A program made the position numbers and the translations under genes. Source: Arenicola marina (taxonomy: Eukaryota; Annelida; Polychaeta; Arenicolidae). Taken from it: a stretch of DNA of 64,000 nucleotides. The stretch spans positions 33,659,670 to 33,723,669 of the forward strand of contig OZ025248.1 of the NCBI GenBank assembly GCA_964019135.1, written 5' to 3'. Shown one piece after another: positions 1-64,000 of the stretch; within the stretch, counting starts at the first letter, position 1; the number at the start of each line of letters is the position of its first letter. The notes beneath the pieces were generated by a model, which worked only from the letters and a program-made list of their open reading frames with translations, did not search any database and was not told the DNA's origin.

Positions 1-534
1 TAAATCTTATTGCACAACATTTTTTATTATATCTACTTACACTGGCTGTGTGCCCTGCCACTGAGTCAGTTTGAAGTAAACGTTTTTGTGAATTTTTCGA
101 TCATTGAACCTTTCAAGGGGCCCACATCATTGGAGTAAGTTGTGTCACCAACCTGACAAGTGACATTGTCTGCAGCTTGGTGTTTGACACTAAAAGTCTA
201 TATGGCCGAACGGCAAAATGGCCAATTAAGTTGACCTATTTAAGGTGTGTGTGGGGGGGGGGGGGTTAGGGGATAGTATAAGTCGTGAGTCTGAATCGGA
301 GTCGAGCTGTGTGGATCGATCTGGCGATTAGTGACTTGGAGTAGTGGCGCTATTATTATTATATATATAAAAGCATAATTAAATCTTCATACACTGTTAT
401 CATTTGCTGCATAGGCTAGGCCTAATCACCTTACCAAACAATTGGTCACACCAACAAATATAGTCTTTAGGTCATTCAAGTGAGACAGTCATAATCTGGT
501 AACAACAGAATTACTGGTATGTAATAGGCAGGTC
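1..534. other. Unassigned sequence upstream of the C2 gene
   Basis: It is AT-rich, with a G tract near 249-265 and a short ATT/AT microsatellite near 350-368. No coding signal was seen. It could be intron or 5' flank of the C2 gene. Confidence 0.5.
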
Positions 535-1080
535 ACACCAGAACCAAGAGATGGTCACATAAGAACTAAAAGATGGTTACACAAGAACCAAAAAATGGTC
601 ACCTCAGAACCAAGAGATGATCACCTCAGAACCAAGATATGGTCACCCCAGAACCAAGATATGATCACCCAGAAGCAAAAGATGTTTGCACCAGAACCAA
701 GAGATGGTCACCCCAGAACCAAGCGATGGTCACCCCAGAACCAAGAAATGACCACCCCAGAAGCAAGAGATGGTTGCACCAGAACCAAGAGATAGTTGCG
801 CTAGAACCAAGAGATAGTTGCACCAGAACCAAGAAATGGTCACAACAGAACTAAAAAATGGTCACAACAGAACTAAAAAATGGTCACCCCAGAAGGCAAG
901 CATGAGATGGTCACCTCAGAAGGTAAGCATGAGATGGTCACCTCAGAAGGTAAGCATGAGATGGTCACTCCAGAACCAAGAAATGGTTGCACCAGAATCA
1001 AGAGATTTTCTCACCAGAACCAAGTCTGTCATACCAAAACCAAGAGATGGTTGCTCCAGAATTAAGAGGCGATTGCTCAA
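535..1080 (+). repeat. 24-bp minisatellite with a 27-bp sub-block
   Basis: The unit is ccagaaccaagagatggtca plus cccc, with variants. Between 880 and 965 there are three 27-bp units containing cagaaggtaagcatgag. A remnant of the array reappears at about 1340-1370, beyond a SINE. The open frames here are products of the periodicity. Confidence 0.9.
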
Positions 1081-1181
1081 CAAAGAAGATTGGTTGGTTG
1101 TATATTCAGGACGCTTTAACCACTTTTCGCGTCAATTGGAGAAGCAAGGGGGAGTGGAGCCATGTCCCCAGGGGTAACCCC

Positions 1182-1339
1182 CTACTCTTTGCGAAGAAGG
1201 ACGTGAGATCTTTATCCTGCGACCACACAGACATGGCCACAGCGGGACTTGAACCATCGATCCACATGCGTTAGGCTCTCAGGTGACCGGCACACTCAAT
1301 GCGAGCGCTCTAACCCACGGAGCTACCTAGCCGGCCCCC
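1182..1339 (-). mobile_element. tRNA-derived SINE, copy 1
   Basis: On the minus strand it begins gggggccggctaggtagctc. It has an A-box-like TAGCTCCGTGGGTTA (complement of 1311-1325) and a B-box-like GGTTCAAGTCC (complement of 1245-1255), followed by a conserved tail complementary to tttatcctgcgaccacacag. It shares this body with copies at 49491 and 50601. Its 3' limit may lie further left (to about 1100). It interrupts the 24-bp array. Confidence 0.8.
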
Positions 1340-1633
1340 AAAAAGAAGAGATGGTCGCATCAGAAACATAAGCTGTCCATTCCATCAACCTATAACGTCT
1401 TGTCGAAGCATAAAGATCACAGAAACCCGATATTTCGTCGCCAGTTCCTTTTCCTGTCGGAATGGGGTAGATTGTATCTTGTTCTTTCATGACCCCTCGC
1501 GAGACCGCCGATATAACGCCGTTGCCTTCTGCAATGAAAGAAATTCCCAGACCCCCCTCTCCCCCCCCCTACCCAAAAATATTTCCAACAGTTTCCCACA
1601 ATCTTTATCTCACAGATATTTCTCTACCTACAG

Positions 1634-1831
1634 ATTATTATGGGGATGTCCCAGTCTACACCCCCAGCGGCTGGGCCGTCAGACCTGGCTGTCGTTACTG
1701 TTGGAAGCGGCGAGCGAAGACACAAATTGAATGTGGCCACACCAGACGACAAAATCAAAGGCTTAACGAGACTTCTGGCTGCCGAGAACCGTCACAAAGG
1801 CCGCGACAGTGATGAGTTTGAGACCCGTAGA
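1634..1831 (+). CDS. C2 gene exon 1 (first visible): N-terminal linker
   Basis: A pyrimidine-rich acceptor (ctctacctacag) precedes 1634 and a consensus donor (gtaagt) follows at 1832. The frame is open and ends in phase 0. The Met at 1640 (ATTATTATGG: A at -3, G at +4) is a good start context, and the peptide begins MGMSQS, which fits an N-myristoylation signal. The exon could instead be internal, with more coding sequence upstream. The rest is hydrophilic, rich in Lys, Arg and Asp, with no recognised domain. The alternative frame through 1489-1812 has no splice support. Confidence 0.6.
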
Positions 1832-4800
1832 GTAAGTTCACTTATTAGGTATACATGTTTACACTTCAACCTTCAACTTATTCAACAAGTTTAACCTTGT
1901 TGACACTTTGGTTGACATCATGACGTCAACATATTCAACAGAAACTCCAACACACAATAAACGCGTCTCTTTATCCTACATAGGTTTACGTTGAAGATTC
2001 TCCAACAAAGGTAAATGTAAACAATAAACGTTCAACAGGTTGACAATAGACAAATGCGCTCACTTTAATTGCAATTTGCGGGTGCTTTATTTGCCGTTTC
2101 AGGAGAATATGCAACTCCTGAAGCAGCTTTTCAAGAAGATGGATCCAGCCATAACACGTGGCGCCACCTACACCTCCCACGGTGACCTTGAACTGTCATT
2201 CAAGTACAATGCCAACGAGCGTCTCCTCTTGGTCAAGGTCATCCGAGCACGTGAACTCCAGGCTAAAGACCTGAGAGGCAAAGCTGCCGACCCTTACGTC
2301 TTGGTAAAGTAGAGCTTTAATTGTGGTGTGTCCCATGTCATATCTGAAACAGGAATGTATCCACATGAACACGATTTCCATTGTTCATCGCCCAGATCAC
2401 GTGTATCACGTGGCCTGTGGCGATGACGACCAAATCTCAACCAACCGAGTCCCTTATCATTTTATTCAAGTTTAAGATACCTCGTAGTTGAAAACAAAGT
2501 CGCATCTTATTTAAATGCCATTAGGTCATTATTTTTTTAATAGATATTTGCTCAAAATAATGATGGAAAGTCATTAAGAGATTGCTGAAATACGTATGCC
2601 ACTTGAAACTGCCGGAATGTTTTTCAAGTAGCATTACTCTACCGTAGACCAAATACGCCATAAAATGTAGTTGCCTTAGTTGGTCAAATAAGCGATCATT
2701 CAGTCCTCCTAATATAATTATTCTGAATATCCAGCTGCACCTGCACCCGGCAGAGGACCATGGTGGCACGAGGCGGACCCAGGTCGTCAAGCAAACGCTG
2801 AACCCCGTGTACCACGAGATCTTCTCATTCAGCGTGACCGACGAGGACCTCCAGGAGGGCTGCCTCGTGTGTCAGGTCAGTGGGACATCTGTATTACTGG
2901 TGTGTCAGGTCAGTGGGACATCTGTATTAATGGTGTATCAAGTCAGTGGGACATCTGTATTAATGGTGTGTCAAGTCAGTGGGACATCTGTATTACTGGT
3001 GTGTCAGGTCAGTGGGACATCTGTATTACTGGTGTGTCAGGTCAGTGGGACATCTGTATTAATGGTGTGTCAAGTCAGTGGGACATCTGTATTAATGGTG
3101 TGTCAAGTCAGTGGGACATCTGTATTAATGGTGTGTCAAGTCAGTGGGACATCTGTATTACTGGTGTGTCAGGTCAGTGGGACATCTGTATTACTGGTGT
3201 GTCAGGTCAGTGGGACATCTGTATTACTGGTGTGTCAGGTCAGTGGGACATCTGTATTAATGGTGTGTCAAGTCAGTGGGACATCTGTATTAATGGTGTG
3301 TCAAGTCAGTGGGACATCTGTATTACTGGTGTGTCAGGTCAGTGGGACATCTGTATTACTGGTGTGTCAGGTCAGTGGGACATCTGTATTACTGGTGTGT
3401 CAGGTCAGTGGGACATCTGTATTACTGGTGTGTCAGGTCAGTGGGACATCTGTATTAATGGTGTGTCAAGTCAGTGGGACATCTGTATTACTGGTGTGTC
3501 AGGTCAGTGGGACATCTGTATTACTGGTGTGTCAGGTCAGTGGGACATCTGTATTAATGGTGTGTCAAGTCAGTGGGACATCTGTATTAATGGTGTGTCA
3601 GGTCAGTGGGACATCTGTATTAGTGGTGTGTCAAGTCAGTGGGACATCTGTATTACTGGTGTGTCAGGTCAGTGGGACATCTGTATTACTGGTGTGTCAG
3701 GTCAGTGGGACATCTGCATTACTGGTGTGTCAGGTCAGTGGGACATCTGTATTACTGGTGTGTCAGGTCAGTGGGACATCTGTATTACTGGTGTGTCAGG
3801 TCAGTGGGACATCTGTATTAATGGTGTGTCAAGTCAGTGGGACATCTGTATTACTGGTGTGTCAGGTCAGTGGGACATCTGTATTAATGGTGTGTCAGGT
3901 CAGTGGGACATCTGTATTAATGGTGTGTCAGGTCAGTGGGACATCTGTATTACTGGTGTGTCAGGTCAGTGGGACATCTGTATTACTGGTGTGTCAGGTC
4001 AGTGGGACATCTGTATTAATGGTGTGTCAAGTCAGTGGGACATCTGTATTAGTGGTGTGTCAGGTCAGTGGGACATCTGTATTACTGGTGTGTCAGGTCA
4101 GTGGGACATCTGTATTACTGGTGTGTCAGGTCAGTGGGACATCTGTATTAATGGTGTGTCAAGTCAGTGGGACATCTGTATTAGTGGTGTGTCAGGTCAG
4201 TGGGACATCTGTATTACTGGTGTGTCAGGTCAGTGGGACATCTGTATTAATGGTGTGTCAAGTCAGTGGGACATCTGTATTAGTGGTGTGTCAGGTCAGT
4301 GGGACATCTGTATTACTGGTGTGTCAGGTCAGTGGGACATCTGTATTACTGGTGTGTCAGGTCAGTGGGACATCTGTATTACTGGTGTGTCAGGTCAGTG
4401 GGACATCTGTATTAGTGGTGTGTCAAGTCAGTGGGACATCTGTATTACTGGTGTGTCAGGTCAGTGGGACATCTGTATTAATGGTATGTCAGGTCAGTGG
4501 GACATCTGTATTACTGGTGTGTCAGGTCAGTGGGACATCTGTATTAATGATGTGTCAGGTCAGTGGGACATCTGTATTAATGGTGTGTCAAGTCAGTGGG
4601 ACATCTGTATTAATGGTGTGTCAAGTCAGTGGGACATCTGTATTACTGGTGTGTCAGGTCAGTGGGACATCTGTATTACTGGTGTGTCAGGTCAGTGGGA
4701 CATCTGTATTACTGGTGTGTCAAGTCAGTGGGACATCTGTATTAATGGTGTGTCAGGTCAGTGGGACATCTGTATTAGTGGTGTTTTATTGTGGTCAGTG

Positions 4801-7800
4801 GGACATCTGTATTAGTGGTGTTTTATTGTGGTCAGTGGGATATCTGTTGTGTCACGTCAGTGGGAAATCTGCTTCATGTTTCAGGTCTGGGGGTTAATAT
4901 ATTACAACAGGCCTAACTTGAATGAGCTGCCTACAGACTTCATAACTGTTCCAGGTCTGGGATCACGACGTGCTTGGGAAGGATGACGTCATTGGCGAGA
5001 CTCTCGTTCACCTCTCCTCCATGGACTTTCACCAGCAGCCGGCTCACACAGCCTGGTACACCCTGAACACCGAGGTAAGGGTCTGACACTGTCTGTACAC
5101 CCTGAACACCGAGGTAAGGGTCTGACACTGTCTGTACACCCTGAACACCGAGGTAAGGGTCTGACACTGTCTGTACACCCTGTACACCGAGGTAAGGGTG
5201 TGCCACTGCCTGGTACACCCTGAACACCGAGGTAAGGGTCTGACACTGCCTGGTACACCCTGTGCACCGAGGTAAGGGTCTGACACTGCCTGGTACACCC
5301 TGAACACCGAGGTAAGGGTCTGACACTGCCTGGTACACCCTGAAAACCGAGGTAAGGGTCTGACACTGCCTGGTACACACTGTACGCCGGGGTAAGGGTC
5401 TGACACTGCCTGGTACACCCTGTACACCGAGGTAAGGATATGACACTGCCTGGTACACCCTGTGCACCGAGGTAAGGGTCTGACACTGCCTGGTACACCC
5501 TGTACACCGAGGTAAGGGTCTGACACTGACTGGTACACCGTGGACACCGAGGTAAGGGTCTGACACTGCCTGGTACACCCTGAAAACCGAGGTAAGGGTC
5601 TGACACTGCCTGGTACACACTGTACGCCGGGGTAAGGGTCTGACACTGCCTGGTACACCCTGTACACCGAGGTAAGGATATGACACTGCCTGGTACACCC
5701 TGTGCACCGAGGTAAGGGTCTGACACTGCCTGGTACACCCTGTACACCGAGGTAAGGGTCTGACACTGACTGGTACACCGTGGACACCGAGGTAAGGGTC
5801 TGACACTGTCTGTACACCCTGTACACCGAGGTAAGGGTCTGACACTACCTGGTACACCCTGAACACCGAGGTAAGGGTCTGACACTGCCTGGTACACTCT
5901 GTACGCCGGGGTAAGGATCTGGTACGCCCTGTACACCGAGGTAAGGGTCTGACACTACCTGGTACGCCCTGAACGCCGAGATAAGGATCTGACACTGCCT
6001 GGTACGCCCTGTACGCCGGGGTAAGGGCCTGAGGCGGTCTGGTACGCCATGTACACTGAGGTAAGGGTGTGACACCGTCTGGTACGCCCTGTACGCCTAT
6101 GTAAGGGCCTGAGGCGGCCTGGTAGGCCATGTACAACGAGGTAAGGGTCTGACACTGCCTGGTACGCCCTGTACGCCGGAGTAAGGGTGTGAAACCGACT
6201 GGTACGCCCTGCACGCCTGTGTAAGGGCCTGAGGGGGCCTGGTACGCTCTGTACGCCGTGGTAAGGGCCTGAGGCGGCCTGGTAGGCCCTGTACACCGAG
6301 GTAAGGGTCTGACACTACCTGGTACGCCCTGTACGCCGGGGTAAGGGCCTGAGGCGGTCTGGTACGCCATGTACACCGAGGTAAGGGTCTGACACAGCCT
6401 AGTAGGCCCTGTACACCGAGGTAAGGGTCTGACACTACCTGGTACGCTCTGTACGCCGCGGTAAGGGCCTGAGGCGGTCTGGTACGCCATGTACACCGAG
6501 GTAAGGGTCTGATACAGCCTAGTAGGCCCTGTACGCCGCGGTAAGGGCCTGAGGCGGTCTGATACGCCATGTACACCGAGGTAAGGGTCTGACACAGCCT
6601 GGTAGGCCCTGTACGCCGAGGTAAGGGTCTTACACTACCTGACACACCCTGTACACCGAGGTAAGGGTGTGACACTGCCTGTTACGCCCTGTACACCGAG
6701 GTAAGGGTCTGACACAGTGTGGTACGCCCTGTACACCGAGGTAAGGGTGTGACACAGTGTGGTACGCCCTGTACACCGAGGTAAGGTGTGATACGGTCTG
6801 GTAGGCCCTGTACGCCGGGGTAAGGGCCTGAGGTGGCCTGGTACGCCATATACACCGAGGTAAGGGTGTGACACTGCCTGTTACGCCCTGTACACCGAGG
6901 TAAGGGTGTGACACTGCCTGGTGCGCCCTGTACACCGAGGTAAGGGCCTGAGGCGGCCTGGTACGCCCTGTAAGCCGGAGTAAGGGCCTGAGGCGGCCTG
7001 GTACGCCCTGTACGCCTATATATAAATATTGTCAAGCACAATTAAATGTATTTTACACACGCACACGCACGCATGCCAAAATTGTCGCCACTGTAATTTG
7101 CAGACCGACATGACCATCGACGGTGAACTTGAAGTGACCTTGAAGTACCGAAAGCCCCAGACGCTGCTGGTGACGGTGCACGGGGCTCACAGCCTCACCA
7201 ACCGGTACGAGGAGGGGGCCCCCAACCCGATGGTCAAGCTTCAGATACCCGGCCTACAACACATGTTCGAGACCGAGGTCCGTACCATGCGGCTCCTGTC
7301 CTGTCAACGCAGCTCATTAATACACGAGACGGTTCATTCACAGCCTCTCGGGTTATATGTGGGATGGCTGGCCGGCCGGCAGCGAGGCGCGTTTTATATG
7401 TGGGATGGGTGGCCAATTAAAGAAAAAGAATTGAAAATTGATGTGTGACGTGTGGAAGGCATTTGATAGAGTGTGGCATTATATGATGCTTGTTAGATGG
7501 ATTTATTGCAAAGGCCACCGCATTTACAATGTAGCGTGGTGCAACACTGTTCATCTACAAATATATAGAAACGGCATACATGACGTGTAATTATTGCCAG
7601 ACTGACGTCCCTTCTATTCTATTGAACTCATATTAATTTAAACAACACCCGTGTCTAGCAGTGTAACCTAAAGCTGTACTCAGCTGGAATGTTTTATAGA
7701 GTCCGAGCTGGGTTTCTAGATTTTCTTCAATTTTGGTCATTTCATTTCTGATGAATTTGGGTAATATATTACTTTTCCACCAGATGAAGTTTGACACGAC

Positions 7801-9494
7801 AGACCCTGTATGGGAGCAGACGTTTGAGTTCAGCATACGCAAGGAAGAATTCGGCTCCAGGTTAGCATGCCTCAGTGGAGGACGGGTTTACCCGCTATCC
7901 ATGAGTTGGGGGGGTAGGGGCGGGGGGCATAAGGCATGCATTGCTTCTGAGTTCTTGGGTAGCCATTAACAAATATGTCCACTTTCCTGTATAAACCAAC
8001 GAGCTCAGTTAATTTTGGATGGGTTATAGTGTCGTTTCTACAATTTACTTTCCAGGATGGGCTGGGGTTCCTACATGTCATGGCTCAACTACTTATTCGT
8101 TTTTTCAGGTACCTTTTTTTGACGCGAACCTTGACCGTGTTTCAGGTACTTGGTTCTTGACGCTGTGGACTTTGACCCTGTTTCAGGTACCTGGTTCTTG
8201 ACGCTGTGGACTTTGACCCTGTTTCAGGTACCTGGTTCTTGACGCTGTGGACTTTTGTCCTGTTTCAGGCACCTGGTTCTTGGCGTTGTGATATTTGACC
8301 CTGTTTCAGGTACTTGGGTCTTCATGCTGTGGGCTTTGACTCTATTTCAGGTACCTAGTTCTTCATGCTGTGGACTTTGGCCCTGTTTCAGGTACCTGGT
8401 TCTTTGCGTTGTGAACTTTGACCCTGTTTCAGGTACCTGGTTCTTTGCGTTGTGAACTTTGACCCTGTTGCAGGTACCTGGTTCCTCGGCGTTGTGAACT
8501 TGACCCTGTTTCAGGGACTTGGTTCTTGACGCTGTGAACCTTGACCCTGTTTCAGGTACCTGGTTCCTCGGCGTTGTGAACTTGACCCTGTTTCAGGGAC
8601 TTGGTTCTTGACGCTGTGAACTTTGACCCTGTTTCAGGTACCTGGTTTTTGACGCTGTGAACTTTGACCCTGTTTCAGGTACCTGGTTCTTCATGCTGTG
8701 AACTTTGACCCTGTTTCAGGTACCTGGTTCTTGGCGTTGTGAACTTGACCCTGTTTCAGGTACCTGGTTCTTGACGCTGTGAACTTTGACCCTGTTTCAG
8801 GTACCTGGTTCTTCATGCTGTGGACTTTTACCCTGTTTCAGGTACCTAGTTCTTGACGCTGTGAACTTTGACCCTGTTTCAGGTACCTGGTTCTTCATGC
8901 TGTGGATTTTGACCCCGTAGGCCGCAACGACTCACTGGGTCAGGTCATCATCGAGCTCAGCCATCTGGAACCGGAAATCGGCTTCTCGGGGAGATTTGAA
9001 CTGGCAGACTTGGTATGTGCGCCGCGGTTATCGGAGAAGTTTCCTCAGCACTAAAGGGTTAAACGTCCAAAAAACTAACCACAGTTATGTAGCTGTACCG
9101 TTAGATTATTGGAAGGGCTCGATGGCTTTTCGATCAGTCTCGCATACAGTTCACCGCTGAAATTAACTGCATTTTTGTATAAACTTTAATTATTTAACGA
9201 TAACGAATACACATATCAACGGCCACCTAAAATGTACTGCATGTCCTAAGCACATAGCCATATACTTTCCAAACGGGTCTATTACATTGGTGCTTAAGTG
9301 ACATCTCCCAAGCGGGACAGATGTATTATAGACAACCATATTAAGTTCTCCATTCACCCTTACAGAAGAACAGCGAGCGCCTTCGCTCCAAGTGGTTCCA
9401 GCACGCCACTGTGCAGGAATTCCGCGAAGCCCTCGTGGCGCACGCATGCGCAAGACACCCCGGCTTCATCTTCCAGAAACACTCCGGAAACAAG
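1634..9494 (+). CDS. Double C2-domain protein, synaptotagmin-related (eight exons, gene-level entry)
   Basis: Eight exons (1634-1831, 2103-2303, 2735-2875, 4955-5074, 7104-7277, 7784-7860, 8883-9012, 9366-9494) join with compatible phases into about 388 residues from the Met at 1640. The protein has an N-terminal linker, C2A (exons 2-4), a short linker, C2B (exons 5-7) and a C-terminal extension (exon 8). C2A keeps Asp ligands in loop 1 (QAKDLRGKAADPYV) and loop 3 (VWDHDVLGKDD). C2B keeps the loop 3 Asp cluster (VDFDPVGRND), but loop 1 reads EEGAPNP, without the usual Asp. C2 tandems of this kind bind phospholipid, often with calcium, in membrane traffic. That role is inferred from the family. 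No transmembrane segment is visible, so a soluble DOC2/Slp-like form is possible, but the subfamily is not recognised. Three introns carry minisatellites built from their own splice junctions. Upstream and downstream exons may be missing. Confidence 0.8.
1832..2102 (+). other. C2 gene intron 1
   Basis: A short intron between a gtaagt donor and a gtttcag acceptor. It contains several caac/gttgac words but no array. Confidence 0.7.
2103..2303 (+). CDS. C2 gene exon 2: start of C2A
   Basis: The acceptor tttgccgtttcag ends at 2102 and the donor gtaaag begins at 2304, phase 0 at both ends. It encodes an amphipathic lead-in and then the C2A opening strands (GDLELSFKYN, LLLVKVIRARELQAKD) and the loop 1 signature ADPYV. 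The Asp residues of KDL and ADP match the calcium-coordinating positions of synaptotagmin C2A. Confidence 0.88.
2735..2875 (+). CDS. C2 gene exon 3: middle of C2A
   Basis: The acceptor ctgaatatccag ends at 2734. The exon encodes LHLHP followed by the typical C2 segment QTLNPVYHEIFSFSV. It ends ...GTGTGTCAG with the donor GTCAGT at 2876. Joining to 4955 restores the C2 reading (CLVCQ then VWDHD). The donor is the first copy of array A. The frame stays open through the array for about 2 kb because the unit is 33 bp, so the exon end cannot be set from the open frame alone. The homology join makes 2875 the best choice. Confidence 0.85.
2871..4870 (+). repeat. Array A: 33-bp minisatellite seeded on the exon 3 donor (about 58 copies)
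   Basis: The unit is gtgtgtcaggtcagtggg followed by acatctgtattactg. The start of each unit duplicates the exon 3 end (GTGTGTCAG) and its donor GTCAGT. Two main classes differ at position -1 of the donor (CAG|GT or CAA|GT), and the middle triplet varies (act, aat, agt). The last copies (4780-4870) are degenerate. The frame of exon 3 remains open throughout, giving an 11-residue repeat of the form VCQVSGTSVLL. It is treated as intronic because the C2 domain resumes at 4955. Confidence 0.95.
4955..5074 (+). CDS. C2 gene exon 4: end of C2A with calcium loop 3
   Basis: The acceptor aactgttccag ends at 4954 and the consensus donor GAG|GTAAGG is at 5075. It is 120 nt (40 codons), phase 0. It encodes VWDHDVLGKDDVIGE, with three Asp at the C2 loop 3 positions, and ends with the strand HTAWYTLNTE typical of a C2 domain terminus. 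The last 24 nt plus the donor recur in every unit of array B. Confidence 0.9.
5050..7020 (+). repeat. Array B: 40-bp minisatellite seeded on the exon 4 donor (about 49 copies)
   Basis: Each unit contains gcctggtacaccctgaacac, then cgag and gtaagggtctgacact. The first part is the exon 4 end, and GAG|GTAAGG is its donor. The proximal part (to about 5990) keeps the exon-like form. The distal part has a diverged family with gtaagggcctgaggcgg and tacgccgggg. Positions about 5305-5568 recur perfectly at 5545-5808, a six-unit block duplication. Confidence 0.95.
7104..7277 (+). CDS. C2 gene exon 5: linker and start of C2B
   Basis: The acceptor gtaatttgcag ends at 7103 and the donor GAG|GTCCGT is at 7278. 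It is 174 nt, phase 0. After a six-residue linker it encodes GELEVTLKYRKPQTLLVTV and the loop 1 region NRYEEGAPNPMVKLQIPG. The Asp that normally precedes Pro in loop 1 is Asn here, so this side of the C2B calcium site looks weakened. Confidence 0.88.
7441..7590 (+). pseudogene. Possible reverse-transcriptase relic in C2 intron 5
   Basis: An open stretch of 49 codons reads CDVWKAFDRVWHYMMLVRW..., resembling the conserved KAFDxVWH motif of non-LTR reverse transcriptases. No flanking RT motifs were found, so it is either a short relic or chance. Confidence 0.3.
7784..7860 (+). CDS. C2 gene exon 6: C2B core strand
   Basis: The acceptor acttttccaccag ends at 7783 and the donor ccag|gttagc is at 7861. 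It is 77 nt and ends two bases into an Arg codon that exon 7 completes. It encodes the C2 hallmark DTTDPVWEQTFEFSI. The phase match with exon 7 supports both boundaries. Confidence 0.88.
8105..8925 (+). repeat. Array C: 41-bp minisatellite seeded on the exon 7 acceptor (about 20 copies)
   Basis: The unit is gtacctggttcttgacgctg, then tgaactttgaccctgtttcag. Each copy carries the 3' splice site ccctgtttcag|g and a version of the first 28 or so bases of exon 7. The last copy is the functional acceptor and exon start. Variants have catgctgtgg in place of gacgctgtga. Confidence 0.95.
8883..9012 (+). CDS. C2 gene exon 7: end of C2B
   Basis: It starts at the last of about 20 repeated acceptors (ccctgtttcag|g) and ends before the donor gtatgt at 9013. 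It is 130 nt and completes the split Arg codon. It encodes YLVLHAVDFDPVGRNDSLG, with the C2B loop 3 Asp residues, and then GQVIIELSHL. The coding sequence is free of stops only from the last acceptor; starts further upstream soon reach a stop. Confidence 0.85.
9366..9494 (+). CDS. C2 gene exon 8: C-terminal extension
   Basis: The acceptor cacccttacag ends at 9365 and the donor AAG|GTAAGG is at 9495. It is 129 nt, phase 0. It encodes a basic, helix-prone stretch (ERLRSKWFQHATVQEFREAL) that I do not recognise. A second consensus donor (GAG|GTAAGC) at 9519 would add eight codons in frame. If neither donor is used the frame stops at 9615-9617, with AATAAA at 9813-9818, so this may also be the last exon. 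No later exon was identified with confidence. Confidence 0.7.
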
Positions 9495-9610
9495 GTAAGG
9501 TCGTGGCTGCAGAAAGAGGTAAGCCCCAGGCCCTGGAAACCTTTTACTCTTTTGACTGTTTTTCTCCCGTATCGACACGTCATTCGCGAGAATCTTTACA
9601 TCCACACTCC

Positions 9611-9732
9611 ATCCTGAGCAATATATGGTCGCCGTATGGTCCCCGTATGGTCCCCGTATGGACCCCGTATGGACCCCGTATGGACCCCGTATGGTCCCCG
9701 TATGGTCCCCGTATGGACCCCGTATCAACAAA
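9611..9732 (+). repeat. 12-bp minisatellite ccgtatggtccc / ccgtatggaccc
   Basis: About ten copies differ mainly at one base (t or a), just downstream of C2 exon 8. Confidence 0.9.
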
Positions 9733-9812
9733 TCACTCGGAAGCATACGTGTGTGTCACGGTGGGCAGGGAGATGGGGGGGGGGGGGGCTGGACGGGGTG
9801 GGGAGGGTGAGT

Positions 9813-9818
9813 AATAAA
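9813..9818 (+). promoter_or_regulatory. AATAAA, possible poly(A) signal of the C2 gene
   Basis: It lies about 200 bp after the stop reached if exon 8 is read through its donor (9615-9617). There is no clear GT-rich element downstream. It is weak support for a transcript end. Confidence 0.25.
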
Positions 9819-9839
9819 TCCGTCCGCGTATGCGCGCAC

Positions 9840-10920
9840 TGACGGACGAACAGCTCAGACAAGGAGCGGGGTGTGAAGATCAGGACAGCAGGGAATTATA
9901 GTGAGTTAATTACCTTCACCTCAATGACTGCATAACGTGCATGTGAGAGATATCAATGGAGGCTGATATGTTAGTGGCAGTATGCAGTCATTTACTCAAC
10001 TGCGTTATCGATGGATAAAACATAAATGTCGCCTGTGTTTCTCCGTAAGGAACCATTTAACGTAGCAGTACGATTGCAACGAATTACCACGACGATATGT
10101 ATCAAATACCCATTGAAGTTATACACTTAAATGCGGATTTTAAATAATTAGTTTTGTCGGTATTCGCCAGATCGCGCCACTAGTAACCCACGCGCTCACA
10201 CGGTGGCGCAATGACTGAGCGGCTATTTTACTCGCTAGATGGCGTTACTGAAATGGACTGAAGCTAATGCTGCAGCAAAGCACATGGCTGAAAACCGGCA
10301 TCCCTCATTGATATACTGTACATAAGAGAAACAACTCTCAAGCCCTGTGCGGGGTTCACCGGTTTCATTGCTACAAGTGGACGCACCGCGTATAGTTTGA
10401 TGAATGGAGCACTCTTATCCCATTGACCTCGTCTTGGCTACATTTCCGTTGAGGAAACGATTTTTCTCTTGTTTTATTAATGTTTAGGGCTCAATTCACA
10501 TCTTGTGACTGTGAGAGATCTTGCCACAGTAGTCATGCTTGGTTAACAGTGGACTCTAATGGGATCTAATTACACCAATATGTGGTCATTCCATTAGTAA
10601 ATGTGAGGTGTCCAACCTGTATGTCTTTGCGAAGATGGCGTCTCTGTTCAGTGGCACAACAGCAATAATTGACAGTAAGATGATTCACAGTGACAAGAAA
10701 ATGGCATGGTCAATTTCTTAGATGCACCTCTGATGCTTCCCGGCATAACGGTGAGGGCAGAATGCGACAGGAGACAGACAGGATGTCCATCGGTGGCTTC
10801 TGGCAACACTCAGTTTTATTATATCCGTCATATACATGTCATTACAAGTACTTTACACTGTTACCTTTACATTATTTTGGCGACTATTTAACTCCTTTAC
10901 TTTCTGTCCTCTCCCTTGTT
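9840..10920. other. Unassigned sequence
   Basis: Ordinary-complexity DNA with no supported gene. A possible exon near 9854 was considered and not accepted. Confidence 0.5.
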
Positions 10921-11210
10921 CTGTTTCTGTTCGCGTTTCGGCCAACTGACGGTCAGTTGATAACGCGTTTCAGTTTTTCAAAAGAGCTCCATGAGATTAT
11001 CCATTGGTCGGAGGTTCGCGCCCCCATGTGCAAATCTCCATCATCAGACCATGTATTTTACGAGAAGACAAGGGCTTCACACCCTGGGAGTTGGCTCCTT
11101 TCTCTCTCGGTCTCCTTATTACAACCATATCAGCTGTGTCATTCGCAAAGCAAACTGCCAGGAGTTTTGCCAATGACAATAAATTCATTATAGCTAAACT
11201 GAGATTTGGT
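10921..11210 (+). repeat. 290-bp dispersed repeat, copy 1
   Basis: It begins ctgtttctgttcgcgtttcg and ends taaactgagatttggt. It is strongly similar over its length to 13310-13600, in the same orientation. Similar open frames in both copies are too short and unlike known proteins. Confidence 0.9.
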
Positions 11211-11284
11211 CTATTTTCAGATGATACGCGTCCGGAGCAAGAAAGCACGTGCGGAGGGTAAACTACGTCTGATCGATGGGATCC

Positions 11285-12965
11285 CTGTGTATTAGTTTGT
11301 AGACTGGGTCCCCGTCACAGCGGGTTCCCTGTCTATTAGGACGTGGACTTGGTCCCCGTCGCAGCGGGTTCCCTGTCAACCAGGATGCGGACTGGGTCCC
11401 CGTCACAACGGGTTCCCGGTCTACCAGAGGTGGACTGGGTCCCCGTCACAACAGGTTCCCTGTCTAGTAGGATGTGAACTGGCTCCCCGTCTCAACGGGT
11501 TTCCTGTCTACTAGGATGTGGACTGGGTCCCCGTCTCAACGGGTTCCCTGTCTACTAGGACGTGGACTGGGTCCCCGTCACAGCGGGTTCCCAGTCTACC
11601 AGGATTTGGACTCGGTCCCCGTCACAACGGGTTCCCTGTCTACCAGGATGTGGACTGGGTCCCCGTCACAACGGGTTCCCTGTCTATAAGGACGCAAACT
11701 GGGTCCCCGTCACAGCGGGTTTCCTGTCTATTAGGGCGTGGACTGGGTCGCCGTCACTGCGGGTTCCCTGTCTATTAGGATGTGGACTGAATTTCCGTCA
11801 GAACGGGTTCCCTGCTTACAGGGATGTCATAAGGGCTTCCCTATCTACTAGGACGTCAGAACGGGTTCCCGGTTTACCAAAAGACGCCAGAACGGGTTTC
11901 CTGTCTACCAGGAGGTCAGAACAGGTTCCCTGTCTACTAGGACGTCAGAAAGGGTTCCCTGTCTACCAGGACGTCAGGACGGGTTCCCTGTCTACTAGGA
12001 CGTTATAAAGGGTTCCCTGTCTACTAGGACGTAAACACTGGTTCCCTGTCTACTATGACGTCAGAACAGGTTTCCTGTCTACTGGGCGTCAGAACGGGTC
12101 CCCTGTCTACCAAGACGTAAACACTGGTTCCCTGTCTACTATGAAGTCAGAACAGGTTCCCTGTCTACTAGGACGTCAGGACGGGTTCCCTGGCTACCGG
12201 GACGTCAGAACGGGTTTCCTGTCTACTAGGACGTCAGAACGGGTTCCCTGTCTACCGGGACGTCAGAACGGGTTCCCTGTCTACCGGGACGTCAGAACGG
12301 GTTCCCTGTCTACTAGGACGTCAGAACGGGTTCCCTGTCTACCAGGACGTAAACACTGGTTCCCTGTCTACTATGACGTCAGAACAGGTTCCCTGTCTAC
12401 TAGGACGTCAGAACGGGTTCCTTGTCTACCAGGACGTCAGAACGGGTTCCCTGTCTACTAGGACGTTAGAAAAGGTTCCCTGTCTACCAGGTCGTCAGAA
12501 CGGTTCCCTGTCTACTGGGCGTCAGAACGGGTTCCCTGTCTACCAGGACGTAAACACTGGTTCCCTGTCTACTATGACGTCAGAACAGGTTCCCTGTCTA
12601 CTAGGACGTCAGAACAGGTCCCCTGTCTGCTAGGACGTCAGAACGGGTTCCCTGTCTACCGGGACGTCAGAACGGATTTCCTGTCTACTAGGACGTCAGA
12701 ACGGGTTCCCTGTCTACCAAGACGTAAACACTGGTTCCCTGTCTACTAGGACGTCAGAACGGGTTTCCTGTCTACTATGACGTCAGAACGGGTTCCCTGT
12801 CTACTGGGCGTCAGAACGGGTTTCCTGTCTACTAGGACGTCAGAATGGGTTCCCTGTCTACCAGGACGTAAACACTGGTTCCCTGTCTACTATGACGTCA
12901 GAACGGGTTCCCTGTCTACTGGGCGTCAGAACGAGTTCTCTATCTACTAGGACGTCAGCCCGGGA
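11285..12965 (+). repeat. Minisatellite with 44-bp and 29-bp related units
   Basis: The left part (about 11285-11830) uses a 44-bp unit with gtggactgggtccccgtcac and aacgggttccctgtctacc. The right part uses a 29-bp unit, acgtcagaacgggttccctg plus tctactagg. The two share cgggttccctgtctac, so the short unit looks like the long one minus 15 bp. It lies between the two 290-bp repeats. Confidence 0.95.
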
Positions 12966-13154
12966 TGCCTGTCTGCTAGGACGCGGACCGGTTCCAAGTC
13001 ACAACGGATTCGGTCTCCTTGGTTGACTGGGTTCCCTGTCTAGCAAATCGTGGACTGATTCTGTGTCATGCTGGACTTCTGACTTCCCGGATGCGATGTA
13101 GATCCCTGTTACCAAGGGCTCCCAATCAACCACTGTACAATCAATCGCAAAGTA

Positions 13155-13768
13155 CAGTAGAAACTCCACAATGTGTGACCTTGGTTAGACCGAGGGATGG
13201 ATAGATTTGTGTTCTATGCCGCCTTTGTGCAAACATGGGCTAAACTAGGCCAAATCCCGAATGTTTTCTAAATCCCTAAATCACTTCCACCTGTAACCTT
13301 TACAACCGACTGTTTCTGTTCGCCTTGCGGCCAACTGACGGGTCAGTTGATAATGCGTTTCAGTTTTTCAAAAGAGCTCCATGAGATTAACCATCGGTCG
13401 GGGGTTCGCGGCCCCATGTGCAAATCTCCATCATCAGACCATGTATTTTACGAAAAAACAAGGGGTTCACACCCTGGTAGTTGGCTCCTTTCTCTCTCGG
13501 TCTCAATATTGCCACCATATCAGCTGTGCCATTCGCAAAGCAACCTGCCAGGAGTTTTGCCAATGACAATAAATTCATTATTACTAAACTGAGATTTGGT
13601 GGATGGATAGATTTGCTTTATGTCGCCCCTGTGCACACATGGGCTTAACTAGGCCAAATTCCGAATGTTTTCTGAATCCCTAAATCACGTCCACCTGTAA
13701 CCTTGACAACCGGCCACCTGTGTAAACAGACACCGTCCCATACAACATGGTTTATAGAGGTTCTACTG
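13155..13768. mobile_element. TIR element flanked by TA, probably a non-autonomous Tc1/mariner- or pogo-like element
   Basis: The left end TA|CAGTAGAAACTCCACAA matches the inverted right end (complement CAGTAGAACCTCTATAA) followed by TA. Such CAGTAGAACC termini with TA target sites are common in Tc1/mariner relatives. Inside are two direct copies of a roughly 115-bp sequence (13195-13308 and 13601-13712, starting ggatggatagatttg) around copy 2 of the 290-bp repeat. No transposase frame was seen. Confidence 0.6.
13310..13600 (+). repeat. 290-bp dispersed repeat, copy 2
   Basis: Same sequence as 10921-11210 with scattered substitutions. This copy is nested between two 115-bp direct repeats inside the TIR element. 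Confidence 0.9.
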
Positions 13769-13789
13769 TACTTTGATACGGGTGTGAGT

Positions 13790-14130
13790 GGTAAATCGCT
13801 GATGTGTACTTAAGATGTGGTGTGATGGTCAATCACTGATATGTACTTAAGATGTAATGTGAGTGGTCAATCACTGACATGTACTTAAGATGTGGTGTGA
13901 CGGTCAATCACTGATATGAACTTAACATGTGGTGTGACATTCAATCGCTGATATGAACTTAACATGTGGTGTGACATTCAATCGCTGACATGAACTTAAC
14001 ATGTGGTGTGACATTCAATCGCTGACATAAACTTAACATGTGGTGTTCTGATCAATCACTGACATGTACTTAACATGTGGTGTAATGTTCAATCACTGAC
14101 TTAAGCCGTGGTTTGACGGTCAATCACTCT
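13790..14130 (+). repeat. 37-bp minisatellite
   Basis: About nine copies of a unit containing tcaatcgctgacatgaactt and aacatgtggtgtgacat, with the variants tcaatcactgatatgtactt and aagatgtgg. Confidence 0.9.
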
Positions 14131-14134
14131 TATG

Positions 14135-16560
14135 TTGTCGTTTCGAGGTACATTTTGCAACCAACCATTTTCTAGTTGGAAAATGTGATGTATATTTCAG
14201 GGCTTTTGCATATATTTTTCATTACTGTGTCAATCCAGCGCAGGCCGCTGGCTATTTTAATGGTTCGCTCATGTTTGTTGATGCTTACTTCTGAATCATT
14301 AGTAGTTGATCTATAATGCTTCGTGTGCGTTTAACCGTGTAAACTAAACTAAGAAGCATTTATATCATATGCTGTGGTCATTGGGCAGTGTGACATGGTC
14401 CGCTGGTTTATGTTATCTTTCGTAGTCTGTAGTTCGGATATCTGCTAAAATGATGTATTATTGGTAACCCCCCGTTGAAATGCTGGCGTATTTTAGGGAT
14501 AAAGATTACAACGTGAGTTACTGCAGCAGGGCGCGTGTTTGCACGTGGTGTATTACCTTGGAAACAGTGGTTGTCCATGCGCTTCCTTAACCAATCAGGG
14601 CGAAACTTACGAATTAGCATTTTATGGACCGAACCGCCGTCCACTGAGCTGAGAGGGGCCGCCCCGATGCCCGAATTGGTAGCCTACTAGTTGTCGACTG
14701 CCCATCTGCCGCAGTGACGTGGGTCGGCATTGCATTGCCGCAATTGGATGTTACTGTCGTGTTGCTGCGTCCGATCTGTCGCTGGCTTCTGGTGACAAAC
14801 TCCACCTCATGGGCTGTCGTCTTCTGGGCCACTAGAACAGGTCATGGTAATGCATTTCACGAGGCACATGGTGGGGGAGTGCAACATTAATTGTTCTGTT
14901 TGATATTTTGATCCTTTTTTAACATTATGAAGCTTTGCAGTCCAAGTAAATGGTTGTGTTACTTCCGAGGGGAGTCCTCTAAGTTACGGCGCTTGGTGGA
15001 GAGATTATACAAGAAAAATTTGCAATACTCAACGGGGATACAAACAGTGAACATAGTTTTTCTGGATGTGACAAATGTTCCTCTTTTTTTTAAGATGTAG
15101 GAAATATGCCATATTCGTACAACAAATGAAAGAATGCGCTTTATCTACATCATTCTCTAATGAGAGAGAAAAAACAGACTAATTAGATACTCATCCGGGT
15201 GTTATAGTATTACATGTTTGCCTGGCTTAAAATTCCATTGCATAATGTCTTCCAGAGAAAAGTCTCCTTCATGTTGTGGTAAGAGGACCCTTGGTCACTC
15301 CCGACTCTCAGTATTAACAATCGGTGTCACTCGGTGCCAGTATTCCCCGCTACTCCTCCCACGCACTCAGTTTATCAGTGTATTATGTATTTTCGATCGG
15401 TGTATTAAAATTTTTTGCATCGGTGTATCGTGACGTCTGTGTTATATTAATCGCGAGGTTTGAATCTGTGGTTTATGTCTGAGGTATATTCCCAATATAG
15501 AGGGAGCTGGTGCTCTACCAGCCGATATAACTTGACAGTGACACTTGCATCTCACCCGTCAGGCAAAGTTGCCTGCAATATTATGAAAAGGAATAGTGCC
15601 TTCTTACAGACACTGATAAATTCCTCCCGCTAAAGCACGCTGGCCAGAACAGACTGTGTAGTGAAAAATAGTACAGTCTGTACGATCTGTTTATATAATA
15701 CGTACAATATGTATATGTTTACGGAATATTTTTAGGTGTGACAAATAAATCGTGTGTTTTGAAGTCGTCGTCTTTCCCGTTTAGTACGCTTGTATGGCTG
15801 GGTAGTTCTTTATGACGACTCGCCGGAGTTCCATGGTCACGTGGTACATCCCGTGACGTCACTGTCAACATGTCGTATGTACTTACTGACCTTCATCACT
15901 TGTTTTACATAATAACGTAGTTTTGTCTAGGTCAGAATTCTTGTGTGGATGTATTTCGACCTCTGGGTACGACAACAACAATGGAATGGTGTCGCTGAAG
16001 AATGATCTGACCTGAAATTCATGTTCTTTTCTAACAACATCTGATATGTTTGCGGATCAATATATATATACCCCCGCCCCCTCGCCCCCTCGCCCCCTCC
16101 TGCCTATCTGACTGTACGGCCATCCGTGGCAACCGAATGAAGTCCAGGTCGGGAATAGCACAAGAAATAAGAATACAAGTGCCGTAGGGGGGATGAAGTG
16201 CGGGGTGGGGTGATGGAGGGGGGGGGGGGTCTTGCGAAAGTGTCATGGTTGGCATCCTCCGTCTTCGATAGATGATGGATTTGCAGCTTGGTCTTGGTTT
16301 ACGTAATATGATTTGCCTCGCTGCACTTGCGCTTATGACTGAACAATCGTATCTGTTGACCGACAGAGGTTACCGCAGGCGTCGCATCGATGACCTGTCG
16401 ATAGGTTTTGGTTAGTACTCGTTGGACGCCCAGATTGAAACTGTCAGCAGATCTCGCTTGTACGAACTCTTGGAGTCTATTGGCTGCCTCCGCAGACTAC
16501 TTAACCTTATTCGCTCCTTTCATGAACACTCGTTCAGTACAGTACAGTTCGATGGATCTA
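14135..16560. other. Unassigned sequence
   Basis: No gene supported. Only C-rich (near 16070-16105) and G-rich (near 16217-16232) tracts stand out. Confidence 0.5.
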
Positions 16561-16564
16561 CGTA

Positions 16565-18875
16565 CGATAGCTTACATGAGAAGGTCTTACGTGAGAGGGT
16601 CTTAAGGTCTTAAATGAGGGATTCTTACATGAGGGGGTCTTACATGAGGCGGTCTTACATGAGGGATTCTTACATGGGGGGGGGGGTCTTACATGAGGCG
16701 GTCTTACATGAGGGGGTCTTACGTGAGAAGGTCTTACATGGGGGATTCTTACATGGGGGATTCTTACATGAGGGAGTCTTACATGAGGAGGTCTTACACG
16801 AGGGGGTCTTACATGAGGAGGTCTTACATGATGAGGTCTTACATGAGAGGGTCTTACATCAGGGTCTTACATGAGGAAGTCTTACATGAGAGGGTCTTAC
16901 ATGAGGGTCTTGTATGAGGAGGTCTTACATGAGGGGGTCTTACATGAGGTCTTACACGAGGAGGTCTTACATGAGGGTCTTACATGAGAAGGTCTTACAT
17001 GAGAGGGTCTTACATGAGAAGGTCTTACATGAGGAGGTCTTGCATGAGGAGGTCTTACGTGAGAAGGTCTTACATGAGGACTTACTTGAGGTCTTGCATG
17101 AGGAGGGCTTACGTGAGGAGGTCTTACATGATGAGGTCTTGCATGAGGTGGTCTTACAAGAGGTGGTCTTACATGAGGGTCTTACATGAGAAGACCTTAC
17201 ATGAGGAGGTTCTGTATGAGGAGGTCTTGCATGAAAGGGGCTTGCTTGAAAGGGTCTTACATAAGAGGGTCTTACATGAGGGGGTCTTACATGAGGAGGT
17301 AGTACGTGAGAAGGTCTTACATGAGGTCTTACATGAGGAGGTCTTGCATGAGGTGGTCTTACATGAGAGCGTCTTACATGAGGTGGTCTTACATGAGAGG
17401 GTCTTACATGAGGGTCTTACATGAGGAGGTCTTACATGAGGGGGTCTTGCATGAGGGTCTTACATGAGGAGGTCTTGCATGAGGAGGTCTTACATGAGGT
17501 GGTCTTACATGAGGGTCTTACATGAGGAGGTCTTGCATGAGGTGGTCTTACATGAGAGCGTCTTACATGAGAAGGTCTTACATGAGGAGGTCTTATATGA
17601 AAAGGTCTTACATGAGGGATTCTTGCATGAGGCAGTTTAACACGAGAGGGTCTTACATGAGGAGGTCTTACATGAGGAGTTATTGCTTGAGGGTCTTACA
17701 TGAGGAGGTCTTACGCGAGGAGGTCTTACATGAGGGGGTCTTACATGAGGTCTTACATGAGGTCTTACATGAGAGGGTCTTACATGAGGGTCTTACATGA
17801 GGTCTTACATGAGAGGGTCTTACATGAAGGTCTTACATGAGGAGGTCTTACATGAGGAGGTCTTACATAAGAGGGTCTTACATAAGGGTCTTACATGAGG
17901 TCTTACATGAGAGGGTCTTACATGAGGTCTTACATGAGGAGGTCTTGCATGAGGAGGTCTTACGTGAGGAGGTCTTACATGAGGACTTACATGAGGAGGT
18001 TTTGCATGAGGAGGTCTTACGTGAGGAGGTCTGACATGAGAAGGTCTTACATGAGGAGGTCTAATATGAAAAGGTCTTACATGAGGGATTCTTACATGAG
18101 GCAGTCTTACATGAGAGGGTCTTACATGAGGGGGGTTTTACATGAGGAGGTCTTACATGAGGAGGTCTTACATGAGGTCTTACATGAGGAGGTCTTGCAT
18201 GAGGAGGTCTTACGTGAGGAGGTCTTACATGAGGACTTACATGAGGAGGTTTTGCATGAGGAGGTCTTACGTGAGGAGGTCTGACATGAGAAGGTCTTAC
18301 ATGAGGAGGTCTAATATGAAAAGGTCTTACATGAGGGATTCTTACATGAGGCAGTCTTACATGAGAGGGTCTTACATGAGGGGGGTTTTACATGAGGAGG
18401 TCTTACATGAGGAGGTCTTACATGAGGAGGTCTTACGTTAGGAGGTCTTACATGAGGAGGTCTTGCATGAGGTGGTCTTACATGAGAGGGTCTTACATGA
18501 GGATGTCTTACATGAGGAGGTCTTACATGAGGAGGTCTTACATGAGGATGTCTTACATGAGGAGGTCTTACATGAGGAGGTCTTACATGAGGATGTCTTA
18601 CATGAGGAGGTCTTACATGAGGATGTCTTACATGAGAGGGTCTTACATGAGGGTCTTACATGAGGGTCTTACATGAGGTGCTCTTACATGAGAGGGTCTT
18701 ACATGAGGAGATCTTACACGAGGAGGTTTTGCATGTGGAGGTCTTACATGAAAGGGTCTTACAAGGGGTCTTACATGAAGAGGTCTTACATGAGAGGGTC
18801 TTACATGAGGGTCTTACATGAGGAGGTCTTACATGAGAGGGTCTTACATGAGGAGGTCTTACATGAGGAGGTCTT
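16565..18875 (+). repeat. 15-bp minisatellite gaggaggtcttacat, about 2.3 kb
   Basis: About 150 units of 15 bp with 12-13 bp variants (catgagggtctta). Frames read as MRRSY or HEEVL pentapeptides. Positions 17921-18165 recur without visible change at 18171-18415 (offset 250), a recent block duplication. No gene is inferred. Confidence 0.95.
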
Positions 18876-18879
18876 CTAG

Positions 18880-20830
18880 GAAAAGTCTGACTTGCTCAGC
18901 CCCAAACTCATCAGTCGCATTCGGATAACTCGCACGTCACACACGCGGCATAGCCAGCCACCCCAGTCCGCTCACGGGGTGTGTGGCTGTAGCGTGGTTC
19001 CGCGGCCCCACCTTCGCGTGTATACTTGTAGCAGCTTAGGTTTTCTGAGATTGGGGCTTGTAGAATGGGAGACGAGCAAAAGACCGACGGGTAAGCAAGC
19101 GACCGGCTATATTAGCAAGCGACTCGATTTTCTAAACCAGAATTATACGCTTTTAAATAATAAAATCGGACCTTCATTTCATGGAATGTGTTCTCAAACA
19201 GAATAATTTGGTGCCGCTTGGGAGAACTATTTCATCTCCCGGATATGTCTTACCCGGTGATTATAACGTCGTTAATCAAACAGTAAGTAGTTCGGAAGAG
19301 CGCGGAGGAAGCGGCGGCAGTTTAATGTGAATTTTATGTTTAACTTCATCGTGCCTATCGATCACACTATCTGGCAATACCTATATTATACCCGCCTTTA
19401 AATAAAAAAATACTTATATTGCTGCCGTAGAGACATTTATAACATTTGGGCGTGGAACCAGCCAGCCCAATTCTAGTGTAGACTCCCCAACTGGGGTTCT
19501 CGATTAGTAAAGTGCTGCCACCTTGTTGGGTCTCTTGGACACAGAGCCATTGTCATGTCTAAGAGCCCCTTGCTTAAATGAGGAAGATATGGAAGGCCTT
19601 TGTCTGTTTTTGTCTGTGCGATGTTGACTCACGTAGAAAGACACACAAGATGCATGAGCTCTTATGTTAAACCGGGGGCAGGTAGTAATCCGTTATTCAC
19701 ATATTATTTTTCAAATATTACAGAACAAATGTGAGTCTTGTTGCTTTTTTAATTAGGGATCGCCTTTGGAAGTTGCTGAGTGCTCTACCGGTCGATTCTT
19801 ATAGCTAGTAACCGTTACTTCACTGACCGTTGTCTATAAAAAAAAAACGCCTCTATATTAATTCGAACAAAATGGTTGTCGTTTGTGCATGGGTGAAGTG
19901 TTAACCTCCGACAGATGTCCCAGGGTTAGGAGGGGGGAGGGGGGGGGGGGAGTCGAGGCCGGGACCCACTGTCAGCAGGTTGAGACATCCACAGAGGAAC
20001 TATTAACGATTACTTTATTAACCTCTGCGCTATAACCCTCTGGCTATAAGACCAAAGAGACTACTGGTTTGTGGCGCCATCGTCTAACCTGTACCAGGTT
20101 TTATGGCAGGGAGTTACAGAGGTCCTCGTCAGTTTTATATCAATAAAGTTATCCTACAAAAGGGCCCCTTTTTCTCCCACCCTGCGAAAAGCCAGTTGTG
20201 TCTCACCCCTTGTCTTTTATCTCACCTTTTAGCCCCCCCCCCCCTGCCCCCCCCCCCCTACAACTGTACCGAATAGTTAGCTCATCCACACCAATCTGGT
20301 CGCCCGTTTAATTTGTCAAAATATAAAACTTGTTTGATCGATTACTTTAATAGTTTACATTACCCACCAGCACGGTGATCTGAGGCCATCAGCTATTGTC
20401 ACTCTGCCATCATGGCACTATTCACCTGAAGCGGATAAATACGTTTTGTAATAACTTTATAGACGCGGTCCGATAATAAAAACATTGGCGTTCGTTTTGG
20501 TTTGTCCATTCATCATACTCGCCTTCATAGGAGAGAAAAAACGCCGGCACAATTTGATGTTTGTTGCCAAGTTTAAAGAGCAGCTGAAATTTAGGAATAA
20601 CTGCCTGCCAAGCAACATATGAAGTCTGCCGCTATATGATGTCATGTGGGGAAGATCGGACGATGCTGTGCGGTGTTATTTTGTGGAGATCGACGGATTG
20701 CCATATGGTGTTAAGTTTTGAAGACCGCCTAACTGCGCTATGCTGTGACATAGTCAGATTCCGCATGAAAACTGTCTTATCACGATGCCTTATTAACCTC
20801 ACATGTTTGCGCATTCGCCTTTTGATACAC
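18880..20830. other. Unassigned sequence
   Basis: No gene supported. There is a G-rich tract near 19929-19950 and C tracts near 20237-20265. Confidence 0.5.
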
Positions 20831-20839
20831 GTATATAAG

Positions 20840-21065
20840 GGGTCTGGAAGTGGGGGGGGGGGGGGAGTCCAGTGTCCAGTGTCGATTTTTCAAAATTCTC
20901 AGTGTCGAATGTCGATTTTTCTCGACGTTCCGTGTTCAGTTCTGTTCAAAAATCTGTGTCGATGTCGCTTTTTCAAATCCCCAGTGTCGGAATTTGGGGG
21001 TCAATATCGAAAGTCTATGGTTCAAATATGGCGCTGTCGCGTGTCGCCGATTACCCCTTCCAGCC
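20840..21065 (+). repeat. Dispersed repeat rich in cagtgtcgatttttc, copy 1
   Basis: It shares a long colinear similarity with 26400-26612, including cagtgtcggaatttgggggt and tctgtgtcgatgtcgctttt. It has an internal loose periodicity of cagtgtcg words. It starts with ggggtctggaag in both copies and is of unknown class. Confidence 0.75.
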
Positions 21066-22917
21066 CCCCATACATAGGACGGCGAATATAGTCCCATTAG
21101 GTATGCCAGGAGAAATACATGGATAGTATTGTCCCATGATCAAGAGGCCAATCAACAACTTTATGGATCACCGTTTGTGGCAGGTAGCACAGTTTTCCAA
21201 TTTGCATATTGAATTACACATGGAGCCAACAATGGTAGAATGTATGATCTACTGGGGTTGCCATGAGCTTATATTAATGACCCGTTATTTCCACACTGTG
21301 CTTAATTCACTGTCCAGTGTCTGTTCATGTACTTGTACACTATCATAAATGGAGTCCAAGTCAAGAGTTAAGACTGCCGACCGCAATAAGGTCATAACAA
21401 GGTCAGTGTATTTGTTATAATGATCGTGCAAGTTTTATTTGAACCCCGCCGTTCATCATAGCGAGAGTTCTTGTGTTGTTGTCACGGTAACAAGGCACAT
21501 ATATAGTTTGGAGTGTTCTGGTGTTGCCAGGTGATATCCCTCCACCCCCGCCCTTACAGCCCCAGATACCGCCCTCTGTCCACGTCTGTCTGTGTGTCTG
21601 TCTCTATATGACTGTTCGGGGCCACGGCTACGGGGCCACCACTTCCTCTTCCCCCTCCCCCTCCCCTTCATCCCGACACGCCCCCACCCCCCGCGTTCCT
21701 TCCCGCCCTATCCCCAGGACTACCGCCGCCAGTTTCCAGTTTCCTTTGCTTTAAAGTGCACTTGGGTGGCGGGAACCAAATATCCTTTGAACATGGCGGT
21801 AGAAACATACCGCCAACGCCAGCCGCTAGAGGGGGCGTTGCTCCACCCACCTCGAGTCTCTCCTCATCCATTACTATAGGAGCTGGCAGACTACGTGGTG
21901 GGGCGGATAGGTAGGGGAGGAGGGGGGGGGGTGGACCGTGGGCCAGGCAGTCACAAAGGGGGTTGGGGAGGGCAGCGGCAGAGCGGGGGTCGGAGTCGGG
22001 GGGGGGGGGGGCAGCCTCCAAAATAACAAAACCAAAATATTTAGCTTTTGCCTAGAGCCCAACACGATACTATCTGATTAGGACGGAGACACAGAGTCTC
22101 CTCAAAATCGTTTCTGACATAGTACGTCAAACCGGCATCAAACTTTCATCAGCGATTGCCATTCTGATAATATGTATTCGCGGATCGAAAAAGAAAAAAC
22201 ACTCCAGCAATACGCCCTCCAGGGAGGTAGAGGCGAAAAAACTCACCGGTGTACAGTTCGAGTTGAAAGGATTGCGCGAGCGTTTATCCCCAGCAAGTCT
22301 GGCCTGTAATTTTCATATCTCCGCTCTAGAGACTTTGTAAGCGCGGAGCAAAGAGTTATGACAAGGTATACTGGCGCGGCCCTTCTTGAACCACTCTCTC
22401 CCCGCGCTACCCCCTCCTCCCCCCCCCACCCTGCCCGAGTCACGTGACCGGCTGGTAGACGCGCCAACAGCCCGAGGCAGCAATTAGTCTCATCCGGGTC
22501 TTTGCGAGCAGGAACCAATCGCACGGACAGAACATCGGTCTCGGGAGCTGCGTTTACCTCGCGAGTTTTATCCGAAAGAAATATTTGCAGACTTGAGAAA
22601 ATGTCCGGGCAATTTGGGACGCGCCGTAGCTATCATATCAAGACGGAGTTGTATTATAAAACAATTCGCGCAACGTTTAGACCCCATCAAAACAATGCTT
22701 GCTCCAAAAGGACAAGGTTAAAATGTGCAAAAACACTAACTAAAAGGAGTTGATTTCAATGCAATTTTCTGCGGAACTGGTACGGGTAGGTACCGTAACG
22801 GTAAAAATGACGATCTTTGTACTAGGTCATCAAATTGTGTATGGATACTGCTGTCATTTGTCCTGTGCATTCTACGAAATATATGAAAGTAGAGAGAACA
22901 ATGCTGTAGGAGCATTC

Positions 22918-22920
<3 letters not shown>
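21066..22920. other. Unassigned sequence
   Basis: No gene supported. Several long G tracts (21918-21930, 21999-22012) and C-rich stretches (21530-21720) dominate. Confidence 0.5.

Positions 22921-22979
<59 letters not shown>
22921..22979. repeat. (TA)n microsatellite
   Basis: About 29 consecutive TA dinucleotides. Confidence 0.98.
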
Positions 22980-22982
<3 letters not shown>

Positions 22983-23639
22983 ATGTAGATATGATTTACT
23001 TCCAATACATGTGACCAACAGTAATGTCCAGGTTTGTGTGCGGGTTGCAGCTTTATTTAAAGAACTAATCTCATTGGAATCACACTGCGCAACCAAATCA
23101 ACGTAGTAACAAGCAGCATGCTTTGACACATAATAAATAATATCAAACTGATCTGATGTCTATAGTTCTTGGGCTGCCTTGCACCCAAGTCACGAGTGTG
23201 CTTGAAATAAACTTTGAAGTTCAGTGACGACAAGGGTCAGCGTCTGCTCTTTAAGGTTGATAATAAAGTTAACAGTCTGGGTCAGTCACTCAGATAGTAA
23301 GTCAATCAGTCAGTCAGTGGTGACCACGAGTTGTTATGTCGTACGGGTGAATGGCGGTCGGGATGGCACAGTAACACGCTATGATCCATAAACTGTGCTT
23401 GGTAATACTTAGATATATTACACGAAAATAGAAAACTCTAAGAAAAGAAGCACAAGCCGCTAAACCCCAAATGTATTTTCAGAATTAAAAGCGTGTCAAA
23501 TTTATCTATTTAATACTGAGGCCACAAGCTGGAAAGGATGTCTTCGAAAAGCGTGCATAAATTACGACAAGACTGAATAGAGCCGCAAAACTCTTGACAG
23601 ATCGCTTAGGATTTCCGGATATAGTGGAAACCGGAAGTA

Positions 23640-23975
23640 AAGATCTAGTATTCCTCGATATAAGGAGTTCAGGATCTCAAGCTGTAAGAATCTCTGGATC
23701 GCGACCTACAATGATCTTAGGATATCAAGATGTAAAGATTTTTGAATCTTAAGACCTCAAAATCTCGGGATATAAGGATCCGTGGATTTGAGATATAACG
23801 ATCTCAGTATATCCAGATATAGGGATCTAGGAGACTCAAGATATAAGGATCTAGGAGACTCAAGATATAATGATCTAAGGGACACGAGATATAACGATCT
23901 CAGGATCTCCAGATATAAGGATCTAAGGACTCTCAAGATGCATGTATCTCAGGATATAAGGGAGCAAGGCGTGAA
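23640..23975 (+). repeat. Degenerate short-period repeat (gatctcaggatataag)
   Basis: Loose repeats of 17-28 bp built from gatctaggagactcaagata and atataaggatct. Divergence between copies is high. Confidence 0.75.
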
Positions 23976-24413
23976 GAGTCTGGCTGTGAGGGTGTGACTG
24001 GGGTAGATGTAGCCAGCACGATACATCGGTAGGTTCGTCCAGTCGCTAATGTTCAAGAGTTTACGGTATCCCCACCATGCAGCGCAGTTTTCAATAACCA
24101 GGTTTCTCCTTGCCAAGTATTGCCAATATAACACAAAGACCATTGTTTGATTGACCCGGTATAAGAACGTGCAAAAGCCAAAACGATCAGGTGGCATGGC
24201 ATGTTAGTCGATAGCACTTTGAGACAGAGACTTCTGATTTTCTTCTGTGTTTAGGGAGTGGGTGAGGAGGAATGACGTGAGGGGGGGTGGGGCGCATAAT
24301 TTCATACTAATTTAAACAAGTGAGTTTTTGCTACATTACGTTTTAGTGTTGACCACTATAGAAATTGAGCAATGAACTAAAACCTAATGTCCATTGTTTG
24401 GTGAATCCGATGC

Positions 24414-24488
24414 AAAGTCTATTAACCTTAACTAACATTCTAATTGTAGGAAAAGTCTATTAACCTTAACTAACATTCTAATTGTAGG
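24414..24488 (+). repeat. Tandem duplication of a 38-bp sequence
   Basis: Two adjacent near-identical copies of agtctattaaccttaactaa followed by cattctaattgtagga. Confidence 0.9.
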
Positions 24489-24844
24489 AAATGTTAGTTC
24501 TAGCTCCGGACAAGCGCACCTGTAGCATGGATAAGTGATTATTATAATAAATATAGTAATTACGCAGAATTATACGTCAGTGCATTCTTTAGACTAAATA
24601 TTAAGTACAATAAACATTTACCTTGTTGTTGATATCGCATCTTAATTGGCATAAGAGTATTCACCTTCGTGTAAGACTGGGGCATAACACAACATTAGTC
24701 ATAAAGCATGTATTAGGCAGAAGAGACTTTGGAGATCGGTCAAGGGTGATTCGTATGTAGTGATGTAGGCCTAGCACTTATTTAGGGGAAAGAATACTAT
24801 GTCTGATCAGAAAGGGGGAAATGTGACGTTCTTGTTCTCGTCAT

Positions 24845-25075
24845 CGAAATACGGATACTTGATGGGTTTAAAATACGGATACTTCATTACTTTAAATACA
24901 GATACTTCATTGCTTTAAAATACGGATACTTGATAGGCTTAAAATACGGATACTTAATTGCTTTAAATACGGATACTTGATGGGTTTAAAATACGGATAC
25001 TTCACGGGTTTAAAATGCGGAGAATTCATTGGCTTAAAATACGTATATACTTCAGAGGTTTAAAATACCGATACT
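24845..25075 (+). repeat. 24-25-bp minisatellite (aaaatacggatacttcattg)
   Basis: About nine copies with variable linker (gcttta, ggtttа-like). Confidence 0.85.
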
Positions 25076-25079
25076 GGTA

Positions 25080-26395
25080 GTTGTAGGTTTCAACACCAAC
25101 CTCCTATCAGACATGTGCGAAAAATGATTAGGCCTATGACAATTTTATATAACCTGTTCGCCGATTGGGAACAATGGGCACAAAATAACATTCAATATCT
25201 CATAATATTTTTTCTTTCACCAAGCATACATTCTTAAGACAAGAGATGTTGTAAGAACAAAAAAATCATTTACTTAAAATACCAAGCCAGAGACGCTCCG
25301 CGTTAACTTAATACATACCTTACTTACCTGTCGTCCAAGACCGTGCGGCGAGCTGGCATACAGTCCAGTTATATAACATCGTTCATTTTTCGCCCCAACG
25401 CCCCCCCCCCCCAAATACCCATGAAGGTATGCAAGCAGTGCGCGTAGCAGCGTAAACGATGCCCCAAAACCATCTATGTTTCAAAAATCTTTTCCAGGCT
25501 AATTACCAACTGACACAGTCGTTATCACCTGAGCGCCAGGTTAAAACGCAACCTCTTGTGACATCACGCGGAAACTTAACACCGAAATGACGTCGATCAA
25601 CTCGATAAGTCTCGGAGACATTCCTCGCTGCCCAGAGAACCACTTCGGCTGCAGCGAGGGAGAGACAGAGAGAGACAGACCGAGAGAGAAATCAGATAAC
25701 CGGCACTTAGGTCAACTCGGCTCTTCCATTACCAGGCGTTAAGGTTGCCGCACGTTGCCAACAGATAGGGGAGGTAATCAGCGAGGTGAGGATGGGGAAA
25801 ACACAGTCTTGGGAAGAGACGTGCGGGGTAAGGCGAGAGAGATGATTTGGCGGGGGCGGGGGGGCGGGGTGGGGGGGGGGTTGACGGGAGGGGTGTCGGG
25901 AGGGGTCCACGTGATGACACCGCTATTTCAGGCGGCGTCAGGTTCATCATGGGCCGGCAGGTGGGTGGCGCTATCACCAACACCCCCTCCCCCCGCGCCC
26001 TCCCCCCCCCCCACACACTCTCTGACCTCTAGCACCAAGCATTCCGCAGCACCCCCCCCCAACACAACCGATATCCCCCCCCCACAACACAACACACACG
26101 GCCACCTCACCCACTGGTATCGGTAGGACATCTTAAGTAAGTCGAAGTGCTACACTTTTCACAATTAAATATATCGAAGGCGGCACATGGGGGGGAACCA
26201 AAGGGTCAGTCTCGCCCCATGTTAAGAGCACTAGCCGATGTCGTGCAGAATTGTATAATATATAAAATATTATTATTTAACTTTTTTTATCTCGTAGACT
26301 TATTTATTGTTGAGAACGTAAAATAGCTTTATATGCAACTCACTGAGTGTGCCAAAAGCACTGCATAAGGTTCATCGGTGACAGCGGGTTCAGAT
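25080..26395. other. Unassigned sequence with G and C tracts
   Basis: No gene supported. G-rich 25850-25905 and C-rich 25980-26095 occur on the same strand close together. Confidence 0.5.
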
Positions 26396-26399
26396 GATA

Positions 26400-26612
26400 T
26401 TAGGGGTCTGGAAGGGCGAGTCCCCTTGTCCAGAGTCGATTTTTTCAAATTCTCAGTGTTGAATGTCACATTTTTGCTAAATTCAGTGTCGTCCTTTCAA
26501 AACTCTGTGTCGATGTCGCTTTCTGAGATCCTCAGTGTCGGAATTTGGGGGTCAATGTCGGATGTTGATTTTTCCAATATGCCTGTGTCTCGGTGTCGCA
26601 ATTACCCCGTGT
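26400..26612 (+). repeat. Dispersed repeat rich in cagtgtcg, copy 2
   Basis: A diverged copy of 20840-21065 in the same orientation. Confidence 0.75.
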
Positions 26613-27082
26613 TGCTTTGTTTGTCTAATTTGTTTGTCCGACATAACGCACGTGGAAGACCTTTTTTCGCCACATGATAGGAAACAAGCAACGGTGATGT
26701 CAGTGAATGACTGGCAGCCTGGATCGGTCTGTTGTATGACATCGTAACGACTGGCTCTGCTGTATGTCTTGCTGGCATTTCAATCAACCCAATGCAACTC
26801 CGACAATCATAATGCGAAAACTAGGAAGTGGTTATTCACCCGGCCCCCGTGGGCCGTCACAGGTTGATATCCCAGCAGCTGAACAACAGACGCGATTTGC
26901 TGTTTGCGTATTTTTGCCAATAGTGAAGTCTTTTACATACGTACATACATACATATTTATACATACATCTGATACAGCTGTATAGTCAGGCTTGAAGCCT
27001 ATCAGCTGGTCGTGGCTTTTTACCAATGCATTTACATTTATATCAGTGCAAAACATACCGCAGGACTGGAGGATTTATTGAT

Positions 27083-27724
27083 TTACCGAGGAGGGAAAAA
27101 GTCTTGGGTGTACAGGTGCTGTCGCCAGACTGTGTCCAACCTTCCTATGAAACAATTCAGTGAGGGGGCCGTTACTACATTATCCGGTAGGGAGTTCCAG
27201 GTTTCGGTTACTCGAAGGGAAAAAAGTGTTGGCGCAATGCTGTCCTGCATGCCTCCTTGTCTATCTTTAGCCTGTGTCCCCTTGTGTTGCTTTCACCTGT
27301 AACTTGAGCGGGCAGTTTGGTTGGTATTTCCCATGGAGATATTTCCACACCTCTATCGTGTCCCCTCTGGCTCTCCTGTATGCCATACTTGGCAATTTTA
27401 GGTCTTTTAATCTCTCCTCATATGTTTTTTCTCGCAAGTCGGCCATAAGCCTTGTGGCTCGCCTTTGAACTCCTTCAATAAGTTTCCGATCTTGAATTAG
27501 CATTGGGGACCAGATGGCACCAGAGTGCTCAAGATGTGGTCTCACCAGGATGTGTACCACAGTTTCAGAGACTGCGTATCCAGGTACTCGTAAGAACGTC
27601 TGATTATGCCCAACAAACGATTGGCTTTATTGACCTGTAACTCAGTGTGCTTTTGTAGCTCAATTAGGGGGCATTGCGCTGACAAACAGATCCCGATTTT
27701 GAATCTGAGGATTATTGTTTTCAA
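27083..27724 (-). pseudogene. 3' fragment of a non-LTR retrotransposon (reverse transcriptase C-terminus)
   Basis: Minus-strand segments read KHTELQVNKANRLLGIIRRS, then LVRPHLEHSGAIWSP and VQRRATRLMADLREKTYEER, and finally SLRVTETWNSLPDNVV followed by a stop at 27083-27085. This is the conserved order of the thumb and C-terminal part of Jockey/CR1/L2-type reverse transcriptases. At least two frameshifts (near 27555 and near 27290) separate the pieces. The catalytic part and the endonuclease are absent, as expected for a 5'-truncated dead copy. Confidence 0.9.
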
Positions 27725-27759
27725 TCTCGTTAGCCCACGTGGTGTGTATAAACCCGATT

Positions 27760-30700
27760 TAACACACCGGCTCGTTCAATGATATGTACTGCATATATAT
27801 GTATATATGATTTTGCATAATAAATATGCCTCGGGGATCATTTCTACAGAATGACGATGACAACAAATGGCAAGGGGCCATGTAGGCCTATATAACCCGC
27901 AGTATGCGCTCAGTTCTACCGAGGTTTTAGCTTAATGGACTATTTGCGCCATATAACAAAATAATGTGTTACTGTGTTATCCCGTGGCCCTATGACCCGC
28001 AGTTATACAGCTTATAGCACTTATTACATATTATTCTAAGCGGCAATCTGTACCACTCACCTACTTTATTTTTACTGTTAACACCACTGCTTTCTGCACG
28101 TGCGTTATCAAGCGTGTTATATACTTGGTGCCATGTTTGTTTTCTCTGAGGCTAGGGGTGATGTCCCCACCCAGGGGGGCGGGGAGGGGGGGTGACGCTT
28201 GGACATCTCTCACTCCCGATGAGAGCATTTAGACCAGAGGCTGTTTTTGTCGTTCTTTCGAAGCAGCGTTTACACCGAAGCAGGGCAACTGGTTTCTCTC
28301 CTCTACGTTTTGATTTAGGACCTTAAAAAACCCTTCTCTTTTTCTTTACCCTTGCTAACAGCCTATCAAAGACTAACTTAAAACAACTACAAAAACGCAA
28401 ATAAACGTGCACGGATAGAAGGCAGACGTGGCGGGTGGTTTGTTCACCGCGTTGGTAACACTGCCGGTCGTGTTGCAAACGGTGGCGCAGAGTCGGGACA
28501 AAAAGTGGGTAAATGGAAGGGAAACACATGTAAAATGGGGGGAACGGGTGAGGAGTGTGAGGGTGGGGATGCGGGGTCGGACTATTTGACCTGTAGGCTG
28601 TTTTCATGTAGCGTTTGCAAATGGCATTACCAGATTACCGCTGAATAAACACCGATGGGAAAAATGAAATAATTGGTTTTGCTGCGATGTATGGGAGTAT
28701 CCTGGAAGGCGTCAGTGTCTGTCTGGTCAGGTGTCACTGGGTATTGTCGACCATGGGCCCGTCACCCGGCCCGTCACCCCCCTACCCACCCCCACCCTCT
28801 CCCCCTGTCTGTGGCTGGCTTCCTCGCATATCCTCCCAGCAGCCCCGCCCCGCCCCGCACCACCGACCGACACCAGGTCCCATTTGGGTAATCATAGTCT
28901 GAGGGGAGCAATCTGCCCGAGGCCGCCCTGGAACCCGTTTAGATCACCGCTGATGGAAGGCGACATGGCTAATACGGTAATCTGGCCGCCCCGCTGAACA
29001 CTCTCCCGGCAGAGGGCGCGCTTAACTGGCTGTCTCCAGGGAACAAGGCTGGGCGTCGGCGCGGTGCGAGGCGCGGTCACCACGGTGGGGGAGTGCGTGT
29101 TTGTGTGGGGGGGGGGGGGTCGGGGGATGTGGAACGCCAAGTGACCGGGTAGGGGTGCTGCCGGGAAGGTGGGGGGGGGGGGATACATGTCGGGGCAGTT
29201 TGAACTGGCAATTGGTTAAGTCAATGTTGACCTCTTGCGCCATACGGAGCAGGACATAGACCGGTCATAACCCTTGAAATGAACATTGATTACAGTGACG
29301 TCTGATGGGCACGGGAGGGCGGTCATTGGATTAGGCCACCACCAGGCCACGGCAGGCCACCGGCACGGCAGTCAGTCATATAAAGTTGGGGGGGGGGGCA
29401 GGGGCAGGGGGGGAGGGGGAGGGGCAGGGGTATGAACAGGAAGACTAGGAGGGGGAGTGGGGTGGCTGGAGGGGGAAGGGGTGTCCATATGCGGTGGTCT
29501 TCGATATAAATGTGTGCCTCAAACTTTTGTAAAGTTGTTTATCACATAATTTAACTAGCATCCCCCCCCCACGTCGCGCCCCCCCCCCCCCCACACACTC
29601 ACACAAGACTCGCAAGGGGTCTGGATTCAATCCTTATGCTGCGGACACAGAAGCGGGGAAGGAGGGGGGGGGTGCAGGGGGGCTTTCTTTCTCGGGGCCA
29701 AAACTGGCGATGTAACACATCTTAGTAGCAGTGTTTTCGGGTTTGATTTGAAAGGAAAGTTAATCAATTCGCATCAATGTTGACATAGCTAGATAACAAA
29801 CCACCCGTCTACACGCTTCTCTCTTAGCCAACACCCGACCCTACCCCCACCCTACGCCACCCCAACCCCACCCTTCTCTCGCAACCCTATTGAGGACCTT
29901 AATTCCTTTTCCGGCAAAATATGGAAAGTTGTTGGGCTGCAGGACATGGCGGTAATAGTCACATCGTTAACCCCTCTTTGTCCGGGGGTCGGGGCCGATT
30001 GTCTTGGGGGCAAGGTGCGAGCGATGGTGATCAGGTGAACATCAAAGTGTGGGGCTGTAATGGGGGTCTATGGCTTATGTCTATGTGGCGGTTACCCACC
30101 CCCCGGAGGCCTGGGGCGGAGGGGTATGGTGGTGGGGGTATGGGCGGAGGGAGGCAACCGGCGTCCATCTCCCACAGATAACCATCTTATAATATTGGGA
30201 CCATGGGACTCACTTCTCGCCCCCCTCCTCCCTCGTCCGTCACCCGTAACCCGCCCCTCCCTCGTGATCTTTCTCTGCAGCAACCGTCCTCGCCCCCCGA
30301 GTTGAGGCTGGGAATGAACTTTACTTCAATTCCACCCGCGATATCAAAGGCGAGTGAGGCTAGCTGGAAGGCCCAGGGTCTCTCCATCAGGGCGGTCACA
30401 CCTAACACCCTAACGCCCCCAGCCCCCAGCCCCCCCCCCTCGCCCCCCCCCCCTCCAACTCACCACCCCTACCACACCGCCCCCCCACCACCCCCGCCAC
30501 TCCCACCCCTCTCTTTAAACCTGCCCTTCAGCGGACAAGATGAACTAATTTATAGGGAAGCCAGCGGACTAACAAAAGAGCGCTATGGGCGTTATCTAAT
30601 GTTTGCTCTTTCGCGATCGGCTAAGTTTGAAGTACCTGATGACAGGGGGCGACAGGTGAGACTGGACAGCTCCCCACCCTCCAACCATACCTCCTCACCC

Positions 30701-31335
30701 CCCCCCCCCCTCTCCCCCCTCCCCCACTCAGGTCTGCCCCTCCCCCCTCACCCCCTCACCCCCTCACCCCCACCCACCTGTAGGGTGCGCAGTAATTACT
30801 GGTCACGCCCGACGCATCAACAGGTCACCGTGAGAACGAGGCCGCTATATGGGCAACACCTTACGTCATTATGACGTCATCGCCATCGGGAACTCCGCCG
30901 GGTTGAATAGTTGGATCGGCGAAATTAAAGAGTGGAACGTCACTGTGTTAAGGTGTTAGCTCCTTCACGCTGGTTATTCGATGTAAGCTGCAAAAAAAAT
31001 TAAGCTGATTTTGATAAAAACATATTGCGCAATTGGAATGCTTCTTTTGCTCTCCAAATGGAAAAACTTTTACATTTATGTCCAGGGGCGGAGCGACCGG
31101 AGGTGTGGAGTGTGCTCTGTGGAAAACTTGCTGGGGGGGGGGGGGTGCTCGGAAAAGCCGACTTTAACATTGTATGTACAGGTTGCCAAGGGGGGGGGGG
31201 TGCAACCCCCGTAACCCACATCACATCACTCTCACATTACATATGAATAACGCAACTGTCAATACGTAAACATAAAACATACGTGAAAGAAAGGAAGGAA
31301 ACCAATAAATTATCCATTCATAATTTTGTAACTAG
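27760..31335. other. Unassigned sequence with many G/C homopolymer tracts
   Basis: No supported gene. It contains many poly-G and poly-C tracts (e.g. 29107-29120, 29384-29400, 29563-29592, 30430-30450, 31133-31146, 31190-31200). Proline-rich or glycine-rich open frames here come from those tracts. Confidence 0.5.
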
Positions 31336-31349
31336 CAACTTAGTAAAGC

Positions 31350-32095
31350 CAGGATATGAGAGGTGGGGTCTGTCAAGAGAGGTGTGTGATTGTAAACCAG
31401 GATGTGTGTGCCAGGGTGGGGGGGGGGGGCTGTAAAATGAGAACATGGACCGTGAGGTCTATGCAAGCAAGATGTGGGGGTGGGGGCCCTATAAATGTAG
31501 CAGGGGTTTGTAAACGGAAGACATGGGCGGTGGGGTCTGTAAAAACAAGATGTGTGGGGGAGGGGGGGGGGGGAGTTGTAAGGTGGGCTCTGAAAGCAGG
31601 AGGTGAGGTCTGTAAAGGTAAGAGTAGGGTTCTGTAATAGTAGAAGGTAGGAGGTAGGACATGGGGTCTGTAAAGGTAGGAGGTGGTGTCTCTAAAGGTA
31701 GGAGGTGGGTCAGTAACGGTAGGAGGTGGGGTTTGTAAAAGTAAAGGGTAGGGGTAGGACATTGGGTCTGTAAACGTAGAAGGTGGGGTCTGTAACGGGA
31801 GGAGGTGGCTCTATAAATGTAGGAGGTGGGGTCTGTGGAGGTAGGAGGTGGGTCTGTAAAAGTAGAGGATAGTACGTAGGACATGGGGTCTGTAAAGGTA
31901 GGAGGTGGGTCTGTAAACGTAGTAGGTGAGGTCTGTAAAGGTAGGAGGTGGGGTCTGGGAAGGCAGGAGGTGGGGTCTGTAAAGGTAGGGGTGCGGTCTG
32001 TAAAAGTAGGAGATGGGTCTGTAAAGGTAGGAGGTGGGGTCTGTAAAAGTAGAGGGGGTAGGAGGTGGGACATGGGGTCTGTACAATGATGATGT
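31350..32095 (+). repeat. 21-22-bp minisatellite (gtctgtaaaggtaggaggtg)
   Basis: About 30 degenerate copies with gg/ggg length variation and G tracts in the left part. Confidence 0.9.
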
Positions 32096-32099
32096 GGCA

Positions 32100-35000
32100 G
32101 ATTAGGTCTGTTAGCTCCGTGTGGACACCCCCCCTCCCCCCTCCCTCCTCCCCCTCTCCCTCCTTACCCCCACAGCCAGACCGTTATCTCGGTCGGGCGT
32201 AAGGCTCATCGGTGGATCGGTTTCAAGAGGTCGTCCCTACCCCTGACACTTCCCCGCAACCACCCGCACCCACCGCTTTCCATAGTTCACCCCTAGCCTC
32301 CCACCCCCCTCCCCCCTCCCCCCTCCCCTCTCCCCCCCCCCCTCCCCTGCCTAATGAGGCATGCACGCGGCCGCTGTGACTCCTGACAACGGGAGATAAG
32401 CCGCGACAGGGGGGTAACGTTACCAGGATAAGCAACGTTCTGCCCCCCACCCTCGCCCGTCCCCTTCCTTTCACTACCACAACCACCGTCACCACCACCC
32501 CCTACCTGCCGCCTCGCCCCCTCTACGCTGTCACGTTCCACCCTATAATAGCGCGGGGAGATATTGACAGTCACAATGCTGTTTGCACGCCTAATAAATA
32601 TTGTGGTTGAAATCTAATCCTTGGTATTAATTTTCACACAACATAAATCCAGGCCCAATTCTTCCTACTTCGTCTAAGAATAGCACATATTTGCGTTGCA
32701 CCCTCTCTAAGCATGAACCACACCACTCCGGATGGCATGTCATAATGAATTAATAAAATGCTGTATTATTAATACGATGAATTCTGCAACGTCATCTGAC
32801 GTAGAGCTCCGTTTTAATTTTCTTTCATAAACTAATAATCCTTTTTTTTCTGTAAAGATAAAGATCACTTTGCCCAATTTTAATTATTTTCCCTTTCCTG
32901 TACCAGTTGTATTCCGGTTTGTGATGTGGCCGCTGACGCCATCCTCCTTCTATCCCCTCCCTTCCCACCAGCCCTCCTACTCCCATCCCCTCCCTTCCCA
33001 CCAGCACTCCTACTCCCATTCCCTCCCTTCCCAACAGCCCTCCTCGCCCCACCGCCCGTCACCGACCCATGACTTGTCACATGAAGACACATGAGTAAAC
33101 CAACACTGTGGACATACCACGTAAACAAACCACACAGTAACAGGCGCCGGGGAGACTTCAACGCACCGTCCAGCGTCTTTATGGACAATGAGAGAGCCTT
33201 TGACGGACTAGGTCGCGAGAAATCACTTGCATTCAGTACCTAATTAACGCATTCAACGGGAAGGTATGGCTCACAAAGTGCATAGGCTAAGAGCATTTCA
33301 GGTCTTTCCCTTCAAATTGCCCCCTTTCAATATTGAGTTTGGCAGGTAATAATTGACCCTGGGCGGTGTATTGACTTGGCCAAGGCCTTTGACTCAGTAA
33401 GCACCCTGCCCGGCTCTGCCTCGCATTGTCTCCCAGGCAGGGCCATTGTCTATCGGTTAGCGAACACTGCTTATCAATGGGAGGCGTTGTTTAGATGGTC
33501 ATCACAGCGACTCCCTCTCTCATTCCCACCCGATCTACTCGCTGGATCATACCCCCCCCACCCCCCACCCAACCGCCCACCCCACCCCACCCACGCCCAT
33601 CGGCCCGCATAGCATTTTCGGCGCTTTACCTGGAGGCGGTTTGGCAGTAATAGACAGGCCGCAGGGCAGATTACAGTCTCACACCCCGCCCACCTTCAAC
33701 CTCCCATCGGGGCAACAAAGGGAGGCAGCTTCCAAACTGCTATTGTCTGAGCTCACCGACCCCCACCCCTCCCCCTACCACAGCCCTCCCCTCGGCAGCC
33801 TCCCGTCAGAGCCATGCCAGCGACAACATGCAACCATCGGAAGCCATAGCCTGTGTGGGAAATGATACGAAAATATCAATGACGTACAGTCTTCAATGAT
33901 GCGAAGATTTTCTCAGTGACTATTATTCGAAACTTATGAATAGGCACCGAGACATTAAATGTAGATAGTCCATGCCGGTCATACATTCTCCAAAGGCCAA
34001 GGGCCTCTTACCAGAGACTGAGGATGTAAGTCATACTGAGAAGGTCACATTCTTGACCTTCACCGACAGGAACCGGAAGCTCTCTCCTTGAATATCGGAT
34101 GTTGTGGACGGTGGTCATCAGTGGCTAGTTCATCCAATGTATACATCTGAACGTAGCCACAGATAATAGCATCGGATGGGGGCTGCGGCACTGAGGATGA
34201 GCTTGATATAACAACGCCACAATCAGTCTGGATATGGGCCCTACGAAACAAGTCCTCCCCCCACCCCCTCCTAACTCTCCCTCTCATACCCAACCACCTC
34301 TCTCGGCGCCCCAGTTCCTGTGACCCTGTGACTCCCTGTGACTATATTACTACGACAGGAAACTCTGCTAACTACCGAGAACAACATCCCCTCCCCCAGC
34401 CGCAGCCGTGCCCCGCCCCTTTGGGTAACTAACTACCCACCACCAGCTACCAGACTGACCCGGAGACCCCCACACCCGCCCAGCCCCTTCTCACGGGGGT
34501 CAAACGACGAGAGGGATGGCAGGAGTCATCACTACCCCGTCCATTGCGCGGGCTGGCGGCAGGGCAACAGGACAGGGACTGGGAGCATCCTTAGGTAACC
34601 CCTGTCTTGGGGGTATAACTACATCACACCTCACGCCCCCTGTCCCCCTTCATCCACCCTCTTTCTTACCCTGCCCCCATACCCCCACACACCCCTACCA
34701 CCTTCTGCCCCCCCCCCCACCCCCCACCCCGTCCCATCATCTCGTCACACAGAAGCGGTGGTTACAACCCCTCAGGCTAAACATAGAAGCAAAAAGGCAA
34801 AGCAGACACCAACTCGCGCCATTGTATTTAACACTTCATTAAAATGCAGGAAGCTTTCAAGGTGTTAGCCCGGGAGGCCCGGAGGGACGGGTAGGAGGGG
34901 TCGTGGGGGGGGGAGGGGCCCGGGTGGCGGCCGGCTCCCCACTGGGGTACTAATACCCGGCCCCCAGCGCGCCGCGGGGCGTCCTCTGGTGGCCACGCGA

Positions 35001-35505
35001 CCACGTGACACGGAAGTGATTATTTCACCCCAAAAGTAAGCTACTACTAGGCCCCCCCCCGCACCGCTGCTGCCTGCCTCCCCTCCCCGCAGCCACCCAC
35101 TAACTTCTCCCACTCCATCTATCTTCACATACGTCTGTCTCCAAGACCAAGTCGCCGTCAGTGTGATAATGGCCACCCACGTGCTCCTGTTACAGACATG
35201 CTGATGTATCACGCATTGCCTCTGACCTGCACCCTGTGCCACAGATACACACTGGCACCTAACTAACGACGACTCCGTACCCGCCCTACCCCCAACGTGC
35301 ACCCATATTTTTTGTCTAGGATGTGCGCTAACTCATAATGAACCGTTACTTAACCCCTAGCCCACCCCCATACAGTTGGCACAACCCTGACAAGCTCTGG
35401 CGGACACCGCCACCCTCGTCCCCCCCCTCCCCCGACACGTGCACACAAATTTAACTATTTCAATTCCAGGCTGGAAATGCACCCATCAATCCCTAACCCT
35501 CACCA
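32100..35505. other. Unassigned C/G-rich sequence
   Basis: No supported gene. Three copies of a roughly 33-bp C-rich unit (tcccttcccaccagccctcc) lie at about 32945-33050. Numerous C tracts are present (32130-32165, 32300-32345, 34700-34730). Confidence 0.5.
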
Positions 35506-35509
35506 TAGA

Positions 35510-36985
35510 GACGTGGCTGTGATACCGTCACCACTGACACCACTGACACCACCCCGGCTGGCTGTGATACCGTCACCACTGACACCACTGACACCACCCC
35601 GGCCTGGCTGTGATACCGCCACCACTGACACCACTGACACCACCCCGGCCTGGCTGTGATACCGTCACCACTGACACCACCCCGGCCTGACTGTGATACC
35701 GTCACCACTGACACCACTGTGGCCTGGCTGTGACACCGTCACCACTGTCACCACCCCGGCCTGGCTGTGATACCGTCACCACTGACACCACTGACACCAC
35801 CCCGGCCTGGCTGTAATACCGTCACCACTGACACCACCGTGGCCTGGCTGTGGTACCGTCACCACTGTCACCACCCCGGCCTGGCTGTGATACCGTCACC
35901 ACTGACACCACCGTGGCCTGGCTGTGGTACCGTCACCACTGTCACCACCCCGGCCTGGCTGTGATACCGTCACCACTGACACCACTGACGCCACCCCGGC
36001 CTGGCTGTGGTACCGCCACCACTGACACCACTGACACCACCCCGGCCTGGCTGTGATACCGCCACCACTGACACCACCGCGGCCTGGCTGTGATACCGCC
36101 ACCACTGACACCACTGACACCACTGACACCACCCCGGCCTGGCTGTGATACCGTCACCACTGACACCACCCCGGCCTGACTGTGATACCGTCACAACTGA
36201 CACCACTGTGGCCTGGCTGTGATACCGTCACCACTGTCACCACCCCGGCCTGGCTGTGATACCGTCACCACTGACACCACCCCGGCCTGACTGTGATACC
36301 GTCACAACTGACACCACTGTGGCCTGGCTGGGATACCGTCACCACTGTCACCACCCCGGCCTGGCTGTGATACCGTCACCACTGACACCACTGACACCAC
36401 CCCGGCCTGGCTGTGATACCGTCACCACTGACACCACCCCGGCCTGACTGTGATACCGTCACCACTGACACCACTGACACCACCCCGGCCTGGCTGTGAT
36501 ACCGTCACCACTGACACCCCTGACACCACCCAGGCCTGACTGTGATACCGTCACCACTGTCACCACTGACACCACCCCGGCCTGGCTGTGATACCGTCAC
36601 CACTGACACCACCCCGGCCTGGCTGTGATACCGTCACCACTGACACCACCCCGGCCTGACTGTGATACCGTCACCACTAACACCACTGACACCACCCCGG
36701 CCTGGCTGTGATACCGTCACCACTGACACCACCCCGGCCTGGCTGTGATACCGTCACCACTGACACCACCCCGGCCTGGCTGTGATACCGTCACCACTAA
36801 CACCACTGACACCACCCCGGCCTGGCTGTGATACCGTCACCACTGACACCACCCCGGCCTGGCTGTGATACTGTCACGACTGACATCACCGTGGGCTGGC
36901 TGTGATACCGTCGTCACTGACACCACCCCGGCCTGGCTGTGATACCGTCACGACTGACATCACCGTCGGCTGGCCCTGCTAATGT
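35510..36985 (+). repeat. 37-bp minisatellite with 9-bp insertions
   Basis: The unit contains tggctgtgataccgtcacca and ctgacaccaccccggcc. Many copies have one or two extra actgacacc 9-mers, giving 46- and 55-bp units. About 36 copies. Confidence 0.95.
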
Positions 36986-36989
36986 CACC

Positions 36990-39900
36990 ACACACGCCCA
37001 GACTGACACCATTCCACCCCGCCAGCCATCCATCATCTGTTTTTAGCTTAATAAAACCCCGGCGGCCGGAACCGTTGCCGCAACAGCCCTTTGTGCCGCT
37101 CAGGTTTTAATAAAACCTTTGACAAACGTTTTAGCCCATTGGTTGCACCCAGTATTTCATTTCAAACAGATAGGCACCGGCAGACACTGACCTGCCGGAC
37201 CTGATTGCAGTTTTGATTGAACCATGTCAGACAGGCAATAACCTGGCTGACACGTCCGCTAGGGGGAGCCAGGTATTATACACGGGAGAGTGGTACCGTG
37301 GTGCCATGGCCTGCCAATCGAGCGGTGAGAATTGGGGGGGGGGGCAGGAATCACCGAATCACCTCGCGGATGTCAGGTTAGGATATTATACTTTGATTGG
37401 AGTGCGAGGGAGGGGGTGTTTGGGGGTGGGGTGGGGGGTAGAATCGGGGGGGGTGGGTGATAATCAGGAGGGCGGCTGTGAAAGGAAAAGGTGACTTCCC
37501 GATCAGGTAACAATGACACGTAAGAGATTGAGGAAGATGTGGTTTTAAACGTCATGCGGCAGTGGTGATGATGCATTTATTATCAAAATTATCAATAATC
37601 CAGGAATACTCAATGTCGGACATTACACGTGGTGACTCAGACACACGGAAACTCTCGCTGGGCGTCAGTGGCCCTGCTGCCATGGACTGCTGCTCACGGT
37701 TGATGAGGCAACGGGTGGTCGCCACTTGCGCTTCTCATCAGGGACAGAAGAACCTCCTTTTGTGAAGCAATGGCCATGCTTCAGACAGGTGGCCGGGCCG
37801 AGTGTGGGGGCTGGCTGGTGCCTAGTAGTCGCTGAACCATATGAGAAGCCTTTGTGTCCGATAATCATCGGAGGAGTTTTCTGTTGCTCAATAAACCATT
37901 CAACTGTCGAAGTGTCAATCAATGGCGAAACATTCAGCGGCGGAGGAGCCGTATATTGACAGCTGTAATATTCAGTGGTAGGCCTACACGCACCATTGCC
38001 GTAGTCCTGTGGCTGTAGGACGAACACTATTCGAACAGGACCCTTTTTGCTCGGTCTACAGCCACAGAACTTGGGCTATAAGGGCCATTGCTGTAATATT
38101 CAGTGGTGGTAGAAGCATTATTTTTTCTCGTGACGCCATTGCTGAAGCAGTGTCAAGCAGCCACACTAACGAAGCATTCTGTCCATGAAATAGGCCAACC
38201 ATTGTAACCATTGGCCAAACATTTAATAGACATCAGATAATTCACTCCACCATTGAGGCTATCTCGGTGCACCGGTGTCCTGTACCCCATGGTAAAGCAA
38301 TCAGTTGTCCATTAACCATTGGTTCAGCGGTCTAATAGCTATCGGCACTGACTCGTTGTTTAACACACTGAGCGATGATACACCCGAATTACATTAGGTG
38401 GGCGATAATATGTATGTTTGTGCGCATGCCGTGCTGATAACCTTGTTATACAAATAACGTTTCTGAAAAGACAGCTGCCGGTATTGGTGTGGAGAGGCGC
38501 TGCACCGGCCACCCCTGGTGGTCCACGGGGCTGCGGGTTACACAGCACGGAGACTGAGCAGGCGCGACCGGCACGCCCTGGACACGTTTTATATCAGTTT
38601 TAATCTAACCAAAGGCTTGGCTGGCGCGAGCCGAGGGCTTGATTAAATCTGACCGCCCCGCTGTGTGGGAAACCCTACACGAGATAGCCAGGTGAGATTA
38701 ACGCTGATCTCCTCATTTCTCAGCCGCATCCTTGCAATACTCAGGGTGCAGCAATCGCCCCCCCCCCCTCCCACTCCATCCCTCCCTCTCCCCCAACCTG
38801 CAGACCCCCCCCCCCTCGCGCCATCTGAATTCCTTCCTTCCTCACCACCCCCACCGGCTTAAACCGCCATCCCCTCCCTGCGTTGCAAACCTCACTGCTC
38901 CACCCCACCAGCACATCTCCCCCCCGCCGCCCCACCCCCCTCCCGATATGAGTGGCAGTCGTCAGTCACTTCGCCGCTTGGAGGTTCGGGGCTGGAGCCC
39001 CCGTTATCACCACAGGAGGGGCCGGAGAGGGTGAGGGAGAGGGTGAGAGGGGAGAGGGTGAGGGGGGAACGGGAGGGGTGCGGGTGAGGGTAAAGGTGAG
39101 GGGAGGGGGGAACGGGAGGGGTGCGGGTGAAGGTAAAGGTGAGGGGCGGGGGAGAGGTTGAGGGGGGGGGTGATGGGAGGGAGTGGTCACCCGTAGACTT
39201 CGCTACCTGTCCTCCCCGCCCGCCCAGCCGGCGGGGCGGGCGATAATATGTGCGATACGGTATCGAGCCCGTTATTAGATTCCAGTTTGGCGTTGTTGGG
39301 CTGCCATTCGTGCCAACTGTAATCAACTTCTGGCGGCCGCCACCCATTTAGTGCCAATAATCTAAAGACCTCCCCTACTCGCCGCCCCCCCCCCCCCACC
39401 CCACCCTCCTCGCCCGACCCCTTTCTGCACCATCAAGGTTCAGACAGCGGGGGAGCAGACGGGGAAGGAGGAGGGTAAGGGGGAAGGGGGGGGGGGACGT
39501 GAGATCAGAGTGTCCGATGAGATGGCGCAAATAAAGTTACTTTATCCCTACGGCGGCTGGGTCGGGGACCGATATGGCAACATCATCAGTCCCTCAGCAT
39601 TATCGACATACATATAGGTATATTCGCCAGCAGCAGGCCGGAGAAAACTGTGTAGCAAATAAAACACGAAACATGTCAAAACGAGACAACTACAAGCGCT
39701 GCAACTACACAAACCCAACAAAAACTATGCGGAAAACGAGTTACGGAGCTGTCTGTAATTCACTTACCCGAGCACGTATTTGACACATGGGGGCAGGAAT
39801 TATTGCCCGTGAGAGTGCGCCATCGCAGCAGTGGTTACTGAGGCGAAACAGCTAAGGGAAATGGTCTGTAGGGATGGCATGAAAGGGTTAAATCATTACC
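36990..39900. other. Unassigned sequence
   Basis: No supported gene. It holds a pair of short similar segments (gctgtaatattcagtggt at about 37969 and 38089) and a G-rich duplicated roughly 54-bp block at 39030-39160. Confidence 0.5.
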
Positions 39901-39934
39901 TCGTGCTATGGGTTAGTTGTAGAAAAAAAATGTC

Positions 39935-41115
39935 TTTTGGCATGTGTAGCGATTTGCTGAATGTGTCGTGGTTAAGCCTTTTTTGGCATGTGTAGCGATT
40001 TGCTGAATGTGTCGTGGTTAAGCCTTTAATATTAAAGAGTGTGTTGTATATAGGGTTTAAATCTTTAGTATTAGAAAATGTGTGTTGTATGGAGGGTTTA
40101 AACCTTAGTATTAGACAATGCTTGTTGTTTGGAGGGTTTAAACCTTAGTATTAGACAATGCTTGTTGTTTGGAGGTTTAAACCTTAGTATTAGACAATGC
40201 TTGTTGTGTGGAGGGTTTAAACCTTTAACCATGATAGATAATGTGTGTTGTGTGGAGGTTTGAATCTTTATCCCATACTGTCTATGTTGTAGGAAGGGGG
40301 TTAATCCTTAGCATAGACAACGTATGTTTCATGGAAGGGTTAACACCTTTTTTAGCATAGACAACTTATGTTTCATGGAAGGTTTAAACCTTAGCGTAGA
40401 CAACTTATGTTTCATGGAAGGTTAAACCTTAGCATAGACAATGTATTTTTTCATCGAAGGTTAAACCTTAGCATAGACAACTTATGTTTCATGGAAGGTT
40501 TAAAACTTAGCATAGACAATGTATTTTTCATCGAAGGTTAAACCTTAGCATAGACAACGTATGTTTCACGGAAGGTTAAACCTTAGCATAGACAGCGTAT
40601 GTTTCATCCAAGGTTAAACCTTAGCATAGACAATTTATGTTTCATGGAAGGTTAAACCTTAGCATAGACAATTTATGTTTTATGGAAGGTTAAACCTTAG
40701 CATAGACAACTTATGTTTCATGGAAGATTAAACCTTAGCATAGACAACGTATGTTTCATCGAAGGTTAAACCTTAGCATAGACCACGTATGTTTCATCGA
40801 AGGTTAAACCTTAGCATAGACAACGTATGTTTCATCGAAGGTTAAACCTTAGCATAGACAACGGATGTTTCATGGAAGGTTAAACCTATATTATATAACG
40901 TCTATGTTTTATGAAGGGCTTAAGCCTTTAGCATTAGACAGTGTGTGTTGCATGAAGGGTTTAAACCTTAAACATTAGAGAGTGTGTTGCATGAAGGGTT
41001 TAAACTTTAACATTAGAGAGTGTGTGTTGCATGAAGGGTTTAAAACCTTTAACATTAGACAGTGTGTGTTGTATGGGGGATTTAAAGCTTATGATAGACA
41101 GTGTGTGTTGTATGA
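39935..41115 (+). repeat. Roughly 38-bp minisatellite (gaaggttaaaccttagcata)
   Basis: The unit contains gaaggttaaaccttagcata then gacaacgtatgtttcat. It is preceded by a twofold 56-bp duplication (39938-40025) and flanked by diverged tttaaacctt copies. The word ggtttaaacc / ggttaaacc is near-palindromic. Confidence 0.9.
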
Positions 41116-41219
41116 AAAAGTTAAATGTTTAACATTTAACAGTATTTGATGTCTGGACGATATAAACATGAAGTGATCTTGGAAGAACGATGAGGGTTAA
41201 AGCTTTGACGCTCAGTGTT

Positions 41220-41560
41220 ATGAATCATTGTCATAAGCGATAATGCTAAAGTGTAATGTGGAAAAGAATACGTCATTATCACAGAGTGATAATGCTAATA
41301 AGTGTAGTGTGGACAAGAATCGATCATTATCATAAAGTGATAATGCTGAGTGTAATGTGGTAAAGAATCAATCATCGTAATAAAGCGACAATGCTGAGTG
41401 TAATGTGGTAAAGAATCAATCATCGTAATTAAAGCGACAATGCTGAGTGTAATGTGGTAAAGAATCAATCATCGTAATAAAGCGACAATGCTGAGTGTAA
41501 TGTGGTAAAGAATCAATCATCGTAATAAAGTGACAATGCTGAGTGTAATGTGACAACGCG
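41220..41560 (+). repeat. 48-bp minisatellite
   Basis: About seven copies of aatgctgagtgtaatgtggt plus aaagaatcaatcatcgtaat plus aaagcgac. The first copies contain tgataa. Confidence 0.9.
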
Positions 41561-41989
41561 CCATCGTGTTTAATATAGACAGCTATGTCGAGTGTTGTTC
41601 AGTATGATGTGGGAGACCTGTTAAACGTGGAATATCCTGCCTGGGTCCCCCGCCTGGACTGAGGCAGGGCACCAGGCAGACAGCAGAGGGAACCAGCTAG
41701 GCTACCATAAATCAATATAAATACCGACCACTGCGGCATGACATCTGATAGATAAGATAATAAAACACCATCAAGATAAGCAACATCTCTGGTATGAACC
41801 GGAATACCATGGCAAAAAGCCTAACTGCCCCCCCCCCCCCCCCCTCCCCCTCTCCTTCCCCACACCACCACCGCCTTCTCTTTCATCATATAAATGTTAT
41901 GTTTTTATGTGTGAGCCACAGGGGACGTAATAAGACTGATTTCTCGGTTTGGGTTCTGGACCCTTTCTACGCACCCCCCCCCCCCCACC

Positions 41990-42150
41990 CAGTTGCGTCT
42001 CCATGGGGACCGATCCCCAGTTTCTGGTATCTCCATGGAGACTGGTCCCCATTTGTGTGTCTCCATTGAGACCGACTCCCGTTGTGTGTCCCTATGGGGA
42101 CCCATCCCCAGTTTGTATGTCTCTGTGGGGACCCGACCTGTAGGTTTCCA
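41990..42150 (+). repeat. Short degenerate minisatellite (tctccatggggaccgatccc)
   Basis: About four diverged copies of a unit of about 35 bp, with weaker copies to about 42210. Confidence 0.75.
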
Positions 42151-42828
42151 TGGGGACCTCCCTGCGGGGACCCCCGCCCGCTCCTGTCTCGTGGCTGGGT
42201 GTTTCCACGGGGGACCGGCTGGCGATTGACCAGGGAAGACACGACACTGTGGTAACCAGGGTTTCCGTGGGTGTCTTCTGTCACACTCTCGCTTGTTATA
42301 CCAGGCTGGTGCCGTAAGCCGTGATTTGTATTTTAAAACAACAGCTGTGCTTTTATATGGCATGGCCACGGCGGGGTAGTGTTTCCAAGCACCATGTTGT
42401 CTGTCCCTCACTCCTTGCTTTACAGAGTGGCGCAAAAGCCTCCCGTAAATTGTTTGTTTAACCGGCTGTGATGCTAAACATGCTCGCTACTGTTTCCGTT
42501 ACTCCGACCCGTCTTCGTCTAGCCGTGGGGCGGAAGAGTGAAGACCCTGACTCCCGCGGGGGGCTCCCGGGGGGGTGTTTCCGATGGGGATGGGGGGGGG
42601 GCGTGGAGGGGGATGGGAGGGGGGGGGGGGTGAATAACGCGCCTCGGTCGTTGGCATAAAGTAATACAGTTATCAAATCTCATCGCAATGCAAATAATCA
42701 GCCTGCCTCTGTCATGTAAGCGCTAGCGTTTTATCAAAGGGATCGTTCACTCCCGCCTTGATATGTAACCGTCTCAAATCATCCGAAATGGCCAGTGTAA
42801 GTGTCTCAATATTTTCTTTTTCCCGGCA

Positions 42829-42853
42829 CTCTCTCTCTCTCTCTCTCTCTCTC
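42829..42853 (+). repeat. (CT)n microsatellite
   Basis: An uninterrupted ct run followed by C-rich sequence. Confidence 0.9.
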
Positions 42854-43734
42854 CCCCTCTCCCCCCTTCCCCCCCCCCCCTCTCTCTTTCGCTTGATCGA
42901 CGAAGTCGGTTAGGCATCTTTTGAGGAAATGTACCTCACGGGGGAGGTGTGGCGGGGGTGGGGGTGGGGCGGGGGTGGAGATGTTGAAAGAGTAGCGCTA
43001 TCGAAATGCGATGCGCTGTAAAAAGTTTTTACCACGAGCTAAACTGGTAATAAGAGTAGAAATTTTGAAAAAGGGATGAGGGCCATGGAGTGATGGGGGT
43101 GGGTGGGTGGCGGGAGGGGGCGGGGGGCTCTATAGGAGGTCCTAGGCGCTTCAGGGTTGGTGCCACTGGTCTCTGATAGAAGGCGAGATAAGGTGGCGAG
43201 GGGAAGGGAGGGAGAGTGAATTGTGGTCGAGGGAGGGGGGTAGAGAACGGAGGGTGGGGGGTAGAGGACGGAGGAGGGAAAGGGGGTAGATCCGCTATAG
43301 CAAAAGGCCCAGGGTGTAGTAGTTAAACAAGCTATGTTCCCACTGAATAGTGGTATGAGAGGTCCCATCGGGCAGCCTGGTCGAGCGGAATGCGGTGAAA
43401 TTGTTTTGTTTTGAAAAGTTTTGCCTTTCGCTTTTTTTCATGTGTATGTAAATATCAATAAATACCTTTGGCATTGGCCGTGTAAGGTACATTTCGCAAC
43501 GAAACGTTCGGCCAGGTTTTGGTGTTGCTGCTACAGGTTGACATTTTCTGGCTGAACCAATATGATTTTCGATATATGGTTATCGGTACATTAAAGTGAT
43601 TATCGATTTTAATCCCCTTCCCCTGCCCCCCAAAGAGATTGTGTGGTATAACAACCAGCTTCACATTGTCACAAATATCCAGTATAATTGCGAAATTCAG
43701 ATTGCTACCATGACGCAATATTTGATATAACAGC

Positions 43735-44090
43735 TATGCTCATATTGTGATATCGCACGATATAACCGTCAGCCTCAATTGGTTATATCTTATATAACCA
43801 CCAGCTTCATTTTGTGATATCGTACCATATAACCACCAGCTTCATTTTGTGATATCTCACGATATAACCACCAGCTTTATTTTGTGATATCATGCGATAT
43901 AACCACCAACTCCACTTTGTGTTATCATAAGATATAACCACCAGCTCCATTTTGTGATTTCGCACGATATAACCATCAACCCCATTTTGTGATATCGCAC
44001 GATATAACCATCAACCCCATTTTGTGATATCATACGATATAACCATCAACCCCATTTTGTGATATCGTACGATATAACCACCAGTTTCTT
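43735..44090 (+). repeat. 35-bp minisatellite (gatataaccaccagcttcat)
   Basis: About ten copies of gatataaccaccagcttcat then tttgtgatatcgcac. Each carries gatatc/gatat near-palindromes. Confidence 0.9.
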
Positions 44091-44094
44091 ATTG

Positions 44095-47000
44095 CCACAA
44101 TTGTACGATTCGACACACATGCCGATACAAACGGAGTAATGACATCGGCATATACAATACAAAACAGGGCACAGTATATGACAGAATTTTGGGGTAGGGC
44201 TAAGGCTACGCTGTTATGTACGCCATTCAGCAACGAAAGAGAGTTGTCGGTCAAGAGAAGTAACGGTCTTGAGATGGTGGGTGACGTATTGAGGCGGCGA
44301 GAGGGCGAGAAAGCAGGAGACTGCGTGGGGCATAAACGGTCTGAGAAGGCCTCCTCGCGCTGTCGCCGGCATTGACAGTCGACACAAAGAGTCTACGTAA
44401 CAGACACGGTTGACTTTAAAAGACCTCGGTGGCTATGAGTCGGTCGGTAAAAAGTCCTGATGGGTCGAAAGGCGACCGCCGCACAAAGGGTGGCGTCTGC
44501 GCCTATTGTAAGGCCAGCTCGCGCTTGCTCCGTCAAATTGCCACTGTCGTCTGCGCTCAGTCATTTCGCGCCAACCGCACTATACCTCTCGTGCGCATGA
44601 CATGGCTAATTACAATGATGTTCAGGTCTGGGCGGACAAACCCCCTGTTTTAGTTTACTACTAGGCAGGCGTCCTCCGAACATATACAGTCACAGGTCAG
44701 GAAGCAATACAGGACACATCCTGTAAAAGCTACCCGACCTTTGAGACGCCTGTAAGTGTCGTTTGCTGCGTCTGGGCGCCGGGCGCCCGGATGGAGTGTG
44801 GTGAAGCAGATTCCGCTTTATAGTTGCCGCCGTCTGCTTTGGCGCAGTGAGAGGCGCTGGAAGCGAACTTGTGGCGGGCGGACGGTGTAAGGCATAGATA
44901 GTCTCACTTGAGTCACAAAACCTCAGTGTGTATGGGTGGGTGTTTTGGCGATCGAGGGTTTGGAGTGTTGCCTCGGAGCCCCGGTTTGCTGGGTCATTTT
45001 TGAAAATGAAATGTTAATGTTTTAGACCGCTTTTATGCGCATAAAAGTTAAATTGGGCCGAGCAACCTATCATGGATTATTGAAGAGGCGGGGTTGGGTG
45101 AAACTCCAGCTGAGCTAGAGTGCTGTTCGCAGAATGGTAATCACATGACAAAGTTAGAGTAAAAAAAAACATAGTTTGGACGCGTTCGCAGAATGGTAAT
45201 CACATGACAAAGTTAGAGTAAAAAAAAAACATAGTTGTACTTTTTACCACACTACATGGTTTTCTTGTTTACTTCTAAATGTCCTCATGTCTTACGTATT
45301 AATTTAGAATAGGTAACCAAACTGTAGCAACGTTTGCTGTATACTATAGATCCGATTGACAAGTGAGGGTGCCGCAAACTACATATCCATTTAGTTTTAT
45401 CACAATACAAACAATACGAGGAAAGTCTATAAACACACCAGTAAAGCATGTCACATAAGTGTCTACGCGACTTGTGGACCAACGAACAGCGACTACGCAT
45501 TGCCGCCCCCCTCCTCAACCTCCCCACCCGTCCCCATTCCTCCGACATTGGCAGGTATTAAGTTTTAACCAGCAAGCCTTCTTGTGCCAACATCTCTACG
45601 CAACCTATGGCTGAGTTGGCAGCCTTACACCAACAGACCCGGGGCTCGATGCCTGTTGGCTTCATGGACACACAGCTGAATCCGCCAACTGCTTAACATA
45701 ATACCATGTGACCAATATGATCGTCAACCCGGTTCAGCCGACTCGGATACCAGCTCAATCAGTAATTAATCCGTTCCCCAACTATAATGGCCAATGAAGG
45801 GGGTACGGCGCGCTATGTCTAAACGTCTAAATGAAAGATAATCAGGTTTATGACAGCTTAATAGTCGTGTTTCTTACCCCTATCTGGCGAGATCATCAAC
45901 GAACAGTCGGAAACCATTTCTGCAGTTTATATGTAGCATCATACCGGCAGGCAGGACCTGTATCCGGCAGAAAGTCAAATTCATTCTGCCCCGCTTCCCC
46001 CCCCCCCCCGCCCACTCCCCTTAGAGGTATACATGGAGTTTTCTATATGGGTGCTTTCTGCCTCTCCAGATTCCATTGATTAGAACCATATCGGGGAGGA
46101 AACTATTGTCTACCTATCACTGGCAATAATTTCACTGGGTCATGTTGAAAGGTACACCACTTAATGATACAAATCTCCTTGGCTGCCACCCCGCGCCAAT
46201 CACTTCGACGTATACATATAAACTACTGGAGGTAACGATGACTCGGGGGGCCCCCAAAAAACATCTGATTTTATCTGACGTAAGTTAGTACGGCTAACGC
46301 TACAGTTTCCTTGCCGATAAAACCAAAAGCCAACTGTGATTATATATTATGTCTCGTCCGTTGACAGTCGGCGTGAGTTGCATACAGAACCCTGTGGGTG
46401 GTTTCACTTTGTAAGCGCTGATCACCAAAATGTAGTAAACATTAGAGTGCGGACAGATGTACTAGTTATGGTGAGATGGTCTCCATGTGTCCTTTTCCAT
46501 ATCATTGTAAATTCTGCGCGCATTGGACTCGCATTAAACCGCCGAAATATGGTGTTTTTGCGTCTACTGATGAGGGAATACCAGATCTACCACAGAGGAC
46601 GTTATGTTAAATGGAATACTGACATTCGGAGAAGACAAAAAAGACATCACCGGTAAATAATTCAATTAAACAGGACGCGCGTCATGTGTGCAAAAAAGGC
46701 GCAAATAATGTGCAAATAATCTCCCGTCGTTCGTGGTGTGCAATTAGGCCACTTGGTGGCGCGTCGTCATCCCGGGAACATAACTATTACAGTATCATTG
46801 AGTACCATTTCTGTTTACCGTGACTTGATAACCGTTGATATCATCATCTCTGCTGGCTGTCCACGTGTCCGTCCATGCTGCCAGCCTGGGTGTAAAGTCA
46901 GCAGGCCGTGCGGAGTCACGTTAGCCACCGGGCCGCTGTCTCTTTTACTGTGGGGCCTCCGTATGGTGGTAGTAGCCAGCAGGTCTTTGATGTGGTAGAC

Positions 47001-49485
47001 ACATTATCAGTGGGGATCTTGGGTAAACGGGGCCCAATCCCCGGGGGTCTTTACGCTGGGCAGACGCGGGGAGGTTCGGGGTTTGGGTAGTAGGAGAGGG
47101 GACGGGGGGGGTGGGGAGGGGTTCGGGTGGTACGTAACCGTCTTTGCGACCCCTGCCGCAGCCCATGCTGTGTGGATGTGGCTCGGAGTATTCACTCCTC
47201 CTGGGGGGGGGGGGGGCTGGCGGCCAGAGCCGAGCGCAAGGATGTAAGACAGAGAGACAGAGAAACATAGAGAGAGACGGTACACCCCGAGAGAGAGAGA
47301 ACAAAAAAACGCTATGCCATTGAGCAATGGGGTTGTTGCCAAATGTTGCAAATACACTATTGCCATTTCACTGGTTGCTACATGCATATATATCTATAAA
47401 AACATATCCCAGAAATCTTATCCCAGATCCCAGACTCGACCGAGGGAAAAGACTAGCGAGGGAACAACTTTCCGTTTGGACGCATCCTTACGTCCATTGA
47501 TGTCTCGGCCCAGGACATACAATCTGGGCTATTGCCTTATATACCAGGCATCCATCTTGTGTAGCCCAGATGGTTCCTGGGCTCGGTTCACTCACACTCA
47601 AGGTTAAATTGTCTTAAACACCGCTTCATTCATTCGGTTTCTCATTGTAAAAATGAGCCAACATGGCGTTCATCCCGTTATCCCCCCCCCCCCTCTCCCC
47701 TCCCTCTCCCTCGTCCCTATCATCCCCCTTCTATCCTCCCCGGATGGTCATGGTCACGCCGTCTCCCCTTTCTGCCTCACCTTGACTTCCACCCGTCCAC
47801 GGTCGCCCGGACCTTGTAACAGCCGCTGCTGCGTAAGGTTACAGCCTTTACCTCTATTTAGTAGCTGGTATAGAACTTTTTTATGTTTGCATAAATATCA
47901 AACAAACTGGTGCGGCGCTGGTATGGTTGGAGCAATAACGATCTAAGACGCACATTCAAATAATTACAAAAATGATAGGATGACACAAAAGCAATAAAAT
48001 AAAGCCGGCGTCATTATAACGTAGACCTGCCTACAGTTACGAACAACTCATGAAGAAGATTGAACTTTTTTTCTCTTAAGGTTGAGTAATTAAACCCATA
48101 ATCCAAACGAAGCGCGCATCTATTTTATGTCACCAATGTACAATTCATATCTGTCATAATTGCTCATGTTATTCAATGACTAGCGGAAGTTTTAGGCGCG
48201 CGCAGGTGTCGCATGCAGCACGCGAGCCGAAATGATCGGTATATGAGCAGCACGAACAAAGATGGCCGGGGCCTAGCTGCCAGGACGTAACGTAGACTAA
48301 AAGGCAAATTTCAAGTACCCAGTTTATGTTGGTCCTTTGTGTTTATTCACTTGTCACGATCAAAGATCTGGGACATTCAATGTGTATTCTGTATGAAGTA
48401 AACGGCGACGTATCACATAACAAATATGAGATAAATGAACCTGTTTATGGGTTATGATCTATTTCGGGACAGTAGGCCTATAGCGAATAAGGGATATGAT
48501 TGTGACTTTTTATGTGTTATTTATGTCTATTTCGGGATAGTACAGCGGCTAAGGCATATGATTGTGAATTTCGTGACAAAAAGTGTCAAAATTGGCCCAA
48601 ACGTAGTTCTCCGCCAGGATAAGCCAACGGGATATATGTTGAGAAGGCGATGTAACGTATGGCCGCTATTGGCGTGATACTGGCGGGTCATACGCCAATC
48701 ATGGCTTGGATCTATTGCCTGGCTTTACATTGCCATCGTCGTAAACGTAGGAAGAAATAACCACTTCATAAAGTAGATTATTTTATTGCGCTTTAGTAAT
48801 AAAATATTGGCACAAGAGACAGGAGGCATTCTGTATGGCGACGATCCGTGGCGAGCTTGATTGAATGGAGCTTCTTGACACGCAGTTGCCATGAACTGCA
48901 TCGTGCACCCGTCACCTCCCTGGTCCTCATTGGCTGCTGAGATAACGGTTATGACATATCAATGCAGTTAAGGGGTGAAGTTACAGACACGCAAACTACC
49001 CCCCAACTCCGCGATGTCAGACTCACAGTGGTTGGTCCTCGCATCACCCGTCAGTCGGACCAATGGTTATGTCATGATTAGTACGTGTGTCATCAGCGTG
49101 CCCTCATAGCAACTGTTATATAGGAATTGACTAACGTTGGCAACAATAACTGTGAAACGTTAGCAGTTTGACCCAGTTTAGTCCAGTTTGATCCAGTTTG
49201 ATACAGATACAATTTAAGCCAGTTTGGCGTATTTGCTCGGTCCAGTTCCAATTGTCTAGGTTTTGCTTTTTGACCTTCTCTTGTTACAGAATATTGTAAA
49301 AGTAATTACGTAATAGCGAAACAGGGTAGGGTGGCATGCCACGTGGTGGGGGAACTATAGCACGAACATGAAGCGGAAGATAATCTAGGTTTATATTGGT
49401 TATATATTCATGACGCTTTAACCAATTCTGGTCATATCGCCGTCAATGGTAGAAGGAACGGAAGAACACGTATCCACGTCATTGT
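44095..49485. other. Unassigned sequence
   Basis: No supported gene. A twofold tandem repeat lies at 45127-45235 (cgcagaatggtaatcacatg). A loose twofold repeat lies at 48460-48580. C and G tracts lie near 45998, 47200 and 47685. Confidence 0.5.
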
Positions 49486-49490
49486 TACAT

Positions 49491-49626
49491 GAAGAAGAAG
49501 GACGTGGGATCTTTATCCTGTGAGTACACAGACATGGCCACGGCGGGGCTCGAACCACCGACCCACGTGCGGTTAGACTCTCAGGTGGCCAGAATGCGAG
49601 CGCTCTAACCCACTGAGCAGCCCATG
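49491..49626 (-). mobile_element. tRNA-derived SINE, copy 2
   Basis: It shares with copies 1 and 3 the body gggatctttatcctg and acacagacatggccac, a B box (complement of ggggctcgaacc) and an A-box region (complement of taacccactgagca). Confidence 0.8.
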
Positions 49627-50094
49627 TTTAGAATGGCTGTCTGAGGAGCCAACGCCACTGGCGGTGGGCCCTAGTGGTACGAGGCAAAGATTTCAATAAG
49701 TCATCCTTAATTAATGGCATGAAGCCGCTTCACCCCGTAATGATTGTATGCATGGCTTCTGTCGGTCAGCGATGAAGGGTGGTGGGGAGGGATAGATTAG
49801 GGGGGTGGGGGGCTAGCGCTGCAGAAGGGGGGGGGGAGGTGGAAGGAGGGAGAGGGGAAGAGCAGGGAAAGGGGCTGTAGCTTGACCCGAATCTATTGCT
49901 CTATTTATTTTGCTCAAGGGAAACAGTTGGACCAAGAAGACGTTTACGCTTAGAGGCTTCCGTATAGTTTGCGCCGTCTGTTTGTTCAGTGGATCCGTCC
50001 GGATTCGCTCCACGTGTGTTGGCGGACCTCCCGGCACGTGGGGCAGCCGTCGTCCCATCTGGCTCTGATCCCGACCACGTGGCCACGACCCAAA

Positions 50095-50178
50095 CAGCAG
50101 CCGCAGCCGCAGCCGCAGCCGCAGCCACACTCGCAGCAGCCTCAGCCGCCGCAGCAGCAGCAGCCGCGGCAGCAGGCC
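50095..50178 (+). repeat. CAGCCG-type hexamer/trinucleotide repeat
   Basis: Imperfect cagccgcagccg and cagcag runs. They read as poly-Ala or Pro-Gln in different frames. No splice-supported gene was found around them. Confidence 0.85.
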
Positions 50179-50600
50179 ATAAAGCCTGGGGCCGGTTTGT
50201 GTTAGGACGGTGTTTGTCTTTAGCGATGGAGGCGGGGCATTCCTTCTTCAGGGGCACCGTCGATAGTAGTAACAACCTCTCGCAATGCCATCCACCGTCT
50301 TGGAGTGCCGCCGTCGCCTGCCCATAACGTGAAGGCGGGGTGGGGGTGGGGGTCCACCCCGTGGCCGGGTGGGTACCGCGTTCGGCTATTGTCGAGCGAG
50401 CCCTGATCCTATGGCGCAAGCCAGCCGGTGCGTTGTTCGAACCAAGTGCAACTGCCTCTCGGTGTTTATGCAGGATAATGATCCGATGTCTTTCGTCACA
50501 AAGAGTAGGGAGGGGTTTGGCCATGTTAGAGCCCACAAATGGATTATTGAAGTGAATGGCAACCCTAATTGGGGGTTATTCCCGGATACATAGCTTCGCA

Positions 50601-50757
50601 CTACTCCTTGCGAAGAAGGGCGTGGGATCTTTATCCTGCGACCACACAGACATGGCCACAGCGGGGCTTGAACCACCGATCCACGTGCCGTTAGGGTCTC
50701 AGGAGGCCAGAGCGCTAAAGGGCAGCGCTCTAACCGACTGGGCTAACGGGGCGGCCC
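50601..50757 (-). mobile_element. tRNA-derived SINE, copy 3
   Basis: Begins on the minus strand with gccgccccgttagcccagtc (A-box-like) and has the B-box-like GGTTCAAGCCC. It matches copy 1 through ctactccttgcgaagaaggg at its left end. Confidence 0.82.
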
Positions 50758-50759
50758 TG

Positions 50760-53700
50760 TGTTAAGAACGGATCGCCGTCACAGATGGTGGGCGGTGGTC
50801 GTGTGGGATGGCGGTAACCGCAAGAGATCCTCGTGGTAACTCAAGCGAAAACATTGGCGCCAGTGACCCCAGCAATAATTGCTTCCTCTGTTCTGGGCGT
50901 GAGTTAGAGGTATCTTGGCCGAGGTCGACTGAGGAATGCTTAAAACTGACGCCTGGGTGTCCTTAATTTACATGATTATGTATATTGCACTACCTGGGTC
51001 TGACGACGCGCTGATCACTGAAATGAAATAAAATATGTTGGTGTTTATGTCTCTCTTGGGCACACAAGGGCTAAGAATTATGTAGGATTGCCATAATGCA
51101 AGAACAGTTATATGGGAGTACTGAAAGAGGAAGTTTCCGTTTATCTCGGATCAATACAAATGGCGACCATGTTGAGCAAGCCCATAGGAAAACTGTCATA
51201 TAAAAATTCAAATCGTATATCAGCCATGCCGACTTAAAACCAAGAATTAAATTCTCCTTTGGACCGTACACATAGGAGATAGAAATTAGAATATCTGCCA
51301 GCAACACAAAAACTGAAACGTTGTAATCTCCGACACATCAAAACAAAACTCTGGTTGTAGGCATAAGCCTATGACAAATAGCCAGAAATGTATCTCTTTG
51401 AATTATTCTCATCGAATAAGTTAAGCGGCAGCTGCTCAATATAAGGAAGTTGTGTGACAGGAGAGGCGCACGGTTGTTACTAACCTACACTAAAACAGCG
51501 CCTGGTAATGTCACATATACATATGGCGTGGCTGGAAAGATTGTAATAAAAATATTGTCTCATATCTGAGCCAACATAACCAAGTGACAATCATGTATGT
51601 AGTGAGGGCAACGCCAGCCACTCGTAATGAGCCTGGTCGTTAATATTATCTTCTATCCGTACTGACAATAGATGCCCCTGGGCTGTTTGTTTTAGGTTAT
51701 GCTTGCAGATAATTATCTGGATATATTATGTTGATGTGAATACCTCATGATTTATAGACTGAATGATATAGTAGTGAGGCGTGCGCAGGCCGCAGGACAG
51801 ACAGACCGACTGTCAACTCCTTTTGTTCATTTCCTTGAAATGAACGAATGTTGTTATAGCTTAATGGGTCATCCAGGACCGCATCTCTGTCATTTTTGTT
51901 AGTGCAGTTCCCAGAAAACAAAAACAATAAGTTCGTTACACTTTAATACCGTTTGAAGAAGGAGAAACAGGGGGAAAGCATCTATCATTATATTTGACGC
52001 TGTTGCACAAGGCATCTGCAGATTTTATGCTTCTGTCATGGCGTCAAAAGAAAAATAAGACGGTAACCGTAATATAGAGGTAGTTTTAAAGATCGAACTA
52101 TGCCTTAAATGAGGTTCATTGGTGGGTTCGGAAATTGCCAAGGAAAGACGGAACGGGAGGGGAGGGGGTGGGGGAGGGGGGGGGGGCTATGTAGACCATA
52201 CAGTCACAGTATGGTTATGTACCCTCTTAATTAGACCCCCTTCCTACCATAACATAAAAAAACCGTCACAGTTGAGATCATGAGGTGCATCTGACCATGA
52301 AATCTGACAGCGTTTGATTAAATCAGGCGTTTTTTTTAATTTTCATTTTATCATTGTTATTATCCATGATGACGGAGAAATAAACTTGCTACCGTCGGAA
52401 ACAATGTCGTCGGTCTGTTTATTATATACACAGAGGGAAATGCAATTAAAGTTTTGTTTGATTTTTTGTTCGCGTGCACGGCGACGCCACCCTTATAACG
52501 GTTGTACAATTTCGCGGCTAGTTTCATAGGGGTGCGTTACCCACAAAGTAAGCAGATGGGGGGGTGGGCGATCGCAATCGGATTGGCCGGGGAGGGACAT
52601 GGGCATATGGCCATCCCGGGGCGCCCTCCCCCTCCTGCTCTCCCCCTCCACGTAAATTGGCTTCGTTGGCAAGTGCTTGAAATCTGCTGATTGGGTCCTG
52701 CAATGACGTTGTCCCTTTGACGCTCCCAGTGTGTTTGGTGGTCACACGCCCGGGGAGCCATGTCACCCCGTCACCCCGAACGCCCGATCACAGGTCTTGA
52801 TGTTTGATATCTGGTGGTGGTGGTGGTGGTGGTGATCGGCCCATCCGTTCGTTACATGTGTGTCAAATCTAGTCCTCGCCATTTGTCTCCACCCATCCCC
52901 CACCCCCAGCCCCCCACCGCAGAATCACCCCCACATCCCCTGACCACACACACACTCCACCCAAGGCAACATTTGTTAGACAATAGTTTTTTTCCCCGGT
53001 CTTCTTTCTGTTTTGAAGTGGTGGAAACAGTCGTGTAGGAATTGTCCTCATGGCAAGGGTATTGAATTAATAACATTGTCGCCGGGTTGGGGGGGTCTAC
53101 AGCGGGGCCCTATTGAGAACGCCAGCCGAGGGTGTCCCCCACCCACTGCTCCCCCGCCACAGTACAAGCGGTGGCAGGGGGGGGGGCGGAGGCGATGAAG
53201 GGGTTAGGGAGAGAGGGGAGAGCGAGGGACTGGGTCATATTTCTATAAGTGATCAGCAAGGTGTTAGACTCCCTTTCAGACGCGACGGGGGAAATATTGA
53301 ATTATAATTAGAAGGGGCCCTGGCATGCGATAGCGCAGCCAGTGGCCCAGTCTGTCAGTGGCTCTGTGGTGCGCTGGTCGCCGCTTTGTGGGGCGTCAGG
53401 TAACTGCCACAATGCCGGGCCGGGACGGAAGGGGGGGGGGGAGGGGGAGGGGGGCGGGGTGTATGTGTTTGTGGGGGGGTGGGGGTGGATGGGGGTATCC
53501 TGTGGCGTTGGGGGTGATGTGTGTGCGTGTTGATGACGAGCGGGAGGAGGAGGGGGGTGGGGGGGGGGGCGATGGCCGGCCAAGACAGAAGTGAATCGGT
53601 CAAAGTTACGGCAGCTTCTATTTCTCTGATGAATGGCACACGGAAATAGGACGTTGCCAGGATATGTGGCTTGGTGAACTGGGAGGAGGGGGGTGGGTGG

Positions 53701-54293
53701 GGGGGGGTGTGGGGGGGGGAGGTGTGTGTGGGGTGGGGCGTGCAGGGAAGGTAAGGGGAGGGGGGTGGACAGGGGCATGCAGGTGGTGCCAGGAGTGCAA
53801 CAGTGCGATGGTCCATTGTTCATTAGGCGGCGTGAAGCCATCAAGAGAACTCGCCTCATGCCGTGTGACGAGGCTCGAAGCATATGGCCGACCGTGTCGT
53901 GTGGACAAAAGGACAGGGGGGGGGGGTGATGGCAGCGCACCCCTCCATCCCCCCACACCGCCCCCCCCCCCCGCCCTCTCCATTCCCCTCCCCTTCCTTC
54001 CCCCAACCCACGAACAGGCAGGCTTCAATAGATCACCCGCCAAGCGATCGGCAGCTTTAATTGGGTGATTCCAGTAACCGGCTTGAGGCTGCCACAAACA
54101 CAGCATCTGGTTGAGAGGTTAATGACGACCCGTGCGGGAAGAGTACCATTAGGCCAAGCATTGATGGGATGATGTAGAGCGGGGTGAGCAGAGTTGCAGT
54201 TCATTCATAGTCACAATGCCTTTATTTTACATTTTCTTCAGTTAACATATCGCTGTGAGCATAGTTACACTTCCTTCATTTAACATGGCACTG
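50760..54293. other. Unassigned sequence
   Basis: No supported gene. A (GGT)n run lies at 52814-52835, and dense G tracts with C tracts lie at 53170-53990. Confidence 0.5.
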
Positions 54294-54493
54294 NNNNNNN
54301 NNNNNNNNNNNNNNNNNNNNNNNNNNNNNNNNNNNNNNNNNNNNNNNNNNNNNNNNNNNNNNNNNNNNNNNNNNNNNNNNNNNNNNNNNNNNNNNNNNNN
54401 NNNNNNNNNNNNNNNNNNNNNNNNNNNNNNNNNNNNNNNNNNNNNNNNNNNNNNNNNNNNNNNNNNNNNNNNNNNNNNNNNNNNNNNNNNNNN
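54294..54493. other. Assembly gap (200 N)
   Basis: Exactly 200 N, so probably a nominal gap size. Local order next to it should be treated with care. Confidence 1.
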
Positions 54494-54703
54494 GTGGTGG
54501 TAATCAGTGGTTAACTGATTATCATATCGAATAAAGGCCTGTCATAGCACATTTTGCGGTTCAAAGCGTCCATTGTTATATTGTAAACGTTGCTTTCCCA
54601 GTTGCGTTGCTATACGCGTCACGTGTTCAGGTTATGATAGTGTTATGTTTTGCCGCCTGGCGCGCAAGTGCAGCACATGGGTTTGACCAGGGTTTGGTGC
54701 CCA

Positions 54704-54851
54704 GGGGCCGTATTCATAATCCCCTCGTAAGTTACGCACGAAAAGTGAATTTTCGTCTTAGCCTCACCAGCTCTCTTCAAGGCGTCCTGACGCATGGACC
54801 CCTCGCCGTCTCCTGGTCTGTACGAGACTGTACGATTATGAATACGGCCCC
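54704..54851. mobile_element. Foldback/MITE-like element 1, carrying one GATA-array unit
   Basis: It is bounded by ggggccgtattcataatc and its inverted copy gattatgaatacggcccc. Within it, 54778-54825 is an almost exact 48-bp copy of the GATA stop-codon minisatellite unit, inverted relative to the main array. Confidence 0.75.
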
Positions 54852-54852
54852 A

Positions 54853-55097
54853 GGGGCCGTATTCATAATCCCTACTTAGGCTACGCCACTAGACTTAGCG
54901 CGAAGATTTCTCGAGCGATTATCGGTTCAAAATACATAAGTACTCAGCCAAGAAGTGGATTTTCGGAATTAATAAAGTGATAACATTTTATTGAAGAGGA
55001 TTTCGGAATCATGAGCCACATCAGAACGAGCTGGTGGGCCTAAGACGAAAACGCACTTTTCGTGCGTAACTTACGAGGGGATTATGAATACGGCCCC
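54853..55097. mobile_element. Foldback/MITE-like element 2
   Basis: It has the same terminal inverted repeats as element 1, one base away. Its right end (to 55097) is a longer inverted match (about 70 bp, through cgtaagttacgcacgaaaag) to the left end of element 1. The two may therefore be one original element split and rearranged. Confidence 0.75.
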
Positions 55098-55219
55098 AGG
55101 CTATTACAACAACAGGGTACTATGCATCAAGAAGAGGGAGAGAAAGGGAGAGGCGGTGGTGGGGTCTCAAAAAAACCATGCGGTTATCAAAAAACAATGT
55201 ACAATACGACAGAGATAGA

Positions 55220-58200
55220 TACACAACCATTGAGTACTTTATTAACACTGAACTTCGCTGGTGGACATTTCGACTAGCAGACTCCCACGCGGGCACTTTG
55301 CATAGATATTGGCAGGGTCGCATCTGAATGGATACATACTTTTTACAATTATAATTGATGAGCGTACATAACAGGACACGAGAGTCAGCGAGTCGGGCGC
55401 TGGAGTCTTTCAGCAGGTGGAGAACAATCTGTGAGTAAGTCTGGCCGTGGACACATAAAGGCACTGCCAAGCCGGCCGGCGGGAAGGGGGATGGGGGGGG
55501 AGCAGATCGCATCGAAGGACCATGGGCCAATGTCATTGGGAGGAGTTCTTGAGTTAATAGGCCATGGAGTCCATGGGCTAGAATGCCGTTTATGGATTCG
55601 ATGGGTTTATGTAACTTGGGGGAGTCCATGCGCCAATAGGCAATGATAAAGTCCATGCGTCAGGACGCCTTGGTGTCGTACAGACCAGGAGACGGCGAGG
55701 GGTCCATGTGTCAGGACGCCTTGGTGTCGTACAGACCAGGAGAGGGGTCCATGCGTCAGGACGCCTTGGTGTCGTACAGACCAGGAGAGGGGTCCATTCG
55801 TCAGAACGCCTTGGTGTTGAACAAACCCGGAGACGGCGAGGGGTCCATGCGTCAGGACGCCTTGATGTCGTACAGACCCGGAGACGGCGAGGGGTCCATG
55901 CGTCAGGACGCCTTGGTGTACAGACCAGGAGAGGGGTCCATGCGTCAGGACGCCTTGGTGTCCTACAGCCCGGAGACGGCGAGGGGTCCATGCGTCAGGA
56001 CGCCTTGGTGTCGTACAGACCAGGAGAGGGGTTCATGCGTCAGGACGCCTTGGTGTCGTACAGACCCGGAGACGGCGAGGGGTCCATGCGTCAGGACGCC
56101 TTGGTGTCGAACAGACCAGGAGACGGCGAGGGGTCCATGCGTCAGGACGCCTTGGTGTCGTACAGACCCGGAGACGGCGAGGGGTCCATGCGTCAGGACG
56201 CCTTGGTGTCGAACAGACCAGGAGACGGCGAGGGGTCCATGCGTCAGGACGCCATGGTGTCGTACAGACCAGGAGAGGGGTCCATGCGTCAGGACGCCTT
56301 GGTGTCGAACAGACCCGGAGACGGCGAGGGGTCCATGCGTCAGGACGCCTTGGTGTCGTACAGACCAGGAGACGGCGAGGGGTCCATGCGTCAGGACGCC
56401 TTGGTGTCGTACAGACCAGGAGAGGGGTCCATGCATCAGGACGCCTTGGTGTCGTACAGACCAGGAGAGGGGTCCATTCGTCAGGACGCCTTGGTGTTGA
56501 ACAAACCCGGAGACGGCGAGGGGTCCATGCGTCAGGACGCCTTGGTGTCGTACAGACCCGGAGACGGCGAGGGGTCCATGCGTAAAGACGCCTTGGTGTC
56601 GTACAGACCAGGAGACGGCGAGGGGTCCATGCGTCAGGACGCCTTGGTGTCGTACAGACCAGGAGAGGGGTTCATCCATCAGGACGCCTTGGTGTCGTAC
56701 AGACCCGGAGACGGCGAGGGGTCCATGCGCCAGGACGCCTTGGTGTCGAACAGACCAGGAGACGGCGAGGGGTCCATGCGTCAGGACGCCTTGGTCTCGT
56801 ACAGACCAGGAGAGGGGTTCATGCGTCAGGACGCCTTGGTGTCGAACAGACCCGGAGACGGCGCGGGGTCCATTGCGTCAGGACGCCTTGGTGTCGTACA
56901 GACCAGGAGAGGGGTCCATGCAGCAGAACGCCTTGGTGTCGTACAGACCAGGCGAGGGGTCCATGCAGCAGGACGCCTTGGTGTCGTACAGACCACGAGA
57001 GGGGTCCATTCGTCAGGACGCCTTGGTGTCGAACAGGCCAGGAGACGGCGAGGGGTCCATACGTCAGGACGCCTTAGTGTCGTACAGACCCGGAGACGGC
57101 GAGGGGTCCATGCGTCAGGACGCCTTGGTGTCGTACAGACCCGGAGACGGCGAGGGGTCCATGCGTCAGGACGCCTTGGTGTCGTACAGACCCGGAGACG
57201 GCGAGGGGTCCATGCGTCAGGACGCCTTGGAGTCGAACAGACCAGGAGACGGCGAGGGTCCATGCGTCAGGACGCCTTGGTGTCGTACAGACCAGGAGAG
57301 GGGTCTATGCGTCAGGACGCCTTGGTGTCGAACCGACCCAAAGACGGCAAGGGGTCCATGCGTCAGGACGCCTTGGTGTCGTACAGACCAGGAGACGACG
57401 AGGGTCCATGCGTCAGGACGCCTTGGTGTCGAACAGACCAGGAGACGGCAAGGGGTTCATGCGTCAGGACGCCTTGGTGTCGTACAGACCAGGAGAGGGG
57501 TCCATGCAGCAGGACGCCTTGATGTCGTACAGACCAGGAGAGGGGTCCATTCGTCAGGACGCCTTGGTGTCGAACAGGCCAGGAGACGGCGAGGGGTCCA
57601 TGCGTCAGGACGCCTTGGTGTCGTGCAGACCCGGAGACGGCGAGGAGTCCATGCGTAAAGACGCCTTGGTGTCGTACAGACCAGGAGACGGCGAGGGTCC
57701 ATGCGTCAGGACGCCTTGGTGTCGTACAGACCCGGAGACGGCGAGGGGTCCATGCGTCAGGACGCTTTGGTGTCGTACAGACCCGGAGACGCTAGGGGTC
57801 CATGCGTCAGGACGCCTTGGAGTCGAACGGACCAGGAGACGGCGAGGGTCCATGCGTCAGGACGCCTTGGTGTCGTACAGACCAGGAGAGGGGTCTATGC
57901 GTCAGGACGCCTTGGTGTCGAACCGACCCAGAGACGATAAGGGGTCCATGCGTCAGGACGCCTTGGTGTCGTACAGACCAGGAGACGACGAGGGTCCATG
58001 CGTCAGGACGCCTTGGTGTCGAACAGACCAGGAGACGGCGAGGGGTCCATGCGTCAGGACGCCTTGGTGTCGTACAGACCCGGAGACGGCGAGGGGTCCA
58101 TGCGTCAGGACGCCTTGGTGTCGTACAGACCCGGAGACGGCGAGGGGTCCATGCGCCAGGACGCATTGATGTCGTACAGACCCGGAGACGGCGAGGGGTC

Positions 58201-58818
58201 CATGCGTCTGGACGCCTTGGTGTCGTACAGACCCGGAGACGGCGAGGGGTCCATGCGTCAGGACGCCTTGGTGTCGTACAGACCATGAGACGGCGAGGGG
58301 TCCATGCGTCAAGACGCCTTGGTGTCGTACAGACCAGGAGACGGCGAGGGGTCCATGCGTCAGGACGCCTTGGTGTCGTACAGATCCAGAGACGGCGAGG
58401 GGTCCATGCGCCAGGACGCATTGGTGTCGTACAGAGCAGCAGACGGTGAGGGGTCCATGCATCAGGACGCCTTGGTGTCGTACAGACCAGGAGACGGTGA
58501 GGGGTCCATGCGTCAGGACGCCTTAGTGTCGTACAGACCAGGAGACGGCGAGGGGTCCATGCGTCAGGACGCCTTAGTGTCGTACAAACCAGGAGACGGC
58601 GAGGGGTCCATGCGTCAGGACGCCTTGGTGTCGTACAGACCCGGAGACGGCGAGGGGTCCATGCGTCAGGACGCCTTGGTGTTGTACAGACCAGGAGACG
58701 GCGAGGGGTCCATACGTCAGGACGCCTTGGTGTCGTACAGACCCGGAGACGGCGAGGGGTCCATGCGTCAGGACGCCTTGGTGTCGTACAGACCAGGAGA
58801 TGGCGAGGGGTCCATACG
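55220..58818 (-). other. Inferred GATA 3'UTR containing the 51/45-bp array
   Basis: From the GATA stop the minus strand runs through the whole array and then about 400 bp of unique sequence to an AATAAA at 55243-55238. A T/GT-rich stretch (ttgttttttg) follows about 40 bases further on. This gives a 3'UTR of about 3.6 kb, nearly 90 percent minisatellite. The 3' end is inferred from sequence only; an earlier poly(A) site inside the array was not seen. Confidence 0.5.
55238..55243 (-). promoter_or_regulatory. Putative poly(A) signal for the GATA transcript
   Basis: AATAAA on the minus strand, with candidate cleavage about 15-25 bases downstream and the T-rich element ttgttttttg near 55188-55198. 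It is the first convincing signal after the array. Confidence 0.5.
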
Positions 58819-58868
58819 TCAGGAAGCCTTGGTGTCGTACAGACCAGGAGACGGCGAGGGGTCCATGT
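55650..58868 (-). repeat. GATA stop-codon minisatellite (51/45-bp units, about 65 copies)
   Basis: The main unit is 51 bp and a 45-bp variant lacks six bases of gacggcga; a few units are 50 bp. Read on the minus strand, each unit holds ATGGACCCCTCGCC, then ctggtctgtacgacacc, then aaggcgtcctgacgc. The final TGA corresponds to the GATA stop codon, so the first unit is coding and the rest follow the stop. Because 45 and 51 are multiples of three, long open frames (up to about 600 codons) appear on the plus strand. These are by-products of the periodicity. The copy number is length divided by unit size. Confidence 0.95.
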
Positions 58869-59337
58869 TGGATGCCTGCGAGGATGAATCCTGCTCGTCA
58901 AACGTCGGGTTGGCGCCGGGGTGCGAGGGCGGGTACACCCCTCTCAGGTGCATCCCGGGGGTGTCTGAGAAGTCCGCCGGCCCGGAGGGGTGACCCTGCC
59001 GCGGCACCCCGACAGGGTGGTTCCCGAAGGGTGGGAAGAAGGACGGAGGGCTCGTATCGAACCCCGACCGGGACCCCAGGCCGGGAAAGGTCTGCCCATG
59101 AAAAGTCTGACTGGGGTAGGTCTGACTAGGGAAGGTCTGACCCCCGAAGGTTTGGCCTCCGAAGCCCTGACCCCCGAAGGGACTTCCGTAGGGGTGGTAG
59201 GCTCCGTTCAGACTCCCCATCGAATGCAGGAAGTCAACCGCGCCGGAAGTGGACTTTTTACCCTTTTTCCCCTTTGGAGTCATCTTCCGGTTCCGGGTCT
59301 GGATGCCGTCTTTCTTCATGCTGAGCGGACGGCTGAC
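58819..59337 (-). CDS. GATA: GATA1/2/3-class transcription factor, last coding exon
   Basis: On the minus strand the acceptor cccttttctctgcag is followed at 59337 by a phase-0 exon of 172 codons plus TGA (58819-58821). Residues 2-20 (SRPLSMKKDGIQTRNRKMT), followed by a Lys-rich run to residue 28, form the basic tail directly behind the C-terminal GATA zinc finger. GIQTRNRKM is typical of GATA1/2/3 rather than GATA4/5/6, and an intron just before this RPL block is usual for the family. These nuclear factors bind WGATAR sites and specify blood, neural and ectodermal fates. Residues 55-84 contain GGQTF/PSQTF/HGQTF repeats, followed by a Pro- and Gly-rich tail. The last 15 codons, beginning MDPSPSPG, and the stop form the first unit of the 51-bp array downstream. 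The zinc-finger exons were not found in 59338-64000, so the gene is partial here. Confidence 0.9.
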   Translation of the reverse strand, partial: VSRPLSMKKDGIQTRNRKMTPKGKKGKKSTSGAVDFLHSMGSLNGAYHPYGSPFGGQGFGGQTFGGQTFPSQTYPSQTFHGQTFPGLGSRSGFDTSPPSFFPPFGNHPVGVPRQGHPSGPADFSDTPGMHLRGVYPPSHPGANPTFDEQDSSSQASNMDPSPSPGLYDTKAS

Positions 59338-59339
59338 CT

Positions 59340-61640
59340 GCAGAGAAAAGGGCACACGCTGTGAGTCAGTCAACATACCCCAGCAATACAGACACACAGG
59401 CCATACCGCTGGCAGCGTACAACTTTTCTCCATGGCTCGTATTCATTTAGTCACTGGTACGTGTTTTGTATACCTTGAAGTAATGTTTGAACTCAATTTA
59501 TGTCCTGATGTTTGCAACAATTTATGTTCTGATGTTTGCAACAAAGAATTCACATGTAAATGCTCACCTCAAGTAAGGAAGTGAAGTAAGCGTTATTCTC
59601 GACTTCTGTACAATTTTTATTCATTAATATAAATATCAGTATCATAAACAATAGGATACATTTATGTCTTTTTTATGTCTCTTTATGTACCGCTTCACAA
59701 AGTGTGTCAAAATAATATCCTCCGGTCGATTTAACTGATGATCAGGAGTTTCATGTCAGTATCGAATGAAAGAAAATAGAACATTAATACCCTGTGGTGA
59801 AGGAATGACCCATGCGTAACCATTACAACAAATTTCCCTCTGGGCATGTTTAACGGTATGTCTATATGTAACGCGGCAACGGAATGACATGCAAGTGAGT
59901 ATCGCCAATTCAAAGGTCTTATATTATTAGCGAAACGACTCCTCAGGGTTCATAGACGCAAAGCCCGACATGGTACCTACATCGCCGTGTCTTCTGTAGG
60001 TACTTTGGATATGAAACACCTGTGTCACAGAGATAATGTTTTCCCCAAGACCCCTCCCTTCTATCCACTCCCAACCAGACCTACCACACTACCGCTTGAC
60101 GCAATCAAAGTTATTATGCCTCGTCACAGAGAAAGTCAACTCCAAAAACAGGCATCAAAGCTGAGATTCCAGTCCAAAGAATTTTTTTTATCCCCCCACA
60201 GACTAAACATACTATCGACCCTGAGCTGCGATCGGTAGCGGGTAAAATACGGAAGAACTTCCTGTTTTTGTTACGCCAAACCGAGACATAAAATGCATAT
60301 TTGCGATAAAAGCCTTAACCTTTAATCCTCTCCTTCTTCAGGCCCACCCGGTGGTCCCCTCCAGTTTTTCTACCGCCTGTTACTTTTAAAACCGACGGGG
60401 GCTTTGGACAGCGGGGTAAACAATCGGTCCTGACCCCTACGCCACGGCACCCTATAACTGGGGGTCAACATTCACTGGGGTGAGGAGGGGGGGGGGGGGG
60501 TAGGAGGGGTAGTATCTTTACATTACCCCGCCACGTGCGCAGCCTTCACCATAACATGGCGGACGGGCCCAAGCATTGACGCCCCGTGGAGGGGATCGGA
60601 AGGAAGAGACCGGGGAGGAAGGAAGCTCCACATTATGACAGGTGGTGGGCGGGCATAACACACCACCAGGTTTCTCCACATGCCGCAGAGGAGAGAAGGG
60701 CCAGGCCGTCGGAAGCACTTTACAGGAATAGCGGCGAAAAGGTTATCACTTAGTTTGTCAAAATCTCCCTCTGTTCTCTTTGAAGCCTTCCGTACGTTGA
60801 CGCTGTAGGAGGTCCAGTTTTTCTTTTGTTACAACTTGCCTGAGGAAATCCAGCCCCCCGATAGTTGTTTCCTTTACAAATACCGCTGGTAGGGATCACT
60901 GATTGTTTCTCCAGATAAAGGTTACTAAACGACTCGGTTCGACTGACTGGCAGGCATGCAGAAAGTAGCAAAGGACCAGAAAATACAGCCATGCATGCTT
61001 CAGTGGAGGCCGGCGGAAGACATTTTGTAAAGACAAAAGACACTTTGGATGGTGCGCCAAGCGGGCGCCATATTTCAGACCGGGCAAAACGCTCTGGCCA
61101 ATTGCGCCATTTTGGTTTGTGAGTCGCGCAAATCAAATCTCGTAACGAGGTTAATAACCAGGGAGTCTCACGCGCAACGCTGCACACCGAGATGTTGTTA
61201 GTAGCGCCGACTGAGCAGAGGTCAGAACGCCAATGACAGGAACCACCCGGGCAGAAGGTCACCTTGACCAGGGACTGTGACCTCTACATGAGACGGAACG
61301 TCGGTCCACTGAAACGGGGGCCGGGGGAGGGTAAACAAAGCGTGTGATATAAGGACGAGAAAGAAAGAAGACTGAGACCAGAGACAGCAAAAACGGATGT
61401 GACCTCTGTGTGGACGGAATGACCTTGCCATGGCCTGCTGGTCGTGTGTCTGCCCCGTTAGATCGCATTGGTCACGCTGCTTGTAGGTCCGGGTCGGGGG
61501 CGGGGAGGAGAGAGGTCTGGCCTTGTTGACTCAACAGAATGATGGACCCGGAAGGGGGCGGGATGGGGGGGGGGGGAGGATAGGGGGTCAGCCTTGTTGA
61601 CTTTGGGAGTGATGGGCCCGGGTTACGCGCTAGACGGCTA
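59340..61640. other. Likely GATA intron or upstream flank
   Basis: Minus-strand sequence upstream of the GATA exon. No zinc-finger exon (CNACGLYYKLH-type) was seen in any frame. There is a G tract at 60487-60501. Confidence 0.5.
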
Positions 61641-61652
61641 TTACATGGCCCT

Positions 61653-61770
61653 GTGGCCCGGCCACCACGCCTGGGTGGCCCCGTGCCCCGGCCACCACGC
61701 CTGGGTGGCCCCGTGCCCCGGCCACCACGCCTGGGTGGCCCCGTGCCCCGGCCACCACGCCTGGGCGACA
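61653..61770 (+). repeat. 30-bp minisatellite, four copies
   Basis: Near-perfect copies of ccccggccaccacgcctggg plus tggccccgtg. The unit is a multiple of three. Confidence 0.95.
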
Positions 61771-61962
61771 GTCATCAGCCTCTCCGGCCACAGCAGCGCC
61801 ACATCACGCGTGAGTCACGTGTGAGATGATGCAATCCTTGACGGGGGTGGGGCGTGTGGGGGGGATTTTTGCATCAGGAAAGGAAAATTCTGCAACCAGT
61901 TCATGGTTGTGTCATCCGCTGTCATAAGGCTGGACATATACTGCTCTCTGGTGATTTTAAGT

Positions 61963-62335
61963 ATTTCACCATGGTGATGGCAAAGGAGAACAAGCATTTC
62001 ACCATGGTGATGGTGAGGGAAACAGGCATTTCACCATGGAGATGGCGAGGGAAACAGGCATTTCACCATGGTGATGGCGAGGGAAACAGGCATTTCAACG
62101 TGGTGATGGCGAGGGAAACAGGCATTTCAACGTGGTGATGGCGAGGAGAACAAGCATTTCACCATGGTGATGGTGAGGGAAACAGGCATTTCACCATGGA
62201 GATGGCGAGGGAAACAGGCATTTCACCATGGTGATGGCGAGGGAAACAGGCATTTCAACGTGGTGATGGCGAGGAGAACCGGCATTTCACCATGGTGATG
62301 ACAAAGGAGAACAAGCATTTCACCATGGTAATGAT
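61963..62335 (+). repeat. 32-bp minisatellite centred on the palindrome caccatggtg
   Basis: About eleven copies of catttcaccatggtgatggc plus gagggaaacagg, with variants caacgtggtg and caccatggag. A block of five units appears to be repeated. Confidence 0.95.
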
Positions 62336-62339
62336 GGGG

Positions 62340-63465
62340 GAAACTATATTTTCAAACTATATTTTTTATTGTTTTGGGCTCATAAACTGTTTTCACCCTC
62401 CTATGTAATACATTACTATATACTGGACCCATGTCGACAGGACAAACCTACGTAACGAGTTTGCCGTGTCATTTTGCCCCTTTTTAGCCAAAGTATGCGA
62501 ATTAAATGTTTTCTCATGGAAAGGCCTTTTTGGCCAAGCAAAAGGAAGAGGAAGGGGCACTGACCCGCCCCCTGGGAATTTAAAAGCATGCTGCATGCTA
62601 CGGGGGAACACATTCCCCACAGTGTGCCCCCCCCCCACCCGCCGCCCACCCTCAACCCTGGGGTCTCTGTATTTGACAACTGGGGCGGACAGTACGTACG
62701 TAGGCCCGGAGCCAGGCAGGCAGTTAGTCAGGCAGTCCGTGGCGTGCTGCCCGCCGACTCCGAGTAGTTTAGAAGAGTGATGAGTTCCCGTTCCTGGCGC
62801 CCTGATCAAGCATTCAGACCATCGCCTTCCTCGGCCACCCAGCGACCCTGACGCCAAATTAAGCGTACGATATTGGTCGTCTTGCGTGAGTCTCCAGCGT
62901 GCGGTCCGGCCGTTGACGATGGAGGAGTGGGGGGGTGGGGGTGAGCTATGGAGCCGCTGGGGGCTAGACAGCCCTGCCCCCCCACCCTCCAAAAGCCTAG
63001 CCCCGTCAGGGGAATGGGCCGGACAGCCTGATACTATCGCTCTTCTCTGTCGCAGGCCATGTTTTTTGCCCTTTTAAAGACACGTCCTTAAATGGCTTTA
63101 ATAGACTCGAGATGCGGTCACGTGGGTTCGCTGTATTAGGCCCCGCTATCCCGCCGAGGGAGGTCGACTTTTATGCCCAGCAATTCCCTCCCCCGTCCGA
63201 TTCCGCCTCGATAACATTTGTGTAAATCTTGGCAGTGAATCAGAGGTCATTTGTTTCCTTCGTTGTGCAGTGAGGTTTGTTTTAAATTGTTCCATTAGTA
63301 TTGTTTTCGTGTTTTTTGTTTCGTTTTTATTTCGTTTGAAGCAGAGGACGTTGTGGGAATTTTGGAAGCATTAAACGGCTACAAGAAGCATGTGTCGTAC
63401 TGTACAGTAGTGATCTGAGTCGTGTAACACACTAGGTGTGTGGAACGTTAGGTGTAGCATAGATA
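62340..63465. other. Unassigned sequence
   Basis: No supported gene; C and G tracts near 62628 and 62930. Confidence 0.5.
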
Positions 63466-63471
63466 TGGGGT

Positions 63472-63905
63472 GTAGAACACATGTTGAACATTGAATGTAG
63501 AACACAACATGTTGAACATTGAATGTAGAACACAACATGTTGAACATTGAATGTAGAACACAACATGTTGAACATTGAATGTAGAACACAACATGTTGAA
63601 CATTGAATGTAGAACACAACATGTTGAACATTGAATGTAGAACACAACATGTGAAACATTGGTTGTGGAACACAACATGTTGAACAATGAATGTAGAACA
63701 CAACATGTTGAACATTGAATGTAGAACACAACATGTTGAGCCTTGAATGTAGAACACAACATGTGATATATTGGCTGTAGAACACAACATGTTGAACAAT
63801 GAATGTAGAACACAACATGTTGAACAATGAATGTAGAACACAACATGTTGAACATTGAATGTAGAACACAAACATGTGAAACACGGAGTAGAAAACAACA
63901 TGTGG
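63472..63905 (+). repeat. 28-bp minisatellite (gttgaacattgaatgtagaa)
   Basis: About fifteen copies of gttgaacattgaatgtagaa plus cacaacat. Long frames on the minus strand (FNVQHVVFYIQ-type) are periodicity artefacts because 28 bp cycles all three frames without a stop. Confidence 0.95.
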
Positions 63906-64000
63906 GACATTGTAAAACACTGGGCAGGCCTATAGAATTTGGGATGATGTAGAACCTTGGGTTTAAAACGCTAGATTACAGAGCTGGGTATAGAACAGAG

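Follow-up and report, generated by a model that had tools for sequence, protein, structure and literature searches.

Tandem repeats that lie over exon–intron boundaries are known from amphioxus as 'mirage' minisatellites. Cases in Adh3, the globin genes BflGb6 and BflGb9, troponin C and PGBD5 sit on the 5' or the 3' side, and many of them carry AG/GT signals (PMC3087553 and PMC3902484). The globin mirages include both boundary types, and RT-PCR suggests that splicing is normal (PMC3087553); the Adh, troponin C and PGBD5 cases were added by PMC3902484. PMC3087553 also discusses how introns may be gained when a proto-splice site (AG|GT) is duplicated in tandem, and in Cryptococcus introns are described as made by repeat expansion (PMC2395259). 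The original prediction for the DNA analysed here had named a human minisatellite that supplies splice donors, in IFI6 (6-16). That case is real, and two of its downstream units reportedly serve as donors (Turri 1995, as cited in PMC4526556). Among annelids, the earthworm metallothionein gene has intron-1 minisatellites with monomers averaging about 180 bp (PMC12783039).

We analysed a 64-kb window of the Arenicola marina genome (64,000 nt) in which one gene carries several such arrays. Three of them, A, B and C, belong by their anatomy to the mirage kind, which is already known. Their units span an exon–intron boundary, as do arrays at 20 of 271 exon edges sampled elsewhere in the genome; both boundary types are represented (A and B at donors and C at an acceptor, with 16 donors and 4 acceptors in the sample), and the AG or GT signal persists in almost every copy of A, B and C. 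They differ from the amphioxus mirages in occurring in another phylum, in reaching 59 copies, and in forming a set of four arrays in one gene, one of them over a stop codon. The frequency and donor bias of such arrays are also measured here, over the 271 edges. In the part of the literature covered, we found no published frequency, donor bias, stop-codon case or mirage outside lancelets, and a limited search returned no published donor hot zone. Like those of IFI6, the repeat units offer splice donors, which in our case are predicted from sequence alone. As in proto-splice and Cryptococcus intron gain, duplication supplies new splice signals, but here it is existing introns that lengthen. The metallothionein repeats are likewise annelid intronic minisatellites, but their monomers are about 180 bp and the available text states no splice-junction span.

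The gene and its arrays are as follows (positions are those of the window).

1632..11295, forward strand: double-C2 (synaptotagmin-like) gene with ten coding exons, supported by a translation without internal stop, homologues and Pfam C2 matches
About 1638 (ATG) and 11293-11295 (stop codon), forward strand: start and end of the double-C2 gene
1632-1831, 1984-2010, 2103-2303, 2735-2875 and 4955-5074, forward strand: coding exons 1-5
7104-7277, 7784-7860, 8883-9012, 9366-9494 and 11221-11295, forward strand: coding exons 6-10
2867..4821, forward strand: array A, 59.1 copies of 33 bp, 96% (TRF), made of the exon-4 tail and the 5' splice site
5046..7013, forward strand: array B, 49.6 copies of 40 bp, 84% (TRF), made of the exon-5 tail and the 5' splice site
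8103..8915, forward strand: array C, 20.0 copies of 41 bp, 86% (TRF), made of the 3' splice site and the exon-8 start
11278..12983, forward strand: array D, 12 copies of 44 bp merging into 41 copies of 29 bp, over the last codons, the stop codon and the 3'UTR
9624..9725, forward strand: internal array of intron 9, 9 copies of 11 bp (TRF), touching no exon and thus a counter-example within the same gene

The ten-exon model yields a 421-aa protein with no internal stop. Pfam places two C2 stretches in a 324-aa part of it, and synaptotagmins are its best solved relatives. With this 324-aa part as query, 38 homologous proteins were found; the top named ones are lophotrochozoan, for example those from Lamellibrachia (54%), Lingula (52%) and Owenia (50%), each at 100% coverage. 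A CCT-epsilon query had its top named hits in the annelids Capitella and Dimorphilus (77%), besides an unnamed protein at 88%, and this too suggests an annelid. The exon joins are continuous in the homologues (VVQVWDKD and WYALQAETDL in homologue P0001), and GIPVY-stop marks the end of the gene, as it does in P0001. Since the homologues read through the joins, the exon-proximal splice sites are the ones that yield the conserved protein.

The original prediction, that three introns of this gene each hold a minisatellite built from their own splice junction, agrees with TRF and the exon model in positions and units. Its exon numbers (3, 4 and 7) do not survive a recount, which gives coding exons 4, 5 and 8 of ten, and it had missed array D altogether. 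The unit of array A joins 9 nt of exon (..GTGTGTCAG) to 24 nt of intron, that of array B 29 nt of exon to 11 nt of intron, and that of array C 6 nt of intron (TTTCAG) to 35 nt of exon; the last copy of array C is the one that joins exon 8. Array D begins 18 nt before the end of the stop codon and repeats GGGATCCCTGTGTATTAG (GIPVY-stop) together with 3'UTR. Counting the functional copy in each case, GT is present in all 59 scored units of array A, the G and T are kept in 98% and 100% of the 49 units of array B, and AG is present in 20 of 20 units of array C. Sites scoring no lower than the functional donor number 40 in array A and 35 in array B, again with the functional one included. In the intron of array C, six upstream acceptor sites score above the true acceptor (7.5), and two do so by far (11.2 and 13.0). 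A transcript with about 50 donor copies, 35-40 of which match the functional score, is a natural test of exon-proximal site choice. Array A is also open in the reading frame of the gene, forming part of a 749-codon ORF (window 2648-4894), and gene predictors may take this open stretch of several hundred codons for coding sequence.

The repeat units of arrays A and B appear to be of local origin. When the first 200 bp of array A and the first 240 bp of array B were searched against the 867-Mb assembly (762 contigs), each matched its own array only; as the search skips very common words, this is good but not complete evidence. A dispersed satellite or mobile repeat as the source of the A and B units is not supported by the same search. 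We also considered a larger duplication behind array D. Self-BLAST showed instead a 291-bp interspersed element that stops short of the last exon. This element lies at 10921-11210 and 13310-13600 (93% identity), with a pair of 114-bp direct repeats (13195-13308 and 13601-13712) on either side of its second copy. Another dispersed repeat occurs at 1182-1325, 49494-49618 and 50601-50745 (84-86% identity) and is a candidate tRNA-derived SINE. tRNA and Rfam scans of the 64-kb window gave no matches. An ORF at 27270-27626 on the reverse strand is a candidate reverse-transcriptase remnant.

Exon edges elsewhere in the genome were sampled through Pfam searches for myosin heads (77 places), CCT chaperonins (49) and kinesin motors (133). 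Within a domain, edges were positioned by splice-site score close to the end of the match. This placed 307 edges (147 donor, 160 acceptor), and removal of 36 whose best site scored 4 or less left 271 (135 donor, 136 acceptor). An edge was called spanned when an array started 5-57 bp inside the exon and crossed the edge. Myosin and CCT places were counted only where they fell inside retrieved stretches. Eighty of the 133 kinesin places were entered, leaving out 20 others and a further 33 that had in-frame stops, lay on contigs C390, C536 and C504, or were weak matches. Three places with PF00118 matches (C5:36718893 and two on C10) are long and seem to lack introns; these were omitted, and PF00664 matches were excluded from every count. 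Five myosin stretches were picked by hand after arrays had been seen in the first 30 loci. Kinesin stretches reach only 200 bp beyond the exon, which makes array detection poorer. Earlier sets of 94 and 63 edges used a score cut of 3 and overlap with the 271.

Arrays spanned 20 of the 271 edges: 16 of 135 donors, or about one in eight, and 4 of 136 acceptors. The donor share of 16/20 has p=0.007. Without the five hand-picked stretches the counts are 15/129 and 4/133, with a donor ratio of 3.33 over intron interior (p=4.5e-4), and widening the exon band to 60 bp adds one more spanned donor, for 17. Outside the 16 are a donor array starting 87 bp inside its exon (C11:24863492) and a few starting 2-4 bp inside. 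Each family contributes examples.

C12:10144302: array at a myosin exon tail, 25 copies of 62 bp
C8:22399647: array at a CCT exon tail, 40 copies of 29 bp
C14:6742300: array at a kinesin exon tail, 3.5 copies of 71 bp, in a stretch that ends at 200 bp

One kinesin exon, at C14:21551797, is spanned at its two edges (acceptor array 32 bp, donor array 61 bp). The spanned rate is about 14.4% per intron, and nine introns would be expected to hold 1.3 such arrays, with a probability of 0.13 for three or more. The idea that three in one gene is special therefore falls away, all the more so because the window was picked for its arrays.

We then compared edges with intron interiors. With TRF run on full-length stretches, donors had 16 arrays in 7155 bp and the interior 29 in 43,414 bp, a 3.35-fold density (p=2.8e-4); stricter score and length cuts raised the donor ratio to 4.3-6.2 (p from 3.5e-5 to 1.3e-6). 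The acceptor ratio was 0.60 (p=0.39) and ranged from 0.58 to 0.74 over the cuts, never significantly, and the pooled ratio was 1.75-2.6 (p=0.03-0.002). The proposed local or genome-wide amplification of exon edges is thus partly supported: spanning arrays occur in three unrelated families and exceed chance at donors, but not at acceptors. A second, cruder control, with TRF on 200-bp windows, gave 1.97 for donors (15/135, p=0.027), 0.38 for acceptors (4/136, p=0.051) and 1.06 for the two pooled (p=0.80). Such windows may give false starts when they open inside an array, and we think this control overcounts control array starts, so we trust the full-length control more. Control regions beyond 31 delimited introns may in turn hold unrecognised exons, which would lower the control density. 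The donor excess may be anything from about 2-fold to 6-fold.

Most telling is the gradient at donors. There the density of array starts (per non-array kb) was 2.16 from -60 to -5 bp, 3.55 from -5 to 20 bp and 3.42 from 20 to 60 bp, and past +60 bp it was 0.69, 0.64, 0.43 and 0.48 out to 1000 bp. Myosin and CCT donors together gave 2.26, 3.75 and 2.52, then 0.58, and kinesin donors 2.03, 3.30 and 4.69, then 0.84 in their shorter stretches. Acceptors were low on the exon side (0.54) and raised on the near-edge intron side (2.5 and 1.65), with about 1.0-1.1 and then 0.46 at positions farther in. Arrays that start 20-60 bp into the intron, and so contain no splice site, are as dense at donors as those over the junction, which means that clustering around the donor does not depend on the donor being part of the array. 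The junction itself is thus not what defines the hot zone, as array D over the stop codon also illustrates. In the 31 fully delimited introns we counted 4 donor crossings (1.2 expected), 1 acceptor crossing (1.2) and 12 internal arrays (14.5), all small numbers.

In array B, likeness to the functional edge falls with distance (rho -0.74, or -0.63 with another phasing). Among the 12 arrays for which a trend was measured, 8 were negative, 4 with p<0.05: B, C12:10144302 (-0.62), C7:32813243 (-0.64) and C17:26070828 (-0.9). Polarity was absent in array A (-0.01), C8:22399647 (0.03) and C5:9366046 (0.05), and trends were positive at C17:26069214 (0.74, p=0.09) and at the C14:21551797 acceptor (0.32). 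The donor hexamer ranks 1 of 40 for conservation in array B and 11 of 33 in A, and TTTCAG ranks 2 of 41 in C; the stop codon of array D is not conserved across copies (rank 37 of 44 column sets).

These arrays are, in our judgement, probably mirage minisatellites formed by local tandem duplication at exon edges, with the exon-side copy functional and a donor-side hot zone on top. A local tandem duplication would capture an exon edge and then grow via slippage or unequal exchange. Under exon definition the spliceosome would be expected to take the copy nearest the exon body, so the protein would stay unchanged while further copies became intron, free to expand. With a duplicated acceptor, surplus AGs would lie upstream of the true site, and such a duplication may be tolerated less often, whereas donor-side duplications may be tolerated, or may arise, more often. 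The same rule could apply to array D, where the first stop would end translation and the remaining copies would be 3'UTR. Beyond such a tolerance filter, array starts seem to favour about 60 bp on either side of the 5' splice site, and this preference suggests that the exon–intron transition is a hot zone, mutational or mechanistic in kind. Against this reading weigh the weaker result of the 200-bp window control, the arrays with absent or positive polarity, and the many copies in A and B and upstream acceptors in the intron of C that score as high as the functional sites or higher. If arrays do start there, intron lengthening has a local, directional source linked to gene anatomy. We put forward more tentatively, as a possibility, that 5' splice sites are minisatellite birthplaces in this genome. 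About 60 bp on each side would nucleate arrays several-fold more than the rest of the gene, perhaps co-transcriptionally (R-loops, U1-bound nascent RNA, pausing), and selection, or else copying off the functional edge, would keep the decoy donors intact. Such birthplaces would provide a steady, directional supply of intron growth and raw splice sites.

It seems rather unlikely to us that there is no hot spot, with even duplications, short introns before expansion, neutral growth over junctions and many spans arising by chance. The parts of the A, B and C introns outside the arrays amount to only 133, 90 and 242 bp, within which a 33-41 bp unit would often meet an edge, and the pooled ratio in the 200-bp window control is close to one. 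A myosin-only first look (donors 6/49, acceptors 1/45, score cut 3) was also, when pooled, about even with the interior. Chance does not readily account for donor densities 3.35 to 6.2 times the interior in the full-length analysis, for the steep fall beyond +60 bp in two gene sets, or for the excess of donor crossings in delimited introns, while the acceptors of the same introns have no exon-side excess. We find it improbable, too, that the arrays are functional, with tandem donors retained, as in human IFI6, to serve as U1-binding platforms or as a reservoir of alternative 5' splice sites. Non-functional copies do vary less in their donor hexamers than in other non-CpG columns (1.2% against 5.3%, pooled over 12 donor arrays, Fisher p=0.001), and 10 of the 12 show this individually, although copies share ancestry, so that columns are not independent, and p becomes 0.077 without arrays A and B of the window; we regard this difference as a lead. 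Over 15 arrays, columns of the splice motif have above-average ranks (mean percentile 0.31, Fisher p=0.017), and each further donor of array A, whose 33-bp unit is open, would add 11 aa in frame. Unit length is divisible by 3 in only 3 of 21 sampled arrays, however, and units of 40 bp (B) and 41 bp (C) do not preserve the reading frame. The acceptor motif is not clearly more conserved than other columns in the three acceptor arrays (5.2% against 7.0%, p=0.10), a result that does not support conserved decoy acceptors. An assembly artefact, with repeats collapsed or inflated, is hard to credit. Long arrays are difficult to assemble and the window has a 200-N run (54294-54493), but variants are interspersed between copies, array B grades with distance and the pattern recurs in many unlinked genes. 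Misassembly might change copy number; it would hardly create units at exon edges.

The searches also brought up features unrelated to the arrays. Kinesin matches on C390, C536 and C504 have only TAG and TAA as in-frame stops, and these contigs are probably ciliate contamination of the assembly. ABC-transporter matches cluster on both strands at C19:26.86-27.84 Mb, several with identical scores. On C4, at 367768-371306 and 380231-383133, there are four adjacent copies each of two myosin exons (profile positions 590-640 and 110-154), which are likely mutually exclusive exons.
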